Shown here: positions 1 through 52,097 of the stretch, one piece after another | Position numbering within the stretch: the first letter of the stretch is position 1 | Layout: the number at the start of each line of letters is the position of its first letter | Assembly (NCBI GenBank): GCA_937900945.1 | Contig: CALCGG010000050.1 | Location: forward strand, 1 to 52,097 | From: an uncultured Sulfurimonas sp. | GTDB lineage: Bacteria > Campylobacterota > Campylobacteria > Campylobacterales > Sulfurimonadaceae | Reading direction: 5' to 3' | Length of the DNA stretch: 52,097 nt | The notes under the pieces: model-generated | What the model saw: only the letters and a program-made list of their open reading frames with translations | Told to the model about the DNA's origin: nothing | Databases searched by the model: none | Translations under genes and position numbers: made by a program

Positions 1-1
1 A

Positions 2-79
2 ACTGTCATGAAAGGGCAAGCTTCTAAACTCAGTGATGCAGATATTAAAGCTGTTGCCGGCTATATATCTTCATTGTAA
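2..79 (+). CDS. c-type cytochrome, C-terminal fragment (gene enters from left edge)
   Basis: The frame is open from base 2 to the TAA at 77-79 and encodes the last 25 residues of a protein. The peptide has a Met followed by Lys-Gly-Gln and then Leu-Ser-Asp-Ala-Asp-Ile-Lys-Ala-Val-Ala-Gly-Tyr-Ile. That is the usual C-terminal end of small class I c-type cytochromes: the distal Met haem ligand followed by the last helix. The CXXCH motif would lie left of the window, so the call rests on the tail alone. It would be a periplasmic electron carrier. It converges on the ThiF-like gene. Confidence 0.65.
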   Translation, partial: TVMKGQASKLSDADIKAVAGYISSL

Positions 80-97
80 TCACTCATCTGTAAATCT

Positions 98-115
98 CAT
101 AAAACTTGTTTTATG
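98..115. terminator. Hairpin just after the cytochrome gene, possible terminator
   Basis: CATAAAAC and GTTTTATG form a perfect inverted repeat about 20 nt past the cytochrome stop. There is no clear T-tract after it, so terminator function is inferred from position between two convergent genes. Confidence 0.35.
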
Positions 116-130
116 TAGCTTTAGGGGGTT

Positions 131-148
131 GTAGGGACATTTGTCCCT
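131..148 (+). repeat. REP-like hairpin with GTAG foot
   Basis: AGGGACA (133-139) and TGTCCCT (142-148) form a 7-bp hairpin overlapping a GTAG tetranucleotide at 131-134. A GTAG next to a short palindrome is the arrangement of REP elements mobilised by TnpA-REP (RAYT) transposases. No second copy was noticed in this window, so it may also be an ordinary terminator stem. Confidence 0.3.
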
Positions 149-150
149 GC

Positions 151-179
151 CACTATAATGGGTTTCACTCATTATAGTG
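151..179. repeat. Perfect 10-bp inverted repeat between convergent genes
   Basis: CACTATAATG (151-160) and CATTATAGTG (170-179) are perfect reverse complements around a 9-nt loop. The stem lies directly after the GTAG hairpin and 18 bp before the end of the minus-strand ThiF-like gene. It could terminate both convergent transcripts or be the second half of a REP pair. There is no T-tract on either side. Confidence 0.5.
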
Positions 180-196
180 CATAACATCAAATATAA

Positions 197-865
197 CTAT
201 TTTGGAAGTCCAAACTTTTGAGTTATTAACTCTCCCTCATCATTAAAAAAGAGATAGTAAAGATAGTCTTTTTTTACACTTAATCCTGCTAAATATCTCA
301 GTGCCAAATTCGCTTGAAGTGAAGCTATATGCATCACTATCGGTGCGGCAATTCCGGCTGGTGTTTTTTGAGTTATTTTAAATACATCAGTAAAAGATGA
401 CTCTTCAAAAAAACAAACCTGTCCGTTAAATGCTTCAACACTTCCATATACCCAAGGCAGGTTTTTACTTTTTGCATAAGTGTTGATATCGCCGCGAGTC
501 GGAAGATTGTCTGTTGCATCTATGATAAGGTCAACTTTTATATCTTTTTTGCTCCATTCTTCAAAGTTGCATTCATGTGCTATTGCTTTGACATACGGAC
601 ATCTCTGCTCTATGAGCTGTGCATTTAAGAGAGCTTTGTTTTTCCCCTCATCACCCATCTTAAAAGTGATTTGACGGTGTATGTTATGAAGAGATACTTC
701 ATCAAAATCAATCATATGGATTTCGCCGATACCGCTTGCTCCCAGAGCAAATGCTAAAGAACTCCCAAGTCCTCCTGAGCCTACGATTGCTATCTTTTTA
801 GTTTGAAGCAGAGTCTGTGTTTCTTCTCCCCAAAGTTGCACTTGGCGGTGAAAATATTTCATCAT
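197..865 (-). CDS. ThiF/MoeB/HesA-family E1-like adenylyltransferase
   Basis: This 222-residue protein has the Rossmann ATP-binding motif GSGGLGSS (about 29-36), the HRQ segment (63-65) and DATDN (116-120) of enzymes that adenylate the C terminus of ubiquitin-like sulfur carriers (ThiS, MoaD). The two CXXC zinc pairs of MoeB/ThiF are absent and no obvious catalytic Cys occurs in the crossover loop, so it is a minimal member whose partner cannot be named. Its first ATG (863-865) overlaps the TGA of the upstream nitrilase-like gene. AAGGAG lies 6 nt before that ATG; a second ATG follows at once. It is last in the metX-xseB-nitrilase-thiF string. A moeB homologue beside a nitrilase homologue also occurs in H. 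pylori, as I recall. Confidence 0.8.
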   Translation of the reverse strand: MMKYFHRQVQLWGEETQTLLQTKKIAIVGSGGLGSSLAFALGASGIGEIHMIDFDEVSLHNIHRQITFKMGDEGKNKALLNAQLIEQRCPYVKAIAHECNFEEWSKKDIKVDLIIDATDNLPTRGDINTYAKSKNLPWVYGSVEAFNGQVCFFEESSFTDVFKITQKTPAGIAAPIVMHIASLQANLALRYLAGLSVKKDYLYYLFFNDEGELITQKFGLPK

Positions 866-1668
866 AATGAACTCCTTGCATTTCTTCTATTTATCATCTC
901 TTTAAATCCCCAACTTCGTCTAGCCTGTAGAACCTCTGCGTGGCTCATATCTACTATCATGAGTTCCTCTTTATTGCCAAGATGCGATAATAATTCCCCG
1001 TTTGGTGAGGCTAAAATAGAATCTCCATAGAATTGCCAGTCAAAATCTTTGTCTTTGTATTCACCTATGCGGTTTGCTCTTAAAACAAAGCAGTTATGTG
1101 TAAATGCACGGGATGTTATGAGATTTTTCCATCTCTCATAAGAATCAAAAGTAGATACACTTGGAAGTAACACACAATCTATATTTTTGCCGGAGAACTT
1201 AGCCCATAGTTCATCAAAATGAAGTTCAAAGCCATTCATAAGAGCAAATCTAAAACCATCAACTTTAAATACTAAAGGGGATTCTAACTCTTTGATTTCA
1301 TTGTCGAAGAATTTTTCTTCATTCCAGTGAGGATAGTTTATGAGAAGTTGCTGTTGATAGTATGAAGTAGAATTTGGAGCAAATCTAGCTGTAGTTTTAT
1401 AAATTTTTTGTTTTTTCACTAGGATGAGAGGAGCGACAATAGTTATGTTATAGGTTGTAGACAACTCTTTTAAAACTTTTATCTGATGTTCCGCCTGTTC
1501 TTTTATCATGGTAATTGACATGGACTCCAATTCTTTGAAAAAAGGGTTTAAGATGTACTCACCAAGGAGTAAAAGTTTCACATTTTTTTTGCTGGCAATC
1601 CTTACATAATTGTAAAGTTTTGTGGAACTCATCCCCTGTGCGCTAAGTTGTAAAACAGCTGCCTTCAT
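862..1668 (-). CDS. Carbon-nitrogen hydrolase (nitrilase) fold protein, probably lacking catalytic residues
   Basis: The 268 residues follow the nitrilase-superfamily pattern: an N-terminal strand, a Glu in LLLGEY (Glu37) and a helix-strand order ending in SWGFKEMINRR. Active members use a Glu-Lys-Cys triad. Glu37 is kept. The segment normally reading Y-x-K-x-x-L is YQQQLL (about 104-109), and the nucleophile segment (normally I-C-Y-D-x-R-F-P-E-L) reads NGFELHFDEL (145-154). Lys therefore appears to be Gln and Cys to be Gly. It is probably a non-catalytic relative, or the family uses other residues. It overlaps xseB (TAATG) and the ThiF-like gene (ATGA), which implies coupled translation. Confidence 0.75.
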   Translation of the reverse strand: MKAAVLQLSAQGMSSTKLYNYVRIASKKNVKLLLLGEYILNPFFKELESMSITMIKEQAEHQIKVLKELSTTYNITIVAPLILVKKQKIYKTTARFAPNSTSYYQQQLLINYPHWNEEKFFDNEIKELESPLVFKVDGFRFALMNGFELHFDELWAKFSGKNIDCVLLPSVSTFDSYERWKNLITSRAFTHNCFVLRANRIGEYKDKDFDWQFYGDSILASPNGELLSHLGNKEELMIVDMSHAEVLQARRSWGFKEMINRRNARSSL

Positions 1669-1856
1669 TATTTTGCTTTTATCTCATTGATTTTAATCAC
1701 GGCATCTTCAAGCATTTTTTGTGCATCGCTTAGCTCACTCATCCCTTTTTCGTAAGCTTTTACACTCTCTTCAAGTGTAATTTCAGGATTCATAAGCGTT
1801 TCCAGAATTTTCTTGGCACTCTCAAGTTTTGTTTCAAATTTTTCTGTTTTACTCAT
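1668..1856 (-). CDS. xseB: Exodeoxyribonuclease VII small subunit
   Basis: The 62-residue all-helical protein carries the family core: FETKLESAKKIL, then NPEITLEESVKAYEKGM and a final helix. Length matches XseB. The small subunits bind the large subunit XseA to form exonuclease VII, which degrades single-stranded DNA from both ends in the cytoplasm. The large subunit is not in the window. Its ATG overlaps the 3' end of metX by 8 bp and its TAA overlaps the next start as TAATG, so it is translated from the metX transcript. Confidence 0.9.
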   Translation of the reverse strand: MSKTEKFETKLESAKKILETLMNPEITLEESVKAYEKGMSELSDAQKMLEDAVIKINEIKAK

Positions 1857-2955
1857 TTAGGGCACCCTTTACATAATCTTGAAATTTATCTAACTCAACT
1901 AAAAAAGCATCATGCCCATAGTCACTGTCTATCTCTATATATGTATGATTGTTGTTGCCAACTTCATTCAGTACATTGTCTATTTCTTTCATCTCGAAAC
2001 TTCTAAAGAGCAGGTCATTTCTGAAGCTAATGAGATGAAGTTCTGCTTGGATTTTTTTTATGGCTTCTTTGAGTGAGTCAAATCCACGTGAGAGATCAAA
2101 AATATTTATAGCTTTTGTGATGTACAAATACGCCAAAGGATCAAACCATTTTGTAAAGTTATAGCCGTTGTATTCTAAGTATGATTCAACTTGAAATTTA
2201 CCGAAAAGCTCATAAAGTCCATCGTCTCTTTTGTACTCTCTGCCAAATTTACTAGCCATAGATTCATGAGATAAAAAACTGATATGACCAGCCATACGAC
2301 CTATCGCCATGCCTGTGAGACCTTGTTCTTTTATAATTTCACTATCATAATAGCCTTGTTTAAAATCAGGGTCTTTTAAAATTGCTTCACTCGCAACCTT
2401 ATTAAAAGCAATCGCCCATGGCTGAGTTGCATAAGTTGCCGCCATCACGATAATCTTAGTGGCAAATTTAGGGTAATGCACGGCAAATTGAAGTGCTTGC
2501 ATACCACCCATGGAGCCGCCGACAATGGCATGTACATGGTGGATGTCAAGTCTGTCAAAAAGAATGCGTTGAGCTTTTACCATGTCTTTAATAGACACAA
2601 CCGGAAATTTATATCGATAAGGTTCTTGATGTGGATGCATAGGACTCATAGGTCCTGTTGAGCCAAAACAGCTGCCTATAACGTTTGAGCAGATTACGAA
2701 GAATTTATCTGTATCTATTGCTTTGCCAGGACCAATCAGTCCATCCCACCACCCATGTTTGTTTTCACCTTCATAAATCCCTGCACAATGATGTGAACCT
2801 GTCAGAGCATGAGTGATTACAACGACATTACTTTTATCATCGTTTAAAGTACCATATGTTTCATAAGTGATGTCATAAGGCTCTAAAATACGGCCACTCT
2901 CAAGGTAGAGAGGATTAGTAAAATGTTCAGTATATGTTTGTAGGTTTAGTGACAA
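1849..2955 (-). CDS. metX: Homoserine O-acetyltransferase
   Basis: MetX acetylates homoserine with acetyl-CoA, the activating step of methionine synthesis by direct sulfhydrylation. The 368-residue alpha/beta-hydrolase shows the nucleophile elbow GGSMGG (Ser148), an Asp in FRNDLLF (about 314) and the His in YGHDAF (about 348). The start is TTG at 2953-2955, since no ATG is available; GGAGAG lies 8 nt upstream. MetY, which uses the product, is encoded 1.5 kb upstream on the same strand. Both share a promoter-proximal motif. A succinyltransferase activity is known for some MetX relatives and cannot be excluded. Confidence 0.93.
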   Translation of the reverse strand: MSLNLQTYTEHFTNPLYLESGRILEPYDITYETYGTLNDDKSNVVVITHALTGSHHCAGIYEGENKHGWWDGLIGPGKAIDTDKFFVICSNVIGSCFGSTGPMSPMHPHQEPYRYKFPVVSIKDMVKAQRILFDRLDIHHVHAIVGGSMGGMQALQFAVHYPKFATKIIVMAATYATQPWAIAFNKVASEAILKDPDFKQGYYDSEIIKEQGLTGMAIGRMAGHISFLSHESMASKFGREYKRDDGLYELFGKFQVESYLEYNGYNFTKWFDPLAYLYITKAINIFDLSRGFDSLKEAIKKIQAELHLISFRNDLLFRSFEMKEIDNVLNEVGNNNHTYIEIDSDYGHDAFLVELDKFQDYVKGALNE

Positions 2956-2985
2956 GTTTTTAACTCTCCATAAAAATAGTAGCAG

Positions 2986-3009
2986 TATTTTAGCGAAAAT
3001 GGCTTAAGA
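2986..3009 (-). promoter_or_regulatory. metX promoter/operator, same motif as metY
   Basis: Read along the minus strand the site is TCTTAAGCCATTTT, then C, then GCTAAAATA, ending 30 nt before the metX start. TAAAAT is a plausible -10 box. ATTTT and AAAAT around a 4-nt centre form an inverted repeat, and CTTAAG is a palindrome. A copy with a single mismatch lies upstream of metY at 5815-5838, so the site probably serves common control of methionine genes. The regulator is unknown. Confidence 0.65.
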
Positions 3010-3029
3010 GTAATGCAATAATGGCTATA

Positions 3030-4463
3030 TTATAAATCTTTATAAGTATTTCTAATCTTATTAATCTCATAAAAATTATTAAAAAATATCTTAATAAGCT
3101 CTGGATCAAAATGTTTTCCCGCATTAGCATTTAAAAGTTCAAAAATAGCCTCATCTTCCCATGCTTTCTTATAACATCTGTCTGAACCCAAGGCATCAAA
3201 AACATCTGCTATGGCAGTAATTCGTCCATAAATATGTATATCAGTTCCCTGAATGCCTCTAGGATATCCAGTGCCGTCAAATTTTTCATGATGTTGATGT
3301 GCTACTATGGCAGCAGCTTTAAGAATGTCACGTTTGGAGTGTTTTAGCATCTCATAGCCAAGCATTGCATGTGTTTTCATAATAGTAAATTCATCCTCTG
3401 TATGCCTGCCAGGCTTATTGAGGATACTGTCAGGAATTGCAACTTTTCCTATGTCATGCATGGGACTTGCAAGGCGGAGTAACTTTGCTTCATCTTTTGG
3501 GAGGCCATATTTGAGGGCAAGTAATTCAGAGTAAGCGGCTACGCGCTTTACATGATTTCCAGTCTCTTTAGAACGAGTTTCAGCGATGGAACCCATCGTA
3601 AATACCACCTCTTTTTGTGTGTCAGTTATCTCTGCATTAAGATTTTTTATATCTTCAATCCCTTGTTTAATTGAAACTCTCATGCTGTTTATGGCTTGTG
3701 CGATTTCACCCAGTTCATCTGATCTGACAATAGTAAGTTCGTTATTAAAATCACCATTTTTAATTTGATTAATTGATTCAATAATTTTCTCAGTGTCCTT
3801 TTTTAGAAGCTTTCCAAAAAACAATGCCACAAACGTGACAACAATAACAAAGAACAGTCCAATATAAAGCGACTCTATAAGTACATGTTTATCAAGTACA
3901 CCTTGAGAACTGTATCGTCCAATGACAAGCAGTAATGTCAAAACAGGAGCGATTGTAAAAATGAAAAAACTCTCTAAAATCCGGTTAGATATTTTTTCTT
4001 TGTACTGGGTAAATTCACTCTTAGGTAGAATGGATTTATATCTTATGTCAAAAACAATATATTCAAGTTGAGCCAATATCCCGGCACCGAGAATCCAATA
4101 TGTGCTTAATAGTTTCAGATGACTTCCCAAAGGAAAGTGTTCATACCTTATAGCATGGATACTGAGTGCCACCACACCGGCAAACATCCATGATACTATT
4201 GAGAGGTAGTATCCGAGTCTTGGTGTAGATAAGTGACCTTTGTAATTATTAAACTTAAGAAAAAGCATTTCCCTAAACAGGATATGAAAAATAAAAACAA
4301 AAAATAAGTTAAGTGTTATTTGCTCAGGTCTGAGTTCATCAATAAACGGGCATATATTTGTGCAATAGTTTTGCATAAAAAAAAGTGATGACAATGAAGA
4401 TAAATATAAAAATAGGCGAATACGCCATGTGATAAAGTTCTTAAATGGCTGTATTTTTGTCAC
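3030..4463 (-). CDS. Membrane HD-GYP domain cyclic-di-GMP phosphodiesterase
   Basis: The 477-residue protein has an N-terminal half with several hydrophobic segments (about 13-30, 50-70, 85-105, 120-138, 163-182, 198-218). A HAMP-like linker follows (about 215-270, including SDELGEIAQAINSM), then an HD-GYP domain with HDIGK (336-340), HHEKFDGTGYPRG (391-403) and a late DVFDAL. HD-GYP enzymes hydrolyse c-di-GMP. The membrane part has no recognised sensor fold. The start is GTG at 4461-4463, with GGGGGA a few bases upstream. It lies between metY and metX but is separated from metY by a terminator and from metX by a promoter, so it is probably transcribed alone. Confidence 0.88.
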   Translation of the reverse strand: MTKIQPFKNFITWRIRLFLYLSSLSSLFFMQNYCTNICPFIDELRPEQITLNLFFVFIFHILFREMLFLKFNNYKGHLSTPRLGYYLSIVSWMFAGVVALSIHAIRYEHFPLGSHLKLLSTYWILGAGILAQLEYIVFDIRYKSILPKSEFTQYKEKISNRILESFFIFTIAPVLTLLLVIGRYSSQGVLDKHVLIESLYIGLFFVIVVTFVALFFGKLLKKDTEKIIESINQIKNGDFNNELTIVRSDELGEIAQAINSMRVSIKQGIEDIKNLNAEITDTQKEVVFTMGSIAETRSKETGNHVKRVAAYSELLALKYGLPKDEAKLLRLASPMHDIGKVAIPDSILNKPGRHTEDEFTIMKTHAMLGYEMLKHSKRDILKAAAIVAHQHHEKFDGTGYPRGIQGTDIHIYGRITAIADVFDALGSDRCYKKAWEDEAIFELLNANAGKHFDPELIKIFFNNFYEINKIRNTYKDL

Positions 4464-4480
4464 AGAGTATCCCCCAATTA

Positions 4481-4504
4481 AAAGAGTCTATTTGTAGACT
4501 CTTT
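4481..4504 (-). terminator. Rho-independent terminator of metY
   Basis: AAAGAGTCTA (4481-4490) and TAGACTCTTT (4495-4504) form a perfect 10-bp stem with a 4-nt loop, 10 bp after the metY stop on the minus strand, followed by TTAATT. Confidence 0.75.
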
Positions 4505-4514
4505 ATTGTTTTAC

Positions 4515-5780
4515 TTATGCCTCTAATGCTTGTTTGATGTCAGCTATCAGGTCTTTAACGGATTCTAATCCGCAAGAGATTCTGATAAGCCCTGAAGGAA
4601 CTCCGCATGCGATAAGCTCTTCCTGGCTTAACTGTTGATGTGTTGTCGAAGCAGGGTGGGTGATGATAGATTTTGAGTCACCTATGTTTACAACTAAAGA
4701 GTAAAGCTCAGTAGCATTTACTATTTTAGTAGCTTCTTCTAAACTCCCAACCTCAAAACTTAGAAGTCCCGAACATGCACCGTCTTGGAAATATTTTTGC
4801 GCATTTGCATAGTTTGAGTTGCTTTTAAGCCCCGGATAATTTACTTTTTTAACCTTTGGATGAGATTCTAAAAACTCAGAAAGTGCCAGTGCATTTTTAG
4901 AATGTTCTCTCATACGAAGTGACAAAGTCTCCATCCCCTGAATAAATAGCCATGAATTAAACGGAGAGACAACTGCTCCCAAATCGCGAAGAAGTGAAAG
5001 TCTTGCACGCAGTGTAAAAGCTGGAAGTGGTACATCAACATACACTAAACCATGGTAAGAGTGGTCAGGCTCATTAAAATGTGCGTAGCGAGGGTTTCCT
5101 TTGAGTTTGTCAAGTAAACCTTTTCTCTCAACTAAAATCCCGCCGATTGCCAAACCTTGACCAGTTGTATATTTACTGGCACTGTGAACCGTGATGTCAG
5201 CTCCAAACTCAAACGGACGGCATAAAACAGGAGTTGCAACTGTGTTGTCTACAACTGTTAATATTCCATGTTTGTTTGCTATTGTCGTTATAGCTTCTAT
5301 GTCTGCAACATCAATGCTTGGATTTGTTAAAGATTCAAAAAAGATGACCTTTGTTTTATCATCTACAAGCGCATCGATTTGCTCTGGTTTATGAACATCA
5401 AAAAATCTAGCTTCTATGCCAAATCTTTTAAATGTGTGGGCATTGAGAGTTAAGCTTCCGCCATAAAGCTGTTTTGCACATACTATGTTGTCGCCGGCTT
5501 CTGCAGCATTAGCAATAGCATAAAAAATAGCACTCATACCGCTTGAAGTTGCAAGTGCAGCTTCTCCGCCTTCAAGCTCTGCAAATCTTTTCTCAAATAC
5601 ATCAGTCGTAGGATTGTTTAAGCGAGTGTAGATATTTCCTAACTCTTTTAAAGCAAACAAATTTGCAGCGTGTTCAACATCGCGAAACTCATACGCAGTT
5701 GTCATGTAAATCGGAACCGCCATAGTCCCCTGTGAGTCTTTTTCATATCCGGCATGAAGCGCTTTTGTTTGTAAATCCAT
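4515..5780 (-). CDS. metY: O-acetylhomoserine sulfhydrylase (PLP-dependent)
   Basis: MetY replaces the acetyl group of O-acetylhomoserine with sulfide to give homocysteine, an apt use of sulfide in a sulfur-metabolising cell. The 421 residues match the Cys/Met-metabolism PLP family: TSSGMSAI (79-86) for phosphate binding, a Tyr near 106 (QLYGG), Asp178 (VVDNT) and the Schiff-base Lys203 in SASKYTTG. Length and the N-terminal QTKALHAGY fit MetY rather than the shorter MetB/MetC. ATG at 5778-5780 has AAGGAT 5 nt upstream. It has its own terminator and a promoter motif shared with metX. Confidence 0.93.
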   Translation of the reverse strand: MDLQTKALHAGYEKDSQGTMAVPIYMTTAYEFRDVEHAANLFALKELGNIYTRLNNPTTDVFEKRFAELEGGEAALATSSGMSAIFYAIANAAEAGDNIVCAKQLYGGSLTLNAHTFKRFGIEARFFDVHKPEQIDALVDDKTKVIFFESLTNPSIDVADIEAITTIANKHGILTVVDNTVATPVLCRPFEFGADITVHSASKYTTGQGLAIGGILVERKGLLDKLKGNPRYAHFNEPDHSYHGLVYVDVPLPAFTLRARLSLLRDLGAVVSPFNSWLFIQGMETLSLRMREHSKNALALSEFLESHPKVKKVNYPGLKSNSNYANAQKYFQDGACSGLLSFEVGSLEEATKIVNATELYSLVVNIGDSKSIITHPASTTHQQLSQEELIACGVPSGLIRISCGLESVKDLIADIKQALEA

Positions 5781-5814
5781 TGAAAATCCTTGGTTCTAAT
5801 ATAAATAATTTTAA

Positions 5815-5838
5815 TATTTTAGCAAAAATGGCTTAAGA
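5815..5838 (-). promoter_or_regulatory. metY promoter/operator, same motif as metX
   Basis: On the minus strand the site reads TCTTAAGCCATTTT, then T, then GCTAAAATA, ending 34 nt before the metY start. TGCTAAAAT is an extended -10. It matches the metX copy at 23 of 24 positions and sits at nearly the same distance from the start codon. Such conservation in an AT-rich intergenic region implies a regulator site overlapping the promoter. Confidence 0.65.
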
Positions 5839-5857
5839 TAAATATTGTTTTGGATAA

Positions 5858-5947
5858 AAATTATATGTATACAGTGATTATATGCGCACTCATTTTGATG
5901 ATGAAGAACAGTACATGTGTATAATAAAATTGATGAAGAGATTTTGA
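5858..5947 (+). pseudogene. Possible remnant of a bacteriohemerythrin-like gene
   Basis: A 29-codon plus-strand frame bounded by stops encodes YMRTHFDDEEQYM (5879-5917). It matches the His-Phe-x-x-Glu-Glu-x-x-Met iron-ligand signature of hemerythrin domains, which bind O2 at a di-iron site. The rest of the roughly 130-residue domain is absent on either side, and no start with a ribosome site is evident. It is short, so a chance match is possible. If real it is a decayed gene between rdd and metY. Confidence 0.35.
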
Positions 5948-5975
5948 CGTTTTTGGTAAGGAAGAGTAATCTTAT

Positions 5976-6470
5976 TTATGTGTTTTCATCAACATGAATG
6001 ACTGCAGTCCCTGCTAATAAGTCGTGCAGTCCTCTTTTGTCTTTTCTGAATGCGACCATTATGAAACCAATGAGAAAAAAGAGGGTAGATACGATATACC
6101 CAAGTGAACGAGTTATGGCTTGTTTGTTATCAATATCTCGATTTGTTTTAAAATCCACTATTTTTATATGAACAAACTTTTTTCCAGGTGTTGCTCCTCT
6201 CCATTTTTTCCAAAAAATCATAGTGACTACTAAGACAGAGATTTCAAAAAAAAGTTCCCACTTCAAAGAAGTTTGTGGTTGAGATGAAAGTGCTTTGGCA
6301 GCATTTCCGTTTAAAGCATAAGCCATGTTTTGTTGATACTGGGCAAAATCAAACCAATTGCCATCACTTAAAAAGTAGATGACTATAGCTACCGGTAGAG
6401 CAAGAAAAATCGTATCAACAAAGGATGCTGAAAAACGGATCCAAAAACCTGCATACTTTGTCTCATTCAT
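5976..6470 (-). CDS. RDD family membrane protein
   Basis: The 164-residue protein begins with the RDD signature (R12 in FWIRF, then SFVDTIF). Three hydrophobic segments follow (about 17-34, 73-86, 123-142), with ATPGKK in the middle and DKRGLHDLLAGTAVI near the end, as is normal for the family. The role of most RDD proteins is unknown; some are linked to ion transport. It lies 12 bp downstream of guaB and is probably the last gene of that transcript. No strong Shine-Dalgarno sequence is visible. Confidence 0.82.
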   Translation of the reverse strand: MNETKYAGFWIRFSASFVDTIFLALPVAIVIYFLSDGNWFDFAQYQQNMAYALNGNAAKALSSQPQTSLKWELFFEISVLVVTMIFWKKWRGATPGKKFVHIKIVDFKTNRDIDNKQAITRSLGYIVSTLFFLIGFIMVAFRKDKRGLHDLLAGTAVIHVDENT

Positions 6471-6482
6471 AATTTTATAGAA

Positions 6483-7937
<1,455 letters not shown>

Positions 7938-7957
7938 TTATATGCAGTTATATGTGC

Positions 7958-7979
7958 CCTATTCTTGCAAAGGAATAGG
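7958..7979. promoter_or_regulatory. Hairpin in guaB leader, proximal
   Basis: CCTATTC (7958-7964) and GAATAGG (7973-7979) are perfect reverse complements with an 8-nt centre, about 30 nt upstream of the guaB start. It would form in the guaB 5' untranslated RNA. No T-tract follows. Confidence 0.45.
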
Positions 7980-7986
7980 ATACGTG

Positions 7987-8015
7987 TGTCTTATCCCATC
8001 ACAAGGGATAAGACA
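7987..8015. promoter_or_regulatory. Strong hairpin in ftsY-guaB intergenic / guaB leader
   Basis: TGTCTTATCCC (7987-7997) and GGGATAAGACA (8005-8015) form a perfect 11-bp stem with a 7-nt loop. On the minus strand it lies about 70 bp after the ftsY stop and about 60 nt before guaB. It may end ftsY transcription or form part of a structured guaB leader. The missing T-tract makes a simple terminator less likely. Confidence 0.5.
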
Positions 8016-8041
8016 AAGTTGCGTAGTTTTAAAATTTTTGG

Positions 8042-8047
8042 ATTATA
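8042..8047 (-). promoter_or_regulatory. Putative -10 box for guaB
   Basis: Minus-strand TATAAT preceded by an A-run and GC (AAAAAAGCTATAAT). It would start transcription near 8035, giving guaB a leader of about 105 nt that contains both hairpins. Confidence 0.5.
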
Positions 8048-8081
8048 GCTTTTTTGTGGTTAAAATTAGGTTAGTAAAGAG

Positions 8082-8966
8082 TTACTTTTTTGTATCTTCA
8101 GCAAATATTACATCTAGCATGGCGTCTACAAATTCATATTTGTTAAATGGTGTTAGATTCTCCGGCTTTTCCCCTGTTCCAATATAGAGTATAGGAATCT
8201 CAAGGGCGTATGCTATACTGAAAACACTTCCACCTTTTGCTGTTCCATCCAGTTTTGTGATGATAATTCCATCAATTCCTATCATCTCATTAAAAGCTTT
8301 TGCCTGTGCTATTGCAGAGTTTCCCTGTGTTCCGTCTATGATTAAAAGAGTTCTGTGGGGTGCTCCCTCATGGGCTTTTTCGCAGATACGTTTTATTTTT
8401 TTTAACTCGTTTGCCAGATTTGTTTGAGTGTGAAGTCGCCCAGCAGTATCTATGATGACATGATTAAAACCTCTTGATTTTGCAGAGTCTATCGTGTCGA
8501 ATGCAACTGCTGATGAATCATGTCCTTGCTTTGAAGCGACGATAGGAATATCTAATTTATTTGCCCATAAAGTGAGTTGTTCTATCGCTGCGGCACGAAA
8601 TGTATCTCCGGCACCAAGCATAACTTTTTTGCCCTCATTTTTATATCTTGTAGCTAATTTTGCAATGGTTGTGGTCTTTCCAGCTCCATTTACACCAACG
8701 ATGAGTTCAACAAATGGAGCCTTGAATTCAGGTTCTATATATCTCATCCAAGCCATAGTTGCCAAAAGTTTAGAACGTAAAATTTCTCTGGTAACTACAT
8801 CTTGATAAATTTCATTTATAATTATTTCAACTAATCTATACTCAACATCTGCTTCAAGTAAAATATCTTCCAGTTCTTCTTTTGTTAGTGTGACTTTTTT
8901 CTTTGGTGCAACTGTTTTAATTGCAGCAGCTGTTTTTTCAAGAGAATCTTTAAAAAAATTTAACAT
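8082..8966 (-). CDS. ftsY: Signal recognition particle receptor FtsY
   Basis: FtsY is the GTPase that docks SRP-ribosome complexes at the inner membrane. The 294 residues hold a short helical N domain and the G domain with [15 protein letters not shown] (G1), DTFRAAA, DTAGR (G3), [10 protein letters not shown] (G4) and a final [12 protein letters not shown]. The long acidic N-terminal region of E. coli FtsY is missing, as in other Campylobacterota. AAGGAA precedes the ATG. It follows the TlpA-like gene by 8 bp, so the two are probably cotranscribed. Confidence 0.95.
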
Positions 8967-8974
8967 TTAATTCC

Positions 8975-9541
8975 TTATATTTCTAAAGCCTTTTTAATAT
9001 CACTCTCCACAAATTCTTCTTGAATAAGACCAATATAGTGTTTTATAAGTTTTCCGTCTTTGTATAGGGCCATGATAGGGATAGGATACCTATCGCCTAA
9101 TTGTAATTCATTTACAATTGCATCTGCTAATACTCTATTTTTTTCAGAGTTTACAAGTATATAATCTGCCCCATAATTCTTTCTAAACTCTTCTAATTTG
9201 GCATTTGGAATATTGTCTTCTATGTTGAGCCCGATAACTATAACATTGTCTTTATATTTTTTTTGAAGTGAACTTATATGCGGAGCTGAAGCTTTACAAG
9301 GTGGACACCAAGTTGCAAATATATCAAAGATGACAACCTTACCTGTCGCATTTTCTAAAAGAAAACCATCCATCTCTTTTGTAACTTTATATTGTTTTTT
9401 GTCTAGGCCGGTTAATACATACTCAGGAACGGATATCATTGCATTCGCATCTTGTACTTTATCTTCTGTTTTGTCTTTAGAACAAGCCTGAAATGTAAGC
9501 ATAAATGCCAGTAATGTCAATAGCATTGATTGTTTAAACAT
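8975..9541 (-). CDS. TlpA/ResA-like thioredoxin-fold lipoprotein
   Basis: The 188-residue protein begins with a signal peptide ending in a lipobox-like FQAC (Cys20). A redoxin domain follows, with the redox motif WCPPC (about 78-82) in IFATWCPPCKASAPH and a cis-Pro segment YPIPIMALY. Such proteins act in the periplasm as thiol-disulfide reductases, often in cytochrome c maturation or disulfide reduction. The lipobox is not ideal (Phe at -3), so it could instead be membrane-anchored. AAAGG precedes the ATG. It is divergent from the cyclo-ligase gene. Confidence 0.85.
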   Translation of the reverse strand: MFKQSMLLTLLAFMLTFQACSKDKTEDKVQDANAMISVPEYVLTGLDKKQYKVTKEMDGFLLENATGKVVIFDIFATWCPPCKASAPHISSLQKKYKDNVIVIGLNIEDNIPNAKLEEFRKNYGADYILVNSEKNRVLADAIVNELQLGDRYPIPIMALYKDGKLIKHYIGLIQEEFVESDIKKALEI

Positions 9542-9571
9542 GGAAAATACCTTTATTTTAATGTTTTTTTA

Positions 9572-9597
9572 GTAGAATAATTTGCTCGTAATTCTAC
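9572..9597. promoter_or_regulatory. Operator-like inverted repeat between divergent genes
   Basis: GTAGAAT (9572-9578) and ATTCTAC (9591-9597) are perfect half-sites separated by 12 nt in the 70-bp region between the TlpA-like gene and the cyclo-ligase gene. Spacing and position suit a dimeric regulator. No family can be named. Confidence 0.35.
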
Positions 9598-9611
9598 CAT
9601 AAAGATTTTAT

Positions 9612-10178
9612 ATGCCTCTTACAAAAGCACTATTTAGAAAAAAATGTTTAAAAAAGATGAAAAATTATGCAGTGCATAATAAGTTTTATAAAGATTCTTT
9701 ATTGAATTTAAAACTTTTAAAAGAGTTGACTAAGTATAAACGAACAAAAATACTGTTTTATTATCCCTTACCTTTTGAAGCCGACATAACAAAAACTATG
9801 AAAAAATTAAGAAAAAAGTGTGATATCTTTGTGCCATTTATGCAAGGAGAAAGCTTTAAGATGGTACCATTTAGATTACCGCTGAAACAGAATAGTTTTG
9901 GTATTTTTGAAGCGGGAAAAACATTAAAAAAAATAAACAATATTGATATAGCTATAGTACCTGCGGTTGGGGTAGATACAAATTTACAAAGAGTTGGTTT
10001 CGGAAAAGGGATGTATGATCGTTTCTTTGCAAAATTAAAAAAGAAGCCTTATACAATTTTTATTCAGCCAGAATTTTGTTATACAAATAAATCTATATGT
10101 GACTCGTATGATGTCTCATGTGATTTACTACTAACACCAAAAGTACGGTTAGTCAAAAAGAGGAAATACGGATGTTAA
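9612..10178 (+). CDS. 5-formyltetrahydrofolate cyclo-ligase family protein
   Basis: These enzymes convert 5-formyl-THF to 5,10-methenyl-THF with ATP, returning a stored folate to one-carbon metabolism. The 188-residue protein has an N-terminal basic helix with FRKKCLKKM, FYYPLPFEADI in the substrate region and the ATP/phosphate loop RVGFGKGMYDRF (about 126-137), which matches the family R-x-G-x-G-x-G-x-Y-D-R pattern. It is very Lys-rich. The ATG has no Shine-Dalgarno sequence. The 3' end overlaps rny by 7 bp, so rny translation is coupled. Confidence 0.85.
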   Translation: MPLTKALFRKKCLKKMKNYAVHNKFYKDSLLNLKLLKELTKYKRTKILFYYPLPFEADITKTMKKLRKKCDIFVPFMQGESFKMVPFRLPLKQNSFGIFEAGKTLKKINNIDIAIVPAVGVDTNLQRVGFGKGMYDRFFAKLKKKPYTIFIQPEFCYTNKSICDSYDVSCDLLLTPKVRLVKKRKYGC

Positions 10179-11740
10179 GTGAAATTCTACTAGGTGGCGG
10201 TGTTGCTACTATTAGTGGTCTTATCGGATTTATCATCTCTAAAAAAATCACCAGCGCTAATTTCGATGTTTACATTGATCAAGCAAGAGCAAAAGCAGGT
10301 GCTATCGAAAATGAAGCACAAATGCTTTTGCAAAAATCAAGTCTGAAATCTCAGGAAATTGAGTTAGAAGCTATAAAACAGTACGAAAGTGCAAAAGATA
10401 GAGCTAAAGCTGACCTTGAAAAACGAGAAATTGATGTAACACGAAAAGAACAAACTTTTGACAAATATAAGCAAAGTGAAGAAAAACGCCTTCATGATGA
10501 ACTTGTTGTCGTTAATGCTAAAAAAGTTGATTTAGAAAGAAATGAAAAATCATTAGATTTACTCAAAAGTAAATATGAAGATAAGATAAATGAGGCATTC
10601 CATACTATAGAACATAGCGCTGGGATGACTAAAGATGAGGCGCAAGCTGTTTTACTTGAAAAAGTTGAAGAGAAGTCTCGTGCAGAGATTGCACATATTG
10701 TTAGGCGCTATGAAAATGAAGCCAGACAAGAAGGCAAAAGAAAAGCTGATTATATACTAGCTCAGGCTACAAGCCGTTTTGCCGGAGACTTTGCTTCCGA
10801 GAGACTTACAAATTTAGTTTATCTCGATAATGATGAACTAAAGGGACGTATAATCGGTAAAGAGGGCAGAAATATAAAAGCCCTTGAGACACTTATGGGT
10901 GTTGATATTATTATAGATGATACGCCTAATGCGATTTTGGTTAGCAGTTTCAATCTTTATCGCCGTGCTATAGCTACTAAAACACTGCAGCTTCTTATCG
11001 AAGATGGCAGAATTCAGCCGGCTAGAATTGAAGAAATATTTGAAAAAGTATCAGAAGAGTTTGAGAGCTCTATATTAAACGAAGGTGAAGAACTTATAGT
11101 TGATATGAATGTAGGTCCAATGCATCCAGATCTTGTGAGACTTATAGGAAAACTTAGATATAGAGCAAGTTATGGGCAAAATGCTTTAGCACATACTCTT
11201 GAAGTTGCTCATCTTGCCGGCATTATGGCTGCTGAAATGGGTGGAGATCCAAAATTGGCAAAAAGAGCAGGTCTTTTGCATGATATTGGTAAGGCGCTGA
11301 CGCATGACCATGATGGAAATCATGTAGATTTAGGCGCAGAGATTTGTAATCGTTATAATGAGCATAGTGTGGTTATTAACGCTATTTATGCTCACCATGG
11401 TCAACAGGAGATAGAATCTGTTGAATGTGGAGCTGTTTGTGCCGCTGATGCACTCTCTGCTGCTCGTCCCGGAGCCAGAAGAGAAGTGCTTGAGAGTTTC
11501 TTAAAAAGAGTAACAGAGATAGAAGAGATAGCTTCTGTGCACCTTGGTGTAAAACAGGCTTATGCTATCAATGCGGGACGTGAAGTCAGAGTTATTGTTA
11601 ATGCTTCTCTGATTAATGATGATGAGTCTATTCTATTGGCTAGAGAGATAGCAAAAGAGATAGAAGAAAGAGTTCAGTATCCAGGCGAAATAAAAGTAAA
11701 TGTTATCCGCGAGAGCAGGGCAGTAGAGTTTGCTAAATAA
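10172..11740 (+). CDS. rny: Ribonuclease Y
   Basis: RNase Y is a membrane-anchored endoribonuclease that starts mRNA decay in bacteria lacking RNase E. The 522 residues show one N-terminal membrane helix (about 5-23), a long charged coiled coil (about 35-190), a KH domain with GRIIGKEGRNIKALE (about 227-241), and an HD domain with LLHDIGKALTHDHDG and the paired His of YAHHGQ. Length is standard. AGAGGAAAT precedes the ATG inside the 3' end of the cyclo-ligase gene. Its presence is relevant to the rraA-like gene at 46968. Confidence 0.96.
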   Translation: MLSEILLGGGVATISGLIGFIISKKITSANFDVYIDQARAKAGAIENEAQMLLQKSSLKSQEIELEAIKQYESAKDRAKADLEKREIDVTRKEQTFDKYKQSEEKRLHDELVVVNAKKVDLERNEKSLDLLKSKYEDKINEAFHTIEHSAGMTKDEAQAVLLEKVEEKSRAEIAHIVRRYENEARQEGKRKADYILAQATSRFAGDFASERLTNLVYLDNDELKGRIIGKEGRNIKALETLMGVDIIIDDTPNAILVSSFNLYRRAIATKTLQLLIEDGRIQPARIEEIFEKVSEEFESSILNEGEELIVDMNVGPMHPDLVRLIGKLRYRASYGQNALAHTLEVAHLAGIMAAEMGGDPKLAKRAGLLHDIGKALTHDHDGNHVDLGAEICNRYNEHSVVINAIYAHHGQQEIESVECGAVCAADALSAARPGARREVLESFLKRVTEIEEIASVHLGVKQAYAINAGREVRVIVNASLINDDESILLAREIAKEIEERVQYPGEIKVNVIRESRAVEFAK

Positions 11741-11747
11741 CTGAAAT

Positions 11748-11779
11748 CATACACACATGTAATTTAGCATGTGTGTATG
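11748..11779. terminator. Bidirectional hairpin between rny and the DUF3365 gene
   Basis: CATACACACATG (11748-11759) and CATGTGTGTATG (11768-11779) form a perfect 12-bp stem with an 8-nt loop between convergent genes. A strong U-tract is lacking, but symmetry and position favour termination from both sides. Confidence 0.65.
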
Positions 11780-11802
11780 GTCTTGTGCATTTGTGTAAAA
11801 AT

Positions 11803-12384
11803 TTAGTGCTTTATGGTAACTAAAACGGCGCCTCTTACATCATTCATATTATAACCAAGAGCTTTATCTTGTGGATATTTATCGTTGATAGCTTTTGTTA
11901 GTTCTACATTTTTAGATATATCTCCGTGACATGCAAGGCATACCTCTTTATCGATAATGATTGGTTTATAGTATTTATATGTATTTTTATCAATATCTTT
12001 GAGTACATACTGTGGTAGTTGAACACCTTTTTTGCTCAGCTCATCAAACGATTCCAATATCTTTTTTTCATCTTCTGTTGGTTCATTCGCCGGATTGCGA
12101 TATTTTAGACTTATCCGTTTAACTTCTAGTCCTTGTGGAAGCTCTGAATTTACTTTTTGAGTGAGTGTGTAAGCTTCGGCTGTGCAGAAATTGAGTGCAT
12201 CCATAACCCCACCTTTTTCCATGTGAGCTTTCATGTTTTGCCCAAGTGTTTTTAAAAGCAATGCTGAACTGCTGTTTCCAAGTTCAATTGTCTTTTGTAA
12301 CTTTGCATCTTGATTTTCTTGTGGTGCTCCAAGTAATAAAGCAGTGCTGACACTTATGAGTGTAATCGATTTAAGTAGTTTCAT
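11803..12384 (-). CDS. Periplasmic DUF3365 (Tll0287-like) haem-binding protein
   Basis: The 193-residue protein starts with a signal peptide (cleavage probably near LLLGA) and carries one c-type haem motif, CLACH (about 151-155), late in the chain. The order of helices, an NPANEPTEDEKK segment and a haem site after YYKPIIIDKEVC fit the DUF3365/Tll0287-like family, a PAS-like haem fold found alone or as a sensor domain. Here it is free-standing, so it may bind gas ligands or carry electrons in the periplasm. It lies 38 bp downstream of the cation transporter gene on the same strand. Confidence 0.82.
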   Translation of the reverse strand: MKLLKSITLISVSTALLLGAPQENQDAKLQKTIELGNSSSALLLKTLGQNMKAHMEKGGVMDALNFCTAEAYTLTQKVNSELPQGLEVKRISLKYRNPANEPTEDEKKILESFDELSKKGVQLPQYVLKDIDKNTYKYYKPIIIDKEVCLACHGDISKNVELTKAINDKYPQDKALGYNMNDVRGAVLVTIKH

Positions 12385-12422
12385 TTTTTCTCCATTTTTT
12401 ATTTTAGTGAGTGTATAAATAT

Positions 12423-13316
12423 CTAATAAATATCTTCGTGAACATTTATCTCTGAGTCATCATACGGATCCATGTGAATCAATATATGGGTTTTCTTATC
12501 TTCAAAAATTTTTCTTATTTTTGCTTCAAGCCTATCTGAAATAAGATGTGCATCGTATAAAGATATGCTCACATTAAAAACAGCATGCACCGAAACAAAT
12601 ATGTGCGAGCCAGACTCTCTTGTTTTTAAATCATGATAAGTTGTAATCGCTGGTTCCAGTTCTATTATTTCTATGATTTTTCCAATATCTTCTTCAGGTA
12701 TTGCGGCATCTAAAAGCATTAAAGTGCCCTCTTTTATGATAGGAAATGCTGAATAAATCATATAAATTGCAATGCCGATACCTAAAAGAGGGTCAATTAA
12801 TTGTTCTCCTGTATAGGAAATAAGTCCTAAGGCAACTAAAACAGCACCATTTGAGAAAAGGTCTGTTTTATAGTGCAGTGCATCTGCACGAATGACCATG
12901 TTTTTTGTTTTTTTGGCGACATAATTTAAAAATGCAACTAAAAATGCGGTTATCATAAAAGAAGCTATCATAACCCATATACTTGCAAACAGATATTCTG
13001 TTGCTCTGTTATGTGTGATTTTCATAAGTGCTTCATAGAATATGAACAGAGCTGATAGAGAGATAATTGTTCCCTCAATAACTGCAGCGAGCGGTTCTAA
13101 TTTACTCCGTCCAAAGTGAAACTTGTCATCAGGGTCTTTTTCAGCATTATGAAGTGCAAAATAGTTAAAAAGCGATACAGTTAAATCTAAAAAAGAGTCG
13201 ATTGCAGAGGCAAGTACAGCGATAGAGCCACTTAAAATCCCGACTGTCATTTTCATGATTACAAGTATAGCGGCAACGGATGTCGATACAACGGTTGCTT
13301 TTTTTTCTAATCGCAT
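12423..13316 (-). CDS. Cation diffusion facilitator family metal efflux protein
   Basis: CDF proteins export Zn2+, Fe2+ or Cd2+ from the cytoplasm in exchange for protons. From ATG at 13314-13316 the protein has 297 residues, typical of FieF/MntE-like members. The metal-site motifs are visible: D-x-x-x-D in AIDSFLDL (transmembrane segment 2) and H-x-x-x-D in HYKTD (segment 5). PDDKFHFGRSKLEPLAA and the cytoplasmic C-terminal domain with HDLKTRESGSHIF follow. The Asp/Asp plus His/Asp pattern fits FieF-type transporters. The frame stays open 237 bp further upstream, but that part overlaps cmoB. AGGAA precedes the chosen ATG. Confidence 0.88.
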   Translation of the reverse strand: MRLEKKATVVSTSVAAILVIMKMTVGILSGSIAVLASAIDSFLDLTVSLFNYFALHNAEKDPDDKFHFGRSKLEPLAAVIEGTIISLSALFIFYEALMKITHNRATEYLFASIWVMIASFMITAFLVAFLNYVAKKTKNMVIRADALHYKTDLFSNGAVLVALGLISYTGEQLIDPLLGIGIAIYMIYSAFPIIKEGTLMLLDAAIPEEDIGKIIEIIELEPAITTYHDLKTRESGSHIFVSVHAVFNVSISLYDAHLISDRLEAKIRKIFEDKKTHILIHMDPYDDSEINVHEDIY

Positions 13317-13346
13317 ATAATTTCCTAATAGATATATTTGGATACA

Positions 13347-13354
13347 ATTATAAT
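13347..13354. promoter_or_regulatory. Shared symmetric -10 element (cation efflux gene / cmoB)
   Basis: ATTATAAT contains TATAAT on the plus strand (13349-13354) and TATAAT on the minus strand (13352-13347). Predicted starts are near 13361 (+) and 13340 (-), giving leaders of about 18 and 24 nt. Confidence 0.6.
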
Positions 13355-13378
13355 AAAATTTAGGTGTGTAAATCATTA

Positions 13379-14275
13379 ATGAACTTAGAAATAATAAGAC
13401 AAGAAAGACAAAGATGGTTGAGATGGAAAAATATAGCTCCATTAAGAGATGCACTTGAGACTTTAGCTGATGGGGATTGGGAGATTGAGCTAGGTGACAA
13501 AGTAACTGTGAGCGGAACATGTGAAGACACACAACATGTAAAAGAAGTCGCACAGCTCATGATGCCTTGGAGAAAGGGTCCATTCCAGATTTTTGACATT
13601 ATTATAGACACTGAATGGAAAAGTGATATAAAATATAACCTCTTAAGACCGCATTTTAGTTTAAAAGATAAGAAAGTAGCCGATATAGGGTGTAACAATG
13701 GTTATTATCTTTTTAGAATGCAGGAGGACGAACCAAAATCTTTAGTCGGTTTTGATCCGTCGCCACTGTACAAAACACAGTTTGATTTTATAAACCATTT
13801 TGTCAAAAGTGATATTGTGTATGAGCTTTTGGGTGTTGAGCATTTGGAATTTTATGAAGAGAAGTTTGATACGATATTTTGTCTTGGCGTGCTTTATCAC
13901 AGAAGTGATCCTGTAGCTATGTTAAAATCACTTTATCGTGGGCTTGAAAATAGAGGGGAAGTTATCTTAGACACTTTTTATATAGAGGGTGAGGATGAGA
14001 TGTGTCTATGTCCAGAATCCTCTTATTCTAAAATACCAAATATTTATTTTGTCCCAACAGTGTCTGCTTTAAAAAATTGGTGCTTAAGAGCTGGATTTGA
14101 TGAGTTTGAAGTTCTAGAGACTTCTATAACAACTCCAGATGAGCAAAGAAAGACTGAGTGGATAGAAGGTCAATCTTTGGAAGATTTTTTAGACCCAACA
14201 GACGGGACTAAAACAGTTGAGGGTTATCCTGCCCCCAAGAGAGTATATGTCAGATTAATTAAGGACAAAAAATGA
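13379..14275 (+). CDS. cmoB: tRNA U34 carboxymethyltransferase
   Basis: CmoB transfers a carboxymethyl group from carboxy-SAM to 5-hydroxyuridine at tRNA position 34, making cmo5U for wobble decoding. The 298 residues include LGDKVTVSG, the signature MMPWRKGPF with [15 protein letters not shown], the SAM loop [11 protein letters not shown], and [11 protein letters not shown]. The partner CmoA is not in the window. ATG 13379 is preferred over GTG 13364 because the GTG would sit only about 3 nt after the predicted transcription start. The stop overlaps the next start as ATGA. Confidence 0.92.
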
Positions 14276-14772
14276 GTACAAATAAAACTGCTGAAGAAGA
14301 TGAAGATTTAGAACTGGAAAAATATAAAGAGGACAATAGCAGTGTTACTTTAAGAACACACGAAGAAATAAACCGTGGTTTGTGCGGTGATATAGAAAAG
14401 TTGGAAGTTGGTTATGTTGAACTAAGGCTTACAACCACAGAGGATATGGTTGCGGATAGTTTAGGCTTGATACATGGCGGATTTATTTTCGGTGCAGCTG
14501 ATTATGCTGCAATGGCTGCTATAAATGAAAGAAATGTGGTTTTAGTTGCATCAGAGTGTCAGTTTTTATCTCCGGTAAAACTTCATGATGATGTAATCAT
14601 AATAGCCAAAGTCCGCCATAAAGAAGGAAGAAAAAGAAATGTTCGTGTTGAAGGTTTTGTTTTTGACATAAAGGTTTTTGAGGGTGAATTTAAGACTGTT
14701 ATAACTGAAAGACATATCTTGAAACTTCACCTTCTTGAAGAATCAGACGACAAAAAAGCAGGTAAAAAATAA
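14272..14772 (+). CDS. Hotdog-fold (PaaI-like thioesterase) protein
   Basis: This 166-residue protein has the hotdog core with the signature [20 protein letters not shown] (about 64-83), strands ending in [17 protein letters not shown], and a charged N-terminal extension rich in Asp/Glu. Relatives hydrolyse acyl-CoA or act as binding proteins. The closest type I recall is Cj0977/HP0420 of Campylobacter and Helicobacter, where motility or virulence links exist but no enzyme activity is fixed. The usual catalytic Asp/Glu on the central helix may be the D in AADYAA. Its start overlaps the cmoB stop (ATGA), so the pair is cotranscribed. Confidence 0.78.
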
Positions 14773-14783
14773 TTATTTACCAT

Positions 14784-15383
14784 TTATCTCTTAGTAGCAG
14801 TTAGCAAAAATATTCCAAAATCTTTTTTTGGTTTATTTATTGTGTTTATATTTTCAAATCTAACATCTTCAAATCCAGCATTTTTGACTATCTCGCACAA
14901 ATTGTCTTCATCAAATCCAAAGTGAAATACACCGGCATTGTCTGAGTGAAATGTTCCGTCTTCTGTTTCTAAATCAGCAATTGCAATAAAGCCATTTTTA
15001 TTTATGTTTTTATAAATCGTTTGAAAAAAAGCTTGTAAATCTTCCACATGATGAAGAGTCATAGAGCTGACGAGTCCATCAAAAGTTCTCTCAATCGGCG
15101 TTTTTATAATATCCTGACAGTAGGTTTCAATAGTGATGTCTGTACTGTTTTTTTCTCGAAGTTTTTCAAGCATGTTAGCTGATGTGTCTACCCCGTAAAC
15201 TTTTTTAGTAAGCTTTGCTATCTCAAATCCTAAAAGACCTGTTCCAACACCAAAGTCCATGATCTCCATCTCTTTTGTAAGGGTAATCTTCGCACTTATT
15301 GCATCCGCAATTTTTTTAGCGCCATCCACTCTGATAGCTCCCTCGTCCCATGTGTCTGCTTTTTTGTGAAAATGGTCCTGCAT
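14784..15383 (-). CDS. Class I SAM-dependent methyltransferase
   Basis: The 199-residue protein has motif I IMDFGVGTGLLGFE (about 41-54), an acidic residue at the end of strand 2 (VYGVD), and LVSSMTLHHVED for motif IV/post-I. These place it in the methyltransferase type-11 group. The substrate cannot be told; small-molecule and quinone methylases share this pattern. It lies 9 bp downstream of the metallo-beta-lactamase gene on the same strand, with which it probably forms a two-gene unit, and converges on the hotdog gene with only 11 bp between stops. Confidence 0.85.
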   Translation of the reverse strand: MQDHFHKKADTWDEGAIRVDGAKKIADAISAKITLTKEMEIMDFGVGTGLLGFEIAKLTKKVYGVDTSANMLEKLREKNSTDITIETYCQDIIKTPIERTFDGLVSSMTLHHVEDLQAFFQTIYKNINKNGFIAIADLETEDGTFHSDNAGVFHFGFDEDNLCEIVKNAGFEDVRFENINTINKPKKDFGIFLLTATKR

Positions 15384-15392
15384 GTAATTCCC

Positions 15393-15986
15393 TTATATAT
15401 TTTTTATCCAGTAATCGGCGTACTGTTGCTCTTGTTTGATTGTTGTTGTACCGCCATGTCCTGGGTAAACTGTTTTATCATAATCTAATTCTTTAAATTT
15501 TTCAAGAGATTTTTTCATATCTTCTGCGCTTGAATATGGAAAGTCGTATCGTCCAATGGAACGCTCAAAAATAAAGTCACCACTAAACATGGCATCTCCA
15601 ATCTCTATAGTTGAACATCCTGGACAATGCCCCGGAAAATGACGGAATTTAACTTTAACGCCTTGTATATCAAACTCTTCATCATCATTTACTGCAACAT
15701 CAGGAACAGATGGCGGTAGATTGGGCATCCATGCACTGTCACGAAGCAGCATGACATCATCTTTTGGAGTGTAGAGAGGAATATGAAGTTTTTCTTGCAG
15801 CTCTGCATTGGACCAGACATGATCAAAATGTCCATGAGTGTTTAAAATAGCTACAGGATTAGTAATATTTTTCAAAACCCACTCAGTTGCGCCAATTCCC
15901 GGATCAATGATAAAATCCTTTCCATCCACAGTTACTATGTAGCAATTTGTCTGGTAATCACCCATCGGTTGAACTTTTATCTTCAA
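15393..15986 (-). CDS. Metallo-beta-lactamase-fold hydrolase (glyoxalase II-like)
   Basis: The 197 residues have the binuclear metal signature THGHFDH (about 50-56), then FPGHCPGCS, the bridging-Asp segment FSGDFIFERSIGR and a final YPGHGGTT. This pattern is that of short hydroxyacylglutathione hydrolase-like proteins (YcbL type), which hydrolyse thioesters in the cytoplasm. The substrate is unknown; glutathione use is not assured in this lineage. A minus-strand TATAAT at 16008-16013 would give a leader of about 15 nt. Confidence 0.85.
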   Translation of the reverse strand: MKIKVQPMGDYQTNCYIVTVDGKDFIIDPGIGATEWVLKNITNPVAILNTHGHFDHVWSNAELQEKLHIPLYTPKDDVMLLRDSAWMPNLPPSVPDVAVNDDEEFDIQGVKVKFRHFPGHCPGCSTIEIGDAMFSGDFIFERSIGRYDFPYSSAEDMKKSLEKFKELDYDKTVYPGHGGTTTIKQEQQYADYWIKNI

Positions 15987-16007
15987 TTTTAGCCCTTTTT
16001 TAGCGTG

Positions 16008-16013
16008 ATTATA
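16008..16013 (-). promoter_or_regulatory. -10 box for the metallo-beta-lactamase gene
   Basis: Minus-strand TATAAT, 22 bp upstream of the ATG at 15986. The divergent DUF455 gene starts at 16027, so both promoters must lie in 40 bp. Confidence 0.5.
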
Positions 16014-16026
16014 CCATCATGCGCTT

Positions 16027-16842
16027 ATGAATTTTTATAAAGAATTAGAGTTAATCTTAGAAGCTAAAAGTCCACATGTCAAGATAGAGTTGTTTGGTAC
16101 GTTTTATAACGTATATAAATCGGGACAAGTGGATTTTGAAAAAGAGTACAAAACTAAAAACTTTGATCAGCCCTCTTATGTTCACTTGTGTAAAATTGTT
16201 CCTCCGCAAGATGTCCCAAGGAGAAGTAACCTGACAACAAAAGATGGACAAATAAATCTTCTGCATGCCATAGCCCATATTGAATATTCTGCAATAGATT
16301 TGGCACTTGACGGCGCTTATAGATTTACAGGTTTGCCTAAACAGTACTATGATGACTGGATAGAGGTTGCAGATGATGAGATTAGACACTTTTTGAGTTT
16401 AGAAAAACTCTTAAATGAACTTGGTGCAAAGTATGGAGATGTGGAAGTTCACAATGCTCTTTTTGAAGCTTCACAAAAAACACAAACACTTCTGGAGAGA
16501 ATGGCAGTCGTCCCAAGATATTTAGAAGCAAACGGACTTGATGCAACCCCGATGATTTTGACAAAATTGCAAAAACTGCCAAAAAATGAGATGATAGAAA
16601 AAATCATCCGAACTTTACATGTGATACTTGACGAAGAGATAGATCATGTAAAAAAAGGCGATGTCTGGTTTAACTATGCATGTGCAGAAAACGGTGTATC
16701 AAATGAACTCTATTTTGAGATAATAAACAAGTATTATCCACAAGGTTTTTTACGACCGAAGAATCTAAATATAACTGCAAGAAAAGAGGCGGGTTTTAGT
16801 TGCAAAGAGCTAAACACCATGGCTAAGGGGAATGTTTGTTGA
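16027..16842 (+). CDS. DUF455 ferritin-like domain protein
   Basis: The 271-residue protein carries the di-metal helix pattern of DUF455: HAIAHIEYSAIDLALD (about 79-94) and, later, DDEIRHFLSLEKLL (about 117-130), then EEIDHVKKGDVWF (about 203-215). The repeated E-x-x-H pairs would bind two metal ions in a four-helix bundle. No substrate is established for the family. The ATG lacks a Shine-Dalgarno sequence and stands 40 bp from the divergent metallo-beta-lactamase gene. It is probably a single-gene transcript. Confidence 0.85.
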   Translation: MNFYKELELILEAKSPHVKIELFGTFYNVYKSGQVDFEKEYKTKNFDQPSYVHLCKIVPPQDVPRRSNLTTKDGQINLLHAIAHIEYSAIDLALDGAYRFTGLPKQYYDDWIEVADDEIRHFLSLEKLLNELGAKYGDVEVHNALFEASQKTQTLLERMAVVPRYLEANGLDATPMILTKLQKLPKNEMIEKIIRTLHVILDEEIDHVKKGDVWFNYACAENGVSNELYFEIINKYYPQGFLRPKNLNITARKEAGFSCKELNTMAKGNVC

Positions 16843-16929
16843 AACACAATCATTTTTTTAAGAGTAAAAATATATAAATCCGATAGAATACAATATAAGA
16901 TTAATTAATAAACGATAGATAGGAATTTA

Positions 16930-18792
16930 ATGCTAGATAATATGAAATTTTATGATTTTATTCATAAGCAGATACTTGTTTTTATAATTATAAATTTAAG
17001 CACTGCACCTGGGTATCTTCTGATAGGCTATTTTTATTCATCCATGTATATAGAGATGTTATGGTTTGTGGCAGTATTGCTGATTAGTCTTTGGGGCTAT
17101 AGATTGCGTATAAACTATCTAAAAAATGACATGGATGTTAAAGAAAAAGAGGTATGGCTAACGAAAACAAAGTTTTATCTTTTCTTTTCATCTTATGTAT
17201 GGACATTTATGTTTGTTGTATATGCTTTACAAGATAAAATTGAGCTTCATTATATATCTCTGGTTACACAAATTGGCATATCAGTTGTTGCGGCAACACT
17301 TCTATCATCACAAAAGCGATTAGCAATTTTTACAGTAGTAAATCTAATGTTTCCGGTGCTTGTGTATTTTATATTGATAGATCAAACGTATGCATACTTA
17401 CTCGCATTCTTTTCCATTGTACTTAGTGCTGTATTATTATACTCATCAACAAATACTTTTAAGTATCTCTATAAGAGCCAGTATCAGGCCTATCATGACC
17501 GTTTAACCTCGCTAGGCAATAGACGTTATTTTATAGAGTTTTTAGAGAACACAATCAAAAGATTAAAATCCAAGGGAGGCTTTTCTTTTTTCTTATTGAT
17601 AGATTTGGACCATTTTAAAACTATAAATGACAGCTTGGGTCATGACGTAGGAGATATGCTGCTTATAGAAGTTTCTTCAAGAATGAAAAAATTGGCTGCA
17701 CAAAACAATTCTATTGTACTGCGACTCGGTGGAGATGAATTTAGCATAATAAGTGGAATTTTTGATGACAGAAAAAAATGTTTAAAGGCTGCTTTGAGTC
17801 TTTCTCAAGAGTTACTCGAAGTCATTAAGCAAAACTACAATGTAGAGGAAAATAGTTTATTTATCAGCGCAAGTATTGGTGTGACTGTTTTAAATGACAT
17901 TGAAGTGAATGCAACTCAATTTATAAAAGAAGCTGATATTGCTATGTATGAAGCAAAGCATCAAGGCCGGGATGGGATAATTATATTTAATAAAGAGTTG
18001 TCTAAAAAAGTAGAACTAAAACTCGAAATAGAAAGATTATTGCGTTTTTCACTTGAAAATAATGAAATATCATTAAGATTTCAACCTCAAATAAATAGTG
18101 ATAATACTAAGAGTTGTGAAGTTTTAGTAAGATGGAACAATTTAAAATTGGGCTTTATCCCTCCAGATGTTTTTATACCTATAGCCGAGCAAACAGGTTA
18201 CATCATAGAATTGGGATATTATATTCTTGAAGAATCATTTAAAACTTTAAGAGAGTGGGATGAAAAAGGGATAGAATTTAAAAAGATGTCTATAAACATC
18301 AGTATATTACAGATGCTTAATGTAGGTTTTATTGATGATGTTAAGGCTCTAATTGAAAAATATTTAACGAGCAGGCAAATCAGTAAAGTGATTTTTGAAA
18401 TCACAGAAACAAGTTTGGCTCAGAGCGTAGAGGAATTGATTGTCAATATGCGTGCTTTAAAAGAATTAGGAATAAATTTTTCATTGGATGATTTTGGAAC
18501 AGGATATTCATCTTTGAGCTATCTTTCAAAACTACCGATAAGTGAACTGAAAATTGATAAATCTTTTATCGATGAATTAAGATTGACTCAAGATGGAACT
18601 ATTGTTAGAACAATCCTGGATATTGCTAAAAATATGAAACTGGAAGTTGTGGCAGAAGGTGTTGAGGAAGAATTTGAAAAAAATTATTTAATTGAAAATA
18701 ATTGTGACATATTACAAGGATATTATTTTTCAATGCCTATAACAAAAGAAGAATTTGAAAATTATTTTCCTTCATCTATTAGAAAAATTTGA
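16930..18792 (+). CDS. Membrane GGDEF-EAL dual-domain cyclic-di-GMP protein
   Basis: The 620-residue protein has an N-terminal region with five or more hydrophobic segments (to about residue 180), a GGDEF domain with DLDHFKTINDSLGHD and LRLGGDEF (GGDEF at 267-271), and an EAL domain whose first motif reads EVLVRW (Glu397). Later EAL motifs NISILQM, EITETS, DDFGTGYSSLSYL and KIDKSF are intact, so phosphodiesterase activity is plausible. GGDEF is canonical but the RxxD inhibitory site five residues before it is missing (AQNN), so product inhibition is unlikely. TAGGAA precedes the ATG. No sensor fold was recognised. Confidence 0.92.
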   Translation: MLDNMKFYDFIHKQILVFIIINLSTAPGYLLIGYFYSSMYIEMLWFVAVLLISLWGYRLRINYLKNDMDVKEKEVWLTKTKFYLFFSSYVWTFMFVVYALQDKIELHYISLVTQIGISVVAATLLSSQKRLAIFTVVNLMFPVLVYFILIDQTYAYLLAFFSIVLSAVLLYSSTNTFKYLYKSQYQAYHDRLTSLGNRRYFIEFLENTIKRLKSKGGFSFFLLIDLDHFKTINDSLGHDVGDMLLIEVSSRMKKLAAQNNSIVLRLGGDEFSIISGIFDDRKKCLKAALSLSQELLEVIKQNYNVEENSLFISASIGVTVLNDIEVNATQFIKEADIAMYEAKHQGRDGIIIFNKELSKKVELKLEIERLLRFSLENNEISLRFQPQINSDNTKSCEVLVRWNNLKLGFIPPDVFIPIAEQTGYIIELGYYILEESFKTLREWDEKGIEFKKMSINISILQMLNVGFIDDVKALIEKYLTSRQISKVIFEITETSLAQSVEELIVNMRALKELGINFSLDDFGTGYSSLSYLSKLPISELKIDKSFIDELRLTQDGTIVRTILDIAKNMKLEVVAEGVEEEFEKNYLIENNCDILQGYYFSMPITKEEFENYFPSSIRKI

Positions 18793-18798
18793 TATAAT
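18793..18798 (+). promoter_or_regulatory. -10 box for the nadE operon
   Basis: TATAAT overlaps the TGA of the GGDEF-EAL gene and lies 28 bp before the nadE ATG, preceded by an AT-rich run. It would drive nadE and the following three genes. Confidence 0.6.
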
Positions 18799-18825
18799 TA
18801 TATTTCAAAGGATTTTAAGGTTTAA

Positions 18826-19632
18826 ATGAAAAAGTATGAGCAAATAGCAGATTATTTACAACGATTTCTAGATAATGAAGTTCGTAAAACCGGAATAAAA
18901 AAAGTTGTCATTGGATTAAGTGGTGGTATTGATTCTGCCGTTGTTGCAGTGTTGGCCCATAACACTTTTAAAGATAACCTTTTATGCGTAAAGATGCCAT
19001 CGCAGTACTCATCACAAGCCTCTTTGGATGATGCGGATGCTCTTTGTTCTGATTTTGGCATGAGAAGCATAACCGCTTCTATAGAGCCCATGTTAAAAGC
19101 TTATGAGGAGTTGAATCCGGATATGGATAACCTCAGAAAAGGTAATTTTTCTTCGCGGATGAGAATGGCAACACTTTTTGATATCTCCGCCAGAGAAAAT
19201 GCTTTAGTTTTAGGGACTAGTAACAAAAGTGAACTTATGCTGGGCTATGGAACCCTCTATGGTGATCTCTCAAGTGCAGTCAATCCGATAGGGGACTTAT
19301 ATAAAAGTGAAGTTTATGAACTCGCACGGTACTTGAATGTAACTCCAAGTATCATAAATAAAGCTCCATCCGCAGATTTATGGGATGGTCAAAGTGATGA
19401 GCAAGATTTAGGCTATACTTATGCTGAATTAGATGAAGCATTGAGACTTTATGTAGAAGATAGATTGTCACAAGAAGAGATAGTTGAAAAAGGCATCAGT
19501 AAAAATATGCTTGATATGATAATAGGTAGAATTTTTCGTAATCAGTTTAAGCGAAAGATGCCTGTTATTGCAAAACTGACTTCCAGAACAATCAACCATG
19601 ATTTTAATTATCCAAGGGATATAACACTATAA
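18826..19632 (+). CDS. nadE: NH3-dependent NAD+ synthetase
   Basis: NadE amidates nicotinate adenine dinucleotide to NAD+ with ATP and ammonia. The 268-residue protein has the N-type ATP pyrophosphatase loop GLSGGIDSAVV (about 29-39), then GTSNKSELMLGYGTLYGD and PSADLWDGQSDEQDLGY. There is no N-terminal glutaminase domain, so it depends on free ammonia. It starts a four-gene run nadE / aminotransferase / lpxK / argB with gaps of 10-12 bp. A nadE-lpxK neighbourhood is also known in Campylobacter and Helicobacter, as I recall. Confidence 0.95.
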   Translation: MKKYEQIADYLQRFLDNEVRKTGIKKVVIGLSGGIDSAVVAVLAHNTFKDNLLCVKMPSQYSSQASLDDADALCSDFGMRSITASIEPMLKAYEELNPDMDNLRKGNFSSRMRMATLFDISARENALVLGTSNKSELMLGYGTLYGDLSSAVNPIGDLYKSEVYELARYLNVTPSIINKAPSADLWDGQSDEQDLGYTYAELDEALRLYVEDRLSQEEIVEKGISKNMLDMIIGRIFRNQFKRKMPVIAKLTSRTINHDFNYPRDITL

Positions 19633-19643
19633 GGACTTTAAAT

Positions 19644-20765
19644 ATGAAAATTCCATTTTATAAATATGTTAGCGGACGAGAAGCGCATTCAAATGTGAGT
19701 GATGTACTAGATGGCGAGGATATAAATCAAGTTGAAGAACTTGAAAATGATTTTGCTTCTTATATCGGGTCGGAATATGCATTGGCAACTTCTCATGGGA
19801 CTTCCGCACTTCATTTAGCTATGTTGGCACTTGATTTAAAAAGAGGTGACAAAGTTGTGTGTTCGGTGAATGCACATCCAACGATTCCAGAAGTAGTTCG
19901 TCACTTTGATGCTGAACCTGTTTTTATAGATATTGATGCAGATACTTATAATATTAATCTTGATAGCTTAGAATCATACTTGGAAGACAACCAGTCTAAA
20001 AAATTAAAAGCTGTTGTCATAACCCATATTGGCGGTCAATGTGTAGATTTGGACAGAATTTATTCTATGGCTAAAATCTATGATGTAAAAATAGTAGAAG
20101 ATGCATGTGATGCTTTAGGCGCAACTTATCATGGTAATAAAATTGGTTCTACCGGTGCAGATATAACTTGTTTTGACTTTTCATCACATTTAAAGAAAAA
20201 TATATGTAATGGCGGCATGCTGGTTACAGATGATGATGAAATTATTGAAAGAGCAAGACTTTTATCAAATCATGCAATTATTAGGGATGAAGATGCTTTA
20301 GAATATATTTATGATATTACAGATATAGGAAATGACTATTCACTCAGTCAGTTAAATGCAGCTTACATAAGAGCGCAGATTCAAGATCAAGATAAAAACA
20401 TAAAAAGACAGCAAGAGATAGCTAAAATGTATAGTGATGCTCTTGTTGAAACTCCACATGTAAAAATTCCGGACATGAGTAATAAAGAACATCCCTTCTT
20501 TTTGTATATTGTGAAAATAGATAAAAATCGTGATTCTTTTGCAGTGGAATTAAAAAATGAATCCATACAAACAGGACTTCACTACATCCCTTTACATTTG
20601 CTAACGTATTACAAGTCAAAATATTCTCTCCGTGTAAATGACTTTCCTATTGCACTTAGAAGTTTTCAACAAATTTTATCTCTTCCTATTTATCCAAGCA
20701 TGGATGATAAAGAAGTGAAATATGTTATAGATAAGATTAAAAAAATAGCAAAAACAAGAGTTTAA
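19644..20765 (+). CDS. DegT/DnrJ/EryC1/StrS-family PLP aminotransferase
   Basis: The 373-residue protein matches sugar aminotransferases of the DegT class: SHGTSALHLAMLAL (about 50-63) for PLP phosphate, VEDACDALGATY (about 151-162) for the pyridine-binding Asp, and the Schiff-base Lys in FSSHLKKNICNGGML. Members transaminate nucleotide-linked keto-sugars for cell-surface glycans. The substrate is not readable. Its place between nadE and lpxK suggests a tie to lipid A or another surface sugar, but the neighbours could be chance. AAGGAC lies upstream of the ATG. Confidence 0.85.
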   Translation: MKIPFYKYVSGREAHSNVSDVLDGEDINQVEELENDFASYIGSEYALATSHGTSALHLAMLALDLKRGDKVVCSVNAHPTIPEVVRHFDAEPVFIDIDADTYNINLDSLESYLEDNQSKKLKAVVITHIGGQCVDLDRIYSMAKIYDVKIVEDACDALGATYHGNKIGSTGADITCFDFSSHLKKNICNGGMLVTDDDEIIERARLLSNHAIIRDEDALEYIYDITDIGNDYSLSQLNAAYIRAQIQDQDKNIKRQQEIAKMYSDALVETPHVKIPDMSNKEHPFFLYIVKIDKNRDSFAVELKNESIQTGLHYIPLHLLTYYKSKYSLRVNDFPIALRSFQQILSLPIYPSMDDKEVKYVIDKIKKIAKTRV

Positions 20766-20777
20766 AAAGCAAATATA

Positions 20778-21689
20778 TTGAAAAAAAATATAGTGTTTTG
20801 GGTTGAAGAATATTTTTACAACCCAAGTCTATTTCAAAAACTGCTTTCCCTTCTACTTCTTCCCTTTAGTTGGATTTACTGTTTTATCATGTACTTGCGT
20901 TTTAAAAGTAAAAAAGCTAGAGATTTTGGTATAGACATAGTAAGTGTGGGAAATTTAACAGTGGGTGGAAGTGGTAAAACACCGCTGACCAGCGCACTGG
21001 CTTTAAGATATGAAAAAGTTGCAATTGTCCTCCGCGGCTATGGAAGAAATAGCAAAGGTCTCCATGTAGTTAAAGATTTTAAAAATATTTTATGCGATGT
21101 AGATGTGAGTGGCGATGAAGCCATGATATATGCGCATAAACTACCAGACGCTATCGTAATTGTAAGTGAAGATAGAAAGAAAGCTATTTTAAAAGCAAAA
21201 GAGATGGGCGCTAAACTTGTTTTTTTAGATGATGCTTATTCAAAGCATGATATAAAAAAATTAGATTTACTTATAGAAGTGAAAAGTAAAAATACAAGCT
21301 GTTTGCCATCAGGACCATTCAGAGAGAGATTATGGAACTCGAAAAAAGCTTTTGTACTAGAAGATGGACTTGATTTTAGAAGAGTTGTTGAACTTAAAAA
21401 TAAAAGTGATAGAATGTCATTAGTAACGGCAATAGCAAGACCGAATCGTTTGAGCCAGTTTTTACCAGAAGTTGTGAGTAAAAACTACTTTGAAGACCAT
21501 CACTTTTTTACTAAAGAAGAGTTACAGGAAGTGTTAAAAAAAGACAATGCTGACTCTATTTTACTTACATATAAAGATTTTGTAAAAGTTGAATCTTTCG
21601 GGCTTCCACTATCACTTTTAGATTTACATGTGGAAGTTCAAGAGAGAGTTTTTGAAATAATAGATAATTATCTATGGCTAAGGACTTAG
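20778..21689 (+). CDS. lpxK: Tetraacyldisaccharide 4'-kinase
   Basis: LpxK phosphorylates the 4' position of the lipid A precursor at the inner membrane. The 303-residue protein has an N-terminal hydrophobic hairpin (about 18-40), the P-loop GNLTVGGSGKTPLT (about 58-71), RGYGR, DEAMIYA and FLDDAYSKHDIKKLDLL. No ATG is present: TTG at 20778 keeps the full N terminus (FWVEEYFYNPS); a GTG at 20793 is the alternative. The upstream sequence has only a weak ribosome site, so translation may depend on the preceding gene 12 bp away. Confidence 0.9.
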   Translation: MKKNIVFWVEEYFYNPSLFQKLLSLLLLPFSWIYCFIMYLRFKSKKARDFGIDIVSVGNLTVGGSGKTPLTSALALRYEKVAIVLRGYGRNSKGLHVVKDFKNILCDVDVSGDEAMIYAHKLPDAIVIVSEDRKKAILKAKEMGAKLVFLDDAYSKHDIKKLDLLIEVKSKNTSCLPSGPFRERLWNSKKAFVLEDGLDFRRVVELKNKSDRMSLVTAIARPNRLSQFLPEVVSKNYFEDHHFFTKEELQEVLKKDNADSILLTYKDFVKVESFGLPLSLLDLHVEVQERVFEIIDNYLWLRT

Positions 21690-21699
21690 GGGGTCAAAA

Positions 21700-22551
21700 G
21701 TGCAAAAGAAGATTGAAACAGCAAAGACATTGCTCGAAGCATTGCCTTTCATAAAAGAGTTCAACAATCAGATAGTAGTTATTAAATATGGTGGTTCGGC
21801 TCAAACCTCACCACAGTTAAAAGAGAAGTTTGCTGAGGATATTCTGCTTATGTATCTTGTTGGAATCAGACCCGTGATTGTTCATGGCGGTGGACAAAAG
21901 ATAACGGATATGCTGGAAGCTCTTAGAATAGAAACCAAGTTTTTAGAAGGACAGAGAGTTACATCCAAAGAGGTCATGAGAATAGTCGAGATGATACTCA
22001 GCGGTGAGATAAACAAAGAGATAGTTTCTCTGCTTAACTCTCATGGAGCAAAAGGAATTGGAATCAGCGGAAAAGATGCCCATTTTATAACGGCAAAAGC
22101 AAAAGATTTTGCAAAATGGGGCTTGACCGGAAATATTACACATGTAAAGCCTGATGTTATTTTAAATTTAATTGAAAATAACTTTATTCCTGTTATCGCT
22201 CCAATAGCCGCTGGTGAAGAGATGGGTCATCCAGGCTTTAATATTAATGCTGATTTGTGTGCCTCTTATGTTGCCAAGGCGATAGGTGCAAATAAGATTA
22301 TTTTTTTAACCGATACAGCCGGAGTCTTAAATAAGGATAAAGAACTCCTAGGATCACTCACAAAAGCTGAAGTTGAGCGTTTAAAAACGGATGGGACTAT
22401 ACATGGAGGAATGGTTCCAAAAGTAGACGCCTGTATAGAAGCGATTGAAGGGGGAGTTCAAAAAGCCCATATAATTGATGGCAGAATTGAACACTCTATA
22501 CTTTTAGAGCTATTGACTAAAGAGGGTGTCGGTACACAGATCATTAAGTAG
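21700..22551 (+). CDS. argB: Acetylglutamate kinase
   Basis: ArgB phosphorylates N-acetylglutamate, the second step of arginine synthesis. The 283-residue protein has VIKYGGSAQ (about 26-34), VHGGGQKITDML (about 60-71), FNINADLCASYVAKAIGA and FLTDTAGVL, with GGMVPKVDAC near the end. Length is typical of the arginine-sensitive hexameric type, which has an extra N-terminal helix (here about residues 3-18). The start is GTG at 21700 with AGGGGG 6 nt upstream. argH of the same pathway is at 32217. Confidence 0.95.
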   Translation: MQKKIETAKTLLEALPFIKEFNNQIVVIKYGGSAQTSPQLKEKFAEDILLMYLVGIRPVIVHGGGQKITDMLEALRIETKFLEGQRVTSKEVMRIVEMILSGEINKEIVSLLNSHGAKGIGISGKDAHFITAKAKDFAKWGLTGNITHVKPDVILNLIENNFIPVIAPIAAGEEMGHPGFNINADLCASYVAKAIGANKIIFLTDTAGVLNKDKELLGSLTKAEVERLKTDGTIHGGMVPKVDACIEAIEGGVQKAHIIDGRIEHSILLELLTKEGVGTQIIK

Positions 22552-22567
22552 AACTCTTCTTGACTTC

Positions 22568-23815
22568 TTACTTTGAGATGACTCTGTTTCTTCCAGCATT
22601 CTTAGCGCTATAGAGATTTGAATCAGCATGATTGAAAAAAGTACTTTCAGTATCCTGCAAATCATATTGAGTGACTCCGATTGAACATTTAACATCCACT
22701 GATTTACCTGAGTGGTTGTCCAGTATTACAAGCTCCTCAATACTTTTTCTAATCCGCTCAGCTATCTTTGTCGCTTTTTCTAAGAATGTATCCGGTAAAA
22801 GTATGACAAATTCTTCTCCACCCCATCTAACACATACATCCTGAGCGCGTATTTTTTTAGTTAAGATTTTTGCAAACTCTTTTAATACTAAATCTCCAAA
22901 ATTATGACCATAAGTGTCATTAATCTTTTTAAAATGGTCTATATCAATAATCATCAAAGAAATTCCGCCAGGCTTATGTAAAATCTCGCTAATAACAGTT
23001 CTGTAATATCTTCTGTTGTATAAATTTGTAAGCGGATCTATATTTGAGAGTTCTTTATCTGTTATATCATGTCTGATAGCTACATATTCTATAACTTCAC
23101 CGTCTGAATTCATAAAAGGGATTATTTCTGTTTTTGCTATAAATTCTCCACCATCTTTTTTTCTATTTTTTACTTTGCCTTTCCATGTGTGGTTCTTATT
23201 TAGTTTTTCCCACATTGCTTTAAAAAAATTGTCACTCATATCGGGATGTCTTATTATATTATGACTTTTTCCCAGCAACTCGTTTGAATCATATCCTGTA
23301 AGAGTACAAAAAGCATCTGTGACATAAATTATAATCCCTTTTGTATCTGTAATACTGAGTGCAACATGTTCTTCAATAAGTTTTGAATCAAAAGTAAACC
23401 TTCTATCTTTTATAGCTCTTTTTTTAGTATAAATACCTAAAATTATGTACAGATTAGTATCAAGTATCATTGTTGTATTGCGGATTTCATTTTTGTCAGC
23501 ACCGTTTTCAAATAGAGTCTCAACTATGACGTTTTTTAAAGCGGCACAGTTTAAAAACACATCTTCAACTTCTAATCCAAAATCTAAAAAAGTATCAATA
23601 AATTGACGCATAGCAGGGCACTCAGCTATCTCTTTTTTGAGATTAAAAACCCCTAAAAAGTAGTCCAAGATAGAGTTCGCGATATCTCTTTCATACAAAT
23701 CTTTATCAATATTTAGATTTTTTAATATTTTTGTGACGAACTCTGATTCAAGCCACTCTTTTATTATGTAAGTTCTATTTTGTTGAATAACATCATAAAC
23801 AATGGTTGAATTCAA
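22568..23815 (-). CDS. PAS-GGDEF diguanylate cyclase
   Basis: The 415-residue protein has three parts: an all-helical N-terminal region (about 1-135) without a recognised name, a PAS domain (about 148-255) with SITDTKGIIIYVTDAF, GYDSNELLGKSHNIIRHPDM and the PAC-like DGGEFIAKTEIIPF, and a GGDEF domain (about 258-415) with the active GGEEF (332-336). The inhibitory RxxD site is present (Arg323-Asp326). The PAS resembles Aer-type redox/oxygen sensors. No membrane segment is seen, so it is soluble. The start is TTG at 23813-23815, fixed by GAAGGAA about 5 nt upstream. Confidence 0.9.
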   Translation of the reverse strand: MNSTIVYDVIQQNRTYIIKEWLESEFVTKILKNLNIDKDLYERDIANSILDYFLGVFNLKKEIAECPAMRQFIDTFLDFGLEVEDVFLNCAALKNVIVETLFENGADKNEIRNTTMILDTNLYIILGIYTKKRAIKDRRFTFDSKLIEEHVALSITDTKGIIIYVTDAFCTLTGYDSNELLGKSHNIIRHPDMSDNFFKAMWEKLNKNHTWKGKVKNRKKDGGEFIAKTEIIPFMNSDGEVIEYVAIRHDITDKELSNIDPLTNLYNRRYYRTVISEILHKPGGISLMIIDIDHFKKINDTYGHNFGDLVLKEFAKILTKKIRAQDVCVRWGGEEFVILLPDTFLEKATKIAERIRKSIEELVILDNHSGKSVDVKCSIGVTQYDLQDTESTFFNHADSNLYSAKNAGRNRVISK

Positions 23816-23835
23816 AATAATTCCTTCGGGGGATG

Positions 23836-23852
23836 ATAATATAAAATATTAT
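23836..23852. promoter_or_regulatory. AT-rich palindrome upstream of the PAS-GGDEF gene
   Basis: ATAATAT (23836-23842) and ATATTAT (23846-23852) are perfect half-sites 3 nt apart, 20 bp upstream of the TTG start. The 215-bp divergent region 23816-24030 is very AT-rich, so this could be chance; otherwise it is an operator over the promoter. Confidence 0.3.
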
Positions 23853-23941
23853 ATCATATGATTATGATGAAAATATATTGTTATGATAAATTTGTACAAT
23901 AATGTTGATTATGCCGAGATTATCATTATTATATTTTATGC

Positions 23942-23947
23942 TATACT
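23942..23947 (+). promoter_or_regulatory. Putative -10 box for the DUF2018-hemA-argH operon
   Basis: TATACT lies about 90 bp upstream of the DUF2018 start. No better match sits closer to the gene. The leader would be about 80 nt. Confidence 0.35.
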
Positions 23948-24036
23948 ATAAAACTATTTTTGTGTCATAAAAGTAATCATAGTAAATCAATTAAAGTTTA
24001 AGTATCAATAGATAAAAATTAACATAGGAAATGAAA

Positions 24037-24318
24037 ATGTACGGAATGTTTGAAGACGAAGATGATGTATTTATGGGATCACCAAAGAGTAAATTTATGG
24101 ATGTTGTGTTTAATGCCAACAATGATGTAGTAAGACATGAGTTGGAAAATTTTATAGAAAAATTTGCAACGATGGAGTTGATGCTTGAAGAGCATGTCAG
24201 CGAAGATATAGATCAACAAATTAAAACGTTTATGTATTCGAATCAAGATGATGTTGAGACAAAATCTAAAAGTATTTATATTGAACTGATGGGAACAATA
24301 CTTTCTCAGAGCGAATAG
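24037..24318 (+). CDS. DUF2018 family protein
   Basis: The protein is small, acidic and all-helical (93 residues from ATG 24037). It matches DUF2018, a Campylobacterota family that includes H. pylori HP0242, known for an unusual knotted or interlocked dimer. No function is established. Two ATGs are possible; AGGAA at 24025-24029 lies 7 nt before the second (24037) but only 1 nt before the first (24031), so the second is chosen. It heads the block that leads through polyprenyl synthase, hemA and proS to hemC, in the same order as HP0242-HP0237, as I recall. Confidence 0.8.
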   Translation: MYGMFEDEDDVFMGSPKSKFMDVVFNANNDVVRHELENFIEKFATMELMLEEHVSEDIDQQIKTFMYSNQDDVETKSKSIYIELMGTILSQSE

Positions 24319-24741
24319 TTGCGATTGAAAAGTATTTTACAGATTTTTATCCTTTTAACGCTTGCTTTTAGTGTCATGAGCGCAAGCGAACTACGAGAAG
24401 TTAAGAAAATATCCTTAAAAAAGGATGAGCAAAAGGAAATTCTTGTAAAATACGATTCGATAAAAAAACTGTTTAAATTTAGATGGACATTGTATAAAAA
24501 TGGCGGGCTTGTTATATTTAGGTCATATGACACTATTGTCGCCCAAAATATCCTCTATCTTAGGCATAAAAATCAAAGTTTCAGGCTTGAATTAAAGTCA
24601 AGAGGTGTTGATAATTATAATGTGCCTTATGTGCTAGTTAAATTTAAAGAGTTTAATCAAGAAACAAAAACAGCAGATTTCGAACTGTATTTGTCTGATG
24701 AAAAACAGCAGATTGTTTTAGAATATTTAAACGAAAAGTAG
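24319..24741 (+). CDS. Exported protein of unknown function (HP0241-like position)
   Basis: A signal peptide (hydrophobic core ILQIFILLTLAF, cleavage probably after VMSA, near residue 21) is followed by about 118 residues rich in beta-strand and charged residues, with a repeated K-x-K pattern and few Cys. I do not recognise a domain. The protein should be periplasmic. The start is TTG at 24319, directly after the TAG of the DUF2018 gene; a second TTG at 24325 is equally possible. The position between DUF2018 and polyprenyl synthase corresponds to H. pylori HP0241. Confidence 0.72.
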   Translation: MRLKSILQIFILLTLAFSVMSASELREVKKISLKKDEQKEILVKYDSIKKLFKFRWTLYKNGGLVIFRSYDTIVAQNILYLRHKNQSFRLELKSRGVDNYNVPYVLVKFKEFNQETKTADFELYLSDEKQQIVLEYLNEK

Positions 24742-24752
24742 AAGAGGGATGA

Positions 24753-25640
24753 ATGCAGAGAGTTGAGCAAGAGATAGCAAGACTGATAAAAGAGATTGAC
24801 TATGATGAGGTGACTCATCTTTTTAGTATGCTTAGCGGCGGTAAAAGGCTTAGGGCAAAATTGATTTTAAAGATAGCTTCTTCTGATGAGAGAGCTCCTT
24901 TGCTTGCTGCTATTGTGGAACTGATTCACGGTGCAAGTCTTTTACACGATGATGTGATTGACGAGTCGCATACAAGAAGAGGTGTAGCCTCTGTCAATGC
25001 AACTGAGGGCAGTAAAACAGCTGTTATGCTTGGTGATATACTTTATTCAAAAGCCTTTAGTGAATTGGTCAGTTTTGACAGAGATATTGCAAAAGTTGTA
25101 TCTTCTTCAGTTACAGCGCTTTCCAAGGGTGAAATGCAAGATGTGAAGTTAGCCCAAATATTTAATAGCGATGAAGATAAATATCTTGATATGCTTTATC
25201 TAAAAACCGCCACTCTCATAGAAGCATCCGCAATCGCTGCAGCACTTTTAGTCGGCAAAGATATACAGACATATGGTCTTTACGGCAGAAATCTGGGGCT
25301 TTCCTTCCAGATTATTGATGATATCTTAGACATTACTTCAGATGCTGTAACTCTTGGAAAACCTTCTATGAATGACTATGTGGAAGGCAAATGTACCCTT
25401 CCGTATATTTATCTTTACCAAGCTTTAGACGATGCTGATAAACAAAGATTAGTATTCTCACATGCGAAGTCCATAGATACGGATGAAGCTCTTTGGATAA
25501 AAGAGAAGATGGAAGAACATCAAAGTATTGAGCGCGCTTTTAAGTTGGCTCATGAACTTTCGCACGAGGCTATGGAAGCAGTAAGCGATGACCATGCCCT
25601 TGTATCAATTTTAGACACTATGATAAAAAGAAGTTATTAA
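24753..25640 (+). CDS. ispB: Trans-polyprenyl diphosphate synthase (probably long-chain)
   Basis: The enzyme condenses isopentenyl diphosphate units onto an allylic primer. The 295 residues show GGKRLRAK (about 30-37), the first Asp-rich motif LLHDDVIDE (about 67-75) with R79-R80, and the second IIDDILD (about 191-197). Residues just before the first motif (HGASLLHDD) are small, with Ala at -5, which fits long-chain synthases that supply the menaquinone tail rather than FPP synthase. This chain-length call is inference. Its TAA overlaps the hemA ATG (TAATG). Confidence 0.85.
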   Translation: MQRVEQEIARLIKEIDYDEVTHLFSMLSGGKRLRAKLILKIASSDERAPLLAAIVELIHGASLLHDDVIDESHTRRGVASVNATEGSKTAVMLGDILYSKAFSELVSFDRDIAKVVSSSVTALSKGEMQDVKLAQIFNSDEDKYLDMLYLKTATLIEASAIAAALLVGKDIQTYGLYGRNLGLSFQIIDDILDITSDAVTLGKPSMNDYVEGKCTLPYIYLYQALDDADKQRLVFSHAKSIDTDEALWIKEKMEEHQSIERAFKLAHELSHEAMEAVSDDHALVSILDTMIKRSY

Positions 25641-26914
25641 TGCACTATTTAAATATAAGTTTTTCCCATAAAAATTCCACTCTTGAGATCAGAGAAAAAC
25701 TATCCTACCCTGATGAAAAACATCTTAGCGGATGTTTGACAAAGTTAAATGCGAGCGAAGCAATACGTGAGAGTTTTTTGATCTCTACATGTAACAGAAT
25801 GGAAGTGTTTTGCAATTGTACTGATATCGCAGTAGCAACTGAGCATATATTTAACATGCTCTCCGACCGTGCCGGCATAGCCAAAGAGGAGCTTGAAGGA
25901 AGAGCTGATATTTTTGATGACAGCAGTGCAATACATCATCTTTTCAGTGTTGCTTCTTCCCTTGATTCTATGGTTATTGGCGAAACACAGATTGCCGGGC
26001 AGTTAAAAGAAGCCTTTAGATTTTCATATGATAATGGATTCTCAGGTAAAAAAATTGCACGTGCCATGCGTAGTGCTTTTCAATGTGCAGCAAAGGTGAG
26101 AAATTCTACAGATATCTCTTCGAAGCCTGTCTCTATTGCCAGTGTTGCAGTTTCACAGTTAAAAGCACTTATGGATGATTTAAATGGAAAAAAAGCTTTA
26201 GTTATAGGTATTGGTGAGATGTCGGAAATCAGTGCTAAGCATTTGATCTCAAATGGTGCTGATGTTTACATTATGAACAGAACAAAAGATAAAGCTGTTG
26301 CCTTAGCGAACGAGAGCGGAGCAAAAGTGATCGATTATGCTGAGCTTCCTAATGTCATAAATGAGTTTGAAATTTTATTTACTGCCACATCATCTCCTAA
26401 ACCTATCATTACGGATGAAATTATTAAGCCATGTGATTTTGACAGATATTGGTTTGATATGGCACTTCCAAGAGATATAAGTTATCATAAAGGTAACCGA
26501 ATAAACCTTTATCAAATTGATGATTTAAAGAGTATAGTCAGTAAGAATATGGGCTTAAGGGAAGACAGTGCAAGAGTTGCACATGGTGTAATCGGTAGAG
26601 CTGTTGTTGAATTTTTTGAATGGTTAAGTACTTTGGACGTTGAACCATTGATAAAAGATATATATACAAAAGCTTATTTAACTGCAGACGTTGAAACTAA
26701 AAGAGCAGTCAGCCATGGCTATATCCCAAAAGAGTACGAAGCAGAAGCTAGAAAAATGTGCGAACAAGCATTAAAAAGATTTTTACATGATATGACAGCA
26801 AAAATGAGAAGTGTATCCCAAGAATCAAAGTCTGACATGGTCACTGGCTCTATGCAATTTTTAGTGGAAGAAAAAACTGAAGCAATAAATAAATTTTCTA
26901 AGGGACAAAAGTGA
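25640..26914 (+). CDS. hemA: Glutamyl-tRNA reductase
   Basis: HemA reduces glutamyl-tRNA to glutamate-1-semialdehyde, the first step of C5-pathway haem synthesis. The 424-residue protein has the catalytic STCNRMEVF (Cys50), [13 protein letters not shown] (about 115-127), the NADPH loop [15 protein letters not shown] (about 191-205) and the C-terminal dimer helix. Start and stop overlap the neighbours (TAATG at the 5' end; 4 bp with proS), so ispB-hemA-proS are translationally coupled. hemC of the same pathway is three genes downstream of proS. Confidence 0.95.
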
Positions 26915-28215
26915 GAAGATCAAGAGCATTTATACCAACAACAAAAGAAGCACCTTCAGAGGCAACTCTGCCTAGTCATCAGTTTTTAATAAGAGCCGGC
27001 TTCATAAATCAACAAGGAGCTGGGTTATACAACTTTATGCCGCTTGGAAAAATTGTGTTAGAAAAGATCAGAGCAATTGTAAAAGAGGAGCTCGACAGAG
27101 CTGGTTGCAGTGAAGTGCAACTGAGCTTTGTGACACCTATTGGTTTGTGGGATAGAAGTGGACGTTCCGATACAATGGGAAAAGAGATGCTTCGCATTTC
27201 TGACAGACATCAGAATGAGTTTGTTTTAAGCCCTACAAATGAAGAGGCTATTGTTGAACTGGTAAAAAACAGAGTGACAAGTTATAAAGATTTACCTCTT
27301 AATCTGTACCAAATAAACACGAAATTCCGTGATGAAGCAAGACCAAGATATGGACTTTTGCGCGGTCGTGAGTTTCTTATGAAAGATGGTTACTCTTTTC
27401 ATGCATCTACTGAAGATATGATTAGAGAATTTAATCTCATGGAAGAGACATACAAAAAGATTTTCACTAGACTTGGGCTTGATTTTAGAGTGGTTGCAGC
27501 TGATAGCGGGGCAATAGGCGGTACAGGAAGTAAAGAGTTCCACGTTTTAGCAGACAGCGGTGAAGATACTATAGTCATATGTGATGCTTGTGATTATGGG
27601 GCAAATATTGAGACTATATTTGAGAGTGAAGAAGAGATTGATGCTTTAAATGAAATGAGTTATGAAGAGTTGCAAATAAAGAGTATTGATGAAAAATGTT
27701 CTTGCGGTGGAAATCTCAGTTTTAAAAAAGGGATTGAAGTTGGTCATATTTTCCAGCTTGGAGACAAATACTCTAGTGCTCTTGAAGCAAATTTCAATGA
27801 TGAAAATGGCAAGCCAAGACCTTTTGAAATGGCAACATTCGGCATAGGCGTAAGTAGACTTGTAGCTTCTGTTATTGAGCAAAACCATGATGAAAATGGA
27901 TGTATCTGGACAAAAGCAACGGCACCCTATATGGTGAATATTATGATTTCAAATATTAAGGATGAAGCTCAGACAGCTTTAGGTGAAGAGCTGTATGAAA
28001 AACTTCAGACCAGCCATGTAGAAGTTATGCTGGATGACAGAAAAGACAGATTTGGCTTTAAAATGAAAGATGCTGAACTGATTGGTTTTCCTTATACTAT
28101 CATTATTGGAAAAGAGTTGGAAAATGGCTTAGTCCAAATATTTGAGCGAAAAACAAAAGAAAATATTTCTGTAAAGACAGAAGATATCTATTCAAAAATA
28201 ATGGAGTTGATATAA
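26911..28215 (+). CDS. proS: Prolyl-tRNA synthetase lacking the INS editing domain
   Basis: ProRS charges tRNA-Pro. The class II core is complete: motif 2 [17 protein letters not shown] (about 139-155), TGSKEFHVL, motif 3 [12 protein letters not shown] (about 309-320) and the C-terminal anticodon-binding domain (about 340-434). The length is 434 residues, against about 570 for the usual bacterial form. The missing part is the INS (YbaK-like) editing domain: the text runs from [11 protein letters not shown] (224-234) to [19 protein letters not shown] with only about 30 residues between. Frame and flanks are intact, so this is a clean domain loss, not a broken gene. The GTG at 26911 is the start. 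Confidence 0.92.
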
Positions 28216-28216
28216 A

Positions 28217-28657
28217 ATGATATATTTTATAGTGTACCTTTTTTTAGAGGTATTGCTTTCTGTAAATATTTCATCTTATATCGGTGGTTTAAATACATTT
28301 TTTGAAATAATTTTAACCGCTTTTATCGGAATATCAATTTTAGTTAATTTTAGAAAAACATTAGTAGAAAATCTCACAGCAGTTTCTTACAGCTGCATAG
28401 ATTTAAAGCAATTTCAAACCCTTAATTTATTTACGTTATTAGGTGCCATATTTTTAATTATACCTGGTTTTTTAACTGATATACTTGGTATTTTGATGCA
28501 GTTTAGTGTTTTTACAACTATGCTTGTTAACCGTTATAATGTAAAATCAGGTAACTGTAAAACAGATTTTTCACAAAACAATACACAAAATCATACACAA
28601 AAGGATTCAGATGTTATCGACGTCGAAATTATTACTGAGCATACTTCTATTAAGTAA
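28217..28657 (+). CDS. FxsA family membrane protein
   Basis: The 146-residue protein has hydrophobic segments at about 2-18, 26-45 and 72-100 and the family signature IPGFLTDILGILMQF (about 82-96). FxsA proteins are inner-membrane proteins of unclear role; E. coli FxsA overexpression relieves phage T7 exclusion by F. The last 40 residues are polar and rich in Asn, Gln and Thr. The ATG comes right after proS. The final 47 bp overlap the Dsb-like gene in another frame. Confidence 0.82.
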   Translation: MIYFIVYLFLEVLLSVNISSYIGGLNTFFEIILTAFIGISILVNFRKTLVENLTAVSYSCIDLKQFQTLNLFTLLGAIFLIIPGFLTDILGILMQFSVFTTMLVNRYNVKSGNCKTDFSQNNTQNHTQKDSDVIDVEIITEHTSIK

Positions 28658-29441
28658 TTTACTATATGCAAAAACTGCAACTGAAGCAGTTGAAGATTTT
28701 TTAGAAAATAGTATTTCTCAAAATCCGAATATAGATAAATTAGATGTAAATGTAGTGGATACAATAAAAGTTGAACAACTTAAAGGCTGGGATGCTTATG
28801 TTGTAATCATCAATGCAACATTAAAAAAAGATAAGAAAAAAGTCAGTCAAAAAATGATTTGGTTTTCAGATGGCAAGATTATAACAAAAGAGCTGACTCT
28901 TATGGAGGGAGGAGAAAGCTTGGCTGATTTGGTCAAACCTTCATTTAAAGAGGAATATTACAGAGATGAGAATTTAGTATACGGAAATAAAAATGCTAAA
29001 CATAAGGTGGCAATATTTTCAGATCCACTTTGCCCATTTTGCAGAACTTTTGTTCCGGAATCTATAGAATATATGAAAAAAGAACCAAATAAATTTGCAA
29101 TCTATTATTTTAATTTTCCATTGCCTGCCATCCATCCGGCATCCGTAGAACTTGTCAAAGCTGAGATAGCAGCTGAATTGCAAGGACATAAGGATGTATT
29201 GTTAAAACTCTATAAGGTTGAAATAGATCCAAGGGAAAAGGATATAAATAAAATATTGGCAGCTTTTAACAAAGCTACCGGATTGAGCATAACCCCTGCA
29301 GATGTTGAATCCAAAAAGGTTATCGATAGATTTAATGAAGATTTGAAGATAGCTGATAATGTTATGGTTCAAGGTACTCCAACTATGTTCTTTGATGGAA
29401 AAATTGATAGAGCAAAGAATACATATAAAAAGGTGAAATAA
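28611..29441 (+). CDS. Periplasmic DsbC/DsbA-like thioredoxin-fold protein
   Basis: A signal peptide (about 1-20, cleavage after LLYA) leads a 276-residue protein. It has an N-terminal cystatin-like region (about 25-110) resembling DsbC dimerisation domains, then a thioredoxin fold with SDPLCPFCRTF (CPFC 141-144) and a cis-Pro GTPTMFFDG near the C terminus. It is probably a disulfide isomerase or oxidase; C-x-P-F-C variants with Pro-Phe between cysteines are usual in Dsb proteins. AAAGGA lies upstream of the ATG inside the fxsA-like gene. I do not recall a gene here in C. jejuni or H. pylori, so it may be specific to this branch. Confidence 0.85.
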   Translation: MLSTSKLLLSILLLSNLLYAKTATEAVEDFLENSISQNPNIDKLDVNVVDTIKVEQLKGWDAYVVIINATLKKDKKKVSQKMIWFSDGKIITKELTLMEGGESLADLVKPSFKEEYYRDENLVYGNKNAKHKVAIFSDPLCPFCRTFVPESIEYMKKEPNKFAIYYFNFPLPAIHPASVELVKAEIAAELQGHKDVLLKLYKVEIDPREKDINKILAAFNKATGLSITPADVESKKVIDRFNEDLKIADNVMVQGTPTMFFDGKIDRAKNTYKKVK

Positions 29442-29446
29442 TAAAT

Positions 29447-30388
29447 ATGAAAAAATTAACAATAGCAACAAGAGGCTCACAACTGGCACTTTGGCAGTCA
29501 AATCATATAAAAGCAGTTTTAGAAGAACAAAATCCAGGCATGGAAGTTGAGTTAAATATTATAGTGACCACGGGTGATAAGATTATAGACAGACCCCTTG
29601 CAGCAATCGGCGGTAAGGGATTATTCTTAAAAGAGTTGGAAGAAGCGATGCTAAGAGGTGAAGCTCAAATAGCGGTTCACTCTCTAAAAGATGTTCCTAC
29701 GGTTATGCCTCATGGTCTTCTTCTTGCGGCTATTACCGAGAGAGAAGATGCAAGAGACGCACTTTTATCTCAAAAATATCCTGATATCAGCTCGTTGCCA
29801 AAAGGTGCAGTTGTCGGTACATCTTCACTTCGCCGCCGCATGCAAATAGAAAAACTTCGTCCTGATATTGTTATCAAGGACTTAAGAGGAAATGTTGATA
29901 CAAGAATCAGAAAACTCAAAGAGGGTCAGTTTGATGCGATTATTTTAGCTGCCGCAGGTATTAACCGCCTTGGACTTCTAGATGAAGTTGAACATGTATA
30001 TCAAATTCCACTCGAAGAGATGATTCCGTCTATGGGGCAGGGTGCTTTAGGAATAGAGGCCGTGAATGATCCGGAAGTTTTAGCTATTGTTGCAAAACTT
30101 GAAGACGAATGCAGCAGGATTGAAACAACGATAGAAAGAGATTTTGTTGACATGTTAAATGGCGGCTGTCATGTTCCCATCGGTGTTAACGCTGCAGTAT
30201 TAGAAAATAACGACGTAGTTGTAAAAGCAGTATTGGGCTTACCTGATGGCACGGAGATGATAAGTGACACAAAAATAGTTTCAAAAAGCATTTATAAAAC
30301 TGTTGGAAGAGAGATTGCTCAAGAGTTTATAGATAAAGGTGCTAAAGAGCTTCTTTTAAGAGCGGAAAATATGATGGTGGGTCATTAA
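29447..30388 (+). CDS. hemC: Porphobilinogen deaminase (hydroxymethylbilane synthase)
   Basis: HemC polymerises four porphobilinogen units to hydroxymethylbilane. The 313-residue protein has ATRGSQLALWQS (about 7-18), HSLKDVPTVMP (about 80-90), SSLRRRMQI and RGNVDTRIRKL for substrate binding, the GQGALGIE segment, and the cofactor Cys in LNGGCHVPIG (about 240). Its stop overlaps the ubiD start (TAATG). Confidence 0.96.
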   Translation: MKKLTIATRGSQLALWQSNHIKAVLEEQNPGMEVELNIIVTTGDKIIDRPLAAIGGKGLFLKELEEAMLRGEAQIAVHSLKDVPTVMPHGLLLAAITEREDARDALLSQKYPDISSLPKGAVVGTSSLRRRMQIEKLRPDIVIKDLRGNVDTRIRKLKEGQFDAIILAAAGINRLGLLDEVEHVYQIPLEEMIPSMGQGALGIEAVNDPEVLAIVAKLEDECSRIETTIERDFVDMLNGGCHVPIGVNAAVLENNDVVVKAVLGLPDGTEMISDTKIVSKSIYKTVGREIAQEFIDKGAKELLLRAENMMVGH

Positions 30389-32202
30389 TGCAAAAAACCA
30401 TCAATCTTCTTAAATCTGAGAGTGAACTTAAAATTATTGAAGATGAACTTGATATTTATCTGGAAATCCCGCATTTAGCTTATGCAGAGGTTAAGAAAAA
30501 ATATGGGGGCAAAGCGCTTTTATTTACCAATGTCGTAGATAAAAGAAATGATAAAAAATTTGAAGAACCGGTTTTGATGAATGTTTTTGGCTCATATAGA
30601 AGATGTGAACTTCTTTTTGGACGAACCATCGAATCTGTTGCGGATGAGATAACTAAACTGTTGCACATGAAGCCTCCGGTTGGATTTTTAAATAAGATTT
30701 CAATGGCAGGGGAACTTTTTGCACTCAAAAATATTTTTCCAAAAAAACTCAAAACTGAGGGTGCCTGTCAAGAGATAAAGTATTTGAATGAGAAAATAAA
30801 TCTTTATGACCTACCGGTTTTAACTACATGGGAACAAGACGGCGGTCCGTTTATTACTATGGGGCAAGTTTACACGCAAAGCTTAGACGGCGAGATGGTA
30901 AACCTCGGCATGTACAGACTTCAGGTATACGATAAAGACCACTTAGGCATGCATTGGCAGATACATAAAGACTCGTCACACTTTTTTGACCAGTATCAAA
31001 GCAGTGGCAAAAAAATGCCTGTAAGTATTGCAATCGGCGGGAATCCTCTTTATACATGGTGCGCGACAGCTCCGCTCCCTTATGGTGTCAATGAGCTTTT
31101 AATGTATGGGCTTATTACAAAAACACCTGCAAGATTGGTAAAATCTTTGACAAATCCTCTTTATATTCCAGAAGATGTGGATTATGTTATTGAGGGTTGG
31201 GTTGATACAAGTGAACTTAAAATCGAAGGTCCATTTGGTGATCATACAGGCTATTACACATTAGAAGAGCCATATCCTGTGATGCAGGTAAGTGCAATCA
31301 CAATGAAAAAAGAAAGAACATTCTTGGCAACTGTGGTTGGAAAACCGCCACTTGAAGATAAGTACATGGGCTGGGCAACCGGAAAGATATTTTTTCCACT
31401 TTTAAAAACAACAGTTCCAGATTTGCTTGATTATCATATGCCGGAAAATGCAGGTTTTCATAATCTCATCCTTGCTAAAATGCAACCTCATTATAAAGGG
31501 CATGCAAAACAGTTTATGCACGCTTTTTGGGGTGCAGGACAGATGAGTTTTGTAAAGCATGCAATCTTTGTTGATGAGAATGCGCCTAAGCTTGAAAACT
31601 ATGAAAATTTTGCAACTTATGTTTTAGATAGATTTACGCCTAAAAGCATGTTTATATCAGAGGGTATTTTGGATGCACTAGATCACTCTTCGCCTGAAAC
31701 ACTTGTAGGCGGCAAGCTTGGTATTGATGCCACTGCTGCACATAAAATAGAGGGACCTAAACTTTTAGGCGATGAAGAATTATTCAAGAAAGTGAAAAAG
31801 CTGATTCCTGATGCAGTAAATCTGCACCAGTTTATGACAAGAACAAAAAATCCGATAACTGTTATATCAGTGAATAAAACAAAAAATGCCCGCGAGTATT
31901 TTGATGCCTTAGCAAAATTAAAAGACAACCTGAGAATCGTTGTTTTTGTAGATGATGATAAAAATGATGTGTTGAACTCCTATATGCTTGTCTGGAGAGT
32001 TACAAACAACATGGATGCACAAAGAGATGTTTTTGTATCGGAACTTATGGTAGGCGTTGATGGGACAAACAAAAATGAGTTAGACGGGTTTGAGCGTGAA
32101 TGGCCGGATGACGTTGACTGCACTCTCAGTGTTGTTGAGTCGTTAAAAGAAAGAGGCATTTGGGACTTGGACGAAAAGATTTATAAAGATTTACAACTGT
32201 AA
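30388..32202 (+). CDS. ubiD: UbiD-family decarboxylase (probably menaquinone pathway)
   Basis: UbiD enzymes use prenylated FMN to decarboxylate aromatic acids. The 604-residue protein has the family Arg-Glu-Asp-region segments: [40 protein letters not shown] and [11 protein letters not shown]. Campylobacterota usually make menaquinone by the futalosine route, where a UbiD homologue (MqnL) acts, so this gene may serve that step rather than ubiquinone. That role is inference. It overlaps hemC at the start and argH's first possible ATG at the stop. Confidence 0.9.
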
Positions 32203-32216
32203 TGAATGGAGATAAA

Positions 32217-33599
32217 ATGGAAAAAATGTGGTCAGGTCGCTTTTCGGCAAGCGGAACTAAACTTTTAGATCAGTTCAATGCATCCATAATGTTTGATAGA
32301 AAACTTTATCGTGAAGATATTGAAGGCTCAATAGCGCATGCTACTATGCTTGCAAAACAAAATATATTGACAAATGAAGAACTTACTCAAATTATTGATG
32401 GCATGCATCAGGTAAAAACAGAGATAGAATCGGGCGAATTTGAGTGGAAAATCTCTGATGAAGATTTGCATATGGCAATTGAGAAAAGATTAACTGCACT
32501 TATCGGTGATGCAGGCAAAAAACTTCATACTGCAAGAAGCAGAAACGATCAGGTAGCAGTTGATTTCCGCCGTTATGTTTTGCGTAAAAATCTTGAAATA
32601 GTTGAAGCTATAAAACTTTTAATGCAAGAAGTCTTGGTTGTTGCAGATAAACATACAGAGACTATTTTACCTGGCATGACGCATCTTCAGCATGCTCAGC
32701 CGATAAATTTTGCTTTTCATTTGGCTGCTTACATGTCTATGTTTAAAAGAGATATAGAAAGATTTGAAAATTCACATAAGAGAAACAATGTCTCTCCTCT
32801 TGGCTGTGCCGCACTTGCAGGAACTCCTCATAATATCGACAGAGAAAAAACTGCAGAACTTTTAGGCTTTGAGAGTGTCAGTGTCAACTGTTTAGACACT
32901 GTGAGCGACAGAGATTTTGCCCTAGAGATTTTGTTTAACATCTCAACTATGATGATGCATATCTCAAGACTGAGTGAAGAGCTTGTCATGTGGTCAAGTT
33001 ACGAGTTTGGCTTTGTTGAGCTCAGCGATGAGTATTCGACAGGTTCATCCATCATGCCGCAAAAGAAAAATCCTGATGTTCCTGAACTTCTTCGCGGTAA
33101 AACAGGCAGAGTTTATGGCGCGCTCATGGGACTTTTAACTGTTATGAAAGGTCTTCCATTAGCTTACAATAAAGATACTCAAGAAGATAAGGAAGGTGTT
33201 TTTGATGCGGTTGAAACGGCTGAAATCTCTTTAGAGATATTAAAAGAAGCAATTAAGACTATGCAGGTAAAAGCACATAACATGAAAAATGCTTCTAAAG
33301 TCGGACATTTAAGTGCAACGGATTTAGCTGATTATTTGGTGCAAAAATGTAATATTCCTTTTAGAGAAGCGCATTTTATTACAGGTAAGGCTGTAGCAAA
33401 AAGTGAAGAGCTGAAGATTGATTTAAGCGATATCCAACTGAAATACCTTCAAGAAATTGACTCAAGAATTAATGAAGATGTCTTAAAGTTTTTATCTATC
33501 GACAACTCAATGAATGCAAGAACTTCTGCCGGCGGAACTGCAACCGTAAGAACAAAAGAGCAGTTAGAATATTTTAAAAATTATTTAAAGGATAAATAA
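32217..33599 (+). CDS. argH: Argininosuccinate lyase
   Basis: ArgH splits argininosuccinate into arginine and fumarate, the last step of arginine synthesis. From ATG 32217 it has 460 residues, with KMWSGRF at the N terminus, [15 protein letters not shown] (about 104-118), [10 protein letters not shown] with the catalytic His region, and the fumarase-superfamily signature [12 protein letters not shown] (about 276-287). An ATG at 32202 is in frame, but GGAG (32208-32211) sits 5 nt before 32217, which decides the start. Confidence 0.96.
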
Positions 33600-33600
33600 T

Positions 33601-34065
33601 ATGAAAGTTAGTATATCTCATAAAGAAGATATGAAATTTGAAGCTAAAACAGAAAAAGGCAGTTTTATAATCGATTGTCCTGTAATCTCTCCGATTGAGT
33701 ACTTTTTGGCTGGACTTATCACATGTACTGCATCTGATATGATTGTGATTCCTAAGAACTCTAACAAAGAGGTAACGGATTTAGTGGTCGATGGCGAAGT
33801 TGTCAGAAACGAGGATTATCCAAGAAAGTTTAATACACTTCATTTAGATTATAATTTTAATTCTGATGCAGATGATACAACTGCTGCAAGATGGGTAATG
33901 GCTTCACTGGAGACGTACTGTTCAACTGTAAACACTGTTCGTGACACTACAGCTATTTCATACTCGATTACACACAATGGCAAAAAAATTCTTGAAAATG
34001 AAAAGATGATTTCAGGTGGCGGTATGAAAATTGATTTGGGCGAAATAGAAAGCTGCCCATCGTAA
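33601..34065 (+). CDS. OsmC/Ohr family protein
   Basis: The 154-residue protein shows the two redox cysteines of OsmC-type peroxidases: LITCTASDM (Cys41) and LETYCSTVNTV (about Cys103), with the domain order strand-rich N terminus, central helix, C-terminal strands. Such proteins reduce organic hydroperoxides, with lipoyl-type partners in Ohr. The motif around the first Cys lacks the usual Glu-Ala context of Ohr, so YhfA-like or other subfamilies are possible. It begins 1 bp after the argH stop and ends the long operon. Confidence 0.8.
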   Translation: MKVSISHKEDMKFEAKTEKGSFIIDCPVISPIEYFLAGLITCTASDMIVIPKNSNKEVTDLVVDGEVVRNEDYPRKFNTLHLDYNFNSDADDTTAARWVMASLETYCSTVNTVRDTTAISYSITHNGKKILENEKMISGGGMKIDLGEIESCPS

Positions 34066-34102
34066 ATTTAAAGAGATTCAGTGCTTATTACTGCATGAGT
34101 TA

Positions 34103-34141
34103 AAGATGAAAAACTAGTTATTTAAACCAGTTTTTCATCTT
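34103..34141. terminator. Hairpin ending the hemA-argH-osmC operon, reaching into dnaJ
   Basis: AAGATGAAAAACT (34103-34115) and AGTTTTTCATCTT (34129-34141) form a perfect 13-bp stem between convergent genes. The right arm encodes the last residues of dnaJ. There is no strong U-tract on the plus strand. Confidence 0.55.
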
Positions 34142-35257
34142 ATCGATTGCAGAGTCTAAAACACCTTCATGAGGTTTTGATTCTATCCCAAAAGATTCTT
34201 GAAGTTCTTTTATAAGTTCTTTTTGTTTGTCATTTAACTTTTTAGGATATGTTAAATTTACCTGTGCAACAAAGTCACCTTTTCCATGACCATGAACATC
34301 TTCTACCCCTTCACCCCTGAACGTAAAGTGCTGTTTGTCTTTTGTTCCGACGTCAAGCTTAAGTTCTAGCTCTCCAGTTAATGATGGGATGTTAATGGTC
34401 TCACCGGTAATAGCTTGCGTGAAAAATACAGGTATTTCAATGTAAACATCATTTCCGTTTCTTATGAAGTGTTTGTCCTGTTTTACATTAAAAGTTACAT
34501 ATAAGTCACCGCGAGTACCACGTTTTCCAATGTTGCCTTTGCCGGAAACTCTTAGTCTGTTATCAGAGTCTATACCTGCAGGAACTTTGATGGTAACTTT
34601 TTCTTTAAGCTCTTTGTATCCATTTCCACGACAAGTCCCACATGGCTCAGCTGCTGAGCTTCCCGTGCCTTGACATAATGGACAAGTTTGTGAGAAAGTC
34701 ATAAAGCCTTGTTTCATATAAACTTGCCCTTGCCCTTTACACTGTTTACATGTAGAGAGCTTGCCGTCTTTAGCTCCTGTACCCTTACAGTCAGTACAAG
34801 AATTTTTATACGAAAACTCTATCTCTTTTTCGCATCCAAATACAGCTTCATTAAAACTAATACTCATGTCAACATTCATATCCAGAGGATACTTTTCCAT
34901 GTCCGCCGGATTTTGTCTTCTACGAGAACCGCCTCCGCCAAAGCCACTAAACATATCTTCGAACATAGACCCTAAATCATCAAAACCGCCTGATGAACGG
35001 CGAGAACCGCCACTTCTTCCTTGAAGACCTTCTTTGCCGTATCTGTCGTATATGCTTCTTTGTTGTTCATCACTTAAGCACTGATATGCTTCATTACATA
35101 ATTTAAATTTATGTTCTGCATCAGCATCACCGGCATTTTTATCTGGATGATATTTTTTTGCCATATCTCGGTATGCTTTTTTTATGCTTGCTTTATCTGC
35201 AGTTTTAGACACTTCTAATATTTCATAGTAACTTAAATTTTCCATTTCTTCTCGCAT
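34118..35257 (-). CDS. dnaJ: Chaperone DnaJ
   Basis: DnaJ delivers clients to DnaK and stimulates its ATPase. The 379-residue protein has the J domain with KKYHPDKN (HPD), a Gly/Phe-rich linker with GGFDDLGSMFEDMFSGFGGGG, four CXXCXGXG zinc repeats (CTDCKGTG, CKQCKGQG, CPLCQGTG, CGTCRGNG) and the C-terminal substrate domains. The first ATG (35257) has no ribosome site; a second at 35243-35245 follows GAGAAGAA and may be the true start, giving MENLSYYEIL. A minus-strand TATAAT at 35277-35282 fits either. No dnaK or grpE is adjacent. Confidence 0.95.
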   Translation of the reverse strand: MREEMENLSYYEILEVSKTADKASIKKAYRDMAKKYHPDKNAGDADAEHKFKLCNEAYQCLSDEQQRSIYDRYGKEGLQGRSGGSRRSSGGFDDLGSMFEDMFSGFGGGGSRRRQNPADMEKYPLDMNVDMSISFNEAVFGCEKEIEFSYKNSCTDCKGTGAKDGKLSTCKQCKGQGQVYMKQGFMTFSQTCPLCQGTGSSAAEPCGTCRGNGYKELKEKVTIKVPAGIDSDNRLRVSGKGNIGKRGTRGDLYVTFNVKQDKHFIRNGNDVYIEIPVFFTQAITGETINIPSLTGELELKLDVGTKDKQHFTFRGEGVEDVHGHGKGDFVAQVNLTYPKKLNDKQKELIKELQESFGIESKPHEGVLDSAIDKMKNWFK

Positions 35258-35276
35258 AAATATAATAATTTTTGGA

Positions 35277-35282
35277 ATTATA
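35277..35282 (-). promoter_or_regulatory. -10 box for dnaJ
   Basis: Minus-strand TATAAT 20 bp upstream of the first dnaJ ATG. A start near 35270 leaves only about 13 nt to that ATG and 25 nt to the second. Confidence 0.5.
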
Positions 35283-35306
35283 CCGTTTTTATGGTTTAAA
35301 ATTAAG

Positions 35307-35312
35307 TATAAT
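35307..35312 (+). promoter_or_regulatory. -10 box for mltA
   Basis: TATAAT ends 7 bp before the mltA ATG at 35320, so the transcript would begin at or next to the start codon. Confidence 0.45.
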
Positions 35313-35319
35313 AACCTAC

Positions 35320-36438
35320 ATGAAACATATAATTTATTTTTTATTCATATTATTGTTAATTTCAGGTTGTTCTAAAGAACCGGAACCTCAAAAAGAAGCA
35401 AAAGTGCTTTTTGATGATTTGCCAAAAACACATCTTTTAAAAACTGACTTTGATCAACTGCCGAACTGGAATGAAGAAGATTATGCACTTGCTTTGGAGT
35501 CTTTTATAAACAACTGTCGCAGTACAAAGACGCAAAATATATATCAAGAGTTGTGCATAAGAGCAGTCGAGTCACAAAATCCAAAGATTTTTTTGCAAAG
35601 TGAGTTCATTCCGTATGAAATTAAAACAGAAAATGGTGAAGAACAGGGACTTTTAACAGGTTATTATGAACCACAGCTCAATGGTTCATTGGTGAAAACA
35701 TCTACATTTAAGTATCCCATATATGAAACACCGGACGATTTAATTATTGTAGACTTAAGTTCTATTTATCCAGATTTGAAGAACTATAGATTAAGAGGCA
35801 GATTAGAGGGTAATAAATTAGTCCCTTACTATACAAGAAAAGAAACTAAGTCAGAGCATATGAATGCCCGTGTAATTTGTTATACAGATTCAAAATTGGA
35901 TTTGTTTTTTTTAGAGATACAGGGTTCAGGAAGAGTTACATTAACAAATGGAGACACTATTTTTGTAGGCTATGCTAATCAAAATGGACATAGATATAGA
36001 GCGATAGGGCGATATTTAGTGAAGATAAATGCACTGAAAATTGAAGAAGTTTCTCTGCAAAGCATAAGAGCTTGGCTTGTAAAACACCCCCAGAGAATGG
36101 ATGAAGTCTTAAATTATAATGATTCGGTAGTATATTTTAAAGAGAAAAAAAAGTCTGCTTCGGGAGCATTGGGACTCTGTCTTACTCCAACACGCTCTAT
36201 TGCGGTCGACAGACAATATATTCCGCTTGGCAGCATGCTGTACTTAAGTGCTGACATCAAAAATAAAAGTGTAAGCAAAGTTGTTGTAGCACAAGATACA
36301 GGCGGAGCAATAAAAGGCGCAATAAGAGCAGATATGTTCTTGGGTTATGGTAATGAAGCCAGAGAAACGGCAGGGGAGCTGAAATCACCTTTAAAGCTTT
36401 GGATATTTCTTCCAAAAAATAAAAAGGAACTCATGTGA
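35320..36438 (+). CDS. mltA: Membrane-bound lytic murein transglycosylase A, lipoprotein
   Basis: MltA cleaves peptidoglycan glycan strands to 1,6-anhydro products at the outer membrane. From ATG 35320 the 372 residues start with a lipoprotein signal ending in LISGC (Cys17). The core has LLTGYYEPQLNGS, LVPYYTRKE, IQGSGRVTL and the 3D domain VVAQDTGGAIKGAIRADMF, which carries the catalytic Asp. An upstream in-frame TTG (35272) would put 16 residues before the signal peptide and is rejected. No ribosome site precedes the ATG. Confidence 0.9.
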   Translation: MKHIIYFLFILLLISGCSKEPEPQKEAKVLFDDLPKTHLLKTDFDQLPNWNEEDYALALESFINNCRSTKTQNIYQELCIRAVESQNPKIFLQSEFIPYEIKTENGEEQGLLTGYYEPQLNGSLVKTSTFKYPIYETPDDLIIVDLSSIYPDLKNYRLRGRLEGNKLVPYYTRKETKSEHMNARVICYTDSKLDLFFLEIQGSGRVTLTNGDTIFVGYANQNGHRYRAIGRYLVKINALKIEEVSLQSIRAWLVKHPQRMDEVLNYNDSVVYFKEKKKSASGALGLCLTPTRSIAVDRQYIPLGSMLYLSADIKNKSVSKVVVAQDTGGAIKGAIRADMFLGYGNEARETAGELKSPLKLWIFLPKNKKELM

Positions 36439-36478
36439 TTATTCTAAAAGATGAATCTTCATTGAAAAAGATTTTTTA

Positions 36479-37048
36479 ATGAGAAGATCTTTAGAAAAAT
36501 TTAATCGCCTTGTGGAATCACTTCAAGAACTTCCGACAATAGGAAAAAAATCAGCTACCAGATTGGCTTACCACATGGTGATGCAAGACAGTTATGTTGG
36601 GATGAAAATCTCACATGCAATAGAGGATGCACTGGGGTCTTTAAAAAAGTGTAGTGTATGCGGTGGCATGAGCGAGGATGAACTTTGTTTCATCTGCAGC
36701 GATGAATCAAGAGACAGTACTTTTTTATGCATAGTTGAAAATGCAAAAGATATACTTCTTTTAGAAGAAAACGGACTTTTTGACGGGAAATATTTTGTGC
36801 TGGATTCTTTGGAAGAGTTGAGCATGTCTCATTTGGTAAAAATAGCTGCATCAGGAATAACGGAGCTTTTATTTGCACTTACCCCATCTATTGCAAATGA
36901 TGCTGTAATTCTTTATATAGAAGATAAGCTGAGTGATTTTGACATAAGTTTTTCAAAAATTGCACAAGGTGTTCCTACGGGAGTGAGTTTAGAAAATATT
37001 GATATTTTGTCACTGACAAGAGCATTGGAAGATAGGGTGAGGGTTTAA
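36479..37048 (+). CDS. recR: Recombination mediator RecR
   Basis: RecR, with RecO (and RecF where present), loads RecA onto gapped DNA. The 189-residue protein has the helix-hairpin-helix LPTIGKKSATRLAYHM (about 18-33), a zinc finger CSVCGG...CFIC (about 57-75), and a Toprim domain starting CIVENAKDILLLEENGLF. It is slightly shorter than E. coli RecR (201). The plus-strand order mltA-recR-pldA has gaps of 40 and 2 bp. Confidence 0.94.
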   Translation: MRRSLEKFNRLVESLQELPTIGKKSATRLAYHMVMQDSYVGMKISHAIEDALGSLKKCSVCGGMSEDELCFICSDESRDSTFLCIVENAKDILLLEENGLFDGKYFVLDSLEELSMSHLVKIAASGITELLFALTPSIANDAVILYIEDKLSDFDISFSKIAQGVPTGVSLENIDILSLTRALEDRVRV

Positions 37049-37050
37049 GA

Positions 37051-37962
37051 ATGATAAAAAAGTTTATTCTAATATTGTTATTGATAAGTATTGAATTGTT
37101 TGCTAAGGACATGACAAATGATAAAGACTTTGAATTTTTAACTTTAGAAACACAAAACATACATGATGTTCAGGCGAAAAAAGGTATGCAAGACTGGATT
37201 AATACAGGTTTCGGATTACGACCTTACAAAACAAACTATCTTTTGCCGTTTGGGTATAGAGATGGCACGTATAAATCTTATATTCAATCAGATACTTATA
37301 AAAATATAGAAGCTGAATTGCAGGTAAGTTTAAAGCTCTACTTAGGACATGGACTCTTTGGTTTAAATGAGCTTTATTATGTATCTTATACTCATCAAGC
37401 TTTTTGGCAGATTTATACAGATTCTTCTCCTTTTAGAGAAACAACCTATAATCCGGAAGCTTTTGTGATTTTCCCCATTTTAGATGATGATTCTTTTTTG
37501 CAAATGCGTTCTTTAAAATTTGCAGTGGCGCACAGATCTAATGGGCAAGGGAATAATGAAAATGCTGTCTATGTCTCTCCAGAAGACAACCTGGGTAATC
37601 GTTCTAGAAGTATCAATTACTTTTACACAACATTAACACTTCAGCATGATTCACTCATAACAGATTTAAATGTCTGGCTTCCTTTTCCAGTAGCTACAAA
37701 TCTTGATGACAACCCAGATCTTATGGATTATATAGGGTATAGTTCTGTGAAATTTAGCTACTTTTTAGACAAGCATATGTTTACTTTAATGGGAAGGGCT
37801 AATCTCGTAACAGGAAATGGTGCCGTTGAAGCAACATATTCCCATCCATTAACAGATGGAGTATTTCTGTATGGAAAAATATTTAGCGGTTATGCTGAGA
37901 GCTTGATTGACTATAATAATTATATAACAAAGTTTTCTATAGGATTTAGTTTTTCCAGATAG
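37051..37962 (+). CDS. pldA: Outer-membrane phospholipase A
   Basis: OMPLA is a calcium-dependent outer-membrane phospholipase. The 303-residue protein has a signal peptide (about 1-18), YNPEAFVIFP, the catalytic AHRSNGQG (His and Ser in the HxSNG pattern) and LGNRSRSINYFYTTL, which supplies the Asn of the triad and a calcium site. Alternating polar/hydrophobic strands and the terminal aromatic-type SFSFSR fit a 12-stranded barrel. The stop abuts the aroE stop on the other strand with no base between. Confidence 0.9.
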   Translation: MIKKFILILLLISIELFAKDMTNDKDFEFLTLETQNIHDVQAKKGMQDWINTGFGLRPYKTNYLLPFGYRDGTYKSYIQSDTYKNIEAELQVSLKLYLGHGLFGLNELYYVSYTHQAFWQIYTDSSPFRETTYNPEAFVIFPILDDDSFLQMRSLKFAVAHRSNGQGNNENAVYVSPEDNLGNRSRSINYFYTTLTLQHDSLITDLNVWLPFPVATNLDDNPDLMDYIGYSSVKFSYFLDKHMFTLMGRANLVTGNGAVEATYSHPLTDGVFLYGKIFSGYAESLIDYNNYITKFSIGFSFSR

Positions 37963-38754
37963 TTATAACTCAAAACTTTTTTGCATGTAAAATTTGATAT
38001 CGCTTGTTCCCAGTTCATTATTTGTAAAAAGTTCATTCGCTAAAATACCTTGACCAAGAAGCATATCAGCTCCATCTTTACATGTGAGATTTTTCTCTTT
38101 TGCAAGGCGTAAAAATGGAGTTACTTTTCCGTAAATTGCATCCGCTGCAAAAGATGTGTTTTGTAAAATATCTTCTATCATCTCTTTTGGTGCAGGTAGA
38201 TTCTCATCCTTTAATCCGGCACTTGTAGTGTTTACAACTAAGTCATACTTTGAAGATTTGTAGCTGTCCCAATCCTGACATGTAAGAGCAAAATTTTTAA
38301 AGTAAGCTAACTTATTTTCGCTTCTGTTTAAAATACTTACTTTTAGATTGTCCTGCACAAATCTTGAAGCTAATGCTTTTGCAGTTCCGCCGGCACCGAT
38401 TATCAAAACTTTTTCTATATTTTCAAACTCTTTTATGGCAGCCATAAATCCATCGGCATCAGTGTTGTATCCTATGAGTTTTCCATTCTCATTGATAATA
38501 GTATTTACAACACCTATATTTTGAGCAAAGCCTCGAACTTCATCACATGCCTTGTACGCGTCTTCTTTATGAGGAACTGTGACATTTGCACCGCTTAAAC
38601 CAAGGGCAAAAAAAGTTTCTCTCAGTTTTGAGCCATCTTTTAAATGGACTCTTGTATAACAGGCTTTGTAGTTCAAATTTTTAAACACTGAGTTGTGCAT
38701 GAGAGGAGAGCGGGAATGTGCTACCGGGTCACCAAAGATTGCAAATAGTTTCAA
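37963..38754 (-). CDS. aroE: Shikimate dehydrogenase
   Basis: AroE reduces 3-dehydroshikimate to shikimate with NADPH in the aromatic amino acid pathway. The 263-residue protein has HSRSPLMHN (about 13-21) and NVTVPHKEDA with the catalytic Lys (about 63), NTDADGF, the nucleotide loop IGAGGTAKALA (about 119-129), NTTSAGL and DGADMLLGQG. It follows trpE by 4 bp on the same strand, a sensible pairing for chorismate and tryptophan supply. Confidence 0.95.
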   Translation of the reverse strand: MKLFAIFGDPVAHSRSPLMHNSVFKNLNYKACYTRVHLKDGSKLRETFFALGLSGANVTVPHKEDAYKACDEVRGFAQNIGVVNTIINENGKLIGYNTDADGFMAAIKEFENIEKVLIIGAGGTAKALASRFVQDNLKVSILNRSENKLAYFKNFALTCQDWDSYKSSKYDLVVNTTSAGLKDENLPAPKEMIEDILQNTSFAADAIYGKVTPFLRLAKEKNLTCKDGADMLLGQGILANELFTNNELGTSDIKFYMQKSFEL

Positions 38755-38758
38755 TACT

Positions 38759-40162
38759 TTAGTCTAAATCTTCAAGTGAATGAATGAGTGCACCAAGCTT
38801 ATTTTCAACTTCTAGATACTCTAACTCATTTTGACTGTCTGCTACAATTCCGGCACCGGCCTGAAGGATTACATTGTCTTTTTTTACCATAGCAGTTCTG
38901 ATAGTTATAGCGCTATCCATGTTGCCGTCAAAACCGAAGTAGCCGATGCTGCCGCTGTAAAAGCCGCGCTTCAAGCCTTCATATTCGGCGATTAATTCCA
39001 TAGCTCTTATTTTTGGAGCTCCGGTCATAGTTCCGGCTGTAAATGTAGCCATAAACAGATCAAACATATCCTTGTCATCATCGAGTATGGCCGTTACATC
39101 TGAGACAATATGCATGACATGTGAGAATCTTTCTATATGCATCATGTTTTCAACTTTTACGGTTCCAGTTTTTGCTACACGCCCTACATCATTTCTGCCT
39201 AAATCTATAAGCATAAGATGTTCTGCCAGCTCTTTTGGGTCATGTAAAAGTTCTATCTCAAGCTCTTTGTCCCGCTCTTTGGTAGATCCTCTTTTTCTTG
39301 TACCGGCGATTGGTCTCAGGAGAAGCTCCCCGTTTGTAAGTCTGACCATAACTTCCGGTGAACTTCCGACAATATTGAAATCTTCATATTCCATAAGAAA
39401 CATGTAAGGAGACGGATTTTTTGTTCGCAGTATTCTATAAAAACTAAAAGGATCAACTTGTATGTTTCTGGTAAAACGGTTTGTCATGAGGATTTGAAAA
39501 ACATCACCGCTTCTTATCATCTCTTTTGAATCATCAATCATTTTGAAAAACTTCTCTTTGGAAAAAGCAAAGCTACCTTTGTCCTCTCCGATATTTTTTT
39601 TCATATGAACATATTCGTAAGAACTTTTTAGTTCCTGCTCAATGAGATCAAATTTTTTACTAAATTCTTCAAGTGTGCTTACAAGAGAAATCTGATGGTT
39701 TTTGTGAGAATATACTAAAATTATTTTTGGGAGAATTAAATCCAAATCAGGAGTGTTTAACTCATCTTTTAAGTGGTCCATACTCGAACCTAGTTTTGGC
39801 TCAAATACTTTTACCATATCATAACCAATATAGCCAATAAAGCCATCAACATAGCCAATATTGAGCTTTTTTGTCGCTTCTTTATAAGCAGATGCATCTA
39901 TATTTTTATAGTACTCTTTTAAAAATGTAAAAGGGTTTTCTTCTTTTATTTGCTTGATTCCATCAGCATCGGTATAGACGGTCTTATCATCTATGTACTG
40001 GAGTCTTTCTCTGGCACCTATGCAGATGAAACTGTAATTTCCTTCACTTTGACCGGCGCTCTCAAAAAGATAAGTAACTTCATCTTTAAAAATCGATTTG
40101 AGTTTAGAATAAACGGCAATAGGTGCTAATTGATCAAGTATAAATTGTTTAGAATATATCAA
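38759..40162 (-). CDS. trpE: Anthranilate synthase component I
   Basis: TrpE makes anthranilate from chorismate. The 467-residue protein has an N-terminal regulatory region with LFESAGQSEGNYSF (about 32-45, the position of the Trp-binding L-L-E-S), and a chorismate-binding core with QILMTNRF, PIAGTRKRGS, IDLGRNDVGRVA, GTMTGAPKIRAMELI and GFYSGSIGYF. PIAGT with Ala favours anthranilate synthase over PabB, which often has Lys there; this subtype call is not certain. No trpG, attenuator or leader peptide is seen; SPOR protein and trpE are 19 bp apart. Confidence 0.87.
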   Translation of the reverse strand: MIYSKQFILDQLAPIAVYSKLKSIFKDEVTYLFESAGQSEGNYSFICIGARERLQYIDDKTVYTDADGIKQIKEENPFTFLKEYYKNIDASAYKEATKKLNIGYVDGFIGYIGYDMVKVFEPKLGSSMDHLKDELNTPDLDLILPKIILVYSHKNHQISLVSTLEEFSKKFDLIEQELKSSYEYVHMKKNIGEDKGSFAFSKEKFFKMIDDSKEMIRSGDVFQILMTNRFTRNIQVDPFSFYRILRTKNPSPYMFLMEYEDFNIVGSSPEVMVRLTNGELLLRPIAGTRKRGSTKERDKELEIELLHDPKELAEHLMLIDLGRNDVGRVAKTGTVKVENMMHIERFSHVMHIVSDVTAILDDDKDMFDLFMATFTAGTMTGAPKIRAMELIAEYEGLKRGFYSGSIGYFGFDGNMDSAITIRTAMVKKDNVILQAGAGIVADSQNELEYLEVENKLGALIHSLEDLD

Positions 40163-40181
40163 AAGAAAACCTTGATGAAAG

Positions 40182-40832
40182 TTATATTTTTACTAGAAAA
40201 GCACCAGGTTCTATACTGCTTTTTACGGTTTTCAAGGCATTTCGTGCATCTTTTTCAGAATCAAAAGGACCAACTAAAACTTTGTTTAATGTTTTTGCAT
40301 TATCTGTTACTTTGTAGTATTGATACTTAAAACCTTTATCCGTAATAGATTTTAAGAATTTTGCATTTGGCTCATATCTTGAAAAAGATCCAACTTGAAT
40401 AAAATAGGATGGAGTAGATGCTGGTTTTACCATTTTAGTTTCCAAAGCTGCTTTGGTCTCAACTTTTACCGGAGCTGCTTTTTGAATAGCTTTTGCTTTT
40501 TCTTCTGGTATTGCTTCAGTTTTACTCTCTTCTTTTAATCTTTGAGCGATTTTGTTTAAGTTGTCATCATTTATTTTTGGTTCTTCTACTACATCAACAT
40601 CTTCAAAAAGAGGTTCTTCCACAGCCTGCTCGGCAGATATGCTTTTCGGTTCAGGAGGCAACACTGCTTGAGGTAAATTGTCAGTACCATTGGAAGTGAG
40701 AGAATTCATAAGCATTATTACAATAATTAAAACAACGCCTAAAGTAGCAACTACCAAGATTATTTTTTTATTGCCATTGACTCCGTTATCTTTATTTAAA
40801 ATAATGTCATTTAATTCATTTTTCTCTTGCAT
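40182..40832 (-). CDS. SPOR-domain membrane protein
   Basis: The 216-residue protein has a short cytoplasmic N terminus, one membrane helix (about 23-42), a long Pro/Glu/Lys-rich periplasmic linker and a C-terminal SPOR domain (about 142-216, PSYFIQVGSFSRYEPN and LVGPFDSEKDARNAL). SPOR domains bind denuded glycan at the division site, so a role in septation is likely. AGAGGT precedes the ATG. It is the first gene of the SPOR-trpE-aroE string. Confidence 0.87.
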   Translation of the reverse strand: MQEKNELNDIILNKDNGVNGNKKIILVVATLGVVLIIVIMLMNSLTSNGTDNLPQAVLPPEPKSISAEQAVEEPLFEDVDVVEEPKINDDNLNKIAQRLKEESKTEAIPEEKAKAIQKAAPVKVETKAALETKMVKPASTPSYFIQVGSFSRYEPNAKFLKSITDKGFKYQYYKVTDNAKTLNKVLVGPFDSEKDARNALKTVKSSIEPGAFLVKI

Positions 40833-40892
40833 AGTATTACCTCTTATAGTTTTAATTTATAATCATACCTAATTTTACTGTATTATTTGTTT

Positions 40893-40941
40893 TAAAATAG
40901 AAAAAAGCATATGCGGTTTAGTTAAAAACTACATATGCTTT
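40893..40941 (-). terminator. Rho-independent terminator after the DUF1882 gene
   Basis: On the minus strand AAAGCATATG and CATATGCTTT (plus coordinates 40932-40941 and 40904-40913) form a 10-bp stem followed by CTTTTTTCTATTTT. The first arm includes the last codons of the DUF1882 gene. Confidence 0.8.
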
Positions 40942-41471
40942 GACCAAGAAGCTCCACGCTCTTTGGCATAAACTTCATAGGGTAAAGTTAAGATATTATA
41001 TTCATTTGGCATCTCATCATTAGGAAACATTCTCCACTGTTTAGGCTGTTTAGCAGCAAGCTTCATACTAATCATTTTTCCAAGCTGTATAGCCTCTTGC
41101 AAAGTTGTGTGTCCTTTATGTATATAAACATGAAGATGACCTTCTGTCTTTGTGTTGTATGCAGTGAAGTTTATATAACCTTCTTCCCTAAGAAGAAGTT
41201 GCGCTTTATGATAAAATCGTTCTGGGTCTCTTCCATTATAGTCTATCACTATGTTTTCAACTTTTCCATGACTATTCACTAGAGAATGAGCAACAGCTAT
41301 TTCACCTTTAAGATGTTGGTTGATAACTGACTGTGACAATGGAGCATCAACTTTCTCAAACTTATTATAAAAAGTGCGGCCTTTAAATGTGAGTTTGTCC
41401 ACCACCGTATCTCTTTTTATCCAGTAGTGGTCGCTGACCATTTTGATAAGTTTTAGATCCATTGCAGTCAT
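40929..41471 (-). CDS. DUF1882 family protein
   Basis: The 180-residue protein matches DUF1882, a family I know only from Campylobacterota, where it commonly follows glyA (H. pylori HP0184 beside HP0183). It contains ISDHYW-like aromatic segments, [25 protein letters not shown] and a His/Lys-rich [10 protein letters not shown]. The last part resembles the primase small-subunit pattern seen in some DNA-binding proteins, but I would not assign a function. AAGGAT 6 nt upstream supports the first ATG. It starts 9 bp after the glyA stop. Confidence 0.82.
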
Positions 41472-41480
41472 TGCGTATCC

Positions 41481-42728
41481 TTAGTAAGTTGATTGATGAT
41501 ATATTACAAAGTTTTGTGCCAGTGCTTTTAACTCTTCTTTTATTTTTGATTGTAATTCAGTATTATTGATATCATCTAAAACATCTGCCATTTTATTTGC
41601 AATCAGTTCAAATTCTTTTTCTTTCATGCCTCTGCTTGTAAGTGCCGGAGAACCAACTCTTATACCCGAAGTAACAAAAGGGCTTCTTGTCTCACCTGGA
41701 ACAGTGTTTTTGTTAATAGTTATACCTGCATTTCCAAGAGCTGCATCTGCATCTTTACCAGAAAATTCACGACCTACAAAAGATACCAGGATTAAGTGAT
41801 TGTCTGTCCCGCCGCTCACTACGTCATAACCTCTTTTCATCATAACTTCTGCAAGTACTTTAGCATTGGCTTTTACTTGTTTAGCGTACTCTTTCCACTC
41901 AGGTGAAAGGTTATATTTGAAACCAACAGCTTTTGCAGCGATTACATGTACAAGTGGACCGCCTTGAAGAGCAGGGAAGATGGCAGAATTCATCTTCTTA
42001 GCAATATCTTCGTCATTAGTCATAATCATACCGCCTCTTGGACCTGCAAGAGTTTTATGAGTAGTAGTTGTAACAACATGTGCGTGCGGGAATGGGCTAG
42101 GGTGTTCACCGGCTGCAACCAAACCAGCGATGTGTGCAATATCTGCAAATAAAATTGCTCCAACTTCATCAGCGATTTCGCGGAATCTTTTGAAGTCAAT
42201 TTCTCTTGCATAAGCAGAAGCGCCACAGATAATAATCTTCGGCTGAGTAATTTTAGCTATATCTAAAACTCTATCGTAGTTTATACGACCATCAAGCTCA
42301 ACACCATAAGTAAATGAATGGTAGTTTTGACCGGAAAAACTTGGTTTTGAACCATGCGTCAAGTGACCGCCATGGCTTAAATCCATACCTAGTATTTTAT
42401 CACCGGCTTTAATCAGTCCAGCATAAACAGCGGCATTTGCCTGAGATCCCGAGTGCGGTTGAACATTCGCATAATTACATCCAAAAAGCTCACATGCTCT
42501 GTCTATAGCTAACTGCTCAACGCCATCAGCATACTCACATCCGCCATAATAACGCTTGCCAGGGTAACCTTCGGCATATTTGTTTGTAAAAACAGAACCC
42601 ATAGCTTCCATAACTGCAGGAAGTGTAAAGTTTTCAGATGCAATCATCTCTAAATGGTCCGTTTGACGTTCCAACTCTTTTTCGCATAACTGATAGATAT
42701 CGTTATCAAATTCTTGTAAAAAACTCAT
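41481..42728 (-). CDS. glyA: Serine hydroxymethyltransferase
   Basis: GlyA interconverts serine and glycine, loading one-carbon units on tetrahydrofolate. The 415-residue protein has [16 protein letters not shown] (about 30-45), [24 protein letters not shown], the HIAGLVAAG segment, the Schiff-base Lys in [15 protein letters not shown] (about 225) and the C-terminal [14 protein letters not shown]. It has its own promoter and shares a transcript with the DUF1882 gene. Confidence 0.97.
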
Positions 42729-42763
42729 GTTGTAAAATTCCTTGTGAAATTTAAAATGGATGT

Positions 42764-42769
42764 ATTATA
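42764..42769 (-). promoter_or_regulatory. -10 box for glyA
   Basis: Minus-strand CTTTTTGTATAAT: a T-run, TG-type spacing and TATAAT, 35 bp upstream of the glyA ATG. It is the clearest Campylobacterota-style promoter in the window. Confidence 0.65.
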
Positions 42770-42798
42770 CAAAAAGTATCTTATAAATAGATAAGAAT

Positions 42799-43785
42799 TT
42801 AGAGCCTGTCTTTAGCAAAATGGGCAGCTCCAAACAATGCTGTTTCTTGATTGAGAGATACTTTAACCTGCATTTCTCTTAACATATTTTCAAAACGTCC
42901 TTTGGCTGTAAATGCATTCATAAAGTTTTGATTTTGTAAAAAAGGTAAGATTTTCGGAGCTATTCCTCCACCTATATACACACCGCCTAAAGACATACTC
43001 TTAAGTGCTAAGTTTCCTGCTTCAGCACCGTATATCTCAGCAAAAAGTTTGAGTGTCTCAACACAGAGCGGGTCATTTTCTTTAAGAGCACAGGTACTAA
43101 TCGTCGCACTGCGGTCTTGGGTAGGAGCTATGTTGAGCATTGAAGCAGGTTGCGGTGCAAAGCCGCTCTCTGACAAAAACTGATAAAGAGTATAAATCCC
43201 CGGTCCCGATAAAATTCTCTCAAAACTTACATGTTCTGGATAGCGCTTTCTTAGCCAACTTAAAAGTGCATCCTGCTGCGCTGTAACCGGTGCAAAGTCA
43301 GTATGCCCACCTTCTGAGCCGATTGGATGATAAGATGTTCCATCAAAATACAGCATCGCCTCACCCAGACCTGTTCCGGCAGCTATAACTGCACGGTTGC
43401 CTTGAGTGTTTGTGGAGCTTGGGTTTAGATGTACAAACTCATTTTCATCCAAATATAACATCCCATAAGCTGTAGCTTCAAGGTCATTGAGCAGGTGGAC
43501 TTTTGAAGTCCCGAGAGTGTTTTGAAGTTCAGAACTTGCAATATCCCAAGGTAAATTGGTTGTTTTGCATCTTCCATCTATTACAGGTCCGGCTACACCG
43601 AAACAGGCAGAATCTATAGCTGATAATATATGCTGTTTCTTAAAGGCATGTATCACATCGCTGAAACTTGTATAATCACGGCTTGCAAACTGTGTTTGTG
43701 CATGTATAGTAAGTTTCTCCTCTTTAATTTCAAAAAGTGCTAAATTTGTTTTTGTTCCGCCGATATCACCTGCTAAAATCATCAT
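42799..43785 (-). CDS. glk: Glucokinase
   Basis: Glk phosphorylates glucose to glucose-6-phosphate. The 328-residue protein has the phosphate loop LAGDIGGTKTNLALFE (about 4-19), LLNDLEATAYGM, GTGLGEAML (about 134-142), a Glu-Gly-Gly-His segment SEGGHTDFAP and GGVYIGGGIAPK. It belongs to the Glk (PF02685) type rather than the ROK type, since the ROK zinc cysteines are missing. It lies 6 bp downstream of the GH15/PhK-like gene, so the two products probably work in the same glucan or trehalose metabolism. Confidence 0.93.
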   Translation of the reverse strand: MMILAGDIGGTKTNLALFEIKEEKLTIHAQTQFASRDYTSFSDVIHAFKKQHILSAIDSACFGVAGPVIDGRCKTTNLPWDIASSELQNTLGTSKVHLLNDLEATAYGMLYLDENEFVHLNPSSTNTQGNRAVIAAGTGLGEAMLYFDGTSYHPIGSEGGHTDFAPVTAQQDALLSWLRKRYPEHVSFERILSGPGIYTLYQFLSESGFAPQPASMLNIAPTQDRSATISTCALKENDPLCVETLKLFAEIYGAEAGNLALKSMSLGGVYIGGGIAPKILPFLQNQNFMNAFTAKGRFENMLREMQVKVSLNQETALFGAAHFAKDRL

Positions 43786-43791
43786 AAAATC

Positions 43792-46700
43792 CTAATTTTC
43801 TTGTGTTAAATAAATAAATGCATCCAAGAAAGCAATATCGCTCTCTTTAAGACTGTATCGATAAAAGGCTTCCCAAGCCTGACCGCGTTCTTCATCGTAA
43901 TTATCCAAGCTATGGTTTTTACCCCAGGCAATTCTTACCGCATGTCCAATAAGTACATCTAAAACTAAATCATTTTTTATACTGATTTGAGGGTTATTAT
44001 GAAACAGGCGAGTTAGGCACTCAATAGCTTCAATGTTTAATTGTCTGTAATCAGTCGCTTCTATGCTGTGTAGCAATGAATCAATTTTAAGTGCAAAATC
44101 GCGCTCACCTGCAGTTACAGCAAGTGTAGCTTCTTTACCGATACGGTTTTTAATATTGTACTTATCCCCGATAACTAGTCCTTCACATTGTTGCAACAAA
44201 TACCATATGTCTTTATAGAAGTTTGGGGACAATCGTGCAATCATCCCTGTATCGAGGCGCCATTGTGCCCAATCTTCCACATCAGTGTTCTCATGTTCAT
44301 TTGTCGGTACATCTAATTTTTCTATGTTTTGTAAGCCTATAATAGACAAATTTTCTTGATTTTGCATACTTACTACTTCACCGCCAAAGGATTGTAAAGT
44401 AGTTTTCAATCTATCATAAATATCATGAGGTGCTAATCCTAAAAGATGCTCATACGCATCACTCATAGGAATATCAAATTCTCTGCTGATATGTCCAACT
44501 AAAAGTTGTACAAAATACCAGGTACGCAGAGTCAATAGATTTGTAAAGAGTTTCGGCTCGCTTCGTATAAGGTGTCCCAAGTGAAGAATAATCTCTTGAG
44601 TAAGAACATTTTCTGCAGAATTGTGACCACAAAATTCTGAAATAGTAGCTACGATAGCGGTGCTCTCCAATGGCTGAGAAAAGGTCGCTTTTTCACTGTA
44701 AGCGCGTCCTATTGCCAGACGTTTTTGTACGATGACAATATCAAGCAAAGCATCTTCAAGTCTCTCATCAAACTTGGAAGTTATTTCGGCGAGATGACGA
44801 ACAGCAGCCCAATTACTGCAAATCATTGCTTCTTCATAAGAATGTTCAGCTATTTCTGAAATTTTGTGATATTCACCATTCTTTTGAATCTTAAAATCTC
44901 CGCCATGACGATTCCATAATCTTGAAAGTATGTGTGCTATAGTTAAACGATTTTTTTCTTCAACAAGCCAGTGAACTAAAGTATCATCATCTTTTTCATC
45001 CATCTCTTGGAGTTGCTGCGCAGATAAAGATTGGATAACTGCATTTTTTTCGAGATTGTTGCAAAGTGTATGGTTTCTTTTTTGCAGTTCATTCAATGTA
45101 AGATTATGAATGTTGTCTATGCGTTCCACTGCTGCTGTGTTTAACAGCTGTCTTAATGCTCCGATACGAACCATAATATCACCGCAAATACCTGTTTGAA
45201 AATCATGGAGCAATTTTAAAACTACATCTTTATCTTGTCCTAAAATCATATCTTCACGCACTAAAAATGGCATAATTGGCTGACCGGGAAGATCCCAATG
45301 GCGGGATAAAAATTTTAAAGACGACCGAAACTGATTGACAAGGAGTTTATTGTCATAACTAAAATAAAATCCTTTAGGATTAAAATAATAAGGGAGAAAA
45401 ATCATCTCCTGATCAGCTAACATGTGCAGTCTTGATGAGGTAATTGTTCTTGTAACCAACATCGGTCTGCCGGTTAAAGACAACTTTTCATTTTTACCGA
45501 TAATGGTGTGTATTTTTGAGAGTTCATGAGCATGTAAAACTTTGATGGGACTTACATTTTCAAGTGTCTGGCTCTCAAACCCTAAATCAAGGAGCTTTTG
45601 TTTTACAGAGTTATTCTCAGCTAAAATAGGAATTAAAATCTGAGTGTTGCGCTGATGTCCAATACGTTCACATCGGTGCAGAGGGTCTATGTCACTTGGA
45701 CGTAAAATATCATCTTGTATCATGTCGCTTAACATGTAAAGACTTTGCGCCCAGACTAAAGGGATATTTTCATTGGGGATGCGTGTTTGAGAGCCGGGAT
45801 TTTGTTTTTCATCTTCTATAGTTTCTTTCGAAACCATGTATAACTCAGGCAATAATTTTTCACCATCTTGATTTACAAAAGTATGCTCAAGTTTATCCCT
45901 CCATAGTTGAATGGCATCACTATCTTCTCTCATGTGCGCATCAAGAAGCAGGTAGGTGAAAAAGAGCGGCCATTCTGATTCTATATGCTCAAAGGCTCTT
46001 AGTTCTTGGGGTTCATAATGAAGTCGTGAATCATCTTCAATGGCAGTTTGGTGTCCATCGAGTAAAAATCGTTTACAACCATAGTTTCCAGAGAGTTTTT
46101 TGATTATTTTTTTGCGTGTTTTTTCTAAAAGCACTTTGTCTTCGATGGCGTATGCAGGATAGCCGATAATACTGAGTAGTGCTGCGTCTGTTTCTTTTGA
46201 GTTGGATTCTCTTGGCAAGAGTCCATGCAGGGTAAATCTTGATCTTGCAATGTCGCTTGGCACAACATGTATGACCGCTTCTTGAGAAGAAACATTTCCA
46301 AAAAGATTAAAACCGTTCATGGCTTCGAGTGCTGCTTTTGCCATTCCGACAGAACTTGCATTGATTTCAGGTGTTCCATGGTTAATTTTATTGCCGCGCT
46401 CCCAGATGCCAAAATCAGGGGTGCAATAAGTACGGCTGATGTAGTGGACAAGGTTTTGAATAAAGTTTACTTCATCCATCGTGTAAATCAGTTTTAATCC
46501 TGAAGCAGTCATTTGAGCAATCATGAGTAGGTAAAGCGATGTTGCGTCCAGTTGCAAATGTCCCCATTCACCGTCACCTACAACCGGCAGTCCAGTGTTT
46601 GTTCCGTATTTCGCGTGTAAGGCATTCATCGGGTTGAGTGAGTTTTTAAACTTTTCTACATGGCTGGCTTGGCGCATCATGGCAGTTAAAAGCCCACGCA

Positions 46701-46959
46701 TAAGTTTGACTACACTTTGACTTAATAGATACGTGCGATGATGGTCCGGATTATACTTGCGGTAGGAAAGGGACAAGCCCCAGACACTCAGAATGCTGTA
46801 AACATTATCGCGTACCCATGCGTCTGTATAGTCGCCATGTGCATTCACAGAGGTACTTGCCGGAAGTAGTCCGGTAATGGGGTCCTGGCGTGCTAAAATA
46901 ATCTTGTTAATTGATTTGTAATGTTTATCTAGCAAATACTCTATCGTTTCAAAATTCAT
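43792..46959 (-). CDS. GH15/phosphorylase kinase alpha-beta-like large protein
   Basis: The 1055-residue protein carries a GH15-type (alpha/alpha)6 region over about the first 420 residues: ARQDPITGLLPAS (about 23-35), DAWVRDNVYSILSVWGLSL (about 46-64), GEWGHLQLDATSLYLL (about 131-146), then PEINASSVGMAKAALEAM. This pattern is shared by glucoamylases and the regulatory alpha/beta subunits of eukaryotic phosphorylase kinase; the full length and long helical C-terminal half match the phosphorylase-kinase-like bacterial group. Neither a glucosidase activity nor a regulatory role is proven. No signal peptide is seen, so it is cytoplasmic. AAGGTG precedes the ATG. It is between rraA-like and glk. 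Confidence 0.82.
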   Translation of the reverse strand: MNFETIEYLLDKHYKSINKIILARQDPITGLLPASTSVNAHGDYTDAWVRDNVYSILSVWGLSLSYRKYNPDHHRTYLLSQSVVKLMRGLLTAMMRQASHVEKFKNSLNPMNALHAKYGTNTGLPVVGDGEWGHLQLDATSLYLLMIAQMTASGLKLIYTMDEVNFIQNLVHYISRTYCTPDFGIWERGNKINHGTPEINASSVGMAKAALEAMNGFNLFGNVSSQEAVIHVVPSDIARSRFTLHGLLPRESNSKETDAALLSIIGYPAYAIEDKVLLEKTRKKIIKKLSGNYGCKRFLLDGHQTAIEDDSRLHYEPQELRAFEHIESEWPLFFTYLLLDAHMREDSDAIQLWRDKLEHTFVNQDGEKLLPELYMVSKETIEDEKQNPGSQTRIPNENIPLVWAQSLYMLSDMIQDDILRPSDIDPLHRCERIGHQRNTQILIPILAENNSVKQKLLDLGFESQTLENVSPIKVLHAHELSKIHTIIGKNEKLSLTGRPMLVTRTITSSRLHMLADQEMIFLPYYFNPKGFYFSYDNKLLVNQFRSSLKFLSRHWDLPGQPIMPFLVREDMILGQDKDVVLKLLHDFQTGICGDIMVRIGALRQLLNTAAVERIDNIHNLTLNELQKRNHTLCNNLEKNAVIQSLSAQQLQEMDEKDDDTLVHWLVEEKNRLTIAHILSRLWNRHGGDFKIQKNGEYHKISEIAEHSYEEAMICSNWAAVRHLAEITSKFDERLEDALLDIVIVQKRLAIGRAYSEKATFSQPLESTAIVATISEFCGHNSAENVLTQEIILHLGHLIRSEPKLFTNLLTLRTWYFVQLLVGHISREFDIPMSDAYEHLLGLAPHDIYDRLKTTLQSFGGEVVSMQNQENLSIIGLQNIEKLDVPTNEHENTDVEDWAQWRLDTGMIARLSPNFYKDIWYLLQQCEGLVIGDKYNIKNRIGKEATLAVTAGERDFALKIDSLLHSIEATDYRQLNIEAIECLTRLFHNNPQISIKNDLVLDVLIGHAVRIAWGKNHSLDNYDEERGQAWEAFYRYSLKESDIAFLDAFIYLTQEN

Positions 46960-46967
46960 GAAACACC

Positions 46968-47450
46968 TTAACTATGCAGCGGTTTATCTGTAACAATAAC
47001 GCCATCCGTATCAGCATATAAATAGTCGCCAGTTTTGAAATTTACTCCGCCAAAGAGAAGAGGAATATCTCTTGTTCCTTGTGTGATAGGGATGTATTTT
47101 CTAGGGCAGGTTCCAAGAGCATATAAGGCTACATGTAACTCTTTTATCTGATAAGTGTCTCTGATATATCCATTTACAATAATTCCGGAATAATTGTTTT
47201 TTAGAGCAAATTTCATTAAATTTTCCCCAACAACTGCAAAATATTCTTGGTCTACATCTACAACCACAACCTTGCCTGTTCCATCTTCATCTCTAAGCAG
47301 TTTTATCAATTCTGAATTATTTTTATCCAACTTTACAGTTACTATTTCACCATGACATTTATGTGCACCACCAAAATTTTTATACGTTCCATCCAATACT
47401 TCAACTCTATCACTGTACTCATCACAAAAATCTGCTGTAAAAAAATCCAT
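46968..47450 (-). CDS. RraA-family protein (probable aldolase)
   Basis: The 160-residue protein has the RraA fold pattern: an early D-F-C-D-E-Y, FGGAHKCHGEIVTVK, VVGENLMKFALKN in place of the usual GD/EN loop, IVNGYIRDTYQI (Arg-Asp of the substrate/metal site, about 113-114) and a final YLYADTDGVIV. E. coli RraA inhibits RNase E; many relatives are 4-hydroxy-4-methyl-2-oxoglutarate aldolases or oxaloacetate decarboxylases. The retained GYIRD and the RNase Y gene in this genome favour the enzyme role. AAGGAAAG precedes the ATG. It leads the rraA-GH15-glk string. Confidence 0.85.
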   Translation of the reverse strand: MDFFTADFCDEYSDRVEVLDGTYKNFGGAHKCHGEIVTVKLDKNNSELIKLLRDEDGTGKVVVVDVDQEYFAVVGENLMKFALKNNYSGIIVNGYIRDTYQIKELHVALYALGTCPRKYIPITQGTRDIPLLFGGVNFKTGDYLYADTDGVIVTDKPLHS

Positions 47451-47482
47451 TAACTTTCCTTATATAATTAATTATTAATCGC

Positions 47483-47488
47483 ATTTTA
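47483..47488 (-). promoter_or_regulatory. Putative -10 box for the rraA-GH15-glk operon
   Basis: Minus-strand TAAAAT in GTTAAAATGCG, 33 bp upstream of the rraA-like ATG. Confidence 0.35.
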
Positions 47489-47532
47489 ACACCTTCTAAC
47501 CTTACTTTTACAAAAATTTGAGTATCTTTTCA

Positions 47533-47538
47533 TATAAA
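47533..47538 (+). promoter_or_regulatory. Putative -10 box for the glutamate mutase operon
   Basis: TATAAA follows CTTTTCA and lies 24 bp before the mutase S-subunit ATG. The ribosome site is weak (TAGG about 11 nt upstream). The whole divergent region 47451-47561 is 111 bp. Confidence 0.35.
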
Positions 47539-47561
47539 TAACTAAATAGGCATACAAATAT

Positions 47562-47972
47562 ATGAAAGTAGTAACAGGCGTTGTTGGAAATGATATTCAT
47601 GTTGTTGCAAATAGATTAATCGAACTTTCATTGAATGCAAGAGGCTTTGAAGTGTTTAATCTTGGGGTAAATACTTACTTGGAAGAGTTCTTTGATGCTG
47701 CTGTTGAGACAGGTGCAGAGATATTGCTTATCTCTTCACTTAATGGTGAAGCAGAGGGGTGGAGTAGGGAAGTAAAGCTTCTAAAATCAAAATATAAAAC
47801 TCTTGATAATCTTGTGATGGTGATTGGCGGAAACTTAGTTGTGGGAACTGCAAGTGCCGAGACTATAGTTCCTAAATACAAAAAATACGGTTTTGATTTG
47901 GTATTTCATCAGGTTGATTTAAATACCGGGCTCGACACACTCGAAGAGTATTTGAAAGAGAGAAATAACTAA
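47562..47972 (+). CDS. glmS: Glutamate (methylaspartate) mutase, B12-binding small subunit
   Basis: The 136-residue protein is a cobalamin-binding domain: GVVGNDIHVVANRLIE (about 6-21) holds the D-x-H that supplies the axial His ligand to cobalt, followed by ISSLNGEAEGW (about 57-67) and VIGGNLVVG (about 87-95) around the B12 tail, and a terminal FDLVF. The classic D-x-H-x-x-G has Ala in place of Gly. Together with subunit E it interconverts L-glutamate and (2S,3S)-3-methylaspartate by a radical carbon-skeleton rearrangement. Its stop overlaps the next start (TAATG). Note that the symbol is also used for an unrelated amidotransferase; this is the mutase subunit (also called mutS/mamA). Confidence 0.87.
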   Translation: MKVVTGVVGNDIHVVANRLIELSLNARGFEVFNLGVNTYLEEFFDAAVETGAEILLISSLNGEAEGWSREVKLLKSKYKTLDNLVMVIGGNLVVGTASAETIVPKYKKYGFDLVFHQVDLNTGLDTLEEYLKERNN

Positions 47973-49336
47973 TGAGTTTATTACAAGAAGAGAGAGAGAT
48001 AATTCTCTCAAATGAACATGTAGATAACTTTGATTTTGCAGAAGTTGAAGATTTTATAAGAAATGCAGATAAAAACTTATTTATTTCTCATCATTTTAAA
48101 AACAAAAAAAAGATGCTTGTTCAGCCAAGAGGCGGATTTCCGACATATAAAAAACAGTTTGCCCTCAATGAGTTTTTTGTAGAGGCAAACGTAGATGTGC
48201 TCCCTCTGACTATTGACTCAAATACAAGACTCAATGACTACGCGACAGCAAAAAAGATGCTTCGTCTGAGTGAAGAGAATGATGTGGACATGTTAAACGG
48301 GTATCCTCTGGTAACGCATGGCTATAGAACCACAAGAAAGATGGTGACCCATTTTAACAAGCCGGTGAGTCTCAGACACGGAACTCCCGATGCCAGACTT
48401 CTTATTGAAACTGCTCTTGCTTCTGGTATTTTTGATATAGAGGGCGGACCTATTACTTATCTTTTGCCTTATTCAAAAAACTTTCCGCTTGACAAGGCCT
48501 TTTTATATTGGAAATATGTAGAAAAAGTGTGTGCCAACTACTCAAAACTCAATGAGCCTATAAACAGAGAATCCTTTGGTCCGCTCACTGCAACTTTAGT
48601 ACCTCCTGCCATAACGATTGTAATCCAGCTTTTAGAGATGCTTCTCTCGCTTGAAGAAGGTGTCAAATCATTTTCTGTATCTTTTTCCCAAACCGGTTCT
48701 ATGAATCAAGACATAGTGATGGGAGCCGTGATTAAAAAGTTGTCGCGACACTATGCAGATTCAATTGACTGCAGTGATGCTACTATCAATCTTGTGTATC
48801 ATCAATGGATGGGTGCATTCCCAACAAACAAAGATTTTGCAGAGCAACTCATAAACATGTCAACAGTTATTGCCGCTATGGTTGGAGCTGATAAAATAAT
48901 CACAAAAACAAGAGAAGAGGCTTCGGGTATTCCTACAAAAGAGGCAAATGCCAAAACTGTTGCAAACACTCAATATACTCTGGGTATTTTAAACGGCTTG
49001 CCTAATATCGTGGATGAGGAAGAGGAAGAGATTTTAACGCTCGAAGTACATGCCATCATGGAAGCGGTATTTAATGACAGTGCAGATACTTTGTGGAGAA
49101 AAGTGTTCAACTCCATAAAGAGCGGAATCATTGATGTTCCTTTTTCTCCGCATATTATAAATCACAATGAGATGATTACCATCAGAGATGCAAAGAAAAA
49201 CATACGAATCATAAAGAGGGGAAATGTTCCTATTCCCGACCGCTGTTATGAGTACGAAAAAGCGCAATGCGACCTTACAAAAGATACTACAAGCATGGTA
49301 AATGATATTATTCATGACATAGGGATTATGCAATGA
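47972..49336 (+). CDS. glmE: Glutamate (methylaspartate) mutase, catalytic subunit E
   Basis: The 454 residues align in order with clostridial GlmE: LVQPRGGFPTY (Arg53), LPLTIDSNTRLNDY (Arg86), LNGYPLVTHG, VSLRHGTPDARLL (Arg135), IEGGPITYLLPYSKN (Glu157, Tyr163, Tyr167), NRESFGPLTATLVPP, VYHQWMGAFP and ASGIPTKEANAKTV. The three Arg and the Glu/Tyr residues match, as I recall the structure, the residues that hold both carboxylates of the substrate, so glutamate or a close dicarboxylate is the likely substrate. It is about 30 residues shorter than the clostridial enzyme (483), mainly at the N terminus. It overlaps both neighbours by 1-4 bp. Confidence 0.9.
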   Translation: MSLLQEEREIILSNEHVDNFDFAEVEDFIRNADKNLFISHHFKNKKKMLVQPRGGFPTYKKQFALNEFFVEANVDVLPLTIDSNTRLNDYATAKKMLRLSEENDVDMLNGYPLVTHGYRTTRKMVTHFNKPVSLRHGTPDARLLIETALASGIFDIEGGPITYLLPYSKNFPLDKAFLYWKYVEKVCANYSKLNEPINRESFGPLTATLVPPAITIVIQLLEMLLSLEEGVKSFSVSFSQTGSMNQDIVMGAVIKKLSRHYADSIDCSDATINLVYHQWMGAFPTNKDFAEQLINMSTVIAAMVGADKIITKTREEASGIPTKEANAKTVANTQYTLGILNGLPNIVDEEEEEILTLEVHAIMEAVFNDSADTLWRKVFNSIKSGIIDVPFSPHIINHNEMITIRDAKKNIRIIKRGNVPIPDRCYEYEKAQCDLTKDTTSMVNDIIHDIGIMQ

Positions 49337-50529
49337 AAGAAGTAAACGAAAAACTACTGATAGATGTAGGAAGCACTTACTTTAAGGTGAGTACAGCTTC
49401 AAGCATTGAGCAGCACTTAAGAGACTTTAACAAAGATATCTTAGATGATTTAACCTATAAATGCGGCGAGATAATTCATGGCTATGATAAAGACGATATC
49501 TATATCTGTTCTTCTGCAAATGGCGGACTTAGCACACTGATTATCGGCATTACGAACTCATTTTCACTGAAATATGCCACAAATATCGCTTTCAACTCTG
49601 GAATAAATATTATTGATAAAGTTCTATATCAGAATATAGAAGATTACTCCGTTCCAAGTGACTTGATTGATGTTGTCATAGTGGTTGGCGGAATCAACTC
49701 CTCTTCCAATATCTTTGGCGAACCTCTTTTTAGTTATTTAGAGAAGTTAAATTACTCAAACATAGTATATGTCGGAAGTGAAGAAGAGGCACCAAGATTG
49801 CAAGCAACAATCCAAAATCTTGTGGTGTTGCCAAATGTCATTGACAATAAACTTCATATAATTGAAGAGCATTTAAAAGAGTATTTGACAAATCTATACC
49901 AGCTTGATATTGTCGGCAAAGAGGATATTAAAAATTTATACACAATTACATCAAATCAGATATATCCTACTCCGTATATTGTAAATAAAACACTTCCCTT
50001 TATAGATACAAAGTTTGCTGTTGTAAATCCATTCATACTTATAGATATAGGCGGCGCAACTACGGATATCCATTACTCTAAAGATTTAGTGGATGAAAAT
50101 ATAGTTACGGTAAATGAGTATGACAGATTGGTATTTAAAAAGCTTGGTGTCTATAAATCAAAAGAATCTCTCATTTTTACGGCAAAAAACAATGAGTTTG
50201 TATATGAGCTTTTAACGTATCTCAAAGTTACAGAGAATATCTTTGAAGAACAGAGTGAAAAAGCGCTTAAAGTACTTATGCAGCTCGCTATTTTTCTTGT
50301 ACTTTGCAAGATGTCACATTATAAACAAGCCTATATCAACTTAAAGCTATTATCTATAAACTCCATAGTTTTAACAGGCGGCATCACTAAAGTTTTGGCT
50401 GATACAGAAGTAGAGGATATAATCTCGTTTTTTTATAAAAAGATACTCAATTCAAGTCATAATCCATCTGTTGTCATGGATCATGACTATGATATTTGGA
50501 CACTTGGAATCACAAACAATAAAGGATAA
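49333..50529 (+). CDS. glmL: GlmL/MutL-family protein (mutase-associated ATPase-like)
   Basis: This protein of 398 residues belongs to the MutL family found between or beside glutamate mutase genes. It has an actin/Hsp70-like ATPase pattern: LLIDVGSTYFKVST (phosphate 1, about 8-21), FILIDIGGATTDIHYS (phosphate 2, about 234-249) and SIVLTGGITKVLAD (adenosine, about 345-358). Such proteins are thought to reactivate the mutase by exchanging damaged cobalamin; this is inferred for the family and not shown by sequence. It is unrelated to DNA repair MutL. Start overlaps the glmE stop by 4 bp (ATGA). Confidence 0.85.
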   Translation: MKEVNEKLLIDVGSTYFKVSTASSIEQHLRDFNKDILDDLTYKCGEIIHGYDKDDIYICSSANGGLSTLIIGITNSFSLKYATNIAFNSGINIIDKVLYQNIEDYSVPSDLIDVVIVVGGINSSSNIFGEPLFSYLEKLNYSNIVYVGSEEEAPRLQATIQNLVVLPNVIDNKLHIIEEHLKEYLTNLYQLDIVGKEDIKNLYTITSNQIYPTPYIVNKTLPFIDTKFAVVNPFILIDIGGATTDIHYSKDLVDENIVTVNEYDRLVFKKLGVYKSKESLIFTAKNNEFVYELLTYLKVTENIFEEQSEKALKVLMQLAIFLVLCKMSHYKQAYINLKLLSINSIVLTGGITKVLADTEVEDIISFFYKKILNSSHNPSVVMDHDYDIWTLGITNNKG

Positions 50530-50532
50530 ATC

Positions 50533-52097
50533 ATGTCTATAAATTGCATAAGAACACTTATCGAAGATGCTGCCATTTCACATGCAGATAAGGTAGCGGT
50601 TGTTTTTGAAGAAAAAACAATTACATATTCTGAGTTATTGACAAAAGTCAATCAGGTGGCCTTTTATCTCAAAGAGTTGGACCTTCCGAAAGATTCGCGG
50701 GTTGGTGTTTATTCAAGCAGAGGGATTGAGCAGATTATTGCCATCCTTGCAATTTTATCCACTGATTATATTTTGGTGCCGCTCACAAAGCTTCTTAAAC
50801 CGGAACAGGTTGAGTACATCATCAATGATTGTGAAATCAAATGTATCATAACAGATAAATTAAAACTTGAAAATATAGAAGAGATTCATTTTAGCGGGCA
50901 TATTATCTCGTATGAGACGACTACAAAAGAGATTGCGTCTTTTGAAGAGATTTTTAAATATTATAAAAAGCCTTACATGTGCGATATAAACGGACATTCC
51001 AACGCTGTTATCACTTACTCGTTTGGACTCAGCGGAACTCCAAAAGGTATAGTGATCTCTCATAGAAATCTCATAGATTCTGCCCGTGTTGTTTCACAAT
51101 ATCTGAAGTTACAAGAGGATGATATTATCTCCGGAATACTTATTTTCAATCTTGATTATGGGCTCAACCAGATTTTCACCGCCCTTTATAAAAGAGCGAC
51201 TTTGGCTTTGCACAAGCTTATACTCTCTCAAGATTTTTTAAATCATCTTATCAATGATAATGTAACGGTGATACCGCTCATGCCTGTCAATATTACTCAG
51301 ATTTTTGATGAGGATACACACAGATTGCCAAACAGTGAGCTTTTTGCAAATGTCAGGACTATCACCTCTTCAGGAGGTAAAGTAACTCTTAAAATGATTC
51401 AGGATTGTAAAAAACTCTTTACAAATGCAAGTTTTTATTCCATGCATGGACTTACGGAAGCATTCAGATCCACATATCTAGACCCAAGCCAGATAGAGAT
51501 AAGACCGGATTCTATCGGAAAAGCTATTCCTGATGTAGAGTTGTATGTTATAAACAACGAAGGAAAAGAGTGTGCTGCCAGAGAAGTAGGGGAGTTGATT
51601 CACAGAGGCGGATATATCTATAGAGGTTTTTGGAATGCGCCGGAACAGACTCACGAGAGATTTAAGTCAATACAAATTTTAAAAGATGTAGTCAACCTCG
51701 ATGGGCAATTAACAGATGAAATTGTTGTTGCAACCGGTGATTATGTATATAAAGATGAAGAGGGCTACTTCTACTTTGTCTCAAGACATGACAATATGAT
51801 AAAAACCAGAGGCTTTAGAGTTTCTCCATACGAAATAGAATCAGTTGTATCAAAAAACATACCTCAAATAGAGCAATGTGCAGTATTTTCTATAGAAAAC
51901 GAACAGATTGAAGAAGAAATCATCATGGTTTATTCTTCAAAAAGTGAAATGAGTTCAAAAGAGATATTATTTGAGTTGAAAAAGCACCTGGCATCTTATA
52001 TGATTCCAAGCAGAGTAATCTATAAAAAATCACTTCCATTGATTCAAAGTGATAAAAATCAGATTAATAAAGAGGCACTTAAGAGGGAATTGCAAGC
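50533..52097 (+). CDS. AMP-forming acid/amino acid ligase (runs off right edge)
   Basis: From ATG 50533 (GGATAAATC upstream) the frame is open for 521 codons to the window end. Adenylation motifs are in order: the P-loop TYSFGLSGTPKGIVISH (about 161-177), FNLDYG (Asp208), YSMHGLTEA (302-310), VVATGDYVYKDEEGYFYFVSRHDNMIKTRGFRVSPYE split across 398-434, and the C-terminal catalytic Lys508 in QSDKNQIN. The Gly before that Lys is Asp. The text resembles, as I remember it, AMP-forming ligases found with a PLP decarboxylase and a carrier protein in exosortase-type clusters. Substrate is unknown; following a glutamate mutase, 3-methylaspartate is a reasoned guess. The protein is nearly complete, missing only its last residues. 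Confidence 0.85.
   Translation, partial: MSINCIRTLIEDAAISHADKVAVVFEEKTITYSELLTKVNQVAFYLKELDLPKDSRVGVYSSRGIEQIIAILAILSTDYILVPLTKLLKPEQVEYIINDCEIKCIITDKLKLENIEEIHFSGHIISYETTTKEIASFEEIFKYYKKPYMCDINGHSNAVITYSFGLSGTPKGIVISHRNLIDSARVVSQYLKLQEDDIISGILIFNLDYGLNQIFTALYKRATLALHKLILSQDFLNHLINDNVTVIPLMPVNITQIFDEDTHRLPNSELFANVRTITSSGGKVTLKMIQDCKKLFTNASFYSMHGLTEAFRSTYLDPSQIEIRPDSIGKAIPDVELYVINNEGKECAAREVGELIHRGGYIYRGFWNAPEQTHERFKSIQILKDVVNLDGQLTDEIVVATGDYVYKDEEGYFYFVSRHDNMIKTRGFRVSPYEIESVVSKNIPQIEQCAVFSIENEQIEEEIIMVYSSKSEMSSKEILFELKKHLASYMIPSRVIYKKSLPLIQSDKNQINKEALKRELQ

Follow-up and report, generated by a model that had tools for sequence, protein, structure and literature searches.

Why would a Sulfurimonas species keep a B12-dependent glutamate mutase in one row of genes with an adenylating-type ligase? 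This question is raised by the window analyzed here, the whole stretch of 52,097 nucleotides from an uncultured Sulfurimonas sp. (host genome assembly of 2.35 Mb in 244 contigs), which ends with such a set of genes. A previous sequence-only reading had likened them to the starter-unit genes of vicenistatin.

The operon and its glutamate mutase

The genes glmS, glmE, glmL and the ligase gene follow one another on the plus strand (Table 1), with an overlap of 1 bp between glmS and glmE, another of 4 bp between glmE and glmL, and a gap of 3 bp before the ligase. From this spacing we infer a single transcript for the four genes. To collect relatives, a GlmE profile was run against a single genome of each species; 223 were confirmed and the best 80 kept. 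The order glmS-glmE-glmL-ligase recurred in the best 80 of the 223 loci wherever the contig was long enough, with glmL in 78 and the ligase in 75, the missing ones being at contig ends. Hence, the order is not due to chance, and the operon described by the sequence-only reading was confirmed both by its coordinates and by its recurrence. The contig stops at position 52,097, within the final codons of the ligase (521 of about 524 residues present). The region further to the right being off the contig end, the downstream gene content was read in intact relatives, whose operons end after the ligase. No Rfam match to a cobalamin riboswitch was found in positions 40,000–52,097, and the search with a defence-system library gave 0 matches.

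Table 1. Position of the five genes in the window and evidence for their assignment.
Feature	Coordinates	Strand	Evidence
glmS (136 aa), small, cobalamin-binding subunit of the mutase	47562..47972	+	NF002612, 152 bits (cut-off 110); PF02310; PDB glutamate mutase S chain, E 1.5e-18
glmE (454 aa), catalytic subunit of the mutase	47972..49336	+	TIGR01503, E 1e-109, 367 bits (cut-off 390); PF06368, E 4e-114; alignment to C. cochlearium GlmE
glmL-like (398 aa), short, divergent protein, probably an ATP-dependent chaperone that reactivates the mutase	49333..50529	+	PF13941 (MutL), E 2e-24; NF040745, 72 bits (cut-off 475); adjoins glmE in 78/80 loci
ligase of the ANL superfamily (glm-linked clade), with a pocket of the VinN/TIGR03098 type, a non-canonical A3 loop and no conserved A10 lysine	50533..52095	+	PF00501 and PF13193; TIGR03098, 435 bits (cut-off 592); VinN (3wv4/3wvn) best stand-alone PDB match, substrate half
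RraA-like protein, 160 aa, divergently transcribed	46968..47450	-	NF006875, 151 bits (cut-off 136); PF03737; genome co-occurrence; motif conservation

GlmS scored above the NCBIfam equivalog cut-off and carries the B12 motif in its DxHxxA form (G-N-D-I-H-V-V-A). The match of GlmE to PF06368 was unmistakable, yet its TIGR01503 score was slightly below the cut-off. When GlmE was aligned to the solved enzyme of C. cochlearium, Arg66/100/149 corresponded to R53/R86/R135, His150 to H136, Glu171 to E157, Tyr177/181 to Y163/Y167, Lys326 to K312 and Glu330 to E316, so that all the glutamate-mutase active-site residues checked are kept; R53, R86, R135, E157, Y163 and Y167 were invariant in seven orthologues. 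We take R66, R100 and R149 of the C. cochlearium protein to be substrate-binding, and E171, Y177 and Y181 to be catalytic. Since the substrate-binding arginines and the E/Y/K residues are kept, and are invariant in the orthologues, the predicted substrate is very probably glutamate, as family knowledge also indicates. With both subunits in the family and the catalytic residues kept, the operon appears to encode a true glutamate mutase, as had been claimed. GlmL is a short, divergent member of the MutL family. When 23 genomes were searched for adenosyltransferases of the CobA/BtuR type (not the PduO and EutT types), a single genome had one.

Substrate pocket and ATP-side motifs of the ligase

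The best curated family of the ligase was TIGR03098, with a score below the family cut-off. Over the substrate half (residues 150–345), VinN was the best match among the stand-alone solved enzymes (3wv4, E 3e-10). When VinN binds 3-methylaspartate, D230 acts on the amino group, F231 and S299 push the substrate, and K330 and R331 lie on a shortened beta13-beta14 loop (reviewed in PMC11253843). The aligned residues of the ligase are D208, Y209, S280, F311 and R312, on a loop that is equally short and aligns without a gap; D208, Y209, S280 and R312 were invariant in the 75 ligases from the best 80 of the 223 loci. The expected likeness to the VinN pocket stands for Asp, Ser and Arg, for the loop length and for VinN as the closest stand-alone solved enzyme; it fails at two positions (Phe to Tyr, Lys to Phe), and the pocket is not confined to this clade. 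True TIGR03098 exosortase ligases, used as a control, carry the same DYG, SGG and GLTEAFRSTYL motifs as the glm-linked ligase. Hence, the pocket, which contains a predicted amine-binding Asp (D208), is no proof of a 3-methylaspartate substrate, and is not peculiar to ligases that accompany the mutase. These statements are based on alignments; the AlphaFold model was used for the ANL fold only, residues 305–420 being weak (mean pLDDT 69).

It is the ATP side that sets the glm-linked clade apart from the TIGR03098 ligases. The A3 loop, YTSGSTG[RK]PKG in TIGR03098, reads YSFG[LMIV][ST]GxPKG in the glm-linked clade, with Phe164 invariant (75/75); the A5 Tyr is replaced by His305; and A10 changes from LPRNPNGKIDR to LPLVQSDxNxINK, with a two-residue insertion. 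A Lys was present at the aligned A10 position in 26 of the 75 ligases and two residues earlier in 61, compared with a conserved GK in the exosortase ligases. Other residues are kept: T308-E309, D403, R418, K424, the P-loop Lys171 (69/75), and the hinge and A8 lysine. In L024 and L025, the most distant of the orthologues examined, both A3 and A10 diverge further. The glm-linked ligase thus departs from the canonical A3 and A10 ATP motifs, and its “adenylating” role is therefore only putative. These changes would say more about adenylation in general than about a relationship to VinN, whose own A3 loop is also unusual (SGSTAAPKAV) in an active enzyme.

For the module parts tested, dN was 0.02–0.16 (about 0.1 for the ligase) against a near-saturated dS, which indicates purifying selection. 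What is newly seen here is that the ATP-phosphate loop of this ligase clade is altered and that it lacks a conserved A10 lysine, although the pocket and the AMP-site residues are invariant and selection is purifying.

An RraA-like partner and the spread of the module

The RraA-like gene was missed by the sequence-only reading and is judged, from its distribution, to be part of the same module. Among 397 Campylobacterota genomes, the protein was found in 58 of the 58 with GlmE and in 3 of the 339 others (GlmE by RraA-like table, 58/0/3/336); the Fisher value of this table takes no account of phylogeny and is not to be taken as a probability. The ligase was present in 57 of the 58 GlmE genomes and in none without GlmE; the remaining genome, G396, has glmS-glmE-glmL and rraA. 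The rraA gene adjoins the operon in most of the best 80 of the 223 loci. Nevertheless, linkage alone fails to explain the co-occurrence, because 14 of the 57 positioned rraA genes were not within 6 kb of the operon (2 at 8–14 kb, 7 at 80–268 kb and 5 on other contigs). Co-occurring even when unlinked, the RraA-like protein therefore belongs to the module. One of the exceptions with rraA and no GlmE, G253, is a deletion remnant that retains rraA, glmS and 51 residues from the end of the ligase.

The metal motif of RraA-fold class II pyruvate aldolases is D-X20-R-D or G-X20-R-D-X2-E/D. The RraA-like protein has a Glu where the Asp of D-X20-R-D is expected, and Q101 where the other motif has Glu/Asp. 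Its E76, R97 and D98 were conserved in 62, 63 and 63 of 63 sequences, respectively, and E76-X20-R97-D98 may be read as an acidic variant of the HMG/CHA aldolase metal motif. To our knowledge, RNase E is absent from this class of bacteria; the near-perfect co-occurrence gives the RraA-like protein a candidate metabolic partner there. Additionally, rraA has an aspartate/aromatic aminotransferase-like gene as its neighbour in 32 of the best 80 of the 223 loci, none of them a Sulfurimonas cluster.

The best 80 of the 223 GlmE loci belong to Sulfurimonas, Arcobacteraceae and marine Gammaproteobacteria (including Colwellia, Vibrio, Amphritea, Neptuniibacter and Seongchinamella), nearly all from two phyla, with a GlmE identity of 81–97%. 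The system, which had been placed in chemolithotrophic Campylobacterota, is thus wider, since marine Gammaproteobacteria carry the same module. In the GlmE tree, many rows of which are MAGs, Sulfurimonas was nested in gammaproteobacterial sequences, and gammaproteobacteria in Arcobacter-type sequences. Because the two groups are intermixed in this way, the tree suggests a transfer of the module between phyla, of which it is not proof. A literature search found no description of this operon in open-access papers (most subscription papers were outside its scope).

Possible fates of 3-methylaspartate and known systems

According to the sequence-only reading, the ligase would adenylate 3-methylaspartate and transfer it to a carrier protein, after which a PLP decarboxylase would turn it into a 3-aminoisobutyryl unit. 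Glutamate mutase, VinN, VinL and VinO make the vicenistatin starter unit together in this manner in Streptomyces (PMC11284099), VinN is the closest stand-alone solved enzyme for the substrate half, and the related TIGR03098 ligases adjoin a LysA-type decarboxylase. Nevertheless, neither a carrier protein nor a PLP decarboxylase was recurrent around the best 80 of the 223 loci. Six holders (G002, G368, G309, G039, G439 and G442) have one PP-binding protein genome-wide, presumably AcpP, so that no dedicated carrier is required; the host genome gave three PP-binding matches, and extra PP-binding proteins are not a consistent trait of holders, because non-holders have them too. When the LysA-type fold was searched, the Campylobacterota holders had no extra LysA-type (PF02784) decarboxylase and the same LysA/SpeA-type set as non-holders, a pattern repeated in the host genome (a LysA-type protein of 449 aa and a SpeA-type protein of 609 aa). 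No TIGR03099 member above the cut-off was found in the host genome; the best match, the 449-aa LysA-type protein, lies among housekeeping genes and was rejected as a candidate. As the A3 and A10 motifs are altered as well, we consider a vicenistatin-type route very unlikely.

Far less credit still is given to a catabolic or acetate-assimilation methylaspartate pathway in which the ligase would be a mesaconate-CoA ligase. Glutamate mutase operons serve such pathways in clostridia, some Enterobacteriaceae and haloarchaea (PMC4682846), but methylaspartate ammonia-lyase was absent in 25 of 26 holders, its C-terminal family giving no more than weak matches of short length, and the ligase pocket keeps the amine-binding Asp. 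The absence of this lyase from the ligase's company had been anticipated. As for 2-oxobutyrate, an isoleucine precursor, it would be formed by transamination of 3-methylaspartate to 3-methyloxaloacetate and decarboxylation of the latter by the RraA-like protein. RraA-fold aldolases also decarboxylate oxaloacetate (PMC5065237), and both the conserved E76/R97/D98 and the aminotransferase-like gene beside rraA would agree with this route; on the other hand, it leaves the ligase without a role and lacks its aminotransferase in the Sulfurimonas clusters, and we hold it to be quite improbable. An isoleucine route replacing threonine dehydratase was also considered and rejected: the C-terminal domain of that enzyme occurs in holding and non-holding Sulfurimonas-type genomes alike, and therefore no route is replaced.

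Three fates of 3-methylaspartate are known to us, namely fermentation, the haloarchaeal acetate cycle and antibiotic building blocks, and none of them fits this module. The module is nevertheless conserved in marine members of both the Campylobacterota and the Gammaproteobacteria, so that a common use of B12 would lie outside those fates, and the pattern points to an undescribed use of 3-methylaspartate. At about even chances, we prefer to explain the genes as a conserved 3-methylaspartate module that is mobile, has an atypical ligase independent of any carrier, and includes an RraA-like protein as partner. As family knowledge and the conserved residues suggest, GlmS-GlmE with coenzyme B12 would convert L-glutamate into (2S,3S)-3-methylaspartate, and GlmL would keep the mutase active. 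The ligase-family protein would bind this product in its VinN-like pocket and would use it, probably with its carboxylate activated, on an acceptor other than a dedicated carrier protein. The fifth member, the RraA-like protein, would take part in this pathway too, probably as an enzyme of the pyruvate-aldolase fold that binds metal, or as a partner. Against this explanation, A3 and A10 are degenerate, and ATP activation of the substrate by the ligase may be absent altogether. The Phe in place of VinN Lys330, the absence of the ligase from G396 and the scarcity of CobA/BtuR-type adenosyltransferases also stand on that side.

The ligase-family protein might indeed have ceased to be an ATP-dependent ligase, keeping the amino-acid pocket and the AMP/adenosine-facing residues and losing phosphate handling; it would then be a 3-methylaspartate sensor, a partner of the mutase or an enzyme acting on another adenosine compound. 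The changed A3 loop with its invariant Phe164, the aligned A10 Lys in a minority of sequences, and the retention of D208, R312, T308-E309, D403, R418 and K424 argue for this. But VinN is active despite its altered A3, Lys171 is mostly kept, the hinge and A8 lysine are intact, and another lysine could replace that of A10, so that we rate it as unlikely. More tentatively than the preferred explanation, an undescribed 3-methylaspartate pathway could be proposed for free-living bacteria from two or more phyla. It would be run by a horizontally moving module of five proteins (GlmS, GlmE, GlmL, a phosphate-loop-altered ANL protein and an RraA-like protein), whose ANL protein would use or sense 3-methylaspartate independently of a carrier protein and of standard ATP chemistry.

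Compared with known systems, the module shares a glutamate mutase and an ANL enzyme with vinH/vinI/vinN/vinL/vinO of the vicenistatin producer Streptomyces halstedii, with D230, S299, R331 and the loop length matching. It differs in lacking a dedicated carrier, a VinO-type decarboxylase and nearby polyketide genes, in its altered A3/A10, and in having a reactivase and an RraA-like protein instead. The closest curated family is that of the TIGR03098/TIGR03099 exosortase-A ligase-decarboxylase pair, with DYG, SGG and GLTEAFRSTYL in common; the glm-linked ligase has 27–37% identity to TIGR03098 and adjoins a glutamate mutase, whereas TIGR03098 ligases have canonical A3/A10 motifs and adjoin a PLP (LysA-type) decarboxylase. 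Operons of glutamate mutase and methylaspartate ammonia-lyase in glutamate-fermenting clostridia and some E. coli (PMC4682846) have the same mutase subunits and a reactivase of the same family, but the module has no ammonia-lyase, mesaconase or citramalate lyase, and its order is S-E-L-ligase. With the RraA and HMG/CHA aldolase family, the RraA-like protein shares the fold family, the conserved acidic residue and the Arg-Asp; it differs by its Glu for Asp, its Gln for Glu/Asp and its tie to a glutamate mutase module.

Incomplete copies of the module

A copy of the module in decay was found in genome G253 (locus L174), where rraA and glmS were intact, glmE and glmL had been deleted and 51 C-terminal residues were left of the ligase. 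In the small, 97% complete genome G396 (contig C32, L171), glmS-glmE-glmL and rraA were present without the ligase. An NAD(P)HX epimerase-like gene, named by eye from its sequence, stood in the ligase's place there.

Coordinates of the decaying copy and of the genes before rraA
Feature	Location	Position relative to module
Decaying module copy (L174)	G253:C1:1600000-1612000, about 5272-6461	
Glucokinase (PF02685) and 1055-aa GH15/phosphorylase-kinase-C-terminal protein	window 42799-46959	before rraA

Neighboring genes and the coenzyme

Glucokinase-like and glycogen synthase-like genes likewise adjoined glmS-glmE in genome G047 (L023). Upstream of rraA, 32 of the 80 best loci among the 223 GlmE relatives carried a gene of about 395 aa that was named, by eye from its sequence, as an aminotransferase of the aspartate/aromatic type; in many gammaproteobacterial clusters it was convergent to rraA. 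Its product could transaminate 3-methylaspartate; alternatively, the gene could mark a shared insertion site. In 14 Arcobacteraceae loci (among L082-L134), the ligase was followed, third after glmE, by a gene whose product, a small protein of about 92 aa with the sequence CIGCHG, resembles c-type cytochromes, and a similar gene was close to the module in locus L027.

The CobA/CobO/BtuR adenosyltransferase (PF02572) was present in only 1 of the 23 Campylobacterota genomes tested. Therefore, coenzyme B12 would have to be obtained through another adenosyltransferase type or by uptake.

The exosortase-A pair

The VinN pocket positions D230/S299/R331 were also common to the true exosortase-A ligases (TIGR03098 loci L142, L144, L151 and L157), which were adjoined by a LysA-type PLP decarboxylase (TIGR03099). 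Given both features, the substrate that this pair activates and decarboxylates may be an acid resembling aspartate or methylaspartate, by analogy with VinN/VinO.
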